Shown in pieces: positions 1 to 45,702 of a stretch of 45,702 bases of DNA (position 1 is its first letter; each line of letters opens with the position of its first letter). Source of the stretch: Gemmatimonadota bacterium (GTDB lineage: Bacteria > Gemmatimonadota > Gemmatimonadetes > Longimicrobiales > Gaopeijiaceae); contig JAPPNO010000010.1 of NCBI GenBank assembly GCA_028873845.1, forward strand, positions 51,965-97,666. The letters are read 5' to 3'. A program made the translations under genes and the position numbers. The notes under the pieces are model-generated. The model searched no databases. It saw only the letters and a list, made by a program, of their open reading frames with translations, and was not told where the DNA came from.

Positions 1-2
1 CC

Positions 3-833
3 GCGACCGACCCGGACGGCCTGTTTGCCGCCGACACCTTCACCGTTACCGTCACAGCGGTCAACCGGGCGCCGACCGTCGACACCTATTTCGAGGATCT
101 CGACGCCGGGCCCTCGGAAGTGTACTCGTTCACGCTTACGGAGTACTTCTCCGATCCCGACGGCGACGATCTCACCTGGTTGGCCTTGACCACGAACGCC
201 GACGTGGCCAGTCTGGAGATCGTGGCGGACACGCTCCGCGTGAGCACGATCGCACTCGGTTGGGCCGAGGTCGCTGTTATCGCGACCGACCCGGATGGCC
301 TCTCGGCCTCAGACAATTTTGTAGTCAGTGTGACCGACACGGCTTCAACATCGGGATTGAATGGGACACTTCAGTACCTGATTCCCAGGAAGCCAATCAT
401 GCGTAATGCGCGAGATCGTTGGGAGGCGGCCCTGCAGCCCACCGAACTGACGAACGTCATCTATACAGGCACGGTCACGTGCGGTGGCTATTCCTCCGAT
501 AGTCCCGCCATAGACGATCATCTGGCACTCGTGGGTGTGGCTAACATCGACGGTCACGGCGGCGTTCTGGCCCAAGCCGGCTACTGTGTTAGCCGTGCCA
601 GGGACCAGTCATCCGTTCTCTCCATGATACGCCTCGACAAGGATGACATTGACCGACTGTCGAACAGCTCGCTGGAGGCACTCATGCTTCACCAGCTCGC
701 TCACGCCCTCGGCTTTGCGGGAATCCACTGGAACCTGTTCGACCTCGTGGATACCGGCAACGACCCGCATTTCAAGGGTAGCTTGGCGATCGAGGCGTTC
801 AATGCGGCCCGGGGGTACGAACTACACGGGTAA
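3..833 (+). CDS. Ig-like/cadherin-like repeat protein with degenerate M8-type peptidase domain (5' partial)
   Basis: The frame is open at the left edge, so the N-terminus lies outside the window. The visible part starts in one Ig-like repeat, contains a second with the hallmark YFSDPDGDDL and ATDPDGLSA motifs, and then enters a leishmanolysin-like zinc peptidase domain. The zinc motif reads HQLAH (690-704), with Gln where the catalytic Glu of HExxH should be. The distal third His of this family is present in DPHFKG (768-770). The frame ends at YELHG, although the neighbouring frame continues with the family-like GGTNYTGNKVP, so a one-base insertion in the CCCGGGGG run near 806-815 has cut off the C-terminus. 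The protein is probably secreted or surface-bound. With both the Glu change and the frameshift it is unlikely to be an active peptidase. Same repeat type as the giant lipoproteins at 14750-18595 and 37588-42069. Confidence 0.75.
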   Translation, partial: ATDPDGLFAADTFTVTVTAVNRAPTVDTYFEDLDAGPSEVYSFTLTEYFSDPDGDDLTWLALTTNADVASLEIVADTLRVSTIALGWAEVAVIATDPDGLSASDNFVVSVTDTASTSGLNGTLQYLIPRKPIMRNARDRWEAALQPTELTNVIYTGTVTCGGYSSDSPAIDDHLALVGVANIDGHGGVLAQAGYCVSRARDQSSVLSMIRLDKDDIDRLSNSSLEALMLHQLAHALGFAGIHWNLFDLVDTGNDPHFKGSLAIEAFNAARGYELHG

Positions 834-876
834 CAAAGTGCCCATCTCGTCGGACCATACCCACCGAAGGTCTTGA
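813..876 (+). other. Frameshifted C-terminal remnant of the M8-like peptidase
   Basis: In the frame beginning at position 1 this stretch reads GGTNYTGNKVPISSD and then stops. Bacterial leishmanolysin-like proteins have a matching segment (AGGxxYTGxKVPVEN) just after the third zinc His. Removing one base from the run at 806-815 joins AFNAA to GGTNYTGNKVP without a gap. The usual further C-terminal part (the SHWRE and ELMTG segments) is missing, so decay goes beyond one frameshift. Confidence 0.6.
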
Positions 877-1273
877 AGCGCATCCGTATCCGTCCGCGAC
901 TCGTTCGTGCTCGCCGGTAACCCGTCGGCCCCCGTCTCCGCTCCACCCTCCTCCCTTAGGGGGGTGTGCCCCGTTTCGATCGATCTCCGCGGGGATCAGA
1001 ACACGGTCCACATCGTGCTCCTCGCAGCTCTCCGGCCCTGCAGCGGTCCGCATGGCGCACAATGACCACAGGTGCGCCTCGCGCCATGGGTGGTGACCCG
1101 GATTGAGTGTAGGATTCGGTGTAGGTGGCGCCATCGTGGAAGCTGCCGTTATCATCAATCTGTTCGCGTTGGACAGGGGCGATCGCGTCAACAACGAGAA
1201 GCGGGCGCTATGCGCACTGCACAATGAGATGCTACAATCTGATTCTCGCGGTGAGCCGGCGAGGAGGGCTCTT
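834..1273. other. Intergenic region, peptidase relic plus upstream region of the hybrid kinase
   Basis: Apart from the short peptidase remnant at its left end I see no supported gene. An in-frame TTG at 1103 would lengthen the following kinase by 57 codons, but those residues (including a Gly- and Ile-rich stretch) do not resemble the kinase family and lack a good ribosome-binding site. This region probably holds the kinase promoter; no clear -35/-10 pair stands out. Confidence 0.4.
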
Positions 1274-3607
1274 TTGAGCGAAATCGACGAACTCGGGCGG
1301 GAAATCGCAAGGTTACAGGAGCGCATGTCCCGGCTCAGTGCCGCGATCCTGCGCATCAGCGAGAATCTCGACCTTGAGTCGGTCTTGCGCGAGGTGGTCG
1401 AAAACGCGCGGGTTCTGACCGGCGCCGCGAACGCAGTAATCACGATCGGAGAACGACTTGAGCAGGCCCAGGACTTCATCTCGTCGGGCCTGACGCCCGC
1501 GGAGCTCCAGCAGCTGCGTAGCCTGCCCCAGGGGAGGGAGATTGGGGAGTACCTGTTGCGGACCCCGAAGCCGTTGCGGCTCGCTGACCTGTCATCCCAT
1601 CTCCGTGCTCTCGGCTTCCCCACGGCACCGATTCTCTCGAAGACCTTCATGGGCGCGCCCATTCGTCACGGGGGCGCGCATATCGGCAACTTCTATCTCA
1701 CCAACAAGGACGGAGGCCGGGAATTCACCGAGGAGGACGAGGAAACCCTGGTCCTGTTCTCATCGCAGGCTGCCACGGCCATCGCCAACGCGCAGGCATA
1801 TCGAGACGAACAGCGGGCCCGCGGCCATCTGGAGGCACTTGTCGAGACCTCGCCCGTCGGCGTCGCGGTCTTCGAGGCGAAGACCGGCGGGCTCGTACGG
1901 TTCAATCGCGAGTGGCAGCGGATCATCGAGGACCTCCGCACCCCGGACAGCTCGGTAATGGATTTACTACAGGTAGTCACGGTTCGGCGTGGCGACGGAC
2001 AGGAGGTATCGCTCGCCGAGCTCCCGCTTACGCGAGTGTTGGGGGACGCAGAAACCGTTCGCGCCGAGGTGTTGGTACTTTCCGTGCCGGATGGCCGGAG
2101 TGTACGGACCCTGGTCAATGCCACACCGATCCGCGGCGAGGACGGCGAGGTCGAATCCATGGTAGTTACCATGCAGGACCTGGAACCACTGGAAGCACTG
2201 GAGCGGCAGCGCGCCGAGTTTCTGAGCTTGGTCAGCCATGAGCTGCGGGCACCGCTGACCTCGATCAAGGGCTCGACCGCGATCTTGCTTTCGCCGACGC
2301 GGGAGCTGGATCCCGCCGAGGAGCGCGAGTTCCACCGCATCATCGACGAGCAGGCGGAACACATGCAGGACCTCATTGGCGACCTACTCGACGCGGGTCG
2401 TATCGATTCGGGCACACTGTCGGTCACGCCCCAGCCCACCGAGGTGGGTGCTCTGGTGGACCAGGCGAGAAACAACTTTCTCAGCGGTGGCGCCCGGCAC
2501 ACCATTAACATCGATCTGCCGTCCGACCTGCCTCTGGTGGTGGCAGACCAAAGGCGCATCGTGCAGGTCTTGAACAATCTGTTCGCCAACGCCGGCCGGT
2601 ACTCTCCGGAATCGTCGCCCATCCTGGTCGAGGCGGTCCGCGACGGCGTATACGTCGCGGTTTCGGTCACCGACCAGGGGCAGGAGATACCGCCTGAGCG
2701 GCTGCCGCACCTGTTCCGAAAGCACGCCAGGGGTGACGACGCGGCCGGAACACTGCGCTACGGGCTGGGCCTTGCGATCTGCAAGGGGCTGGTGGAGGCC
2801 CACGGAGGGCGTATCTGGGCCGAAAGCGGGGGGCCGGGTCAGGGGGCGCGGTTCGCATTCACCCTCCCGGCGTCTTCGGGGGCCGCTGCCGTCTCAACCT
2901 CCCAACCGACAACTGCGGAGGAAGCCGAACGGGAGCGCATCCTCGTGGTCGACGACGACCCACACACCCTCCGCGTCGTTCGCGATGTCCTGTTGAGGGC
3001 AAGATTCACGCCCCTGGTGACCGGCAACCCCGACGAGCTGTCGAGCCTGGTGCGGAGCGAGAAGCCCGCGCTTGTGCTGCTCGACCTTGTGTTTCCCGAC
3101 ACCGACGGGATCGCGCTGATGGGGGAGGTCCCGGGGCTGGCCGATCTGCCGGTCATCTTCCTCTCCGCCTACCGCCGGGACGAGACCATCGCCAGAGCGC
3201 TCGACCTCGGCGCCGCGGATTACATCGTCAAGCCCTTCTCGCCGACCGAGCTCGTGGCGAGGGTTCGGGCGGCGCTGAATCGGCGTCCCGAGACCGGACC
3301 CTTCGTGTCCGGTGACCTCCGCATCCGGTTCGACCGGCGCCGGGTGAGCGTGGCCGGGCGTCGGGTCGCCCTCACTGCCACCGAATACGAATTCCTGCGA
3401 GTTCTCGCGCGCAACGCAGGACGGGTCGTGACCCGGGACGCCCTGCTGCGCCAGGTATGGGGGCTGCGCGGCGGACGCCCGTCGGAGGCCGTGCGTACCT
3501 GCGTGAAGAAGCTCCGCCAGAAGCTCGGCGACGACGCAGGGAACCCCACCTACATCTTCAACGAGCGCGGCGTGGGGTACGGTCTGGCCGCCACTGACGA
3601 TTCGTGA
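1274..3607 (+). CDS. Single-chain GAF sensor histidine kinase with receiver and OmpR-type DNA-binding domain
   Basis: About 777 residues from a TTG start at 1274, chosen because GGAGGG lies 5 bases upstream and the start MSEIDELGREIA fits a coiled-coil leader. Order: coiled coil (1-35), GAF (about 40-185, ending SSQAATAIANAQAYRDEQ), PAS-like segment (about 195-310), HisKA with SLVSHELRAP (His322), HATPase with NNLFANAGRYSP and YGLGLAICKGLVEAHGG, receiver with VVDDDP, phospho-acceptor Asp604 in LLDLVFPDTDG and Lys in IVKPF, then a winged helix (RVALTATEYEFLRVLARN...GVGYGLA). No transmembrane segment is visible, so it is probably a cytosolic sensor that phosphorylates its own receiver and binds DNA directly. 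The G1 box reads DQGQEI instead of DxGxGI, which could weaken ATP binding. It stands alone, with no partner regulator next to it. Confidence 0.9.
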   Translation: MSEIDELGREIARLQERMSRLSAAILRISENLDLESVLREVVENARVLTGAANAVITIGERLEQAQDFISSGLTPAELQQLRSLPQGREIGEYLLRTPKPLRLADLSSHLRALGFPTAPILSKTFMGAPIRHGGAHIGNFYLTNKDGGREFTEEDEETLVLFSSQAATAIANAQAYRDEQRARGHLEALVETSPVGVAVFEAKTGGLVRFNREWQRIIEDLRTPDSSVMDLLQVVTVRRGDGQEVSLAELPLTRVLGDAETVRAEVLVLSVPDGRSVRTLVNATPIRGEDGEVESMVVTMQDLEPLEALERQRAEFLSLVSHELRAPLTSIKGSTAILLSPTRELDPAEEREFHRIIDEQAEHMQDLIGDLLDAGRIDSGTLSVTPQPTEVGALVDQARNNFLSGGARHTINIDLPSDLPLVVADQRRIVQVLNNLFANAGRYSPESSPILVEAVRDGVYVAVSVTDQGQEIPPERLPHLFRKHARGDDAAGTLRYGLGLAICKGLVEAHGGRIWAESGGPGQGARFAFTLPASSGAAAVSTSQPTTAEEAERERILVVDDDPHTLRVVRDVLLRARFTPLVTGNPDELSSLVRSEKPALVLLDLVFPDTDGIALMGEVPGLADLPVIFLSAYRRDETIARALDLGAADYIVKPFSPTELVARVRAALNRRPETGPFVSGDLRIRFDRRRVSVAGRRVALTATEYEFLRVLARNAGRVVTRDALLRQVWGLRGGRPSEAVRTCVKKLRQKLGDDAGNPTYIFNERGVGYGLAATDDS

Positions 3608-3740
3608 CCGGATTCCCCGCGCGTGTCATGGGATCACCGGTCGATTGTGGCGAACCCAGCGTGTCCAGGAACTCCGCCGAATCGCTCTGAGCCCGAGCCC
3701 ATATGCCCCCCGCCGTCAGTCAGGTCGCCAGATTCCCTCC

Positions 3741-4202
3741 TCAGCAATCGAGCCAAGGAATCTCTACGGGGTCGCTCATCGCCCCTATCCAACGCACGCC
3801 CGGCGTGAGGGTGTTGGGGCCATTGTGGTAGTACTCGCTACCCATCCAAATCTTATCCCACGTCCAGGTCCAGACCGATGTGATGGTCGTGGTGGACGGA
3901 TCCTCCTGTTCCTGACAGGCCGGGTAGTCTTCGGCCCTCATACCCATCCAAGTGTGAGTTGTCGGCATCCCCGGAGGGGCTGGCATAGAGGTCAGCATTT
4001 GCTTTGTGATCACATGTCGGCCACCGACACCCCAGACGAGATCGAAGCCGTCCACCTCGTCCATCCGGGCCGTCTCGACTCCGACGACCAGTATGTCGTC
4101 GTGGAACACGGCCATCGGGACAGGCGGGAATTGTTGGTAGTCGCGGCAACTAAGGACGGTGAGCAATGCAAGGCTGAGGAGGGGGGTTGTCGCGTTCCGC
4201 AT
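3741..4202 (-). CDS. Small hypothetical lipoprotein
   Basis: The 153-residue product starts MRNATTPLLSLALLTVLSC, a signal peptide ending in a lipobox (LTVLSC), so the mature protein should be lipid-anchored in the envelope. GGAG lies 8 bases before the ATG at 4202. The rest is Trp- and Tyr-rich (TSVWTWTWDKIWMGSEYY) and I recognise no family. It lies downstream of the zinc-ribbon gene on the same strand with a gap of about 190 bases and may have its own promoter. I believe it is real because signal peptide and ribosome-binding site agree; function unknown. Confidence 0.65.
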   Translation of the reverse strand: MRNATTPLLSLALLTVLSCRDYQQFPPVPMAVFHDDILVVGVETARMDEVDGFDLVWGVGGRHVITKQMLTSMPAPPGMPTTHTWMGMRAEDYPACQEQEDPSTTTITSVWTWTWDKIWMGSEYYHNGPNTLTPGVRWIGAMSDPVEIPWLDC

Positions 4203-4393
4203 GTGGTGGTCTCCATGTCAAGCGGTGGTAGCGACCCAGCCTCGCCGGGCCGTTGCGCTTCTCGGCAGCAATTGGAGCCTCCTGTCACGGAAGATCAAGA
4301 GTGGCACGCCGTTGCGGCCAAGCCCTTAAGTTTAGTACCCCTGATGTGGCCGTAGTGTGACTAAAGTGGACAAAAGAATGGCAATAGCGTGAC

Positions 4394-5410
4394 TCAATCC
4401 CCCTCCCGCCCGTGCCTCTCAAAGAATGCGTCCGTCCCCGCCGGCAGCAACAGGTTGTCCGAAATCGCGGCGATCTCCTCCGCCTCTTTCCAAGCCTGCT
4501 CCAGGATCCAGAGTTCGCCTTCGAGGGCGCGGCGCTCCTGTTCCTCGTGAAGCGCCATCTCGAGGGCAAGCTTTGTGGTGGTCGGGAAGGACCGGATGTG
4601 TCCCTCGCGGAACCTCAAGCCGCGGTAGCCCTTCTTCGCCGTGTCGGTGATGAAACGGCTCGGGCGGCCGCTGGATTCGATCTCGGCCACCGCGTCTTCG
4701 ACCTGGTGACGCCACCCTCCGACCGGATTGAACGCCGGAATTACCGCTACGGCGACACGGCGGGCGTCCTCGCCCTCGAACCACGTCTTTCGGGCCAGCT
4801 TGTGGACCTCCACCCCAAACCCGGGCGCTCCGTCGTCGGGAAGCAGGCGGATCGACCAGTGGTCCTTGAATCTGAACCTGATGACGTCGCCATGACCCGG
4901 CGTGCCGTCTTCGCCGCCGCCGCCAACCCGAACCCTGCCGACCGTTCGCAATAAGAGCCAGGCGAGGACCGCCGTGCCGGTTACCGGCAAGAGACCGGTA
5001 GGCAGCACAAGGACCCCTGCATCCAGGGCAAACATTGCGGCATAGTAGGTAACGACTGCCCCCTGCGTGCGGAACATCCTCCGCCTGAACCGCTGCATAT
5101 ACCGCCACGCCGCAAACTCGCGCCGCCGCGCCCTTCCGATCCGCACCAGATCAAGCCCGCCGGGATGCCGCGCGATCCCGATATTCTCCGTCGACACCCG
5201 CACCGGCGTCTCACGGTAGATCCGCTCGCACTCCTCGATTGCCTCCCAGCGCTCCTCGATCGGCGTCAGGTTCCAGCGCAGGCACTTTCTGCAGATCACC
5301 CACAGCCGTCCCTTCTCGCCGTCGAAGGCCAGGCGGCGCCCGACCGGAAAGTGCTCGATCACCTGGTTCGACCCGAGGGGCCTGGTGCAGAAGATGCAGG
5401 TCCGGTACAC
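4394..5410 (-). CDS. Zinc-ribbon membrane protein, uncharacterised family
   Basis: 338 residues from a GTG start. The N-terminus has two CxxC pairs (Cys5/Cys8 and Cys40/Cys43), giving a likely four-Cys zinc site. A hydrophobic stretch at about 120-160 could form one or two membrane helices, and the C-terminus is acidic and helical (LALEMALHEEQERRALEGELWILEQAWKEAEEI). It begins only 3 bases after the PIN toxin gene stops, so it is probably co-transcribed with the toxin-antitoxin pair. A second copy at 33710-34394 has the same N- and C-termini but lacks the middle. The pairing of zinc ribbon, membrane segment and coiled coil suggests a membrane-attached adaptor, but no function can be assigned. 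Confidence 0.8.
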   Translation of the reverse strand: MYRTCIFCTRPLGSNQVIEHFPVGRRLAFDGEKGRLWVICRKCLRWNLTPIEERWEAIEECERIYRETPVRVSTENIGIARHPGGLDLVRIGRARRREFAAWRYMQRFRRRMFRTQGAVVTYYAAMFALDAGVLVLPTGLLPVTGTAVLAWLLLRTVGRVRVGGGGEDGTPGHGDVIRFRFKDHWSIRLLPDDGAPGFGVEVHKLARKTWFEGEDARRVAVAVIPAFNPVGGWRHQVEDAVAEIESSGRPSRFITDTAKKGYRGLRFREGHIRSFPTTTKLALEMALHEEQERRALEGELWILEQAWKEAEEIAAISDNLLLPAGTDAFFERHGREGD

Positions 5411-5413
5411 GCT

Positions 5414-5776
5414 TCAGCCGGCCAGCGGCACCACCGATGAGCGCCGTATCGCGCGGTCACGCGTGACCAGCGGAATCCCGTGCACGACGCTCGTGGCCGC
5501 GATGATCTCGCCGGCAGGGTCGCCCCGGAAGTCGAGGCGCGTCGAGGCACGCGCCACGGTCAGGTCCAACGGCCAGACATGCATCCCGCTCAGGGCACGG
5601 ACGACCTCCGGGTCATCGAGATCCACTTCCAGCCGGCCCAGCTGAACGAGCTTCGCAATCTCCCACAGGACGATCGCCGAGATCGACCAGCGGTTCCGCT
5701 CCAGCAACCGCTGCTCGGCCGCCTTCAGCCGCCCTCCCAGCGCGTCGATCAGGACATGTGTGTCAAGATTGATCAT
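5414..5776 (-). CDS. PIN-domain toxin, VapC-like
   Basis: 120 residues with the PIN fold signature: N-terminal NLDTHVLI with the first acidic residue, SAIVLWEIAKL with a conserved Glu, and a C-terminal acidic cluster (RGDPAGEIIAATSVVHGIPLVTRDRAI). Such proteins are Mg-dependent ribonucleases held inactive by the antitoxin encoded just upstream. The start overlaps the antitoxin gene by 14 bases, typical of translational coupling. The length matches the usual 115-140 residues and all acidic positions look intact, so it is probably functional. Confidence 0.88.
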   Translation of the reverse strand: MINLDTHVLIDALGGRLKAAEQRLLERNRWSISAIVLWEIAKLVQLGRLEVDLDDPEVVRALSGMHVWPLDLTVARASTRLDFRGDPAGEIIAATSVVHGIPLVTRDRAIRRSSVVPLAG

Positions 5777-5993
5777 CTGCGTTCCAGCGGGCGCCCGTCG
5801 TCATGATGTCGCCTCGGACCGCGATCCTGTCCCGCAGGCAGCCGATCAGGCTCGCGAAGTCCTGGTGGTAGGGAAGCACCCTCGCGACCGGCCTGCCCCG
5901 CTTCGTGATCACCAGGCCCTCCGGGGCCAGCCTGTCGAGAAGCGCGAGACACTGCTCCTTGAACCGCGCCGCTCCGATGGTCATCGGCTCCAT
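5763..5993 (-). CDS. Phd/YefM-type antitoxin, VapB-like
   Basis: 76 residues from the ATG at 5993 (MEPMTIGAARFKEQC), chosen over a start at 6023 because AAAGGAG sits about 6 bases before it. The N-terminal half has the Phd/YefM DNA-binding pattern (ARFKEQCLALLDRLAPEGLVITKRGRPVARVLP); the C-terminal half should wrap the PIN toxin. It is the first gene of the minus-strand block and probably represses its own promoter at the inverted repeats at 6011-6055. Confidence 0.85.
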   Translation of the reverse strand: MEPMTIGAARFKEQCLALLDRLAPEGLVITKRGRPVARVLPYHQDFASLIGCLRDRIAVRGDIMTTGARWNADDQS

Positions 5994-6010
5994 GGCATAC
6001 TCCTTTCGTG

Positions 6011-6055
6011 ATAAACTGGACATATTATATGACTGGTCATGAACAATGGCCAGTT
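6011..6055 (-). promoter_or_regulatory. Likely promoter and operator of the toxin-antitoxin operon
   Basis: On the minus strand a perfect TATAAT is at 6024-6029, about 30 bases upstream of the antitoxin start. It is overlapped by the inverted repeat ATGAC-TG-GTCAT (6029-6040), and an outer pair AACTGG (6014-6019) and CCAGTT (6050-6055) surrounds it. The arrangement is what is expected of an autorepressed toxin-antitoxin promoter. The -35 element is weak. Confidence 0.55.
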
Positions 6056-6134
6056 AGCAGGACCCCTTCACTCGCGCCGCCTGGAGAATTCTATTGGGTT
6101 GGAGACGGGTAACACCCACGATGGAGAGGAAACC

Positions 6135-7052
6135 ATGAACCCACAGTCGCGATGGGCGGCGGTACTCGTGGCGGCGGTGCTCGCCTGCGGCGACGAGGCT
6201 TCGACACCGCCCACTCCCAAGATCCTCCTGATCGGCATCGACGGGGTGCGTCCGGACGTGCTCGCCGAAGTCCCCACCCCGAACATCGACGCGCTCGCCG
6301 CCGCCGGCTGGTACACCGACCAGGCCCGCACCACCACCCCCTCCGTCAGCGGCCCTTCCTGGTCCTCGATGCTCACCGGCGTGTGGCCCGAGAAGCACGG
6401 AGTCACCAACAACAACTTCACGGGACGAAACTACGCAGAGTACCCCTCGTTCCTCACCCGGGTCGAGCAGATCCGCCCCGAACTGGCCACCTTCGCCGCG
6501 CTCGACTGGCTTCCCCTCGCGGAACTGCCCGACGACCCCGGCCCCGTCCTCCCGCCCACCATCGACACGCGCGTCACACACGACGGCTACGAGCACGGCT
6601 GGGCCGAGGCCGACGGGATGGTCACCGAAGAATCCGTGGCGCACCTCCGCCAAGCCGACCCCGACGCCCTCTTCGTCTACCTCGGCAATCCCGACGAGAC
6701 CAGCCACCGCCATGGCTCGATCGGCACCGAGTACCGGGAAGCGATCGCGCTGTCCGACCGTCACGTCGGCATGCTCATGGAGGCGGTCCGCGCGCGGCCC
6801 ACCCACGCCGACGAGGACTGGCTGGTCCTCATCAGCACCGACCACGGCCGCCGCCCCGACGGCGGTCACGGCGGCGATTCCCCCGAGGAGATGACGATCT
6901 TCATCCTGGCGAGCGGGCCGGCGACGGAGGGCTGGCCGGAGCCGGGTCCCGCCTTCATCGTCGATGTCGCGGTTACCGGGCTCGCCCACCTCGGGATCGG
7001 GATCGATCCGGTGTGGGGGCTCGACGGCAGACCGCTGGGCACCGACCGGTAG
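6135..7052 (+). CDS. Nucleotide pyrophosphatase/phosphodiesterase-type lipoprotein
   Basis: 305 residues from the ATG at 6135, preceded by GGAGAGGA. The leader ends in a lipobox (LVAAVLACG), so the enzyme is probably anchored in the envelope. It belongs to the alkaline-phosphatase-like metal phosphoesterases: metal ligand Asp in LLIGIDGVRPD, nucleophile region PSVSGPSWSSMLTG followed by PEKHGVTNN, and distal metal ligands in DETSHRHG and STDHGRRPDGGHGG. Substrates in the family are phosphodiesters or pyrophosphates of nucleotides or lipids; which one cannot be told. About 305 residues is on the short side, a compact catalytic domain without accessory parts. The next gene follows after about 20 bases, so co-transcription is likely. 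Confidence 0.85.
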   Translation: MNPQSRWAAVLVAAVLACGDEASTPPTPKILLIGIDGVRPDVLAEVPTPNIDALAAAGWYTDQARTTTPSVSGPSWSSMLTGVWPEKHGVTNNNFTGRNYAEYPSFLTRVEQIRPELATFAALDWLPLAELPDDPGPVLPPTIDTRVTHDGYEHGWAEADGMVTEESVAHLRQADPDALFVYLGNPDETSHRHGSIGTEYREAIALSDRHVGMLMEAVRARPTHADEDWLVLISTDHGRRPDGGHGGDSPEEMTIFILASGPATEGWPEPGPAFIVDVAVTGLAHLGIGIDPVWGLDGRPLGTDR

Positions 7053-7074
7053 ACACCGAGGGGGATCACTCACG

Positions 7075-7395
7075 ATGGCGAAATACGGAATTTACGGAAG
7101 TCACACCCCGGAAACCTGCCCGATCTACATTCGCAAGTTCGCCCGCGTGTTCGCGGAAATCGCCGAACTCGACCCTGCGGATCTGGCCTCGGCCTACGGC
7201 ATCCACGAGATCGAGGCCCGGTACCACTCGGCGCTGGAGCACACCTTCCTGTGGATCGTCGAGGCGGATGATCCCCACCTCATCGAGGCGTTCGCCATCG
7301 ACACCGGACTCGCTTCGTTCAACACGCTCGAAATCGTGCCGGTTCACACCTTCGAAGAGACGGTGGATCGGTTGAAGGCGGCGCACAAACTGTGA
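7075..7395 (+). CDS. Small conserved alpha/beta protein of unknown function
   Basis: 106 residues from the ATG at 7075, with GAGGGGG upstream. The sequence (GIYGSHTPETCPIYIRKF, YHSALEHTFLWIVEADDPHLIEAF, FNTLEIVPVHTFEETVDRL) has alternating strands and helices that suggest a ferredoxin-like fold, as in small dimeric alpha/beta-barrel proteins. It has a single Cys and several His residues but no recognised catalytic motif. It lies about 20 bases after the phosphodiesterase gene and 80 bases before the DinB gene and may be in their operon. Confidence 0.75.
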   Translation: MAKYGIYGSHTPETCPIYIRKFARVFAEIAELDPADLASAYGIHEIEARYHSALEHTFLWIVEADDPHLIEAFAIDTGLASFNTLEIVPVHTFEETVDRLKAAHKL

Positions 7396-7474
7396 CGGGT
7401 GCGGCCGTGACCCCGTCCACGGAAGTGGTCCGGGCGGATTGCCGTCACCGGCTGAGGCCCGAGAAAGGACACGC

Positions 7475-7984
7475 ATGACCACGCGGAGCCGAACCCGGAT
7501 CAATCACACCATCGAGATCTTCGAGGCCGCGCGCAAACCCCTCTTCATGGTGCTCGACGGCATCGCGCAGGACGACCTCGACTGGAACCCCGCGCCGGGA
7601 TCGCGCGGCATCGGGAGGATCTGCCGTCACATGTACCGGGTCGACATCTGGTTCCTGAAGCGGCTGGGGATCGAGCCGGTCATCACCCACGACGCGCCGG
7701 GCACCGCCGACGAGATCGCCGGACGGATGCGCACGATTCAGGAGCAGGTAATCGCCGAGGTGAACGGCTGCACCGACGACGAGGAGCTCATGGCCGAGCG
7801 GACCTCGCTCGACGGGAAGACCGGGGCGCGGATGGGCGTGGACGTGATTCACATGGCGCAGCACTACCTGTACCACCTGGCGCAGATGACCTACCTGCGC
7901 CGAATCCGCGACCGCGACTGGAAGGCGCCGCTGGACGCGTGGGAACACGCGACGCATGTGATCGGGGACATCATTCTGGAGTGA
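7475..7984 (+). CDS. DinB-family putative metal-dependent protein
   Basis: 169 residues from the ATG at 7475, with AAAGGA 5 bases upstream. The pattern fits the DinB/YfiT-like four-helix bundle: a His in the second helix (GRICRHMYRVD) and a C-terminal HxxxH (MAQHYLYHLAQMTYLRR), giving the usual three-His metal site. Members include thiol transferases and many proteins of unknown role; the substrate here is unknown. An alternative in-frame start upstream lacks a ribosome-binding site. Confidence 0.85.
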   Translation: MTTRSRTRINHTIEIFEAARKPLFMVLDGIAQDDLDWNPAPGSRGIGRICRHMYRVDIWFLKRLGIEPVITHDAPGTADEIAGRMRTIQEQVIAEVNGCTDDEELMAERTSLDGKTGARMGVDVIHMAQHYLYHLAQMTYLRRIRDRDWKAPLDAWEHATHVIGDIILE

Positions 7985-8029
7985 CGGAAGTGGAGGGGGA
8001 GGGTGTGCGGCCCGGGTCGCGCAACTCCA

Positions 8030-8452
8030 ATGGAACCCCCCCGCCAAGTCGGTTACTTCGAACTGCATTTCGAGATCGGCAATGTGGGCGAGACCCGTGC
8101 CAGGCGCTCCGAGTGGACTGTGCGCGTTTCCAGCGACCCCCTCATCACCATCGCCGATTCCATCCTGCCTGAAGCAATCCCAACCCGTTGGGTGATTCTC
8201 GACATGGCCCCGGGTGCCGCTCATTTCCTGCGCTATGGATTCCGGAACTTGAGCGACCCGGGCAAACCGTACTTCGGCCTCTGCGGCGAATCGGCAACTC
8301 ATGAGTACAATTCGGCCAACAACTGTTCGCAGGGACTCAGGGTGGTCTTCCCCTACACGGCTGCCGACGAATCCCGGCACCCGCCGCCGACCGGTTCCCC
8401 TGAGGTGACCGTGCGTCAGCGGGAGCAACCTGCCACACGGGGCAGACGGTGA
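8030..8452 (+). pseudogene. CARDB-like adhesion domain fragment
   Basis: The open frame runs 8003-8452 and encodes one beta-rich unit: FELHFEIGNVGETRARRSEWTVRVSSDP near the start and PYFGLCGESATHEYNSANNCSQGLRVVF near the end. This matches the CARDB pattern of bacterial surface proteins (IxNxGxxxA ... YYxGxCVDxxxDESDTxNNCS). There is no signal peptide and no good ribosome-binding site, and a single CARDB unit usually sits inside a much larger protein. I take it as a leftover of a surface-protein gene; a small standalone gene starting at 8030 is possible. Confidence 0.5.
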
Positions 8453-8665
8453 CACGCGACGGATAGGGGCGCGTCCGTTTGGTTCCGGGACGATTCACGG
8501 CAGGGACGGTCGGTATGAGTCGCCGGGTCGCGATCGCCGTTATCGCTCTCGCCCTGCCCGTGGCAGATTCCCCCCGCGTCCTCTATTCTCATCCCCCCAT
8601 CCTCCGCCCGCCGTAACACCCACCGCGGGCGGATGCCGACGAGATAACGTGCCAAGGAGCATCCG

Positions 8666-10354
8666 ATGAACGCCGGCTCGCAAATGATCCGGACCGCGAT
8701 TCCAGCCGTCCTCCTCCTCTCCCTCTCCCTCGCCGCCTGCGGCGACCCCGCGCCGGACGAGGCCGCGCCCGCGGCTGCGGACGACGGGCCCTCCATGCAG
8801 GCCCTCGTCGACCAGTACGCCGGCTTCCGCCTCGAGGCCGACCTCTCCCACCTCTCCGACAACGACCGGCAGGTGGTGCGTCTCCTGATCGAGGCCGCCC
8901 AGCCCATGGACGGGGTCTTCTGGCAGGAGGCCTACGGGGACAGGGACGCAGCCCTCGCCCTAGCCGACGGCGACGAGGCCACCCGCCGCTTCATCGAGAT
9001 CAACTACGGACCCTGGGACAGGCTGCGGGGCGACGGTCCCTTCATCGATGGCGTGGGCGACAAGCCCGCAGGCGCCAACTTCTACCCCGCCGACATGACC
9101 GCCGAGGAGTTCGAGGCTGCCGCAGCCGACAACGAGGCCCTCCGCTCCCTCTACACCCTCGTGCGCCGCGACGACGACGGCACACTGGTCGCCCACCCCT
9201 ACCACCAGGCCTTCGCCGAAGCCCACTCCGCCGCCGCCGCCAACCTGCGCGAAGCGGCCGGCCTGGCCGGCGACCCCGGCCTCGCCCACTACCTCATGCT
9301 CCGCGCCGACGCCCTCGAGACCGACGACTACCAGCCGAGCGACATGGCGTGGCTGGACATGAAGGACAACCCGATCGACGTGGTCATCGGTCCGATCGAG
9401 ACGTACGAGGACCAGCTCTTCGGGGCCAAGGCCGCCCACGAGGGCTTCGTCCTGATCAAGGACCTGGCGTGGAGCGAGCGGCTGGCGCGTTTCGCCGCAC
9501 TGCTGCCCAGCCTCCAGGAAAGCCTCCCCGTCCCCGACGAATACAAGGCCGAAACCCCGGGCACCGACTCCGACCTGAACGCCTACGACGCCGTCTACTA
9601 CGCCGGCGACGCCAACGCGGGCGCCAAGACGATCGCGATCAACCTCCCGAACGACGAGGATGTCCAGCTCGCCAAGGGGACCCGGCGGCTCCAGCTCAAG
9701 AATGCCATGCGGGCCAAGTTCGACAAGATCATGGTGGGGATCGCCGAGGAGCTGATCGACGAGGACCAGCAGCAGTACGTCGTCTTCGACGCCTTCTTCG
9801 GCAACACGATGTTCCACGAGGTGGCGCACGGGCTCGGCATCAAGAACACGATCAACGGGAGGGGGACGGTGCGGGAGGCGCTGCTCGAGCAAGCGTCGCC
9901 GATGGAGGAGGGGAAGGCGGACGTGGTGGGGCTTCACATGGTGACCCAGCTGTTCGAACGGGGTGAGCTGACCGAATACTCGGTCGAGCACCACTATGTG
10001 ACCTTCCTGGCGGGGATCTTCCGTTCGGTGCGCTTCGGTGCCGCGAGCGCGCATGGCCGCGCGAACATGGTGCGCTTCAACTACTTCCGTGAGCAGGGGG
10101 CGTTCAGCAGGGACGAGGCGACCGGGAGATACCGGGTGGATTTCGACGCCATGCGGGAGGCGGTGGCGGGGCTGAGCAGGCTGATCCTGACCTTGCAGGG
10201 GGATGGTGACTATGAAGGCGTCGCCGCGCTGATCGAGGAGAAGGGGGTGGTGCCGCCGGATCTGCAGGCTGACCTGGACCGGCTGGACGCGGCGGGGATT
10301 CCGCGTGACATCGTCTTCGAGCAGGGGGTGAGTGTGCTGTTCGGGGGGTCGTGA
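8666..10354 (+). CDS. M49-like (dipeptidyl-peptidase III type) zinc peptidase lipoprotein
   Basis: 562 residues from the ATG at 8666, with AAGGAG 6 bases upstream. The leader ends in a lipobox (LLLSLSLAACG). The zinc site is HEVAH (His384, Glu385, His388) in GNTMFHEVAHGLG, and the third ligand is Glu in SPMEEGKADVVGLH about 27 residues later. This arrangement is that of family M49, but classical dipeptidyl-peptidase III has a six-residue HExxGH; here it is the five-residue form seen in a bacterial subgroup. The product should act on peptides at the cell surface or periplasm. The second His-rich segment (YSVEHHYVTFLAG) matches the conserved region after the zinc site. Nothing looks broken. Confidence 0.85.
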   Translation: MNAGSQMIRTAIPAVLLLSLSLAACGDPAPDEAAPAAADDGPSMQALVDQYAGFRLEADLSHLSDNDRQVVRLLIEAAQPMDGVFWQEAYGDRDAALALADGDEATRRFIEINYGPWDRLRGDGPFIDGVGDKPAGANFYPADMTAEEFEAAAADNEALRSLYTLVRRDDDGTLVAHPYHQAFAEAHSAAAANLREAAGLAGDPGLAHYLMLRADALETDDYQPSDMAWLDMKDNPIDVVIGPIETYEDQLFGAKAAHEGFVLIKDLAWSERLARFAALLPSLQESLPVPDEYKAETPGTDSDLNAYDAVYYAGDANAGAKTIAINLPNDEDVQLAKGTRRLQLKNAMRAKFDKIMVGIAEELIDEDQQQYVVFDAFFGNTMFHEVAHGLGIKNTINGRGTVREALLEQASPMEEGKADVVGLHMVTQLFERGELTEYSVEHHYVTFLAGIFRSVRFGAASAHGRANMVRFNYFREQGAFSRDEATGRYRVDFDAMREAVAGLSRLILTLQGDGDYEGVAALIEEKGVVPPDLQADLDRLDAAGIPRDIVFEQGVSVLFGGS

Positions 10355-10385
10355 TACCCAGGAATGACAAGCGCAGTTGTCAGAT

Positions 10386-10403
10386 TGTAAACTGTCGTTT
10401 ACA
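10386..10403 (+). promoter_or_regulatory. Perfect inverted repeat, likely operator of the propeller operon
   Basis: TGTAAAC and GTTTACA, seven bases each, are separated by four bases. The element is AT-rich compared with its surroundings and lies 18-36 bases before the GTG start at 10422, right where a repressor would block transcription. It ends just before the AGGAGG ribosome-binding site. It could also form a short mRNA hairpin, but there is no T-run, so a terminator for the preceding gene is less likely. Confidence 0.5.
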
Positions 10404-10421
10404 GAATGTGAGGAGGACAAG

Positions 10422-11702
10422 GTGACTGGACGCGATCTTATGCGGCTGCTATCCGCAGTGACGACCTGTGCCTTGGCGGCCTGCGGAACGGACACCGACT
10501 CTTCCGCCTCCGGACCGGACGTCGTCACCGAGACCATCGGCGATACGACCATCGTCCGAACGCTGTCGGGCAGCGTCTGGGAGGCCGAGGCAACCCTGGT
10601 CCCCGAAGTCTCGATCGGCGAACTCGACGGCCCCGAGGAGTTGCTCTTCGGCGGCATCTGGTCCATCGCGGTGGACGACGACCACAACGTCTTCGTGTTC
10701 GACGGACAGGCACAGCACGTGCGGGTCTTCGACTCGGCAGGAATGTACGTGGAGACGCTGGGCAGGCCGGGCGAAGGTCCCGGCGAGTTCAGCCGGGCCG
10801 AGGCCATCGCGATGCTGCCGGACGGTCGGCTGGTGGTACGCGATCCCGGAAACCAGCGGCTCGAGGTCTTCGCTCCCGGGACCGGCGAGACGGAGCAGTG
10901 GGGGTACAGCGTGGGCGGCCTGCATTCGTCGTCTCCACTGTACACCGACGCGCACGGCCGCACCTTTCTCCGTACCCGCGACTATGCCCGGGACGGCTTC
11001 GCCATGCACCTCATCGTGTTCGGACCGGACGGAACGCAGATCGACACGCTCCCGGTGCCGTCGGGCACCTATGAGCCCCCGCTCCTGGAGGCCCGGCAAG
11101 GAGGCATCTCGGCAAGTTACCCCGTGCCCTTCAGTCCCGAGCTGTTGTGGACGGTTCACCCCAGCGGCCGGTTTCTCACCGGTTTCTCCTCCGACTACCG
11201 GATCAACCTCGCCCGGGATGACGGCGTGCTGAGAGTCGAGCGGGCCGCCGATCCCGTTCCGGTGCCCGAAGACGAGCGCGCACACGAACGCGCGGGCGTG
11301 GTGGCGTACATGCGGGGCATGGTCCCCGACTGGAGCTGGAACGGGCCACCGATACCGGAGCACAAGCCGTTCTTCCACGAGCTGCTGGCCGGACGGGACG
11401 GACGCATCTGGGTGAGGCTGGCGACCGAGGCGCATCCGGTCGAGAACGAGGATCACGACCCGGAGGACCCCTCCTCGATGCCGGTGGACTGGAGAGAGCC
11501 GCTACGCTACGACGTCTTCGAACCCGACGGTACCTATCTCGGGATCGTGGCGCCGCCGGACGATTTCAGTCCCTGGGTGGAACCGGTCTTCGACGGGGAC
11601 CACGTGTGGGCGGTGACCCGCGATGAGTTGGGCATCCAGCGGGTGGCGCGGTTCCGGATCGTGGTGGGTGGCTCGCACGCATCGGCGGCGCCGGGGGGAT
11701 GA
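10422..11702 (+). CDS. Six-bladed beta-propeller lipoprotein (copy 1)
   Basis: 426 residues from a GTG at 10422, chosen because AGGAGGACAAG lies directly before it and the resulting leader ends in a lipobox (TTCALAACG). NHL/6-bladed propeller repeats are visible: FGGIWSIAVDDDHNVFVFDGQAQHVRVFDSAG, TLGRPGEGPGEFSRAEAIAMLPDGRLVVRDPGNQRLEVF, and C-terminal YDVFEPDGTYLGIVAPP followed by VFDGDHVWAVTRDELGIQRVARFRI. Such proteins usually bind ligands or partners at the cell surface or periplasm; the ligand is unknown. It is the first of a tandem family (next copy at 11738, truncated copy at 13915). Its stop overlaps the first possible ATG of copy 2. Confidence 0.85.
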   Translation: MTGRDLMRLLSAVTTCALAACGTDTDSSASGPDVVTETIGDTTIVRTLSGSVWEAEATLVPEVSIGELDGPEELLFGGIWSIAVDDDHNVFVFDGQAQHVRVFDSAGMYVETLGRPGEGPGEFSRAEAIAMLPDGRLVVRDPGNQRLEVFAPGTGETEQWGYSVGGLHSSSPLYTDAHGRTFLRTRDYARDGFAMHLIVFGPDGTQIDTLPVPSGTYEPPLLEARQGGISASYPVPFSPELLWTVHPSGRFLTGFSSDYRINLARDDGVLRVERAADPVPVPEDERAHERAGVVAYMRGMVPDWSWNGPPIPEHKPFFHELLAGRDGRIWVRLATEAHPVENEDHDPEDPSSMPVDWREPLRYDVFEPDGTYLGIVAPPDDFSPWVEPVFDGDHVWAVTRDELGIQRVARFRIVVGGSHASAAPGG

Positions 11703-11737
11703 CGATGCAATTCACCTGGCGAAGCGAGGATCGGACG

Positions 11738-12994
11738 ATGAGAACCCATCTGGTGCTGTTGGCAACGCCGATCATTCTCGCGGCTTGCGAAGCCGACACG
11801 GGCCCTGCCGCAGACGGACCGGACATCGTCACCGAGACCATCGGCGACACGACCGTGGTCCGCACGGTGTCGGGAAGCGTCTGGGACGCCAGGGCCACCC
11901 TGGTTCCGGAGATTTCCGTCGGCGAAGTCGACGGGGCCGAGGAATATCTCTTCGGCGGCATCTCGTCGATCGCGGTAAACGACGATTGGGATCTCTACGT
12001 GCTGGACGGGCAGGCGCAGCACGTCCGGGTCTTCGACTCCGCCGGGGTCTACGTGGAAACGCTGGGCAGACGGGGTGAGGGGCCGGGCGAGTTCGGATAC
12101 GCCGAGGCCATCGCCCTTCTTCCGGACGGCCGGCTGGTGGTCCGCGATTCCCGCAACCAGCGCATTTCGGTTTTCGGTCCGGGTCCCGGGGAAACCAGCC
12201 ATTGGGGATTCGATTCGGGCAACTCCGGCTCGAACTATCCGCTCCACACCGACGTGCACGGCCGTACATATCTCAACACCCGCGATCTGTCACGCACCGA
12301 TTGGGCCATGCACATCATCGTGATCGGACCGGATGGGACGCATCTCGACACACTTCCCGAACCGTCGAGCCCCCTCGAGCTACCGATGCTGACGGCCGAG
12401 CATGCCGCGGAGTGGGGAACCAGCAGCTCAAGCGCGCACATACCCTTCGGCCCGGTATTCCAGTGGACCGTTCACCCCAGCGGCCACTTCATCAGCGGCT
12501 TGCCCTCGGAGTACCGGATCAACGTCCCCCGGGACGATGGCGTGCTCGGAATCGAGCGCACCGCCACTCCGGCGCCGATCCACGACGAGGAGCGCGCCCA
12601 GGCGCGCGAGCGGGTTGTGCGCAGCATGCGGAACACGGACCCGGACTGGAGCTGGACCGGCCCGCCGATCCCCGAGCACAAGCCGTTCTACCAGGGGCTG
12701 CTGGCCGGGCGGAATGGAAGGATCTGGGCAAGGCTGGTGACCGAGGCGCACCCCGTCGAGAACGAAAACCACGACCCGGAGAATCCCCGTTCGGAGCCCG
12801 TGACCTGGGAAGAGTCCCTACGCTACGACGTCTTCGAACCCGACGGTACCTATCTGGGCGTCGTGGCGCCGCCGGACGCATTCATGCCTTTCGTGCAACC
12901 GGTTTTCGATGGCGATCACGTGTGGGCCGTGACCCGGGATGAGTTGGGCGTGCAGCGGGTGGTGCGGTTTCGGATCGACGTGGGCGGGGGCTGA
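11738..12994 (+). CDS. Six-bladed beta-propeller lipoprotein (copy 2)
   Basis: 418 residues from the ATG at 11738 (GAGGA 7 bases upstream), which places a clean signal peptide and lipobox (PIILAACEAD) at the N-terminus; an ATG at 11699 overlapping the previous stop is also open. It aligns with copy 1 almost throughout: the same VTETIGDTT-VRT-SGSVW segment, the same GQAQHVRVFDSAG and GRRGEGPGEF blades, and the same C-terminal YDVFEPDGTYLGVVAPP. Tandem duplication is clear. Co-transcription with copy 1 is expected because the gap is only about 35 bases. Confidence 0.85.
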   Translation: MRTHLVLLATPIILAACEADTGPAADGPDIVTETIGDTTVVRTVSGSVWDARATLVPEISVGEVDGAEEYLFGGISSIAVNDDWDLYVLDGQAQHVRVFDSAGVYVETLGRRGEGPGEFGYAEAIALLPDGRLVVRDSRNQRISVFGPGPGETSHWGFDSGNSGSNYPLHTDVHGRTYLNTRDLSRTDWAMHIIVIGPDGTHLDTLPEPSSPLELPMLTAEHAAEWGTSSSSAHIPFGPVFQWTVHPSGHFISGLPSEYRINVPRDDGVLGIERTATPAPIHDEERAQARERVVRSMRNTDPDWSWTGPPIPEHKPFYQGLLAGRNGRIWARLVTEAHPVENENHDPENPRSEPVTWEESLRYDVFEPDGTYLGVVAPPDAFMPFVQPVFDGDHVWAVTRDELGVQRVVRFRIDVGGG

Positions 12995-13005
12995 GGGCCC
13001 GGCAA

Positions 13006-13554
13006 ATGGGCAGACGCGGAGCCATGCGCCCCCCTGCCGGCGCGGAGAAGGTGCGCGACCTCATGCGGCGCCTCGGCAACGCCGCCCGTGGAGAGGGCAG
13101 GATATACCTTGTCGGGGGCAGCTCGGCGGTGCTCGTCGGGTGGAGAGAGAGCACGGTGGACATCGGCCTCAAACTCGACCCCGAGCCGCCCGGCATCTTC
13201 GCCGCGATAGCGCGGGCGAAGGACATGCTTGACGTCAACATCGAGCTTGCCGCCCCCGACGACTTCATTCCCGCGCTACCGGGCTGGCGGGAGCGGAGCC
13301 GTTTCATCGTCAGGCACGGCCGTGTCGACTACCATCACTATGATTTCCACGGCCAGGCTCTCGCGAAGATTGAGCGCGGACATGAACTGGACCTTTTGGA
13401 TGTCGGCGAGATGGCACGCCGAGGCCTGATCCGGCCCGAGCGGTTGGAGGAACTGTTCGAGGCCATCCAACCGTGTCTCGAACGGTATCCCGCGATCGAT
13501 CCACCGAGTTTTCGGCTGAAGGTGAGTCGCGCGATCGCGGAGATTCGGCCATGA
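13006..13554 (+). CDS. DUF6036-like nucleotidyltransferase
   Basis: 182 residues from ATG 13006; an ATG at 13024 (MRPPAGAEKVRDLM) would give 176 and fits relatives better. The pattern YLVGGSSAVLVGWRESTVDIGLKLDPEP is that of the polymerase-beta fold found in AbiEii/MenT-like and DUF6036 proteins. PDDFIPALPGWRERSRFI and YHHYDFHGQALAKIERGHELDLLDV are also typical. The family normally has two catalytic acids in TVDxDLK; here the second is Gly (VDIGLK), which may leave it inactive. The stop overlaps the next start by 4 bases (ATGA). This two-gene unit sits exactly where a third propeller gene has lost its N-terminal half. By analogy with related nucleotidyltransferases a toxin or defence role is possible, but this is inference. 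Confidence 0.8.
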   Translation: MGRRGAMRPPAGAEKVRDLMRRLGNAARGEGRIYLVGGSSAVLVGWRESTVDIGLKLDPEPPGIFAAIARAKDMLDVNIELAAPDDFIPALPGWRERSRFIVRHGRVDYHHYDFHGQALAKIERGHELDLLDVGEMARRGLIRPERLEELFEAIQPCLERYPAIDPPSFRLKVSRAIAEIRP

Positions 13555-13898
13555 CGTCCGCGGCGGATGGGGCGGCGGGCCGGGCGGTGACGGCCGCGGC
13601 GATCGGGGACCTCCCGGGCGCGGACCTCGTCGCCAGGGGGATTCAGGCGCTGCGCAGGGGCGAAACGACCATCGAGGCGCTCCTCGTCTCCGTGGGCGCG
13701 CCGCGGCTGCGGGCGGCGGGGCTGGACATTCCTCCCGCTCCACCGCTGCCGCACGCGCCCGAAATCTCGCTCTACCTTGCCATCGGCGCGGACCATCCCC
13801 GGGATGCACATTCCCGCTACAATGCGCTCATCCGCCGGCTGGTCAGCTTCGAGCGGGCACTGGAGCGGCGGGTGCGCGCGGAAGCGTCCGGCAGGTGA
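13551..13898 (+). CDS. Hypothetical partner of the nucleotidyltransferase
   Basis: 115 residues, starting with an ATGA overlap with the upstream gene, so translation is coupled. It is Ala- and Arg-rich with probable helices (AGRAVTAAAIGDLPGADLVARGIQALRRGETTIEALLVSVGAPRLRAAGLDIPP ends the first half) and a helical C-terminus ending RRLVSFERALERRVRAEASGR. I do not recognise a family. Size, coupling and position fit the partner protein of a toxin-antitoxin-like nucleotidyltransferase pair. It ends about 17 bases before propeller homology resumes. Confidence 0.65.
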   Translation: MTSAADGAAGRAVTAAAIGDLPGADLVARGIQALRRGETTIEALLVSVGAPRLRAAGLDIPPAPPLPHAPEISLYLAIGADHPRDAHSRYNALIRRLVSFERALERRVRAEASGR

Positions 13899-13914
13899 GC
13901 GCGGAAGCCGAAAA

Positions 13915-14541
13915 AGTCAACTGCTCGTGCTGGGCCCGGACGGGACGCCCGTGGACACGCTTGCCGAACCGTCGAGCCCGTCGCCGACTCCGTTCGCGCC
14001 CTTCATCCCCAGGTTCCAGTGGACGTACCACCCCAGCGGCCATTTCCTCACCGGCATGCCCTCCGAGTACCGGATCGACCTTGCCCGGGACGACGGAGTG
14101 CTCAGAATCGAACGCGCCGCGGATCCGGTCCCGGTCCTCGAGGAGGAGGGCGCCCACGCACGAGAACAATTCGTGCGCGCCATGCGCGAGATGGATCCGG
14201 ACTGGAGCAGCCCGCCGGTTCCGAAGCACAAGCCGTTCTTCAGCGCACTCTCGGCCGGCCGGGACGGACGCATCTGGGTGAGGGTTGCGGCCGAGGGATA
14301 CCCGGTCGAGAACGAGGATCACGACCCGGCGGATCCTGGTTCGATGCCCGTGTTGTGGAGAACACCGCTGCGTTTCGACGTCTTCGAGCCCGACGGGACC
14401 TATCTGGGGGTCGTGGCGCCGCCGGAGGGTGCCAGCTTCTCGAACGCTGTCTTTGACGGTGACCACGTCTGGGGCGTGACCCAGGACGATCTGGGAGTGG
14501 CGCGCGTGGTGCGGTCCCGGATTGTGGTGGGCGGGGGCTGA
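13915..14541 (+). pseudogene. Truncated six-bladed propeller gene (copy 3, N-terminus lost)
   Basis: Homology to copies 1 and 2 starts abruptly at SQLLVLGPDGTPVDTLAEPSSPS (matching VIGPDGTHLDTLPEPSSP of copy 2) and runs to the shared C-terminus YLGVVAPPEG...VFDGDHVWGVTQDDLGVARVV. About the first 200 residues, including signal peptide and lipobox, are missing. Upstream in this frame is only non-coding sense of the preceding gene. It lacks a start and a leader, so it is a remnant. The reading frame of the remaining 208 codons is still intact, pointing to a recent event. Confidence 0.75.
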
Positions 14542-14749
14542 TCCGGTTCGTCGGCGACGAACCATATCTGTTTGGGGACTGTTCGCAGGTCACGATTGTG
14601 CCCACATTTTATAGCGCACGGCTTGGGCGGTCATGTGGGCATAGTGGCCCAAGTCGGCCTCGCGACGCTCGTTGCAGCTATCCCGGTGGGCACTCAAAGA
14701 CCGGACCTCGTCCCGTCTCACCGCAACCACAGGAAGGGAAACGAAGATA
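14542..14749. other. Intergenic region before the Ig-like repeat lipoprotein
   Basis: About 200 bases, less GC-rich in part. No gene or convincing promoter pair is seen. Possible in-frame extension of the next gene begins at 14672 but lacks a leader-like sequence before the signal peptide. Confidence 0.35.
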
Positions 14750-17700
14750 TTGTTCAAGCGACCCGTGGGAGCCGGATTCGGTGGCCGGTCCGGAAGCCGG
14801 GCCTTCACGCCGGTCCTGGTCGCACTGGTGGCCGCGTGCGAAGACCCGCAACCCCCCGCAGCCTGCAGCGCGATCCCGGAAGTGACCATCCACACGGGCG
14901 AGTCGGCCACCGTCACCGCTTGCTTCAGCGATCCGAACGAGGACGTGCTGGCCTACTCGGTCACGTCGTCGAATGCCGGAGTGGCTCAAGCGTCCATTGC
15001 GGGCACCGTCATCACGGTCAGGGCGGCTGCACCCGGTCGCGCGTCCGTGGACGTTACCGCAACCGATCCTGACGGCTTGCAGGGCCAACAGAGCTTCCAG
15101 GTCATCGTGCCGAACCGGTCGCCGCTGGCCAATGGCACCATCCCCCCGATCACGGTTGCCGTCGGTGCGACCGACTCGGTGGATGCCACTCCCTGGTTCA
15201 CGGAGCCGGACGGCGAGGCCCTCGTGTACAGCGCCACATCGTCGAATCCCGCGGTGGCCACCGTTGCGGTCTCCGACAGCACGGTTCGGATCACGGCCGT
15301 CGCCAAGGGCATCACCACGGTGGCGGTCACGGCCACCGACCCGGGCGGCCTGGGAACCACGCAGGACTTTCAGACCATGGTCCCCAACCGCCAGCCCGTT
15401 GCGGCAGGCACCATGCCGGACCGGATCGTTGAAGTGGATGAGCCCGTTGCCGTCGACCTGTCGCCCTACTTCGACGACCCGGACGGCGACACTCTCACCT
15501 ACACGGCCCGGTCGTCCAGCCCGGGACTGGCCACGGTGTCGGCCACGGGATCGACCCCGCTGATCACGGCGGTTGCCAAGGGAACGACCACGGTAACCGT
15601 GACGGCCACGGATCCCGAGAGCCTCGAGGCCACGCAGACCTTCCAGTCCACGATCCCCAACCGGCCGCCCGGACCGAGAGGCACGATTCCGGAGCAGACC
15701 CTCTACCTTGGCGACACGGTCACCGTGGACCTGTCCCCGTACTTCGACGACCCGGACGGCGACGCGCTCACATATGCGGCCGCGTCGTCCAACTCCGGTG
15801 TGGCGGCCACGGTTTCGGGATCGACCGTGACGGTAACCGCGGTCGCCAAGGGAACGACCACCGTGTCGGTCACGGCGATGGATCCCGAGGGCCTCGACGC
15901 AAGTCAGACCTTTCAGTCCACGATCCCCAACCGGCCACCCGGGCCGACCGGCACGATTCCCGAACAGACCCTCCACCTTGGCGACAGGGTCACCGTCGAC
16001 CTGTCGCCGTATTTCGACGACCCGGACGGCGACGCGCTCACATATGCGGCAACGTCGACCGACACCGCCGTCGCGACGGCATCCGTTTCGGGATCGACCC
16101 TTGCGATCGCGGCGGTTGCGAGGGGAACGACCACCGTGACGGTCACGGCCACCGATCCCGAGGGCCTCGACGCAAGTCAGACCTTCCGATCCACGATCCC
16201 CAACCGGCCACCCGGGCCGATAGGCACGATTCCGGAGCAGACTCCATACCTTGGCGACACGGTCACCGTGGACCTGTCGCCGTACTTCGACGACCCGGAC
16301 GGCGACCCGCTCGCATATGCGGCCGCGTCGTCCAGCGCCGGTGTGGCGACGGTCACGGTTTCAGGATCGACCGTGACGGTAGCCGCGGTCGCCAAGGGTA
16401 CGACAACCGTGACGGTCACCGCCTCGGATCCGGAGGGCCTCGAAGCCATGCAGACCTTCGAGTCCAGGGTCCCCAACCGGCCACCCGGGCCGGTGGGCAC
16501 GTTTCCGGACCGGACCCTTCACATCGGTGACACGATCACCGCGGACCTGTCGTCCCATTTCGACGACCCGGACGGCGACCCGCTCACCTACACGGCGAGT
16601 TCGTCCCACTCCGTCGTGGCAGCGGCCGCGGTCTCCGGATCGACCGTGACGATCACGGCGTTTTCCAAAGGCGCGACGACCGTTACGGTCACCGCCACCG
16701 ATCCCGAGGGCCTTGCGGCCACACAGAGCTTCGGGTCCACGGTTCCCAACCGGCCGCCCAACCCGGTGGGCACGGTCCCGGACCGGACCGTTAGAATCGG
16801 AAAGACGATCGCGGCGCGTCTGCCGTCCCATTTCGACGACCCGGACGGCGACTCACTCACCTACACGGCGGCATCGTCGAACACGGCAGTGGCGACGGTC
16901 TCGGTTTCGGGGTCGTCCGTCACGATCGCGGGGGTTGCCGTCGGCAGCGCGACGATCACCTTGACGGCCCGGGATCCGGATGGCTTGCCGGCGACCCAGC
17001 AGGCCGGCGTTACGGTCCGGCAGGCAAACCGTGCCCCGCGCCGGACGAAGAACATCCCCGCCCGGACGCTGGCCCCGGGTGGCACGGCCGTCATCAACGC
17101 GTCCAGGCATTTCGACGATCCTGACGGAGACGATCTCACATACGGCGCGAGCACCTCCAACTCCGACGTGGCCCGCGTTTCGGTTTCGGGATCGACCGTC
17201 AGGGTCCGGGCGGTCGGCGACGGGAGCGCGACGATCACGGTGTCCGCGCGCGATCCGAGTGGCCTCACGGCAACCCAGCGGGCTGCCGTGAGAGTCCGGG
17301 CGAACCGTGCTCCGCAGCCCGCGGGGACCATTCCCGCCCTTGAGCTGACCCCCGGCGAGACCGCCACCATCGACGCGTCCGACTACTTCGACGATCCGGA
17401 CGGCGACGCCCTTGCATACATGACTGCATCGTCCAACTCGAATGTGTCCACGGCCTCGGTTGCGGGGTCGATCGTCACGGTCACCGCGGTCGCGGACGGA
17501 CGCGCTACGATCACCGTGACCGCCCAGGATCCGGGCGGCCTGACCGCGATCCAGGAGGCGGGCGTCACCGTCACGCAGGCGAACCGAGCGCCGCGTTCGG
17601 TGGGCGGCATTCCGCCCATGGCGATGGCCCCCGGCGACACGGCCGCGATCGATGCATCCGGATACTTCACCGACCCCGACGGAGACGCTCTCGCCTATGC

Positions 17701-18595
17701 CGCCGCGTCGTCCGGTCCGGGCGTGGCCACGGCCTCGGTTTCGGGGTCCGCCGTCACGGTCCGCGCGATTGCGGCCGGAAGTGCGACGATCTCCGTGACC
17801 GCCCAGGATCCGGACGGTCTGACCGCGACGCAGCAGTTCGGCGTTGCGGTCGCGCGTAACGGTCCGGGGTTCCGGGACGACTTCAGTTCGTCGGCCAGCC
17901 TGGATGACTGGTCGCTGACCCGAGCCACCGCGGAAGTGAACAACGGTGTTCTCGAACTGACGAAGACGAATCCCGCCTACACCGGCACGGCCTCGCGGGT
18001 TCTGGCAAGTCCGATCACCTCGTGGACGCTCGCGATCAGGATGGGCCGTGAACAGGCATCCGATTCGGCCGTTGCCCTGGTCTGGCGCACGGGACACTCG
18101 CGGTACACGTTCGCCGGATTCCATATCATGGAGGACAACCACTACTTCCTGCTTGTCTATGACTCCGAGTCGAACTACTGGAATGCCATTGCCGATGCGT
18201 CCGGGACCTCGGATGCAATCCAGGCCGATGCCGGAGAACTGACTACCATCACAATTAGCTTCATCGACGGGCAGCTCCAGGGAGTGGCCGGTAGCACCGA
18301 GCTCTTCAACTACCAGACCAACAGCCTCGGCTCTGCCATCTTCGCGCGCGTGGGTTTCTCGGGCCCGGGCACCGCTGTGTGGCTGTTCGTCGACGGTGTG
18401 GGGGGAACCACCGGACTGTTCGACTGGGTCGACATCAGCGGTGATCCGGTCGGCAACAGTCTTCTCGCGGACGAATCGGCGGACGCGAGCATCATTGACG
18501 CGTCCCTGCATGCCGGCAGGGGACCGGATCTCATGATTCGGAGCGCCAGACCCGGTGGCGCTTCCCCTGTCCGCGAGGAGAGCGGGAACCGGTAG
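14750..18595 (+). CDS. Giant Ig-like/cadherin-like repeat lipoprotein with C-terminal lectin-like domain
   Basis: About 1281 residues from a TTG at 14750 (a longer frame begins at 14672). The leader contains a lipobox (VLVALVAACEDP). Eleven tandem domains follow, each with a core like IPEQTL-LGDTVTVDLSPYFDDPDGDALTYAA, then AVAKGTTTVTVTATDPEGL and a linker PNRPPGP. Asp-rich DPDGD motifs suggest calcium binding between domains. The C-terminal 240 residues form a different domain: DDFSSSASLDDWSLTRATAEVNNGVLELT, then beta-rich segments ending in WLFVDGVGG, as in concanavalin-A/LamG-like carbohydrate-binding folds. The protein probably extends from the outer membrane and binds glycans or other cells. 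It is a relative of the protein at 37588-42069 (opposite strand), which lacks the lectin-like end. Confidence 0.85.
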   Translation: MFKRPVGAGFGGRSGSRAFTPVLVALVAACEDPQPPAACSAIPEVTIHTGESATVTACFSDPNEDVLAYSVTSSNAGVAQASIAGTVITVRAAAPGRASVDVTATDPDGLQGQQSFQVIVPNRSPLANGTIPPITVAVGATDSVDATPWFTEPDGEALVYSATSSNPAVATVAVSDSTVRITAVAKGITTVAVTATDPGGLGTTQDFQTMVPNRQPVAAGTMPDRIVEVDEPVAVDLSPYFDDPDGDTLTYTARSSSPGLATVSATGSTPLITAVAKGTTTVTVTATDPESLEATQTFQSTIPNRPPGPRGTIPEQTLYLGDTVTVDLSPYFDDPDGDALTYAAASSNSGVAATVSGSTVTVTAVAKGTTTVSVTAMDPEGLDASQTFQSTIPNRPPGPTGTIPEQTLHLGDRVTVDLSPYFDDPDGDALTYAATSTDTAVATASVSGSTLAIAAVARGTTTVTVTATDPEGLDASQTFRSTIPNRPPGPIGTIPEQTPYLGDTVTVDLSPYFDDPDGDPLAYAAASSSAGVATVTVSGSTVTVAAVAKGTTTVTVTASDPEGLEAMQTFESRVPNRPPGPVGTFPDRTLHIGDTITADLSSHFDDPDGDPLTYTASSSHSVVAAAAVSGSTVTITAFSKGATTVTVTATDPEGLAATQSFGSTVPNRPPNPVGTVPDRTVRIGKTIAARLPSHFDDPDGDSLTYTAASSNTAVATVSVSGSSVTIAGVAVGSATITLTARDPDGLPATQQAGVTVRQANRAPRRTKNIPARTLAPGGTAVINASRHFDDPDGDDLTYGASTSNSDVARVSVSGSTVRVRAVGDGSATITVSARDPSGLTATQRAAVRVRANRAPQPAGTIPALELTPGETATIDASDYFDDPDGDALAYMTASSNSNVSTASVAGSIVTVTAVADGRATITVTAQDPGGLTAIQEAGVTVTQANRAPRSVGGIPPMAMAPGDTAAIDASGYFTDPDGDALAYAAASSGPGVATASVSGSAVTVRAIAAGSATISVTAQDPDGLTATQQFGVAVARNGPGFRDDFSSSASLDDWSLTRATAEVNNGVLELTKTNPAYTGTASRVLASPITSWTLAIRMGREQASDSAVALVWRTGHSRYTFAGFHIMEDNHYFLLVYDSESNYWNAIADASGTSDAIQADAGELTTITISFIDGQLQGVAGSTELFNYQTNSLGSAIFARVGFSGPGTAVWLFVDGVGGTTGLFDWVDISGDPVGNSLLADESADASIIDASLHAGRGPDLMIRSARPGGASPVREESGNR
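15663..17024 (+). repeat. Near-identical tandem coding repeats of about 273 bp
   Basis: Comparing the position of the GCAC-GATTCC-like box that begins each domain gives 15681, 15951, 16224, 16497 and 16770, a period of 273 bp (91 codons) with one 270-bp unit. Units 4-6 share long identical stretches, for example around the segment encoding DLSPYFDDPDGD. This points to recent unit duplication by unequal recombination. Confidence 0.75.
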
Positions 18596-18694
18596 GCGGT
18601 GTTCCGTTCCCAGCGGGTCACCGTCAACGCGGGTGAGCGAGCCAAGGTGCCCGCCTGTGGCTGAGGGCGGCGGGAACCGGCCGCCGGCACGGCG

Positions 18695-20257
18695 CTATTC
18701 GCCGGGCCACTCTGTTCGCGGCGATCTCACCATTGGCAGTCCTTCTCGCTCCGAATCCGCCGGCACCGGGTACCGCCCCATCTCCATACGCCTCTCCACC
18801 GCGGCCAGCACTTCCCTCCCCGCAGCGGTAATCCCATACCTCTGCATCCTGCTGGTGGGCTTGTCGGGGATCGTCATCTCGATCAATCCGGCATCCAGCA
18901 GCGGCCTGAGAACCCGGTTCCTGAACTTGGTGCGATTCGTTCGTCCCATGACTGCCATCAGTTCCGTCATGGGCCGTGCCGACAAGGATTCGCGGAGAAT
19001 CGCCACCTGGTCCCGACTTGGTCCCCACTTGGTCCCCACCTGGTCCCGGCCTGGTCCCTCGGAGGTTCCACCAGACCCCTCGCCCCGGTCGCGCAGACCC
19101 ACGCTCTCCAGGTAGACATCCGAGAACCTGAATTCGAACCCGAGACCGCCGGGCTCCAGCCGGATCTCCGGTTTCGGTGCCCCGGCTCTCCTGCAGGCGC
19201 GGAGAACGCGGTCGATCCCACGTCCCCATGACTCGATCTCGCCTGCCCAGAAGAAGGCGTTCGCAATGTCCGGGTTGTAGGGCTGCGAAGGGTGCGGGCC
19301 CAGCAGCTTCCCCAGCGTCCAGCCCTCGGGGAGAGAACCCGGATTGTAGATGCGCAGGCGGTCATCGTACACGCGAATCTGAATCGGGGCGGGAACCGCG
19401 TAGTCCCGGTGGACGACGGCGTTGAGGAGCGCTTCCCGCAGCGCCGGCTCGGGCATCGGATAGCTCTCCACCCTGTAGATCCCGTCGTAGCTGATGCCCG
19501 CCTTCAGGTACTTGAAGAGCAGCACTTCCAATGTCTTGTCGACCTGGGTGAAGAGATCGCCGGATATCACATCGTGGAAGCGCACGTCCCAGTCGTTTCG
19601 GAAGTAGCCGACCTTTACGTGCGCACCCGCCACGAACCGCTCCGGGTCGCGGTGGAACAGTAGAATCGCCGCCTTGGAGAGGTAGTCGGCGTGGGTGAGC
19701 CGCAACTTGTCGATGAGACCGGCGTCGTCCTCGGCGAGCGCGTCCCTCGAGAGCCTCCTCTCCTTGCCCGCCCGCTTGCGAAACCCCGCTATCGCCGCTG
19801 GATCGAGGTCGTCCAGCGACACCCGCGGATCAGGCATCCCGTCCCAGCACCTGCCGGTCTTCCCGAGCAGGAAGCGGTCGAGGGCGGGGCCTCGGAGGAC
19901 CTGGTTCGTGCTTCCGCTGCGCTGGTAGTAGACGCCGCGGTAGCTGATCGCCACGGGGTACGGTTCGACGACGATCCGAAGGTAGAGGACACCGTTATCC
20001 TCGCGAACGTCCATGGGGGCGACGATGCCGAGGAGGTCGCGGAGCTTGTTCGGCAGTTCCTCCAGCAAACGACTGCGCTCCCTGGCACCGACGCCGACGA
20101 CCCTGCCTTCGTCGTCGCGGCCGATCTCCAGCGTGCCGCCATCCGCGTTCGCGAAGGCGCACACCGTTTTCAGGTGGTCGTCACGCCAGGAGGCTTTCCA
20201 CTCAAGGTGCTGTCCTTCGCTTGAGCGGGTTCCTGCGGTCTCGCGGGAAGTCGTCAT
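18695..20257 (-). CDS. Schlafen/AlbA_2-domain ATPase-like protein with winged-helix C-terminus
   Basis: 520 residues from the ATG at 20257 (MTTSRETAGTRSSEGQHLEWKASW). N-terminal AlbA_2 (divergent AAA_4) domain: LEWKASW, CAFANADGGTLEIGRDDEGRVVGV, and YLRIVVEPYPVAISYRGVYYQRSGS. The middle carries the HATPase-type segment typical of this family (ALREALLNAVVHRDYAVPAPIQIRVYDDRLRIYNPG and GRGIDRVLRACRRAG). The C-terminus is a winged helix (LMAVMGRTNRTKFRNRVLRPLLDAGLIEMTIPDKPTSRMQRYGITAAGREV). Between the two is a low-complexity linker encoded by an 11-bp tandem repeat. Members are transcription regulators or defence-related proteins; the role here is unknown. It is divergent from the TetR gene, sharing an intergenic region of about 145 bases. 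Confidence 0.85.
   Translation of the reverse strand: MTTSRETAGTRSSEGQHLEWKASWRDDHLKTVCAFANADGGTLEIGRDDEGRVVGVGARERSRLLEELPNKLRDLLGIVAPMDVREDNGVLYLRIVVEPYPVAISYRGVYYQRSGSTNQVLRGPALDRFLLGKTGRCWDGMPDPRVSLDDLDPAAIAGFRKRAGKERRLSRDALAEDDAGLIDKLRLTHADYLSKAAILLFHRDPERFVAGAHVKVGYFRNDWDVRFHDVISGDLFTQVDKTLEVLLFKYLKAGISYDGIYRVESYPMPEPALREALLNAVVHRDYAVPAPIQIRVYDDRLRIYNPGSLPEGWTLGKLLGPHPSQPYNPDIANAFFWAGEIESWGRGIDRVLRACRRAGAPKPEIRLEPGGLGFEFRFSDVYLESVGLRDRGEGSGGTSEGPGRDQVGTKWGPSRDQVAILRESLSARPMTELMAVMGRTNRTKFRNRVLRPLLDAGLIEMTIPDKPTSRMQRYGITAAGREVLAAVERRMEMGRYPVPADSEREGLPMVRSPRTEWPGE
19005..19059 (-). repeat. Five 11-bp tandem repeats inside the AlbA_2 gene
   Basis: Plus-strand units are ACCTGGTCCCG, ACTTGGTCCCC, ACTTGGTCCCC, ACCTGGTCCCG and GCCTGGTCCCT. 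On the coding strand they give the linker DQVGTKWGPSRDQV. Because 11 is not a multiple of 3, gain or loss of one unit shifts the frame, which would cut off the winged-helix domain. Confidence 0.9.
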
Positions 20258-20363
20258 GCAGAGAAAGCTAACGCACCGGCGGTGGTCCCACGGCCACGAG
20301 CATTCCGGCGAGCATGCGAAACCGAACGGGGTCGGACCGGTGGACAGAGTCTCCCAAATCAAC

Positions 20364-20399
20364 GATACTATCTCATCTCATTCAAGATGATTGCGTATC
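20364..20399 (+). promoter_or_regulatory. TetR operator palindrome
   Basis: Two nested inverted repeats share one centre (20381.5): inner TCATCT (20373-20378) with AGATGA (20385-20390), outer GATAC (20364-20368) with GTATC (20395-20399). The 36-bp element ends 4 bases before the regulator's ATG at 20404 and lies in the divergent intergenic region, where it could control both the TetR operon and the AlbA_2 gene. Confidence 0.65.
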
Positions 20400-20403
20400 A
20401 TTC

Positions 20404-20964
20404 ATGGCGTTGGCGACGAAAGAACGAATCCTGGAGGGGGCGGCCCGGGCCCTCTCGGAGAGCCCGAACGCGACCGTGGACCGGATCGCGGCCGAAGCGC
20501 GGGTCGGACGGGCCACGGTTTTCCGCCATTTCGAGAGCCGTGCCGGGTTGCTGAGGGCGCTCGCGAGGCGGGCCGTCGCCGAAACGGACAGGGTGACCCG
20601 GCATGCCACCGCCCGGGCCTGCACGGCAACCGACGCGCTGAGATTGGCCACCAGGGCCGTCGTCGGCGCGGGCGAGTCCTTTCGATTCCTCGAAGCGGCC
20701 CCCGAGCTGGCCGACGAGCCGGAGATCGCCGGGGCCTACGACCGGCAGATGTCGGAGTTGGCGGAGCTGGTAAGGGCTTCGAGGAGGGAGGGTTTCATTC
20801 GTCCGGATGTCCCGCCGGCCTGGGTGGTGGCCGGCATCGACGGCTTGATATGGGCAGCGGCCCGGGCCGTCGGAAAGGGCGAGCTGGGCCGGGTTCAGGC
20901 GCAGGACCTCGTCTGGGACACGATCACGAGCGGACTATCGACCGTTGCAGCGAAGGAATCCTGA
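20404..20964 (+). CDS. TetR/AcrR-family transcription regulator
   Basis: 186 residues from the ATG at 20404; longer in-frame starts would run through the operator. The N-terminal helix-turn-helix is typical: ATKERILEGAARALSESPNATVDRIAAEARVGRATVFRHFESRAGLLRAL. The C-terminal ligand domain ends in the pattern WVVAGIDGLIWAAARAVGKGEL. The following membrane-protein gene starts just after its stop, so it probably represses its own operon through the palindrome directly upstream. The ligand is unknown; the downstream hydroxylase suggests a lipid or hydrophobic compound. Confidence 0.9.
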   Translation: MALATKERILEGAARALSESPNATVDRIAAEARVGRATVFRHFESRAGLLRALARRAVAETDRVTRHATARACTATDALRLATRAVVGAGESFRFLEAAPELADEPEIAGAYDRQMSELAELVRASRREGFIRPDVPPAWVVAGIDGLIWAAARAVGKGELGRVQAQDLVWDTITSGLSTVAAKES

Positions 20965-20965
20965 C

Positions 20966-21196
20966 ATGTCGAACCGCAAACCGAACCGGCTCTCCTTCCC
21001 GGCGCAGATCCTGGCGACGGGGATCATCGTGGGCGCGCTGGTCTGGGCCGCCAGGTCGGCCAGCTCCGAGGAGGACTCCAGGGCGTTCGACGAGGCGGCG
21101 GAGCAAACGCGGTATCAACTCGAAGGAGCCGCCCGAGGTATCGGCCGGGTGGACGATGCGGAGGACGAGGCCGGGGAACTGGAGGAACGCCCATGA
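20966..21196 (+). CDS. Small single-pass membrane protein
   Basis: 76 residues from the ATG at 20966 with GAAGGA upstream. One hydrophobic helix (ILATGIIVGALVWAAR, about residues 15-30) is followed by an acidic C-terminal tail (DDAEDEAGELEERP). Its stop overlaps the next start by 4 bases (ATGA), so it is coupled to the hydroxylase and could be an accessory or stabilising subunit. No family recognised. Confidence 0.7.
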   Translation: MSNRKPNRLSFPAQILATGIIVGALVWAARSASSEEDSRAFDEAAEQTRYQLEGAARGIGRVDDAEDEAGELEERP

Positions 21197-22074
21197 TCGA
21201 CGCAATCTCCAGAGCGCTCAACTGGGACGCGGTCCTGGGCTGGTTCTACGTACTGAACGACCTGAGCCTGGTGTACGTGATCGTCCCGTTCTTCTTCGTC
21301 GAGATGATCCGCTACGCGTTCGTGAAGCGCCTGAGCTTCGACGTCATCGGCGACTCGGTGGCGAACGTCATCACCTTCACCTGTTTCGTGGCCATCGAGT
21401 ACGCGCTCGGCATTCTCTTCGTCACCAAGCTCTACTTCTGGATCTACGAGAACTTCAGCCTGGCTCACCTGTCGCTGAACTGGGTCACGATCGTCACCTG
21501 TGTCCTGCTCGCCGATCTCACGTACTACTGGGATCACCGCCTGATGCACAGGATCGGGGTCGGGTGGGCCACCCACACCGTTCACCACAGCTCACCCCAC
21601 TTCAACATGTCGGTGGCCTACCGCTTCGGTCCCCTCGACGCGGTGTTCCCGCTCCTGTTCTCCTTTCCGATCGTCATGCTGGGATACCACCCGATCCTGG
21701 TGCTCCTCTCCGAGGTCCTCGTCCAGCAGTTCCAGGCGATCCTGCACACCGAGGTCATCAGGAAGCTGCCGCGGCCCGTCGAGTTCCTGTTCAACACGCC
21801 CTCCCACCACCGGGTGCACCATGGTTCGAACAGGCAGTACTGGGACAGGAACTACGCGGGCATGCTCATCATCTGGGACCGCATGTTCGGCACCTTCGAG
21901 CCGGAGGTCGAGCGGGTCGTGTACGGCATCGAGCAACCGCTCAACTCGAACAACCCCATCAAGGTGTTCCTGCACGGGATCCAGCGTCTGATTGTGAAGG
22001 TCTTCCGTACGAGAGGGGTGAGGAACAAGCTGCGGGTGCTGGTCAAGCCTCCCGATTGGAGTGCGTTGGAGTAG
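21193..22074 (+). CDS. Fatty acid hydroxylase/sterol desaturase-family enzyme
   Basis: 293 residues. The three His boxes of the di-iron integral-membrane hydroxylases are complete: DHRLMHR (His115, His119), HTVHH (128-132) and HHRVHH (205-210), with a further conserved His near 185 (ILHTEVIRKL). Four hydrophobic stretches lie around them. Such enzymes hydroxylate or desaturate lipids, sterols or carotenoids in the membrane using O2. Start overlaps the small membrane protein gene; expression is probably under the TetR regulator. The C-terminus runs into the convergent relic at 22043. Confidence 0.9.
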   Translation: MIDAISRALNWDAVLGWFYVLNDLSLVYVIVPFFFVEMIRYAFVKRLSFDVIGDSVANVITFTCFVAIEYALGILFVTKLYFWIYENFSLAHLSLNWVTIVTCVLLADLTYYWDHRLMHRIGVGWATHTVHHSSPHFNMSVAYRFGPLDAVFPLLFSFPIVMLGYHPILVLLSEVLVQQFQAILHTEVIRKLPRPVEFLFNTPSHHRVHHGSNRQYWDRNYAGMLIIWDRMFGTFEPEVERVVYGIEQPLNSNNPIKVFLHGIQRLIVKVFRTRGVRNKLRVLVKPPDWSALE

Positions 22075-22457
22075 GGGACAGTGCGCCCGGCCATGGATGC
22101 CGGCTCAGGGTGAGGAGGTCCATGTCGTCCTTTTCGGTCACGTACAGCGAGGCGCGGCCGGCACCGACGATGGTCTGGTTCGGCCCAACGAGAATGGTTC
22201 CCCGCAACGCCCCGGTCCGGTCCACCATGTCGTAGCGGTTCTCCGGATGGTCGGCCGATCGTGTTCGGTTGATCAGCAGCATGCCGTCCGGCGCCGGGCG
22301 CAACGCGATGCCGTTCGGGGCGATCCGGCGCCAATCCACGCGGTACAGATCGGGATCGGCCACGGCGAATCGGGGGAGCAAGCAGCGGCGAGAAGCAGGA
22401 GACTGCATGTGGTGGCGGAGAGGGTGGGGGGTTGGTGGGCTTCGTTCGGGGTTTCAT
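22043..22457 (-). pseudogene. Relic of a six-bladed propeller lipoprotein
   Basis: The longest frame (22408 down) ends in typical last-blade sequence: APDGMLLINRTRS, RYDMVDRTGALRGTILVGPNQTIVGAGRASLYVTEKDDMDLLTLSR. Just upstream, in another frame, lies a lipoprotein leader (TTCSLLLLAAACSPDS), and the only ATG with a ribosome-binding-like AAGG (22457) is in a third frame, separated by a C-rich run. Leader and last blade are thus joined with about 250 codons missing and the frame broken twice. It overlaps the end of the hydroxylase gene by about 30 bases, tail to tail. Confidence 0.55.
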
Positions 22458-22539
22458 GCGCTCTTGCCTTTCGCTAATGCTTCCGCCTGGTGAGGACGGC
22501 CGACGGCCTCCAACACTCCCAGGCTCTTGGGGGTGCCTC

Positions 22540-23976
22540 CTACCTCCTCCTTCTTCGCCGCTTCCGCCGCTGCTTGCGACTCAGCCTCTTCTTCCCTCCC
22601 CCACCCTTCCGCATCTTCCCCAGCTCCGGCTCCGACCCAGGCACTTCCGGCCGGCCCGCCTCCGCACCTTCAAGCTCCGACGACACCAACCCCAGGAAAC
22701 TTCGCATTCCCCCGAGGACCCAGCCCAACTCCTCCCACCGGCGGTTCACATCCAACACGAGTTTGGCCAGCACACCCGCCTTGGCCCACCGCTGCCGGTG
22801 AATCCGCAGGAACCTCGCCCTTGGAGGCTCATCCGTCACCCCCAGACCCGCGAAGCGCTTGAAGCTGAGGCGGTCATGAAGCAGAAGCTCCAGATGCTCG
22901 TCCGAAAGATCGTAGATCGCTCCCAACAGGATGGACTTGAACATGACAAGCGCATCGTTGAGGTCCAGCGGGTCGCGGTCCCGGAACAGGTCCTCCCCGC
23001 TCATTCGCGAGGCTTCCAGGGGCGCCCGGAAGAGCTCCCAGGGAACGGCGGCATCGAGCTTGGCCAATGACGGCGTGGTATTGGACGAAGTGTTCAACAG
23101 TCTGTCCAGGTGTTCGTGCGCCTCGGCGATCTCGAGGTCGGCGAAGGAGATCTGCCGGGAATCCCCGGCCGCGTCGCGCAATTGGGCCAGCGACACGACC
23201 GTCCCGCCACCCGCCCATCCGCACACCGGCTCGGTCTCGGGTTCGGACCTGGCCCCGGGCATGAAGACCGCGTCGCGGACCACGGTCACGCGGTGGCCAT
23301 GCGAGAGCAGACCTTCGACGATGCGGGCCACCGTGCCATCCCAGGCGACCCCGGCAACGATGATCTCCAGGGGCCCGTAGTGCGCGTCCTCCACGGCGGC
23401 CAGGAGGGCTTCGCACTCCGAGTGCTCTTCAAAGCCGCCGCCGGGCTTCCTGTGTGCAACCACGGCCCGCCCCCGCGCCGCAGCATGGTATCCCAGGTTC
23501 TCCGCCCGTTCGTCGTCCGCGTTCCGCTCCAGCACCAGGGGATCCGGGGGGCGAATGGCGTCGATCAGCAATGCACGCCCGTGTTCTTCGCCGTCCGGCG
23601 AATGTTCCTCACGGTCCTGGTCGGAGGTTCCGGCAGCGGGGCCGGAGCCGTGCGCGGCAATCCCGGAGTCCGGGGCGCGGGGCCAGTGTTGCGTGTATAC
23701 CAGGAAGGGGCACTGCCGCGCCATCCACTCGACGGCCCGCGTCAACGTGGCGGCCGCCTCGGAGGGGGTCACCTCGATCTGGTCGTTGCCGCCCCCGACG
23801 ACGCGGCACCGGGTACCCGCGTCCAGGAAGCCGCGCTGGGCGTCAACGATCCAGCCGACGCGGACGGGATCGACGCCGGCCCACCGGTCCGAGGGGCGTT
23901 CGCTTGCCGAGTCGGCGCCCGCAGGGGTTCCGGAAATGGGCGTGCTGTCGGTGCGGGAGTCCTCGCTATGGGTCAT
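22540..23976 (-). CDS. Nicotinamidase-fold protein lacking catalytic Cys, fused to IS5 transposase N-domain
   Basis: 478 residues from the ATG at 23976 (a TTG at 24012 is also open). Residues about 35-260 have the isochorismatase/nicotinamidase pattern: VGWIVDAQRGFLD (Asp45), a Lys in VVAHRKPGG, and GVAWDGTVARIVEG where the family has VATDxCV; the catalytic Cys is replaced by Thr, so hydrolase activity is not expected. Residues about 300-410 match the N-terminal DUF772 domain of IS5/IS4-type transposases: LNDALVMFKSILLGAIYDLSDEHLELLLHDRLSFKRFAGLG and HRQRWAKAGVLAKLVLDVNRRWEELG. The DDE catalytic part is absent. The end is a basic tail of Lys and Arg (KKRLSRKQRRKRRRRRR). The frame is intact across all three parts. 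It follows the GreA/B-fusion gene by about 100 bases on the same strand and may be its partner. Function unknown. Confidence 0.75.
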   Translation of the reverse strand: MTHSEDSRTDSTPISGTPAGADSASERPSDRWAGVDPVRVGWIVDAQRGFLDAGTRCRVVGGGNDQIEVTPSEAAATLTRAVEWMARQCPFLVYTQHWPRAPDSGIAAHGSGPAAGTSDQDREEHSPDGEEHGRALLIDAIRPPDPLVLERNADDERAENLGYHAAARGRAVVAHRKPGGGFEEHSECEALLAAVEDAHYGPLEIIVAGVAWDGTVARIVEGLLSHGHRVTVVRDAVFMPGARSEPETEPVCGWAGGGTVVSLAQLRDAAGDSRQISFADLEIAEAHEHLDRLLNTSSNTTPSLAKLDAAVPWELFRAPLEASRMSGEDLFRDRDPLDLNDALVMFKSILLGAIYDLSDEHLELLLHDRLSFKRFAGLGVTDEPPRARFLRIHRQRWAKAGVLAKLVLDVNRRWEELGWVLGGMRSFLGLVSSELEGAEAGRPEVPGSEPELGKMRKGGGGKKRLSRKQRRKRRRRRR

Positions 23977-24078
23977 TTGGGCCAGGATGCGTGTGGGCGG
24001 TGTTCGGGGCAACAGGCATCAAGGTGTCCCCGTCTGTCGGTGTCAAGGCAGGACCGCCTTTAGCCGGAAGCCGATTGA

Positions 24079-25113
24079 TCAGGCGTCCGCAATCAGCACG
24101 ATTCGGATTCGGGAGGGGTCCTGACCCGGGAGCCCGACCTCCCGCTCCTCACCCTCGTGGGCCCCGAGCAGCGCGTAGCCGATCGGAGAGTCGCGCGAGA
24201 CCTCGCCCTTGTTCCAGTCGGGCTCGCAGCCGACCACGACCCGGCGGACGATCTCGCGGGAATCGAAGTCGTAGACATACACCTTGTCGCCGACCTCGAC
24301 GCGGCGCGCGGGAGTCGGGTCCGGCGGATCCGGTGGCCAGCTCAGCGAACCCATCTGGGCACGGACATATCCCAACGCCTGCCTTCGGTCGGTTGCGACG
24401 CCGACTGTCTCCTCCACTTCACGCAGGAAGCGGCGCACAACCTCGCGACCCGTCACCGCGCGGCGCCACGCCGCGCAGGCCTCGGCCGGAAAGCGTTTCC
24501 TGCCGTAATCCCGCCCGGCCTCGCGGAAAGCCTCCCTAGACTTGGCGGCGTGGAACGACAGGTATGTGTCCAGGGTCAGGGCGATGTGCTCTTTCGCCCC
24601 GTCCACGATGTCGAAGCGGGCGAACCGCCGGTTGCGGATGCTGCCCCGCCCGGCAGGGAAATGAAATTGCCAATCCCGTCCGTCGTCCGAAACCGCCAGT
24701 TGGAGGGCCCGGGTCGAGGGATCGTCGAAGGGGTGGGGGTTCGGGGCGCCCGCCGACTCCGGGAGCGCTCCGACCTTGATCAGGATCCGCGGATCGCCGG
24801 GAGGATGGCAAAGTGCGAGGTCGACAGCGTCGGCGGCGGTCCTCAAGTCCGGCGCCACGACGCCCGGGTCCCCGGTGTTCCACCCGAGTTGCTGCAAGAG
24901 GGGGATCAAGATGCCGTCCACGACTTCGTCGCGGGTCGCGAACGTCCCGCGCTCGAAGTCCGCCGCCAGGGCGTGGAGCCGCTCGGCGAGGGACTCGATG
25001 CGCAGGTGTCGGTCGAAGAGGGGCAGGCCGCCGGCCGGGTCGTCCGGGTGGGGTGGCCCTCCGGGAGTGTCTTTCGGCCCGTCTGCATTCACGAAGGAAC
25101 TCCCACGATCCAT
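24079..25113 (-). CDS. HSDR_N-like restriction-type protein fused to GreA/GreB C-terminal domain
   Basis: 344 residues from the ATG at 25113 (a TTG at 25173 would add 20 residues). The N-terminal half resembles the nuclease region of type I restriction R subunits: RDEVVDGILIPLLQQLGWNTGDPGVVAPDL, then AVDLALCHPPGDPRILIKVGAL. The expected D...ExK is degraded: the ILIKVG segment has Lys and Gly where IExK is normal. The C-terminal 75 residues match the FKBP-like domain of transcript cleavage factors GreA/GreB (VEVGDKVYVYDFDSREIVRRVVVG, KGEVSRDSPIGYALLGAHEGEEREVGLPGQ, RIRIVLI), which in Gre factors binds RNA polymerase. A polymerase-binding sensor linked to a nuclease-like module is an attractive but unproven reading. 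It is probably co-transcribed with the chimeric gene downstream. Confidence 0.75.
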   Translation of the reverse strand: MDRGSSFVNADGPKDTPGGPPHPDDPAGGLPLFDRHLRIESLAERLHALAADFERGTFATRDEVVDGILIPLLQQLGWNTGDPGVVAPDLRTAADAVDLALCHPPGDPRILIKVGALPESAGAPNPHPFDDPSTRALQLAVSDDGRDWQFHFPAGRGSIRNRRFARFDIVDGAKEHIALTLDTYLSFHAAKSREAFREAGRDYGRKRFPAEACAAWRRAVTGREVVRRFLREVEETVGVATDRRQALGYVRAQMGSLSWPPDPPDPTPARRVEVGDKVYVYDFDSREIVRRVVVGCEPDWNKGEVSRDSPIGYALLGAHEGEEREVGLPGQDPSRIRIVLIADA

Positions 25114-25169
25114 CGGCTGCGCGATTCCGGTTTGAAGGACTACGACAATCGGTTGGGTTTCGGGCGGCG

Positions 25170-25363
25170 TCAATGCGGGCGCCGATTGTCGCGCAGCGGA
25201 CCCGCCTGCGAGTGCGGGCGGCCGGCAACGGCCGTTCGATGGAGGAGGAAGTCATGCAGATCCTTCGCAAGGCCGTCGGGCGCTTAGGAACCAGACTGGC
25301 CGGACGCTGGCCGCGGAACGCATGGACCGAGTACGCGACACCGGTGACCACCGCCCCATTCAT
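25170..25363 (-). pseudogene. Possible decayed hicB-like antitoxin
   Basis: The stretch starts with an ATG overlapping the end of the hicA relic (ATGA at 25360-25363), the usual hicA-hicB junction. In that frame TALRRIC and ERPLPAARTRRRVRCATIGA resemble the HicB pattern EALRRIREAI...DGLPVPxPRT, but the N-terminal beta strands are not recognisable and the frame runs on past the expected end. I regard it as a badly decayed antitoxin; random similarity cannot be excluded. Confidence 0.3.
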
Positions 25364-25564
25364 CGAATCCCTCCCTTCTTGAGTCCGGCCTGTTTCAGGA
25401 TGCTATTCCACGTTCCGGGTGGCGAGTCATCATTCAGGTTCCCCGGGGATCGTGACTCGTCCTTGTTTCTCAGGGTGCTTGTACTGTCGGTGACTTCCGC
25501 GGGTGCGGACGAGCACCCATCCGTGCTCCGTGACGAGTCGAATTGCTTCCCTCACCTTGGGCAT
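25360..25564 (-). pseudogene. hicA: Frameshifted HicA-type toxin gene
   Basis: From the ATG at 25564 the product reads MPKVREAIRLVTEHGWVLVR, then TRGSHRQYKHPEKQGRVTIPG, the classical HicA (YcfA) double-stranded-RNA-binding fold with catalytic His in GSHRQY. The frame stops after GEPE at 25430, but the next frame continues NDDSPPGTWNSILKQAGLKK, exactly the HicA C-terminus. Removing one T at about 25434 restores a 67-codon gene. GGGGGGAAG lies just before the start. So this is a recent one-base inactivation, or a sequencing error worth checking. Confidence 0.75.
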
Positions 25565-25573
25565 CTTCCCCCC

Positions 25574-25855
25574 CTACGCCGTCCTCTGGTTCTCCGTCGA
25601 CGTCCCGATCCAGATATGCGGTGGCAGTCCGCAGTCACAAAACAGATCCCCATTCTGCCGTACGAAACGCGCCGCCCGGCTCGGCCGCTTGGTCAGCACC
25701 TGGTAGGTATGCCGGTCCACATCGAGCATGACCTCGAACACCGCCCGCAGGAAATCCGCAGGGATGTCACAGTGGAACCGCACGGGGAATCTTCCGCATG
25801 TTGGTGCCCCGGGCGACGACCGGACGCCGTCGCACCGAAACCCACCCCCCCTCAC
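25574..25855 (-). pseudogene. DUF5131 (phage Gp37/Gp68-like) fragment
   Basis: Residues in the middle of this frame match the DUF5131 core: RFHCDIPADFLRAVFEVMLDVDRHTYQVLTKRPSRAARFVRQN, then LPPHIWIGTSTENQRTA, after which the frame stops. The family is normally about 230-300 residues, so both ends are missing. These proteins come from phages and mobile elements. Together with the hicA relic next to it this marks a degraded mobile segment. Confidence 0.65.
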
Positions 25856-26754
25856 TTCTGATTATACACCCCCCCAAGCCGCCGCTCGATGTTGAACCCG
25901 AACCGCCACGTCCCCGGGTCCAGAAAGTCCTCGGCCGCCCCCGCCAGCGTCTGCGTCGGGTTCATCTGGTGCTGGTTGGTGACCAGGAGCTTGAAGAAGT
26001 GCCCGCCCGTGCCGATTTCGAGGCCGAAGGAACCGGAATCGTACTCCTGGTCCTCCCGGGACCGGCTCAGGATCCACTCACCGAAGAGGCTCCACGTCCG
26101 ATCGAGGTAGAGCTGGCCGGTCAGGCCCAAGGAAACGGTGGTCTCCGGGTCGTGGCTCTTGATGCGCGGATTCCACAGCAGGGTGGGCACGACGCCGAGG
26201 GCGAGCCGCCGCGCGAACATCGCGTTGGCGATGAACTGGGCGTAGGCCTGCATTTCGTTGGCCTCCGCGATGTCGTCGTCGCCGGAGCCGCCGTCCGGGC
26301 CGCCCCCGGGCGGCGGGATGTGCTGATGACCCCCGTGATCGTCCCCCTCCTCTTCCTGCAGGTTCCACGCCACTCCCGTCTGCACGGCGAACTCGACGGA
26401 GCCCGTCGGAGCCTCGAAGGCCAGTCCGGCGACGCGCGCGTTGAACTCCAGGTTGTCCGTGCTGTTGGAGCGGAGGATCCCGAGGGCGAAGTGGTCGTGG
26501 GGCGCGAAGGCCAGGCCGAGGCGACCCAGGACGAATCCGTCCAGTCCCCAGAGGTCGCCGGCGCCGTCCGACAGGTAGCCGAACCTGTGGGAGATTTCGA
26601 ACAAAACGGTCCCCGCGCCCGTTGCTGCCGCGGTCGGCAGCGTCGCCGAATGCGTGGACGCGAAGACGTTCTGGGCCGTGGCCGTGGCCGGGGCGGTCAG
26701 GCAGACCAGGGGAACGGAAACGCGGAGAAATGCCCGCTTGGCGGTGGCTCGCAT
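25852..26754 (-). CDS. DUF5777-like outer-membrane beta-barrel protein
   Basis: 300 residues from the ATG at 26754 (MRATAKRAFLRVSVPLVCLTAPATATAQ is a clear Sec signal peptide). The mature part is made of amphipathic strands with the DUF5777 landmarks FEISHRFGYLSDG near the N-terminus, DHFALGILRSN, and FFKLLVTNQHQMNPTQTLAG near the C-terminus. A loop rich in His and Asp (EEEGDDHGGHQHIPPPGGG...SGDDD) is inserted mid-protein and could bind metal. It lies downstream of three other barrel-like genes on the same strand with a gap of about 95 bases and may be the last gene of that group. Confidence 0.8.
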   Translation of the reverse strand: MRATAKRAFLRVSVPLVCLTAPATATAQNVFASTHSATLPTAAATGAGTVLFEISHRFGYLSDGAGDLWGLDGFVLGRLGLAFAPHDHFALGILRSNSTDNLEFNARVAGLAFEAPTGSVEFAVQTGVAWNLQEEEGDDHGGHQHIPPPGGGPDGGSGDDDIAEANEMQAYAQFIANAMFARRLALGVVPTLLWNPRIKSHDPETTVSLGLTGQLYLDRTWSLFGEWILSRSREDQEYDSGSFGLEIGTGGHFFKLLVTNQHQMNPTQTLAGAAEDFLDPGTWRFGFNIERRLGGVYNQK

Positions 26755-26848
26755 GTGGGTAAAAATACTGTCGCGGGCCGGAATCGGCAACCGGTGTTCC
26801 CCCGGCCTTGGGCCGCGCTCGGCCGGCCAATCCGCTGGAACGTGCGGA

Positions 26849-29182
26849 CTAGAAAAACGCGTCCCCCAACAGATGCACCCGAAGCACCGCCTCAGGCCCC
26901 CCCACCCTCCCCCGCCTCAACCCCCTCGCCACATCCACCCGCAACGTCCCCTCCATGAACACCAGCCCTGCTCCGACCGCGTAGAAATCGTCGCTGCCCG
27001 CCCGCGTCCAGTCCCCGAACACCGACAACCTCAGAAACCGCAACGGCCGCTGCACGTCCACCCGGGCCATCGCAATCCTCGAAGCCCGCACGGCATCCTC
27101 GTGCCCGCGAAGCCAGTCCCCCGCCTCGCCGATGCGCCACAGGTCGTGGTCCGCGGGATCACCCCACACCCGCGCCGCCCCCACCTGCACTCCAAGCGAC
27201 ATAGGGCGTGGCAAGGGAACCACCAGCGCCCCCTCGACCAGAGCCCTCACATGCGGATTGTCACCCGCCGAAACCCTCACGCCCGCGCCGCCGCCCCCAC
27301 CCACCGACCCGGGGTCCACACCGCCCCACCACGGCCTCCACCCCAGCGACGCCCCGACACGGTCGCGCTTGCCGTCGCCGACGACATCGATGTCCCGCTC
27401 GGCAAAGAGGCGCAGCGAGAGCCAGTTCCTGTCCCCCGCGGAGGGCAGGACGCGGACGGCGGCGCCCTGCGACCAGTGGAAGTCGGCCGGGTCGCCGGTC
27501 ACGAAGGGGCCGGGAGAATCGTCGCCGCCGCCGCCCACATCCCCGCTTCGCAGCGAGCGGTAGACGGAGAACAGGACTCGGCGGCGGGGGTGGTCGCGTA
27601 GCAGGGTGAGGTCGAGGTCCGGAATGTCCAGGCCGCCGGTCGCGACCTTCGCCGTGAGCATGGCCGCCCCCCAGCCGAAGTCGCGCCGGAGTCGTGTCCC
27701 CACCGACAACCGCTCCACCGGGTTGTAGCGCAGCAGCCTGAGCGTCTTGCCCGGCGGCCGGAAGAACCAGGGACTCGCGGCCTCGTCGGCATCGCCGCCG
27801 TCGCCGGTTCCGATGGCCTCCAGCTGCGACGCGATCCCGGCCAGGAGTGCTTCGTCAACGGCACGGTCTTCATTCCAGAACGACGGCGGGAGCAGGTCGC
27901 TGGCGGTCAGCGCCTCGCGGTCGGCGGGGGTGATCGTGACCGTCTCGGCGGGGTCGCCGGACTCGACTTCGCCGCCGATGCTGTCGCCCTCCTGGCTCCA
28001 GAGACGCAGGGCTTCGGCGGCCGAGGCGGGCATTCCCGCGGCCGCAATCGTCCCGCGCTCGCTGATCTCCTCGATCTCCAGCGCCCAGTCGATGGTCACC
28101 GGGGAGCTCGGAGGCACGAAGTCGGTGGCGTTGACCCCCTCGTTGATGCCCACATAACCCGTCCACTTCACGCTCCGCGGGAGCCAGTGGCGCATCTCCC
28201 AGAGCCCGTAGTCCGCTACGACGGTCGTGATGTCCATTTCCATCCGCGGCATGGTCTCGTTGATCACGCCGCCCAGGAGGCGGTCGAGGAAACGGGGAGG
28301 ATCGTCCTCCGTACTCGACTCGAGCGCGGTGTCCTGCACGTTCACCCCGAACCCGAAGCTTCTTCTGCCGAGACTGACCCTCCAGCCCAACTCCCTGTCC
28401 GCTTTCTTGGACAGCCGGTAGGCGACCCGTGCGATCGCGTGGGACTCCGGGTCGATCCAGATGATCGCCGACACGAGGCGGATGCTGCGATAGCGCGGGA
28501 TGGCGGTGACCGCGACCGCCCGCACCACCTCGGCATCTTCGAGTTGCAAGGTGAGCGTGTCTCCCGACCGGTACTGGTAGTAGCGCTCCGATTCGGGTTC
28601 GAGCGGGCTGCGCATCGTGATGGCCGCATTCCTCGGCCCCGCGAACATCGCAATGCCGAAGTTGAAGGGATCCCCCACCGGATCGGCCGCGAAGCGCTCC
28701 GCGCGCAGTCCGGGGAAGAACTCGGTGTCGCCGGGGCCGAGGCCGGGACGGCGGAAGCGGGCACCCAGGACGTCCGCGATGTTGGGCTCCGTGCGGGACC
28801 ACCTGACGCGCACCGCCCGCTCCCCGCTCACCCAGGGGCGGTCGCGCCGCCGGCTGGGTGCCTCCATGGCCACGCGCTCGCGGATCACCGCCGTGTAGGC
28901 GTCGATGGCAAGGCGTGAGGTGTCGCGGGCGGCCTTCGCGCCGAGGATGAGGTGGCGGGCGGTTTCGTCGAGGTAGGCGTCCTGGGGGGTGTCGGGGGGG
29001 AGGGTGTCGGGGGTTTGGGGGGCACCAGAGCCGGGCTGGGCAAGGGCGAGGAGGAGGAGGGGGATGGGGATGAGACTGCAGCAGAATCCCGTCGAGAACC
29101 GAGAGCCGATAAGCACAGGGAGAAGCGGCGGCCGGCAGTGTGGGGCCGCTCCCCGTGGCCGGTCGCGACGGCGGGTCACCAA
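26849..29182 (-). CDS. Uncharacterised outer-membrane protein, paralogue 1 of 3
   Basis: 777 residues from TTG 29182; GTG at 29179 is equally possible. A long leader ends in ALAQPGSG. The N-terminal domain shares DAYLDETARHLILGAKAARDTSR, RRRDRPWVSGERAVRVRWSR, ESERYYQYRSGDT and TAIPRYRSIRLVSAIIWIDPES with the next two genes. The C-terminal half has strands such as LRRDFGWGAAMLTAKV and FRLS-FGDWTRAGSDDFYAVGAGLVFMEGTLRVDVARG and ends in Phe (DAFF), the usual signal for outer-membrane barrel insertion. Hence: periplasmic domain plus C-terminal barrel. No database family recognised; DUF5686-like architecture is a possible comparison. First of three tandem copies; the order on the minus strand is copy 3, 2, 1. 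Confidence 0.75.
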   Translation of the reverse strand: MVTRRRDRPRGAAPHCRPPLLPVLIGSRFSTGFCCSLIPIPLLLLALAQPGSGAPQTPDTLPPDTPQDAYLDETARHLILGAKAARDTSRLAIDAYTAVIRERVAMEAPSRRRDRPWVSGERAVRVRWSRTEPNIADVLGARFRRPGLGPGDTEFFPGLRAERFAADPVGDPFNFGIAMFAGPRNAAITMRSPLEPESERYYQYRSGDTLTLQLEDAEVVRAVAVTAIPRYRSIRLVSAIIWIDPESHAIARVAYRLSKKADRELGWRVSLGRRSFGFGVNVQDTALESSTEDDPPRFLDRLLGGVINETMPRMEMDITTVVADYGLWEMRHWLPRSVKWTGYVGINEGVNATDFVPPSSPVTIDWALEIEEISERGTIAAAGMPASAAEALRLWSQEGDSIGGEVESGDPAETVTITPADREALTASDLLPPSFWNEDRAVDEALLAGIASQLEAIGTGDGGDADEAASPWFFRPPGKTLRLLRYNPVERLSVGTRLRRDFGWGAAMLTAKVATGGLDIPDLDLTLLRDHPRRRVLFSVYRSLRSGDVGGGGDDSPGPFVTGDPADFHWSQGAAVRVLPSAGDRNWLSLRLFAERDIDVVGDGKRDRVGASLGWRPWWGGVDPGSVGGGGGAGVRVSAGDNPHVRALVEGALVVPLPRPMSLGVQVGAARVWGDPADHDLWRIGEAGDWLRGHEDAVRASRIAMARVDVQRPLRFLRLSVFGDWTRAGSDDFYAVGAGLVFMEGTLRVDVARGLRRGRVGGPEAVLRVHLLGDAFF

Positions 29183-29224
29183 GACCTGAGCATCGGATAA
29201 AGTTGACTAGATAATCTGACTAAG

Positions 29225-31462
29225 TCAGAAGAACGTGAATCCCCTGGGGTGGACCCTCCACCCCGCTCGGAACGGACCCTCGCGGCCGCAGTCGATGCCT
29301 CTCGCCACATCGACGCGCAACAACCCGTCCATGAAGACCAGCCCCGTCCCGACAGCGCAGTAGTCCGCGCCCTCGGCCGACGCCCAGTCTCCGAACACGG
29401 ACACATGCAAGAAGCGAGCCGACCGCTGCAGGTCCACCCGCCCCATCCAGGTCCGCGAAGTTTCCACCGTGCCCGAATGCCCGCGGACCCAGTTTCCGCT
29501 CACCCCGATGTCCCACAGATCCTGCGGCGCCGGATCGCCCCACACGCCGGCCATCCCCCCCTGCACCCCGAGCGACAGACCCCCCACCAGCGGGACCACC
29601 ACCGCACCCTCGACGATCGCCTTCACGTGCGGATCGTCACCCGCCGATCCCCGCACGATCACGCTCCCGCCCCCACCCACCGTCCCGTCCCCGAAGGCGC
29701 CCCACCACGGCCTCCACTCCAGCGCGCCGCCCACGCGGTCGCGCGTCGCATCCGTCTCGATGTCGCCGTCCCGCTCGGCGAAGACGCTGAGCGACAGACG
29801 AGTTCGCTTGCCGTTGCCGGGCGTGAACCGGAGTGACGCCCCGTGCGTCCAGTGGAAGTTCACCGAATCGGCGGCGCGCACGAAGTAGCCCGTCCACCCT
29901 TCGAGCCCGCCGATGCCGAGCGCGCCCGCGCGCAGCTGGCGGTACACCGAAAACTGGGTTCTGCGCTTCGGATGATCGTGCTGCAACGTGAAGTCCATGT
30001 CCGGGACCGCCCACCCGCTGGTCGGGATCCGCACCGTCAGCGCCGATCGCCACCAGCCGAGGTCGCGCCGCACGACCCCGCCCGCCGAATACCCCTCGAT
30101 CGGCGTGTAGCGCATGAGGCCGAGCGCCATTCCGGGGGGGAAGAAGAACCACGGGTTGGCGGCCTCGCCGCGGTCGCCGCCCTGTCCGGTGCCGATGGCG
30201 GCGAGCTCCTCCGAGATGGCCGAATTGTCCCGCCACACGGACGGGCTGTCCTGCCAGATGGACGGGGGGAGGAGGCCGGGGGCGGCGGTGGTCGCGGACG
30301 GGTGGGCGCGAGCGTTCGTGTCGGTGGGAGCAGCCGGGTCGGCGGGATCGGCCGGGTCGCGGGGGTCTGTCGGCAAGGAGGCGAGACCTTCGCCGGCGGC
30401 GCGAACATCCTCGTGGTCCAGCACCCAGTCCGCGCTGAAGGGCACCCCCGGCGGAACGAACGCGGTCGCGCTCATGATCTCCCACGCCAGGTGCCCGTCC
30501 CACCGCACGCGCCGCGGCAGCCAGTGCCGCCCCTCCCACGGCGCGAAGTCCACCACGACTGCGGCGAGATCGATCTCGAGCTTCGCGGCCATCCGGTAGG
30601 CGGCGAGGTTGACCAGCCGCGCGATGAGGCCAGGGGGAGGGGTCGCGGGATCGTCGCCGGGTGCGCCCCCGCCCTGGCCGCCGTCGATCCAGACGCGCGG
30701 GTCCCACCTGCCGCCGTGTATCGCACGTCCCCGCATCTCGCGGTCGACGCGCTTGGCGGGGCGGTAGGCGATGCGTACCAGCGCCATCGACACCGGGTCG
30801 ATCCACACGATTGCGGCGACGAGGCGGATGCTGCGGTAGCGGGGTATCACGGTGACGGCGATCGCCTCGACCCCCTCGGCGCCGGCCACCGGTACGCGGA
30901 TAGTATCACCCGAGCGAAACTGGTAGTATCGTTCCGCGTCGCGGCCGAGCGGGTCGCGTACGTTGACGGCGTCGGCGCCCAGCGCCGCCCCGGCCGGGGG
31001 ACCGAAGCCGTGGACGAAGGGGCTGCCGAACGGATCGGCCGCGAGGTACCCGGCGTACAGCTCCGGGAAGGCGCGGCCAAGGCCGCCGGGCGCCAGCCCG
31101 TTGCGGCGGAAACGGGCGTCCAGGACGTGCACTTCGCCGGGCTCGCCGCGCGACCACCGCACCCGCGCAGCCCGCTCTCCGCTCAACCAGGGCCGGTCGC
31201 GCCGGAAGGTGGGGAACACGAGGCCCACCCGTTCGCGGACGAGGGCCGAGTACGATCCGATCGCCGCGCGCGCGGTGTCGCGGGCGCGCCGCGCGCCGAG
31301 TACGAGGCGGCGGGCGGTCTCGTCGAGGAAGGCGTCCCGGGCGGTGGGAGCCGGAACGGGGTTTGGAGGTTGCGCGAGGGCGTGGCCGGGTGAGGCGCAT
31401 GCCAGGATCACCGCGGGCAGGGTCCGCCACGGGCGCCGCTGGCGCCGCGTCGGTGGACTCAT
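29225..31462 (-). CDS. Uncharacterised outer-membrane protein, paralogue 2 of 3
   Basis: 745 residues from the ATG at 31462. Signal peptide RTLPAVILACASPGHALAQ. It shares with its neighbours RDRPWLSGERAARVRWSRGEP, ERYYQFRSGDTIRVPVAGAEG, VIPRYRSIRLVAAIVWIDPVS, the strand VVRRDLGWWRSALTVRIPTSGW and the barrel end FGDWASAEGADYCAVGTGLVFMDGLLRVDVARG, ending in FTFF. Copies 2 and 3 are separated by only 16 bases, so they are co-transcribed. A 31-bp stretch (30901-30931) is identical to one in copy 3, against a background of clear divergence. A small inverted repeat TCTGAC-N3-GTCAGA (29215-29229) covers its stop. Confidence 0.75.
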   Translation of the reverse strand: MSPPTRRQRRPWRTLPAVILACASPGHALAQPPNPVPAPTARDAFLDETARRLVLGARRARDTARAAIGSYSALVRERVGLVFPTFRRDRPWLSGERAARVRWSRGEPGEVHVLDARFRRNGLAPGGLGRAFPELYAGYLAADPFGSPFVHGFGPPAGAALGADAVNVRDPLGRDAERYYQFRSGDTIRVPVAGAEGVEAIAVTVIPRYRSIRLVAAIVWIDPVSMALVRIAYRPAKRVDREMRGRAIHGGRWDPRVWIDGGQGGGAPGDDPATPPPGLIARLVNLAAYRMAAKLEIDLAAVVVDFAPWEGRHWLPRRVRWDGHLAWEIMSATAFVPPGVPFSADWVLDHEDVRAAGEGLASLPTDPRDPADPADPAAPTDTNARAHPSATTAAPGLLPPSIWQDSPSVWRDNSAISEELAAIGTGQGGDRGEAANPWFFFPPGMALGLMRYTPIEGYSAGGVVRRDLGWWRSALTVRIPTSGWAVPDMDFTLQHDHPKRRTQFSVYRQLRAGALGIGGLEGWTGYFVRAADSVNFHWTHGASLRFTPGNGKRTRLSLSVFAERDGDIETDATRDRVGGALEWRPWWGAFGDGTVGGGGSVIVRGSAGDDPHVKAIVEGAVVVPLVGGLSLGVQGGMAGVWGDPAPQDLWDIGVSGNWVRGHSGTVETSRTWMGRVDLQRSARFLHVSVFGDWASAEGADYCAVGTGLVFMDGLLRVDVARGIDCGREGPFRAGWRVHPRGFTFF

Positions 31463-31478
31463 GACGAGGCTGACCTCA

Positions 31479-33713
31479 TCAAAACAGATTGTCCATCAGC
31501 ACATGAATCCGGAGGCCCTGTTCGGGCCCGCCCTCACGTTCCGCAGTGAGCCCCCGCGCAAGGTCCACCCGCAGCAACCCGTCCAGGATGACCAGGCCCG
31601 CGCCGGCCGCGTAGTAGTCCCCGCCCTCGGCCCTCGCCCAGTCGCCGAAGAGGGACAGGCGCGCGTAGCGGACCGGGAACTGGAGGTCGGCGCGTCCCAT
31701 CCACGCCCGTGAGGTCTCGACCGCGTCGGCGTGTCCGCGAAGCCAGGCTCCGGTGGCGCCCAGGTCCCACAGGTCCTGCGGGGCCGGATCGCCCGAGACG
31801 TTGGCGAAGCCGGCCTGCAGACCCAGCGAGATGCGCGCGGCCAGGGGGACGAGAAGCGCGCCTTCGATCACGGTCCTCACGTGGGCGTTGTCGCCCGCCG
31901 ATCCGCGCACGCTCACCGTGCCGCCCGCGCCGATCGACTCCTGCCCCATCCCGCCCCACCACGGCCTCCACTCGAGGGCGGCGCCGATCCGGTTCCGTTC
32001 GTGCCCGGTCTCGTCATTGTCGCCGTCCTCGTCGGACCGGACCGCGGCCGCAAGGTCGTGTTCGGTGCCGTGCTCGTCCTCATGGCCGGGTTCGTCACCG
32101 GTCTCGACCACTTCGTCCCGCTCGGCGAAGAGGCTCAGCGAGAGGCCGAGGCGGTCGCCGCTGCCGGAGAGGAAGCGCAGCGCGGCGCCCGTCGACCGGT
32201 GAAAATCGAGGGAGTCGCTCTCGAGGATCAGCGGCAGGGGGAAGCCGTCGATGCCGCCCGCGCCCAGGGCGCCGGTGCGCAGCGCGCGGTATGCCGAGAG
32301 CTGGGTACGCAGGCCGGGGCGGTCGCGCTGGAGGGTGAGGTCGAGGTCGGGGACCTCCCGCCACTCGCGCGTGGCGGCGCGCACGGTGAGAACCGACCGC
32401 CACCAGCCGAAGTCGCGCCGCATCTGGGCGCCGATCGACACGCCCTCGACCGGGTTGTAGCGCACGAGGTTGAGCGTCCAGACGGGGGGGTAGAGGTACC
32501 AGGGACTGGCGGCTTCGCCCGTGTCGCCCGGGTCGCCGTTGCCGATGGCGGCGAGGGTGTTGCCGAGGGCGAGGGCGTCGGCGCGGGCGCGGGACGGGTT
32601 CCACTCTTCGTCGCCGTCGGCGGGGTCCCCGGATTCCAGCGTCTGGCTCCCGGCGGCACCGCTGCCCCCGGATTCCAGCGTCCAATCCATGACGAAGGGC
32701 AGAGTGGGGACGACCGATCCGGTCGCGGTGACGCTCTCGATGCCGGTATAGCCGGTCCATTGTACCCGGCGCGGCAGCCATTGGCCGGGCCGGGCGGGCG
32801 CGAAGTCGACGGTGACGGCCGAGATGTCGGTTTCGATGCCGAGGAGGACGGCCGTGAAGGTTTCGTTGATGAGCTGGCCGAACCAGCCGGGCTGACTGGC
32901 GGACGGGTCGTCGGACGGGGCCGCGGCACCGGGGTCGATGTGAAGACCCAGCCACCAGCCGTCGGCCTCGCGGAGCACGCCGGTGACTTCGTGGTCGATG
33001 CGCTTGGCGGGGCGGTAGGCGATGCGCACGAGCGCGTGGGTATCCGGGTCGATCCACATGATCGCGGCGACCAGCCGGATGCTGCGGTAGCGGGGGATCG
33101 CGGTGACGGGGACGGTCTCGATGGTCCGGCCGTTGTCGAGCTGGAGAGCGGTAGTATCACCCGAGCGAAACTGGTAGTATCGCTCGGCGTCGGGGCCGAG
33201 GGGACTTTGGACGGCGGTGGCGGCGGCTTCGGGGCCCACGAACGGCGCGAGGCCGAGGGTGAAGGGGTCGGCAAGCGGGTCGACGGGCAGGTGGTCGGCG
33301 CGCAGGCCCTGGAAGTAGCGGGGTCTGCCGGGGCCGATGCCGGGGTGGCGGAAGTGTTCCTCGAGGAGGTCGACGACGGCGGGCGCGGTGCGCGACCAAC
33401 GGGCGCCGAGCACTCGTTCGCCGCGCATCCAGGGTCGGTCGCGGCGGCTGGTCGGCGCGTCGAAGGAGAGGCGTTCGCGGACCGTGCCGGTGTGGGCGCC
33501 GATCGCTCGCCGGGTGGCGTCGAGGGCGGTGCGGGCGGCGGGAACGAGGCGGCGGGCGGTCTGGTCGAGGTAGGCGTCCTGCATGGGGGTGGGGACGGCG
33601 GGGGCGGGGGGTTGCGCAGCGGCGGCCGTGGGTGGGGTAGCGGGGAGGAGGAGGGCGGGGAGGAGGAGGGCGGCGGGCAGGCGGGCGGGCCGAAGGCTGT
33701 CGCGGGTGTTCAT
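31479..33713 (-). CDS. Uncharacterised outer-membrane protein, paralogue 3 of 3
   Basis: 744 residues from the ATG at 33713, where MNTRDSLRPARLPAALLLPA gives a normal signal peptide. The frame is open farther upstream to 34394, but that is the relic of the zinc-ribbon gene. Shared segments: RDRPWMRGERVLGARWSRT, ERYYQFRSGDTTALQLDNG, TAIPRYRSIRLVAAIMWIDPDT, MRRDFGWWRSVLTVRAATREW, FGDWARAEGGDYYAAGAGLVILDGLLRVDLARG; it ends in Phe (DNLF). It alone carries an acidic, His-containing insertion in the barrel region (ETGDEPGHEDEHGTEHD...SDEDGDNDETGHE), probably an extracellular or periplasmic loop. Its ATG overlaps the stop of the upstream zinc-ribbon frame by 4 bases. Confidence 0.75.
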   Translation of the reverse strand: MNTRDSLRPARLPAALLLPALLLPATPPTAAAAQPPAPAVPTPMQDAYLDQTARRLVPAARTALDATRRAIGAHTGTVRERLSFDAPTSRRDRPWMRGERVLGARWSRTAPAVVDLLEEHFRHPGIGPGRPRYFQGLRADHLPVDPLADPFTLGLAPFVGPEAAATAVQSPLGPDAERYYQFRSGDTTALQLDNGRTIETVPVTAIPRYRSIRLVAAIMWIDPDTHALVRIAYRPAKRIDHEVTGVLREADGWWLGLHIDPGAAAPSDDPSASQPGWFGQLINETFTAVLLGIETDISAVTVDFAPARPGQWLPRRVQWTGYTGIESVTATGSVVPTLPFVMDWTLESGGSGAAGSQTLESGDPADGDEEWNPSRARADALALGNTLAAIGNGDPGDTGEAASPWYLYPPVWTLNLVRYNPVEGVSIGAQMRRDFGWWRSVLTVRAATREWREVPDLDLTLQRDRPGLRTQLSAYRALRTGALGAGGIDGFPLPLILESDSLDFHRSTGAALRFLSGSGDRLGLSLSLFAERDEVVETGDEPGHEDEHGTEHDLAAAVRSDEDGDNDETGHERNRIGAALEWRPWWGGMGQESIGAGGTVSVRGSAGDNAHVRTVIEGALLVPLAARISLGLQAGFANVSGDPAPQDLWDLGATGAWLRGHADAVETSRAWMGRADLQFPVRYARLSLFGDWARAEGGDYYAAGAGLVILDGLLRVDLARGLTAEREGGPEQGLRIHVLMDNLF

Positions 33714-34394
33714 GGGGTCATCCCGTGGCGGTCGAAGAATTCGTCGGTGCGCGCAGGGAGGATGAGGTTGTCGGCGATGGCCGCGATCTCCTCCGCCTCC
33801 TTCCACGCCTGTTCCAATATCCACAATTCGCCTTCGAGCGCACGACGCTCCTGCTCCTCGTGGAGCGACATCTCCAGGGCGAGGCGGGTGGGTTTGCGCA
33901 TGTTCCACCTTGGCCAGCGTGCGGAAGCTGCTCCAGGCGAGCAGCGGCCAGGTGCCCACCGTCGAGGCCCAGCCGATCACGACGGGCCAGGCAACGTGCA
34001 GGGAGATCATCGCACCCGTGCCCACCAAACAAGCCGCTCCGCCGAGCATGGCCATCCGCATCCGACGCCGAAACAGCTCTCCGTAGCGCCAGGCGGCAAA
34101 TTCGCCCCGCGGCGGCCTTCCGATCCGCACCAGGTCCAGTCCCTCCCGGTGGCGCGCGATGCCGATGTTCTCGGTCGAGGCCCGCGTGCGGGTCTCACGG
34201 AAGATTCGCTCACAGTCCTCCACCGCCTCCCAGCGCTCCTCGAGCGGGGTCAGATTCCACCGGTGGCACTTCCCGCACACCACCCAGAGCCGGCCTTTCG
34301 CCGCGTCGAAGGCGAGTCTGCGGCCCACGGGGAACGACTCGACCACCGCGTTGGACCCGAGGGGCTTCTTGCAGAACATGCAGGTCTGGTACAC
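33710..34394 (-). pseudogene. Zinc-ribbon membrane protein gene with internal deletion and frameshift
   Basis: From GTG 34394 the frame is clearly homologous to the gene at 4394-5410 (MYQTCMFCKKPLGS with CxxC; VVCGKCHRWNLTPLEERWEAVEDCERIFRET; one membrane stretch) as far as LAKVE near 33905. From there homology continues in another frame as RLALEMSLHEEQERRALEGELW and ends DRHGMTP at 33710. About 110 codons of the intact copy between these parts are gone. The first frame accidentally runs on into paralogue 3, producing a misleading fused frame. Whether the N-terminal half is still made is unknown. Confidence 0.75.
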
Positions 34395-34733
34395 GGGCTC
34401 TCCGGTGTGGTGCCTGGCACGGCGGCGAAGATGCCGCGATCCGAAGATGCGCCCGGGAGACGGCTCCGGAACAGTCCCGGTTGCCCACTCGTGCCTCCAT
34501 GCAGGGATTTCCCCCCCAGGGATGCAGGGGATTTCTCCCCCATTTTTCCGGGTTTTCCCCCTGATCTTCCGCCCCCTGAACGGTGTCTAATGAAATGTCG
34601 GCGCCGATTGGCGATGCCGACGGGCGAGACACTTCTCAAGAAGGACGCGCAATCCATGAGAACCTCACCATCTCCCACTCCGAGCCCTTGTCCGGGGCTG
34701 TCTGAGCCTCCCAGAGAGAAAGGACCCGTTTCG
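34395..34733. other. Divergent intergenic region
   Basis: About 340 bases between the minus-strand zinc-ribbon relic and the plus-strand lipoprotein. It contains a GGATTT and C-run pattern repeated twice around 34500-34560 (GGGATTTCCCCCC and GGGATTTCTCCCCC), which may be a direct-repeat binding site. Promoters for both directions should lie here, but no clear -35/-10 pair is seen. No gene. Confidence 0.4.
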
Positions 34734-35243
34734 ATGCGACACTTCACCTTCATTTCCCCCAGGACGGTCATCTCCGTCGCCTCCCTGCTGACCCTGCTCG
34801 CCTGCGACGACCACTTGGCCGACCCGCCCGACTACCGGCCCGTCGTGTCCGACTACGACGACATGGTCGGCCACTACGAGGGGACGGTCCAGGGCCCGGG
34901 GAGCTCCCTGAACCAGGCCGGCATCGCGGAACTCGATGTCCGGCAGGCGGGTACCGCCATCTCCGGCGAGATGCTCCTCGACGCGGCGTTCGGGGCGGGC
35001 AACGACGTGATCGAGGTATCGTTCACGGCGTCCTACGAGGGAACGGTCGATGCGGTCGGCAGCCCTCATGTCATCCTGTTCCTGGACAACCCCAACTGTG
35101 GCGGCACCACGAAGTTCACGGGCGGCTACACGGGCGAGGAGCTGACGCTCACCCTGGCGGGCCGGTACGTCCACAGGGGGGACGACTGCAACCCGATCGC
35201 CACGTTGGACCTGGGCATCGCCGTTCACAAGACGACCGAGTAG
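34734..35243 (+). CDS. Small hypothetical lipoprotein
   Basis: 169 residues from the ATG at 34734 (AAAGGA about 9 bases upstream). The leader ends in a lipobox (VASLLTLLACDD). The rest is beta-rich with a lipocalin- or barrel-like rhythm: MVGHYEGTVQGPGSS, AELDVRQAGTAISGEMLLD, IEVSFTASYEGTVDAVG, TKFTGGYTGEELTLTLAGRYVHRGDDC. Two Cys late in the chain could form a disulphide. A very long open frame extends upstream (to 31731) but is antisense to the barrel genes and not real. Family not recognised. Confidence 0.75.
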   Translation: MRHFTFISPRTVISVASLLTLLACDDHLADPPDYRPVVSDYDDMVGHYEGTVQGPGSSLNQAGIAELDVRQAGTAISGEMLLDAAFGAGNDVIEVSFTASYEGTVDAVGSPHVILFLDNPNCGGTTKFTGGYTGEELTLTLAGRYVHRGDDCNPIATLDLGIAVHKTTE

Positions 35244-35268
35244 ACTTCGGCGTTGCCCCATCGGGACG

Positions 35269-35297
35269 GGCCCCGCCGACACTGCGCCGGCGGGGCC
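35269..35297. terminator. Hairpin terminator between convergent genes
   Basis: A perfect 10-bp stem GGCCCCGCCG (35269-35278) and CGGCGGGGCC (35288-35297) with a 9-base loop lies midway between the lipoprotein stop (35243) and the response-regulator stop (35304). T-rich bases follow on the plus side (GTTCCTT). Probably works for both directions. Confidence 0.65.
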
Positions 35298-35303
35298 GTT
35301 CCT

Positions 35304-35951
35304 TCAGTCTTCGCGCCGCAGGAGCCCGGCCTCGAGCGCGAAGCGGACGATGTCCCGCCGGGTGTGCAGATCCAGCTTCGCCCTGGCGCGGGCGAGGTAG
35401 CCCTCGACGGTCTTGGGACTGAGGAGCATTTGCTCGGCCATCTCCCTGGTCGAAAAGCCTCTTGCATACAGTTCGACTGCGGTAAGCTCCTGCGCGGAAA
35501 GCACCTCGGGCCCCGGTTGGCTCTTCGATTCGCCCTGCCTCTTCCGGCGCGCGAGCAGGGCCGCCGCGCGGCGCGGCAGGTAGGAGTGGCCGCGCACGAT
35601 CGCTTCTATGGCCCCCATGAGATCGGTGTCGGCGACGGACTTGTTGAGAAAACCCGCGGCGCCTGCATCGAGGGCGGGAACGAGAAACTCGTCGTCGTCG
35701 TGAATCGTGAGCACCAGGATCCTCGCCTCAAGCCCGAGTTCGGTGATGCGGCGGGTCGCCTGGACACCGCCCATGCCAGGCATCGCCAGGTCCATGATGA
35801 CGATGTCGGGCTCGAGCATGCGCGCCTTGTCCACAGCCTCCTCCCCCGACGATGCCTCGCCCACGACATCGATCCGCCCGGACAATTCGAGCATTGCCTT
35901 CAGACCGGCGCGGACCACCTTGTGGTCGTCGACCAACAGCACCCTCACCAT
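35304..35951 (-). CDS. NarL/LuxR-family response regulator
   Basis: 215 residues. Receiver domain: acidic pocket VDDHK (Asp8, Asp9), phospho-acceptor Asp54 in VIMDLAMPGMGG, Lys104 in GFLNKS. A linker with basic residues leads to a LuxR helix-turn-helix: LSAQELTAVELYARGFSTREMAEQMLLSPKTVEGYLARARAKLDLHTRRDIVRFA. Its start overlaps the kinase gene by 7 bases, so both are translated together and form a two-component pair. Targets are unknown; neighbouring envelope genes are candidates. Confidence 0.92.
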   Translation of the reverse strand: MVRVLLVDDHKVVRAGLKAMLELSGRIDVVGEASSGEEAVDKARMLEPDIVIMDLAMPGMGGVQATRRITELGLEARILVLTIHDDDEFLVPALDAGAAGFLNKSVADTDLMGAIEAIVRGHSYLPRRAAALLARRKRQGESKSQPGPEVLSAQELTAVELYARGFSTREMAEQMLLSPKTVEGYLARARAKLDLHTRRDIVRFALEAGLLRRED

Positions 35952-37066
35952 TGTTCGCCATCCGGACTCACCATCGGCACGGTGGCCCGAACCGTCGTGC
36001 CCCCGCCTGGCGAGGTCCGTACGGTGAGGCTGCCCCCGACCAGTTCCGCTCTCTCACGCATCCCGGCAAGGCCCATGTGGCCATCGTCGGGCGCCGCTCC
36101 GGTATCGGACAACTCGAATCCGCATCCCTCGTCCCGGATCTCCGCGATGATCACCCCGTCCGCCGTCTTGAGCGTCACGGCGGCCTCGCTCACACCTGCG
36201 TGCGTCGCCACGTTGGTCACGGCCTCCTGCACGATCCGATACACGGCCAGGACGGTGACCGGATCCAATTCGTCGGCCACCCAGTCGAGGTCCACACGGG
36301 CGTGGACCTTGACTCCGTGCACCGTCCGGGTATCGCGAAACAGGGTGGCAAGCGCCGAAACGAGCCCCTGCTGTTCGAGTTTCGGGGACCGCAGCCCCCG
36401 GATCATCCGCTTCACCCCGTGAATCGCGGTGAGGATCTCGTCGGCGATCACCCCCCATGCCCGCCTTCTCTCCTCCCGGTCCTCCTCGTCCACCAGAAGC
36501 TTCCCCCTGATCTTGAACGCCACAAGGAACTGGAGGAACTCGTCGTGCAGCTCGCGGGAAAGGTGTTTTCGCTCCTTTTCGGCCGCCGTCAGCTTCATCC
36601 TGGACAGCCATCGCATCCGCTTCCAGCTCGTGATGTCGCGGATCGTGCAGATCACGCGTTCCGACCCGGATGCCAGTTTCCCGGGGCTCAGGCTGATCTC
36701 CACCGGGAAGGTCGTGCCGTCCTTGCGCACGGCCTGCAGCTCGAGTCCCTGCCCCATCGGCCGCGGACGCGGGGATTCGCCGTAGCGCCGACGGTGCCCC
36801 TCGTGCCGGCTGCGGCTTGCGGCGGGAACCAGACTTTCGACCCCCGAACCCTCCATCTCTTCGCGGCTCCAGCCGAACATCGAAAGGGCCTGTGGGTTGA
36901 GATCCCGGATCACGCCCGCGGAATCCACGACGAGCATCGCGTCCGGCGAGGCTTCGAACACGGCCCGGTAGTCCCTGTCGGTGAGCAATAGGGGTTCCCT
37001 CCCTCTCGTATCTGGCAGGGCCGGCAGGACATCGCCAGCCTCCGGCGGCGGTGTTCGTCCAGTCAT
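35945..37066 (-). CDS. PAS-domain sensor histidine kinase (HisKA_3, NarX-type)
   Basis: 373 residues from the ATG at 37066. PAS domain at about 30-150 (DYRAVFEASPDAMLVVDSAGVIRDLNPQAL ... VICTIRDIT), then HisKA_3 with His174 in HLSRELHDEFLQFLVAFKI, and a HATPase with YRIVQEAVTNVATHAG, IRDEGCGFE and GHMGLAGMRERAELVGGSLTVRTSPGGGTTVRATVP. No membrane segment is seen, so a cytosolic signal (redox or small molecule through PAS) is likely. Cognate of the adjacent NarL-type regulator. A minus-strand TTGACA at 37088-37093 could be a -35 box, but the matching -10 is poor. Confidence 0.92.
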   Translation of the reverse strand: MTGRTPPPEAGDVLPALPDTRGREPLLLTDRDYRAVFEASPDAMLVVDSAGVIRDLNPQALSMFGWSREEMEGSGVESLVPAASRSRHEGHRRRYGESPRPRPMGQGLELQAVRKDGTTFPVEISLSPGKLASGSERVICTIRDITSWKRMRWLSRMKLTAAEKERKHLSRELHDEFLQFLVAFKIRGKLLVDEEDREERRRAWGVIADEILTAIHGVKRMIRGLRSPKLEQQGLVSALATLFRDTRTVHGVKVHARVDLDWVADELDPVTVLAVYRIVQEAVTNVATHAGVSEAAVTLKTADGVIIAEIRDEGCGFELSDTGAAPDDGHMGLAGMRERAELVGGSLTVRTSPGGGTTVRATVPMVSPDGEQW

Positions 37067-37121
37067 AGGGCGTGCTTGTCAGGAGAATGTCAACGGGTGT
37101 CGGACCTGTCGCTTCGATGCC

Positions 37122-37406
37122 TCAGATCAGCCCGGCCCGCCTGAGCCGTTCGAGCAACTCGTCGTTCCGCGCTACCGCACCGGACTCGAGCAGCAGGTTT
37201 CGGTCAGCGACCTCGCGAGCATACGAGCGCTTGGACGGTCCCTCGTCGCTGCCTGGCAGGCATCGGGCGAAACGTCTCCGGTCGTCGTGTGACTTCCATC
37301 CTTCGGGCACTGGGCGTTGGTCGTGACGGACGGACTCCGGAGGGTTGTCCTGGGCCCCCGTTGCGGCGATGACCACACCCCACAGCAGGTGAATCCAGCG
37401 TTTCAT
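37122..37406 (-). CDS. Small secreted protein upstream of the two-component genes
   Basis: 94 residues from the ATG at 37406, directly preceded by GGAGGAGCATC, a very good ribosome-binding site. The leader MKRWIHLLWGVVIAATGAQ is a Sec signal peptide. The mature part is charged (ARCLPGSDEGPSKRSYAREVADRNLLLESGAVARNDELLERLRRAGLI) and probably helical. It is 55 bases upstream of the kinase gene on the same strand, so it may be co-transcribed; a periplasmic input or unrelated role are both possible. Confidence 0.65.
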   Translation of the reverse strand: MKRWIHLLWGVVIAATGAQDNPPESVRHDQRPVPEGWKSHDDRRRFARCLPGSDEGPSKRSYAREVADRNLLLESGAVARNDELLERLRRAGLI

Positions 37407-37587
37407 GATGCTCCTCCGCGGCTACGGACGGATCCCCACCCCGGGGCGATTGTCCCGGTTGGACCCAAGTATCGCCAACGGATCTGAGCCGGCTGAGAGG
37501 GAAAACACGGCAGTTTGTGGGGGGAATTACGCCCACGGCTGCCGGGAAAACCCCTGTACATCGCGCGTCAGCGGCCGATGGTCCGCC

Positions 37588-40500
37588 TCAAAAGCCGTTG
37601 GCGGGTTCCGTCCGGAGACCGGCCGCCGCCCGGCCGGGTGGCGGCTTTTCCCCGTTGGTGCGGCGTCCGGAAGCAGAGGGGCGGCCCACGGGGAACGGAA
37701 CGCTCTCCTTCTCCTTCACATGAACCGGAACGTCGCTGGAGTCGCTGCCCGAGGTCATCCCCTGGACATTCGCCGACACTTCGGCCTCGAACTCGAAGAA
37801 AGTGGTGCGACCCTCGGGATCCGTGGCGTAGACGAGGATGTCCGCATTTGCCCTTGTGATGACCAGAGTATCGCCGGTCAGGTATCCGGTAAACGGGCCA
37901 TAACCCCTGATCACGTAGGTAAGCGAGTCACCCTCCGGGTCCTCGATGTGCTCGGACAGGGGAAGAACGATCGAGTCGGGCAGGGCCACCTCGTACGGAT
38001 CGGGTATTTCCTTCTTCAGTCGCGGCGGCTTGTTGTTGTTGACCGTAAGGACGAACGAATAGTCGGTGGACAGCCCGCCCTCGTCCGTCGCGGTCGCCGT
38101 TATGGTTGCTTCGCCGAGTGCGACCGCCTTCACCAGTGCGTTCCTGTAGATAATGTTGTGCTCTACCTCCGCCGTTGCCACAGTGGGGTCCGACGATGAC
38201 ATCGTGAACGTCATGTGGTCACCGACATCGTTGTCCTCAAAGAGGGCGGCGTCCTGGAAGAGCGCATACGCATGCAGGAAGAAGATGTGTTCTTCTCCGG
38301 GGGTTCGAGCGATGTCGCCCACCGCGTACGTGTTGTATATCCGGGGAGCGTTGTTGCCGACCGTGTGCACCACCGACGTACTGGCCGAGAGGCCGTCGGG
38401 GTCGGTGACGGTGATCGTGATGGTCGCGTCTCCCTCCGACTTTCCCGTGAGCAGGATGGTTGCGCCCTCCAGCTTCTCGGCCGTCATGACTGTGGAATTC
38501 GAGGACTCCACCGTCGTTGTGAGGTCGCTGTAGTCATGGTCGGGATCCCAGAAGTACCATGAGGAACTAATCTCCCACTCGGCATCCACCAGGAACGTCT
38601 GGCTGCTGGGAGTACGAGTGTTGCGCGGCGGTTTGCCGCTGCCGCCCGCGGGGGTCACGGTGACCTGGAATGATGCGGTGGCCGTGAGTCCATCCGGGTC
38701 CGCGGCGGTCACGGACACGGTGGCACTACCCGTGGCCACCCCGCGCAGCTCGATTTCGCTGCCCGAGACCGTGGCCGTAACGACTTCGGCGTCGGAACTC
38801 TCGGCGGCGTACGAAAGCTCATCTTCGTCCGGGTCGCTGAAGTGTGCGGAGGCGTCCAGTGTCCGCGTGGCGTCCTGTTTCAGGCTTTGGGCGTCGATCG
38901 CGCCTGCTACAGGTGCGCGGTTGGTGGGTTCCTCGACGACCGTTACATCGAAATCCAAGGCGGCTTCGAGACCTGACGGGTCCTCGGCGGTCAGGGTCAC
39001 GGTCGCGGTTCCGGCACCTGTAGCCTGAAGCGTGATCTCGGACCCGGACACGGTGGCGGTCACTACGGCGTCATCGGAACTCTCGGCCGAGTAGGCGAGC
39101 GCGTCGGCGTCCGGATCGACGAAGTAGGTGGACGCATCAAGCGTGGTGGAGCCGTTCTCCTGGAGGTTCTGCGCGGAGACGGTGCCGACCGTGGCGGGCG
39201 CACGGTTTTCGCTGGCGGCTTCTCCGATGGTGACCCCGAAGGCCTGCTCGGTCTGCAGCCCCTCGGGATCCTCCGCCGTGACCGTGATCGTCGCGGTGCC
39301 CTGCGATACGACCTCCAGTTCGATTTCGTCTCCGGATGTTGCGGCCTTGACCACCTCCGTGTCGGAGCTCTCGGCCGCGAACGACAGGTCGTCGTCGTCG
39401 GGGTCGGCGAAGTAGGACGAGGCGTTCAACATCCGCTTGTCGCCCTCCGCCATGTCCTGTTCGAGAATGGTGCCGGTCGGGACTGGTGGGCGGTTCGGCC
39501 CGCCGGTCGCCGAGACCGTCACGGCGAAGTTCAACGACGCGCTGAGGCCGTCCGGGTCCCTGGCGATGATCTTCACAGTCGCGGCGCCGCTGGCGACCGC
39601 ACGCAACTCGACCTGGCCGCCACTTGCGGTTGCGGTGACCGTCCCGGTGCTGGAACTCTCGGCCGAGAACCGCAGGTTGTCGCCGTCGGGGTCGGAGAAG
39701 CGGGAGGAAATGTCGAGGGTCCGCGATTCGCCCTTCTTGAGGGTCTGCGCCGCGAGCGATCCCGTCGCGAAGGGCGGCTGGTTCCCGCCTCCGGACCCGT
39801 CGACCCGCACGGCGAACTGCACGGTTGCGGTCAGCCCTTCCGGATCCTCCGCACTGATCGTCACGGTGGCGGTTCCATCCTTCATCCCCCGCACCATCAC
39901 CCCGTTGCTGGCCACCCAGGCCCGTGCCACCTGCGGATCGGAGCTCGATGCGTTGAGGGCCAGCTCATCGCCGTCCGGATCGGTGAAGAGGGGCGAGGGA
40001 TCCGCCCTCCTGATCCCTCCCTCCCTGACCCGCATGTCCGGAACGGACCCCACTGCCTCCGGTGTCCGGTTGGGCACGGTCACGAGGAATTCCTGCGTGG
40101 CCGTCATGCCTTCCGTGTCGGTAGCCGTGACGGTCACCCCCACCTCCCCCTTCCCCAGTGCGGTCACCTCCAGGCTGGCGCCCGTCACCGAAAGGTTGAT
40201 GGACGACCCTTCGGGTGTGGCGGTCGCGGTGTAGACGAGCGCATCGCCGTCGGGGTCCTCGAAGTGGCTGGAGAGGTCTATCCTGGCGGTCAAATCGACC
40301 TCGACGGTCTGCGCCGCGATCGAGCCCACCGGGTGCGGAGGCCGGTTCGCCACCGAGACCGCGAAGGTCTGGGTGGCCGTGAGACCTTCCGTGTCCGTGG
40401 CCGTGACCGTGATGGCCGCGCTGCCCTTGGCGAGGGCTTCGAGCCTCATGGCGGTGCCATCGAGGGACACGGCGATCAGCGTCGCGTCCGAGGAGGAGAC

Positions 40501-42069
40501 GGCATGGACCAGGTCGTCGCCGTCGGGGTCTTCGAAGAAGCCGGACAGGTCAACCGTTGCACTCTCACTCATCTCCAGGGTCCGCGCCTCGATTGCACCG
40601 ACCGCCCGCGGGGGCCGGTTCGGGACGGTTACGGCAAACATCTGGCTCGCCGTGAGGCCCTCGTTGTCGGTGGCCGTGATCGTTACGGTCGCTTCGCCCT
40701 TCGCGACGGCAGTCACCGTCACCGCTCCGGCGTCGACCGAGGTGCCGACAACGGCGGCATCGGATCCGGAGGCCGTGTAGACCAGGTCGTCGCCGTCAGG
40801 GTCGCTGAAATGGCCGGACAGTTCGACCGTGGCCGTCTGGTCCACCTCGAGTGTCTGCCCCTTGATCGAACCCGCCGCCAGCGGGGGCCGGTTCGGGACG
40901 GAGACGCCGAACGCCTGTGTGGCCGTGAGGCCCTCTGTGTCGGTGGCGGTCACCGTCACCGTCGCCTCGCCCTTGGCCACGGCGGTCACGGTCAGCACCC
41001 CGGCGCCGGCATGGACCCCGGCCACCGCACCGTCCGAAGTCATGGCGCTGTAGACCAGGTCGTCGCCGTCGGGATCGCTGAAGTGCCCGGACAGGTCCAG
41101 CATGGACGTCTCGTCCACCTCGATCGTCCGTCCCTTGATCGAACCGGTCGCCAGCGGGGGCCGGTTCGGCACCGTCACCACGAACGTCTGCGTGGCCGTG
41201 AGACCTTCCGTGTCGGTGGCCATGACCGTCACCGTCGCCTCGCCCCTGGCCGTGGCCGCGACCGTCAGGTCGCCCTCATGAATGGAGACCGTGGCAACCG
41301 CGGGTGCCGACGACGCGGCTGCGAGGGTCAGGTCGTCGCCGTCCGGGTCGGTGAAGTAGCCCGTGACATCGGTCGTGGCGGTCGCATCCACCTCGATGAT
41401 CTGCGGTTCGATCGAACCCACGGCCCCCGGTGCCCGGTTCGGCACCGTGACCACGAAGCTCTGCGTTGCCGTCAGCCCGCCGGGATCGGTCGCAGTCGCC
41501 GTCACCGCGGCGGTTCCCTTCCCCAGCGCCTCGAAGGTCACGACCGGGCCCGACATGGACAGCTTCACGATGGCCTCGTCGGATACCGACCCGGCATAGC
41601 TCAGCGGTTGGCCGTCGGGCTCCGTGAAGTACGCCGACACGTCCACGCCGGCGGATTCTCCGGCCCGCAGTTCGCGCGAGTCGATCTCGCCGACCGCAAC
41701 CGGCGCCCGGTTCGGCACCAGCACCCGGAACGTCTGCTGACCCTGAAGCTCCGTCGCATCGGTGGCCGTGATCGAGATCATCCCCGTTCCCGGCGATGCC
41801 CCGGCCACCGTCGCCATGGTCCCCGAGATCGAGACGGTCGCGACCCCCGGATCGGAGCTGGACGCCGTATAGCTCAGAACGTCGCCGTTCGGATCCTCGA
41901 AACACGCGCTCACCGCGGCCGTCTCCCCGACCACCACTGTCTGTTCGGGGATCGCTCCGCACATCGCCGGAGCCTCAGGGTTTTCGCATCCGGCGGTGAG
42001 AGCGAGCGCCATGCCGCACCCGGCACCGACGAGGTGAAACCTCCGTTTGCATCCGTTCCATCCGTTCAT
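37588..42069 (-). CDS. Giant Ig-like/cadherin-like repeat lipoprotein
   Basis: 1493 residues from the ATG at 42069, chosen because GGAGGAGG lies 5 bases upstream and the leader ends in a lipobox (GMALALTAGCENPE). About 15 tandem domains follow, most with IxxQTLEVDxTxxVDLSGHFSDPDGDDLVY, a mid-domain VTAVAKGEATVTVTATDTEGLTATQ and a linker VPNRPP. The DPDGD motifs suggest calcium-stabilised rods. The last three domains (SWYFWDPDHDYSD, ALFQDAALFEDNDVGDHMTF, HIEDPEGDSLTYVIRG) diverge strongly. The C-terminus is a Pro/Arg-rich tail (SGRRTNGEKPPPGRAAAG) with no sorting signal or lectin domain, unlike the relative at 14750. Probably a surface rod for adhesion or interaction with other cells. Confidence 0.85.
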   Translation of the reverse strand: MNGWNGCKRRFHLVGAGCGMALALTAGCENPEAPAMCGAIPEQTVVVGETAAVSACFEDPNGDVLSYTASSSDPGVATVSISGTMATVAGASPGTGMISITATDATELQGQQTFRVLVPNRAPVAVGEIDSRELRAGESAGVDVSAYFTEPDGQPLSYAGSVSDEAIVKLSMSGPVVTFEALGKGTAAVTATATDPGGLTATQSFVVTVPNRAPGAVGSIEPQIIEVDATATTDVTGYFTDPDGDDLTLAAASSAPAVATVSIHEGDLTVAATARGEATVTVMATDTEGLTATQTFVVTVPNRPPLATGSIKGRTIEVDETSMLDLSGHFSDPDGDDLVYSAMTSDGAVAGVHAGAGVLTVTAVAKGEATVTVTATDTEGLTATQAFGVSVPNRPPLAAGSIKGQTLEVDQTATVELSGHFSDPDGDDLVYTASGSDAAVVGTSVDAGAVTVTAVAKGEATVTITATDNEGLTASQMFAVTVPNRPPRAVGAIEARTLEMSESATVDLSGFFEDPDGDDLVHAVSSSDATLIAVSLDGTAMRLEALAKGSAAITVTATDTEGLTATQTFAVSVANRPPHPVGSIAAQTVEVDLTARIDLSSHFEDPDGDALVYTATATPEGSSINLSVTGASLEVTALGKGEVGVTVTATDTEGMTATQEFLVTVPNRTPEAVGSVPDMRVREGGIRRADPSPLFTDPDGDELALNASSSDPQVARAWVASNGVMVRGMKDGTATVTISAEDPEGLTATVQFAVRVDGSGGGNQPPFATGSLAAQTLKKGESRTLDISSRFSDPDGDNLRFSAESSSTGTVTATASGGQVELRAVASGAATVKIIARDPDGLSASLNFAVTVSATGGPNRPPVPTGTILEQDMAEGDKRMLNASSYFADPDDDDLSFAAESSDTEVVKAATSGDEIELEVVSQGTATITVTAEDPEGLQTEQAFGVTIGEAASENRAPATVGTVSAQNLQENGSTTLDASTYFVDPDADALAYSAESSDDAVVTATVSGSEITLQATGAGTATVTLTAEDPSGLEAALDFDVTVVEEPTNRAPVAGAIDAQSLKQDATRTLDASAHFSDPDEDELSYAAESSDAEVVTATVSGSEIELRGVATGSATVSVTAADPDGLTATASFQVTVTPAGGSGKPPRNTRTPSSQTFLVDAEWEISSSWYFWDPDHDYSDLTTTVESSNSTVMTAEKLEGATILLTGKSEGDATITITVTDPDGLSASTSVVHTVGNNAPRIYNTYAVGDIARTPGEEHIFFLHAYALFQDAALFEDNDVGDHMTFTMSSSDPTVATAEVEHNIIYRNALVKAVALGEATITATATDEGGLSTDYSFVLTVNNNKPPRLKKEIPDPYEVALPDSIVLPLSEHIEDPEGDSLTYVIRGYGPFTGYLTGDTLVITRANADILVYATDPEGRTTFFEFEAEVSANVQGMTSGSDSSDVPVHVKEKESVPFPVGRPSASGRRTNGEKPPPGRAAAGLRTEPANGF

Positions 42070-42103
42070 TGCAACCTCCTCCGGTACAGCCGCGCCTGCG
42101 GGC

Positions 42104-42298
42104 TCAGTCAACTTCAATCGGCAACAAGGCGAGCTTGCACACAATGAGAATGAAGAACCCGCAGCACGCGGCGCAAGCGTTTGTCGGGTTGACAATCACT
42201 GATGGTGGGTACCCGTCTCCCGGGTTGTCCCGTATGACGTACATTTCCATGTTGCCAAACTGCGGAGATGGCCGGAATACTGCCGTCTGCCCGCCCAA
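42104..42298 (-). CDS. Possible small Cys-rich membrane peptide
   Basis: The frame (TTG 42298, or ATG 42250) ends 34 bases before the giant lipoprotein start. Its C-terminal part, NPTNACAACCGFFILIVCKLALLP, is hydrophobic and Cys-rich, unlike random high-GC translation, and base composition here is less GC-rich than nearby. No ribosome-binding site is seen for either start and no family is recognised. It may be a decayed gene or a leader peptide for the downstream gene. Confidence 0.25.
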   Translation of the reverse strand: MGGQTAVFRPSPQFGNMEMYVIRDNPGDGYPPSVIVNPTNACAACCGFFILIVCKLALLPIEVD

Positions 42299-42575
42299 AC
42301 TTCCAAGGATGCGCAGCGGCTGGTCCTATCGACCGCCGGGGGGAGAGACATAGGACTGTAAGAGACGCCCTCAACGGTCATGACAAACTGTTCCCGCAAC
42401 GGCACAGGTCATTTCTCCTTGTGCGCGAACGTCAGCACCCACGGGCACCAACGTTGTCCCCCCGGACGGGACGCCTTCCAGGACCGCCCGTCCGACTCCC
42501 CGGCGGTTCCCGCGGAAGGAGCCCTCCCGCGAGGCGTGTCCAAGTGCCGCACGGGCGTGCCCTGGGAGCGCGGCG
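42299..42575. other. Intergenic region, no gene recognised
   Basis: About 280 bases between the envelope-protein gene at 42576 and the possible small peptide. Several short frames exist on both strands but none has a start context or recognisable motif. It probably carries the promoter of the giant lipoprotein gene. Confidence 0.35.
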
Positions 42576-43115
42576 TCAGAACGTGATGCGCGCTCCGAAG
42601 CGTGCCGCAGGACTAGCGCCGCGCAACCGCAGGTCGACGAGCGGGCTGGCAACGATATCGCCACCCATGGGAATCCTCTCCCACCGCTCAAGAGGCCTGG
42701 GCAGCAACTTCCCGATGCCCACGCCGACACCAACTCCGACCGCACCGCCGACAATGGCACCCAAGATGGGGGCGCCGTCGTCGTCACATTCGGAGCCCAA
42801 TAGGGGGATGCACGAGGGGAGGAAGAACGATCCTGCCACGGCACCAGCGACCCCGCCCAACACGCCCAACACGAGGGCTCTCTTCTCAGTCGACGGGAGT
42901 CCGGCGCTTCGTTCGAGCCCGATGATATCGATGCGCCGGAATGATCCGCCGCGGCTCAAAGTGATTTGGTCCTCGTCGATCTCCACGACCTGACCCACTA
43001 CTATAATGTCCCGAGTGGTGACGCGAACACGTTCGCCCACGTCTTGCGCAAACAGGGCATGAGGGCCTGCTGCCAAGCCGATGAGGATGAAAAGGGACAT
43101 TGTGGACTTTTCCAT
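42576..43115 (-). CDS. Glycine-zipper envelope protein
   Basis: 179 residues from the ATG at 43115, with AGGAG 9 bases upstream. Signal peptide MSLFILIGLAAGPHALFAQ. Next comes a small beta unit (RVRVTTRDIIVVGQVVEIDEDQITLSRGGSFRRIDI), then two Gly/Ala-rich hydrophobic stretches (LVLGVLGGVAGAVAGSFF and GAIVGGAVGVGVGVGIGKLL) of the glycine-zipper type. The chain ends FGARITF, with a terminal Phe. A membrane-associated envelope role is likely; the exact function is unknown. Confidence 0.75.
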   Translation of the reverse strand: MEKSTMSLFILIGLAAGPHALFAQDVGERVRVTTRDIIVVGQVVEIDEDQITLSRGGSFRRIDIIGLERSAGLPSTEKRALVLGVLGGVAGAVAGSFFLPSCIPLLGSECDDDGAPILGAIVGGAVGVGVGVGIGKLLPRPLERWERIPMGGDIVASPLVDLRLRGASPAARFGARITF

Positions 43116-43174
43116 GAGTTGTGACTCCTATCTGTGGGTTGCCGAGATCACCGTACAGTGCCGACCTGGGCGGG

Positions 43175-43615
43175 CTACTTCCGATTCCGATGGCGGCCGA
43201 CGACCCGCCGCAACCGCGTGTCGTGCTCGCCCACCAGGCGCGCCACGGCCACCATCGGCATCTCCCGCGCCATGGCAACCACCATCTCCTCGAAGGGCCG
43301 GGTGAGCCTCTGTCGCCTGTCCGCCCACGGCAGCACCGCCTGCCGGATCCCGCATGTCGGACACTCGACGCGCGGAGACGGCCCACACAGGAAAGCCCGG
43401 TGGCCGAGGAAATCGAGGTGGCGCCACTGCTTCGGGATGGTGTCATACGCCTTGCAGCCGCCGGACCCGCAGGAGCCGCAGGTGAAGGTTCCGCCCGCCT
43501 CGAAGTTCAGGTGGATGAGCAGCATCCGGGTCTCGTCGTCGAACGATATCCTGTCGACGTACCACGGCCAATCGAGGCCCAGGGCAGCCTCGAAGACTTC
43601 GCTGTGGTCTTCCAT
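43175..43615 (-). pseudogene. ISL3-family transposase, 5' fragment
   Basis: From the ATG at 43615 the frame shows the ISL3 N-terminal zinc-binding region (FTCGSCGSGGCKAYDTIPKQWRHLDFLGHRAFLCGPSPRVECPTCGIR) and the following conserved segment PWADRRQRLTRPFEEMVVAMAREMPMVAVARLVGEHDTRL, and then ends after RHRNRK. The full transposase is about 400 residues; the DDE domain is absent. No terminal inverted repeats are recognised. It sits between the envelope gene and the LRR-peptidase gene. Confidence 0.8.
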
Positions 43616-43678
43616 CGTGACACGAATCGGGGTGGATGGGGCGGGATCGTGTCGGATCACGTCAAGCCTCCATATCCG

Positions 43679-45702
43679 CTACCGCCGCCACGCCGGCCCG
43701 TCGGGGACACCATGGCTCAGCAGCAGTTCCAGGCCCTGAAGTGAACCCAATTGGTGGCCTGCGTACGCCCGAACGGTCGCAATGCCGCGGAGGATGGCGC
43801 GAACCTGACCGCTTCGCCTGTCGATGAGGATCGCCGCCGAAGCCCGACTCCCGCGATCCAGGGTCACGGTACCGGCAGGACCGGCCAGTGTGATGCGGGT
43901 CAGCGTCGCGGCCCACCCCGGCTCCACGGGCAGGGCGAAGGTGAATGCTCCGGCGCCGTCACCGTCGGTGATCTCCGGCATCTCGAAGTCGAGAGAGAAG
44001 AGCTGGTCCCCGTCCGACGTTGCTCCAGTCAGGCGGTAGTCGCCGCCGGCGTGCGGCAGGAGTGGCCGGGCCTCGGCTACAAATGCCGGCTCCAGGATCG
44101 GCCTGCCGTCGACATCGGTTCCCCCCCACAGCAGGAGCGACCTGGTCGAAGGGGTGACTGCCCCCGCAGCAGCTTGATCTTCCAGGCGGTATCGCAACGC
44201 CTCGGAAAAGAAGTAGTCGCTGATCCAGCGGGGGCGGCAGTAGGACATCACGTCGGGGGTCTCCACGTCCACCAGGCGCCCCCCATCGGTGAAATCGTAT
44301 CCCCAGGCTCCGATATTACCGCCGCGGTGCGGATAGTCCGGGTCGACTGTGCTGGACCAGACACCACCACAGGGCGCGTGCCGGAGACTCATGTTGTGGC
44401 CGAGTTCGTGAGCCATCACGGACGAGTTGGGTGTCGAAAAACTGACTCTGCCCGGACGGCGCGCGACTCCCACGATTCTGTTGGCGAGGGCCCCCGACAT
44501 CATTCCCATGTAGTGCACCGGGCCCGTGACCTTGGATCCGCGCTCCAGGATTCTGATCATCTCGGTCTCGCGATACAGGTCGAGGGCATTGTTGTGCGAG
44601 CTCAGGACAGGTTCGTGGGCGGTGACGTCGAGGTCCGCCACGGGCAGCAGCGTGCGAGTGTCCCGGAGCAACTCGTGGTCGGTCGGATCCTGTGCCATGG
44701 CTTTCACCAGGTCCACAATCGCCGAGTCCGGTTTCTCGCTCCACAGGAACGGGACGAGAGTGAGTTCCAGCGGGGGGACTGCCGCCACTTCCGGAGTCAG
44801 CTGCCCCGTTTCCGGGATCCGCTTACGGACTCCGAGAGACGGATCCAGCGAGTCCTCCGGATCCACCTCGATCACCAACCCCAAGCCGGGCTGAACAACC
44901 CATCCCGGGATATGTGCATTGGCCGACTTCGACATCCTGGACTCGTCGACCGCGGTTGGAATCGGGTGGGGCTGGCTCGGGATGTCCGCCGTGTACACTT
45001 CGCGGCCCTCGATTAGGAAGGTCGCCCGCATCGCCGGGATGTGTGCGTCCGTGGTGCGTGTCGCCGTTACGAAAACGCGCAGCAGAGCCTCTTCGCCCGC
45101 GATCAGTGTCACGGGGAAGTCCGCCGACTGTACCGCTTGCGTCAGGTACGCCGCTTCGCTGGCACAGCGGGCGATCCGACGGTTTCGCATCCCTTTCAGC
45201 CAGTCGAGGAATTCGTCACCGGGTGGAGCGCAGAGGCCCGTCGTTCCGGCACGCAACGCATCGAGTCGCTGCAGATTGGTCCAGTGGCGGGGCAGTGGAC
45301 CGAAGAGTCCGGCGTTGCGCGCGAGGTACAGTTCTTCCAAACCGGCGAGACTGCCGAGTTCTCCGGGCACGCGGCCGGTCAGACCGTTGTCTTCCAGCGA
45401 CAGCAACCTGAGTTCGGCCAGGTTGCCCATCTCGGACGGGATGGGTCCGGCCAGGTTGTTGTCCCGGAGCACCAGTCGCTCGAGGCCGGTGATCTCGCCG
45501 AGTTCCGGGGGAAGGCGGCCGGTCAGCCTGTTTTCGCCGAGGTGGAGGTGCTTCAAGTCGGCGAGGCGCCCCAGGCGGGGGGGAATTGAACCTGTCAGTC
45601 CGTTGGAGCCGAGGCTGAGCGTCTGAAGCTTCGCAAGGTTGCCGAGATGCGGCGGAATCGTCCGATCCGATAATTCTGTAACTGACATGACCACAACATA
45701 AT
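43679..45702 (-). CDS. Leucine-rich repeat protein with HExxHxxxxxH metallopeptidase domain (5' partial)
   Basis: The frame is open to the right edge; the first visible residues are already LRR-like (LSDRTIPPHLGNLAKLQTL), so the true start is probably outside. At least five plant-type repeats with the pattern LxxLxLxxNxLTGxIPxxLGxL are followed by a cap (CAPPGDEFLDWLKGM) and a peptidase domain with the zinc motif HELGHNMSLRH (His, Glu, His and the third His all present), and GAWGYDFTDGG and VMSYCRPRWISDYFF, the latter a likely Met-turn region (MSY). This is metzincin-like, probably secreted. The C-terminal domain is beta-rich. Function likely adhesion or proteolysis at the surface; the substrate is unknown. 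Confidence 0.85.
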   Translation of the reverse strand, partial: YVVVMSVTELSDRTIPPHLGNLAKLQTLSLGSNGLTGSIPPRLGRLADLKHLHLGENRLTGRLPPELGEITGLERLVLRDNNLAGPIPSEMGNLAELRLLSLEDNGLTGRVPGELGSLAGLEELYLARNAGLFGPLPRHWTNLQRLDALRAGTTGLCAPPGDEFLDWLKGMRNRRIARCASEAAYLTQAVQSADFPVTLIAGEEALLRVFVTATRTTDAHIPAMRATFLIEGREVYTADIPSQPHPIPTAVDESRMSKSANAHIPGWVVQPGLGLVIEVDPEDSLDPSLGVRKRIPETGQLTPEVAAVPPLELTLVPFLWSEKPDSAIVDLVKAMAQDPTDHELLRDTRTLLPVADLDVTAHEPVLSSHNNALDLYRETEMIRILERGSKVTGPVHYMGMMSGALANRIVGVARRPGRVSFSTPNSSVMAHELGHNMSLRHAPCGGVWSSTVDPDYPHRGGNIGAWGYDFTDGGRLVDVETPDVMSYCRPRWISDYFFSEALRYRLEDQAAAGAVTPSTRSLLLWGGTDVDGRPILEPAFVAEARPLLPHAGGDYRLTGATSDGDQLFSLDFEMPEITDGDGAGAFTFALPVEPGWAATLTRITLAGPAGTVTLDRGSRASAAILIDRRSGQVRAILRGIATVRAYAGHQLGSLQGLELLLSHGVPDGPAWRR

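Follow-up and report, generated by a model that had tools for sequence, protein, structure and literature searches.

Two lineage-restricted chimeric genes of Gemmatimonadota join predicted inactive enzyme domains to a Gre-type domain and a transposase domain

RESULTS

Organization of the P2-P1 locus

The window, by which we mean the whole analysed stretch of 45,702 nucleotides, comes from a 4.05-Mb draft genome of a marine Gemmatimonadota bacterium, whose named relatives are genome bins assigned to Gemmatimonadota, Longimicrobiales, and Candidatus Palauibacter. The span from 22540 to 25113 consists of exactly two genes on the minus strand, P2 (gene 2; 25113..24079, 344 amino acids) and P1 (gene 1; 23976..22540, 478 amino acids). 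ATG start codons were assigned at 25113 for P2 and at 23976 for P1, since these starts are common to the homologues. Both reading frames are intact and lie head to tail, separated by 102 bases, in agreement with the original prediction of two open frames about 100 bases apart.

The two genes had also been described as lying beside hicA, hicB-like, and DUF5131 relics. A hicA relic (25365-25564, minus strand; Pfam E value of 1.6e-13) is present and carries a frameshift near its end, after which the C-terminal motif resumes in another frame, and a fragment of a DUF5131 protein was found at 25574-25855 (minus strand; Pfam E value of 2.4e-14). In the case of the hicB-like relic, however, no such frame was found beside the hicA relic in the window; the antitoxin relic is of the FitA-like ribbon-helix-helix type (25170-25382; Pfam E value of 3.1e-10) and is located on the plus strand, opposite to P2 and just upstream of it.

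P2 combines an HSDR_N-type domain with a Gre C-terminal domain

The C-terminal part of P2 (residues 269 to 341; 24091..24309, minus strand) matched the Pfam family GreA_GreB (PF01272) with an E value of 7.7e-10, the match beginning only at residue 269, and the same domain was found with Pfam in all eight P2 homologues tested. Across the P2 homologues, the SPI loop known from Gre factors is only partly kept (SPI, SPK, SAI, SAV, and SSF), which counts against the proposed docking on RNA polymerase. P2 thus shares with the Gre family (GreA, GreB, Gfh1, Rnk) the FKBP-like C-terminal domain by which these proteins dock on RNA polymerase. Unlike them, it lacks the N-terminal coiled coil with an acidic tip, and in its place stands, according to the AlphaFold model, an HSDR_N-type domain with an alpha/beta nuclease fold, followed by a helical linker.

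The N-terminal domain of P2 (residues 38 to 200; 24514..25002, minus strand) had no match in Pfam, NCBIfam, or PADLOC. As this domain and the first half of P1 remained below the cut-offs of these collections, homology was established via relatives. For P2, the comparison set was made up of active HSDR_N proteins, several of which also contain DUF4268. Against the profile of these proteins, hhalign yielded an E value of 4.7e-42 with 35% identity over 243 columns. The active proteins show the motif D...E-V-K. In P2 the first aspartate is kept as D98, which is invariant among the P2 members in the alignment, whereas E-x-K is changed to K113-V-G115 (codons near 24777-24769). The catalytic lysine is replaced by glycine in every intact P2 homologue that retains the site, and the catalytic glutamate is mostly lost; in genome G022 a deletion of 37 residues has removed the catalytic site. 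From these residues, the N-terminal domain of P2 is an inactive PD-(D/E)XK nuclease domain of the HSDR_N type that is predicted to be unable to cut. It is homologous to the corresponding domain of HSDR_N proteins (PF04313/PF13588), especially those combining HSDR_N with DUF4268 (relatives of the defence candidate PDC-S11), and of type IIG enzymes such as DrdV, but P2 differs from all of these by the added Gre domain and by having no DUF4268, methylase, or helicase part.

The AlphaFold model of P2 had a pLDDT of 70 overall, with values mostly between 75 and 90 within the domains. Its strongest structural match was the Gre C-terminal domain, both in GreA of PDB entry 9a7t, an integrative model (Z score of 12.2, 1.4 Å, 72 residues), and in the crystal structure of Escherichia coli GreA, 1grj (Z score of 11.4, 2.3 Å, 71 residues). 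Residues 39 to 197 matched the nuclease domain of DrdV (Z score of 9.6, root mean square deviation of 3.5 Å, 128 residues), and a match was also obtained with the nuclease domain of BpuSI (Z score of 8.4, root mean square deviation of 4.3 Å, 142 residues). The sequence, the profile-profile comparison, and the model with its PDB matches agree and confirm the two-part architecture of P2. The restriction-type N-terminal region with a degraded ExK motif and the Gre domain, which was to be visible in a structure prediction, had both been proposed correctly.

P1 combines a nicotinamidase-like domain with part of an IS5 transposase

The first half of P1 (residues 37 to 270; 23167..23868, minus strand) resembles hydrolases of the nicotinamidase/isochorismatase type. 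It scored below the Pfam cut-off (E value of 0.009) but mostly shares 33 to 39% identity with intact nicotinamidase-like genes from members of the genus and the family, including the window genome's own copy. In these comparisons E values went down to 1e-34, and one of the matching genes (L015) is itself recognized by Pfam with an E value of 6.8e-12. According to the alignment, P1 differs from the intact enzymes in that only Asp45 of the catalytic triad is kept, while the lysine is replaced by Arg176 and the cysteine by Thr215, and the metal-binding motif is lost. Among the P1 homologues, three have serine at the cysteine position, and the lysine position is occupied by serine or another residue. 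As the triad lysine and cysteine and the metal motif are lost, P1 is not expected to have nicotinamidase activity. The fold and the Cys-to-Thr exchange were therefore recognized correctly in the original prediction, whereas the idea that the genes sense NAD-related ligands is unsupported, because the catalytic and metal-binding residues of P1 are gone.

The domain fused to this half is an IS5-type transposase N-terminal region (residues 275 to 425; 22702..23154, minus strand), which includes DUF772 (PF05598; residues 343 to 404; Pfam E value of about 3.5e-10). DUF772 was found in P1 of all four genomes, i.e., in the window and its three genus homologues. Alignment of P1 with intact and truncated IS5 transposases covered the full N-terminal region from its Q-x-S-F-A-D start, and the similarity stops where the first catalytic aspartate of the DDE domain would come. 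The DDE catalytic domain is absent from P1 in all four genomes, and in its stead a basic, Arg/Lys-rich tail (residues 455 to 478; 22543..22614, minus strand) is kept in each of them; DUF772 and this tail had likewise been noted beforehand. In contrast to IS5 transposases, P1 shows no sign of being a mobile element and is conserved as a fusion. A structure prediction for P1 from three sequences reached a pLDDT of 44, and a fold search with that model gave noise only. As the model is poor, a DNA-binding role of P1 rests on knowledge of the family and on charge.

Distribution and linkage of P1 and P2

P2 was present in 9 of the 23 genomes of the genus (the window genome, G003, G007, G011, G012, G015, G020, G021, and G022). 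The copy in G007 is frameshifted, and this, together with the deletion in G022, indicates that P2 is dispensable. Outside the genus P2 was found in one coral-derived Palauibacter genome (43 to 45% identity), among 35 genomes of that family. A short-pattern scan of 84,980 species revealed no further P2 fusion elsewhere. Neither phage records nor plasmid records contained a match to P2, matches of P1 in plasmid records were through the transposase domains only, and the viral contigs searched contained no relative of either protein. In G021, which is a single-contig complete chromosome, a fragment of a second P2 copy was observed (L042, 5099-5422) about 4 kb from the intact one.

P1 was detected in 4 of the 23 genomes (the window genome, G003, G011, and G015), all of which also contain P2. 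The probability of this coincidence by chance is about 0.014, calculated as C(9,4)/C(23,4). P1 and P2 are adjacent and on the same strand in three of the four genomes, P2 preceding P1 in the window and P1 preceding P2 in G003 and G011; in G015 the two genes are located on different contigs with other neighbours. Six genomes (G007, G012, G020, G021, G022, and G091) contain P2 without P1. Co-occurrence and adjacency of the two genes are thus not constant. The recurrence of the two domain combinations or of the gene pair in other genomes had been set beforehand as a test on which the prediction could fail; both combinations, and in part the pair, were found to be kept elsewhere. These results show that P1 and P2 are lineage-restricted chimeric genes, both fusions being kept in related species.

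Divergence and selection

P1 and P2 diverge much faster than their flanking genes. The P1 protein of the window is 39 to 43% identical to its homologues, and P2 identities are mostly between 55 and 72%, with 45% for the Palauibacter copy. For the neighbours, identities were 84 to 94% (TetR gene, fatty-acid hydroxylase gene, and core genes of the region) and 79 to 89% (AlbA_2 gene). The dN/dS ratios (NG86) were 0.26 to 0.55 for P2 and 0.47 to 0.84 for P1, and the rate of evolution of P1 is close to the expectation under weak constraint. Drift was simulated from the window copies to the observed divergence and predicted 3 to 8 in-frame stop codons, with none being observed. In the case of P1 (window versus the others) about 7 stops were expected, and zero stops occurred in at most 0.1% of the simulations; for P2 the expectation was 3 to 5. 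Because drift to this divergence would have left stop codons, both genes are probably functional. Between G003 and G011, dS was 0.15 for P1 and 0.70 for P2, a mismatch indicating that the two genes have different histories and were not inherited as one unit.

Genomic neighbourhood

Several of the genes that flank P2 are again found close to it elsewhere in the genus, and the position and orientation of P1 and P2 among them vary. In some relatives the region contains an AlbA_2/HATPase/Fic-like_C protein (an AlbA_2/Schlafen ATPase), and in G021 and G012 an AAA_21 plus DUF3226 pair matching the PADLOC candidate PDC-M38 is located near P2 (L042, 931-2703, and L043, 5921-7399). P1 and P2 themselves matched no PADLOC model, PDC-S11 included. 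The closest active relatives of the P2 N-terminal domain contain DUF4268 and are scored by PADLOC as PDC-S11, a defence candidate; for one of them (L047) the match was shown to be through the DUF4268 part. Given the defence-type neighbours and the PDC-S11 score of the active relatives, it appears reasonable to suppose an involvement in conflicts with mobile DNA. The defence-related function proposed originally is consistent with this neighbourhood, and nothing beyond the neighbourhood speaks for it.

One further gene was considered as the actual partner of P2. A 733-amino-acid protein that by eye is of the GHKL type (HSP90-like ATPase), and for which Pfam gave no match, is located tail to tail with P2 in G011, G020, and G022 (L038, 2697-4898; L041, 2077-4278; L044, 9844-12045) and is conserved at 77 to 91% in nine genomes of the genus. 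It was rejected, as it also occurs in genomes without P2 and is missing from several with P2, including the window genome. The AlbA_2 gene is found genus-wide.

DISCUSSION

A search of the literature found no published account of the architecture of P1 or P2. The explanation that we tentatively prefer, at slightly less than even confidence, is that P2 is a factor that docks on RNA polymerase and carries a nuclease-dead head, that P1 is a domesticated nucleic-acid-binding chimera, and that the two are separately exchanged modules. P2 would dock on RNA polymerase via its Gre C-terminal domain and hold the non-cutting nuclease-fold domain near the secondary channel or DNA. In characterised secondary-channel factors the globular C-terminal domain is responsible for RNA polymerase binding, and the N-terminal part of Rnk does not extend far enough to reach the active centre, yet Rnk competes with Gre and DksA (PMC4598747). 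In a similar way to Rnk and Gfh1, P2 may modulate transcription by competing with or displacing factors of the GreA/DksA type, or it may serve as a DNA-binding tether. By analogy, the most likely property of P2 is RNA polymerase binding, and a sensing of transcription through the predicted docking of the Gre domain is plausible. P1 would have arisen when a nicotinamidase copy, duplicated and inactivated, was joined in frame to the N-terminal part of an IS5 transposase and to a basic tail. Its most likely property is nucleic-acid binding, which would involve the DNA-binding or dimerisation part derived from IS5 together with the tail. Both genes would be swapped as separate modules inside one variable, partly defence-type chromosomal region, where they sometimes come to lie side by side.

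A two-gene defence system formed by P1 and P2, as proposed originally, is possible. In the anti-phage or toxin-antitoxin-like version of this idea, which we consider unlikely, P2 would sense the takeover of RNA polymerase by a phage and P1 would act on nucleic acid. The presence of P2 in every P1 genome, the three adjacent same-strand pairs, and the Schlafen-type ATPase and PDC-M38 genes of the region are in favour of it, as is the PDC-S11 score of the active relatives. However, the absence of any PADLOC match speaks against such a system, and no catalytic effector is visible in either protein. The occurrence of P2 alone in six genomes, the flip in gene order, and the discordant divergences show in addition that the pair is not obligate, so that of the proposed gene pair the adjacency in three genomes stands and its unity is doubtful. 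P1 and P2 look like separately exchanged genes and not like an inseparable two-gene system. A more elaborate version, with P2 as a new kind of immune or regulatory sensor that is carried on RNA polymerase and bears a disarmed nuclease head of the restriction type, and with P1 as its domesticated-transposase partner, the two jointly detecting or blocking transcription of invading DNA, seems quite improbable to us.

Dead enzyme copies commonly serve as regulators, and P2 could accordingly be viewed as a dominant-negative or immunity-like decoy that pairs with active HSDR_N-DUF4268 nucleases or shields transcribed DNA. The N-terminal domain of P2 is clearly derived from that family, but the clear active relatives in the genus occur in G010 and G014, which both lack P2, and among the P2 genomes only G011 gave a weak full-genome match, so that P2 largely occurs where there is no active relative. 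As the Gre domain would also be left unexplained, we regard this possibility as very unlikely. For P1, the alternative is a functionless, decaying gene that arose when an insertion happened to place a duplicated nicotinamidase in frame with an IS5 remnant. Paralogues of nicotinamidase and remnants of IS5 do exist in the same genomes as P1, and the rarity of P1 and its dN/dS of up to 0.84 fit decay as well. On the other hand, four genomes keep this fusion open at 41 to 85% identity, all of them sharing the truncation point and the basic tail, and the roughly 7 stops expected by drift are missing; decay is therefore an improbable explanation.

Under the preferred reading of separate modules, P1 exemplifies, in a bacterium, how a transposase domain can be domesticated through its fusion to a dead metabolic enzyme. 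P1 and P2 are small and expressible and the prediction concerning RNA polymerase is direct, which makes them worth a test at the bench. The P2 fusion points to a physical connection of transcription with DNA recognition of the restriction type, and P2 would, if the docking holds, extend the secondary-channel regulators beyond coiled-coil proteins.
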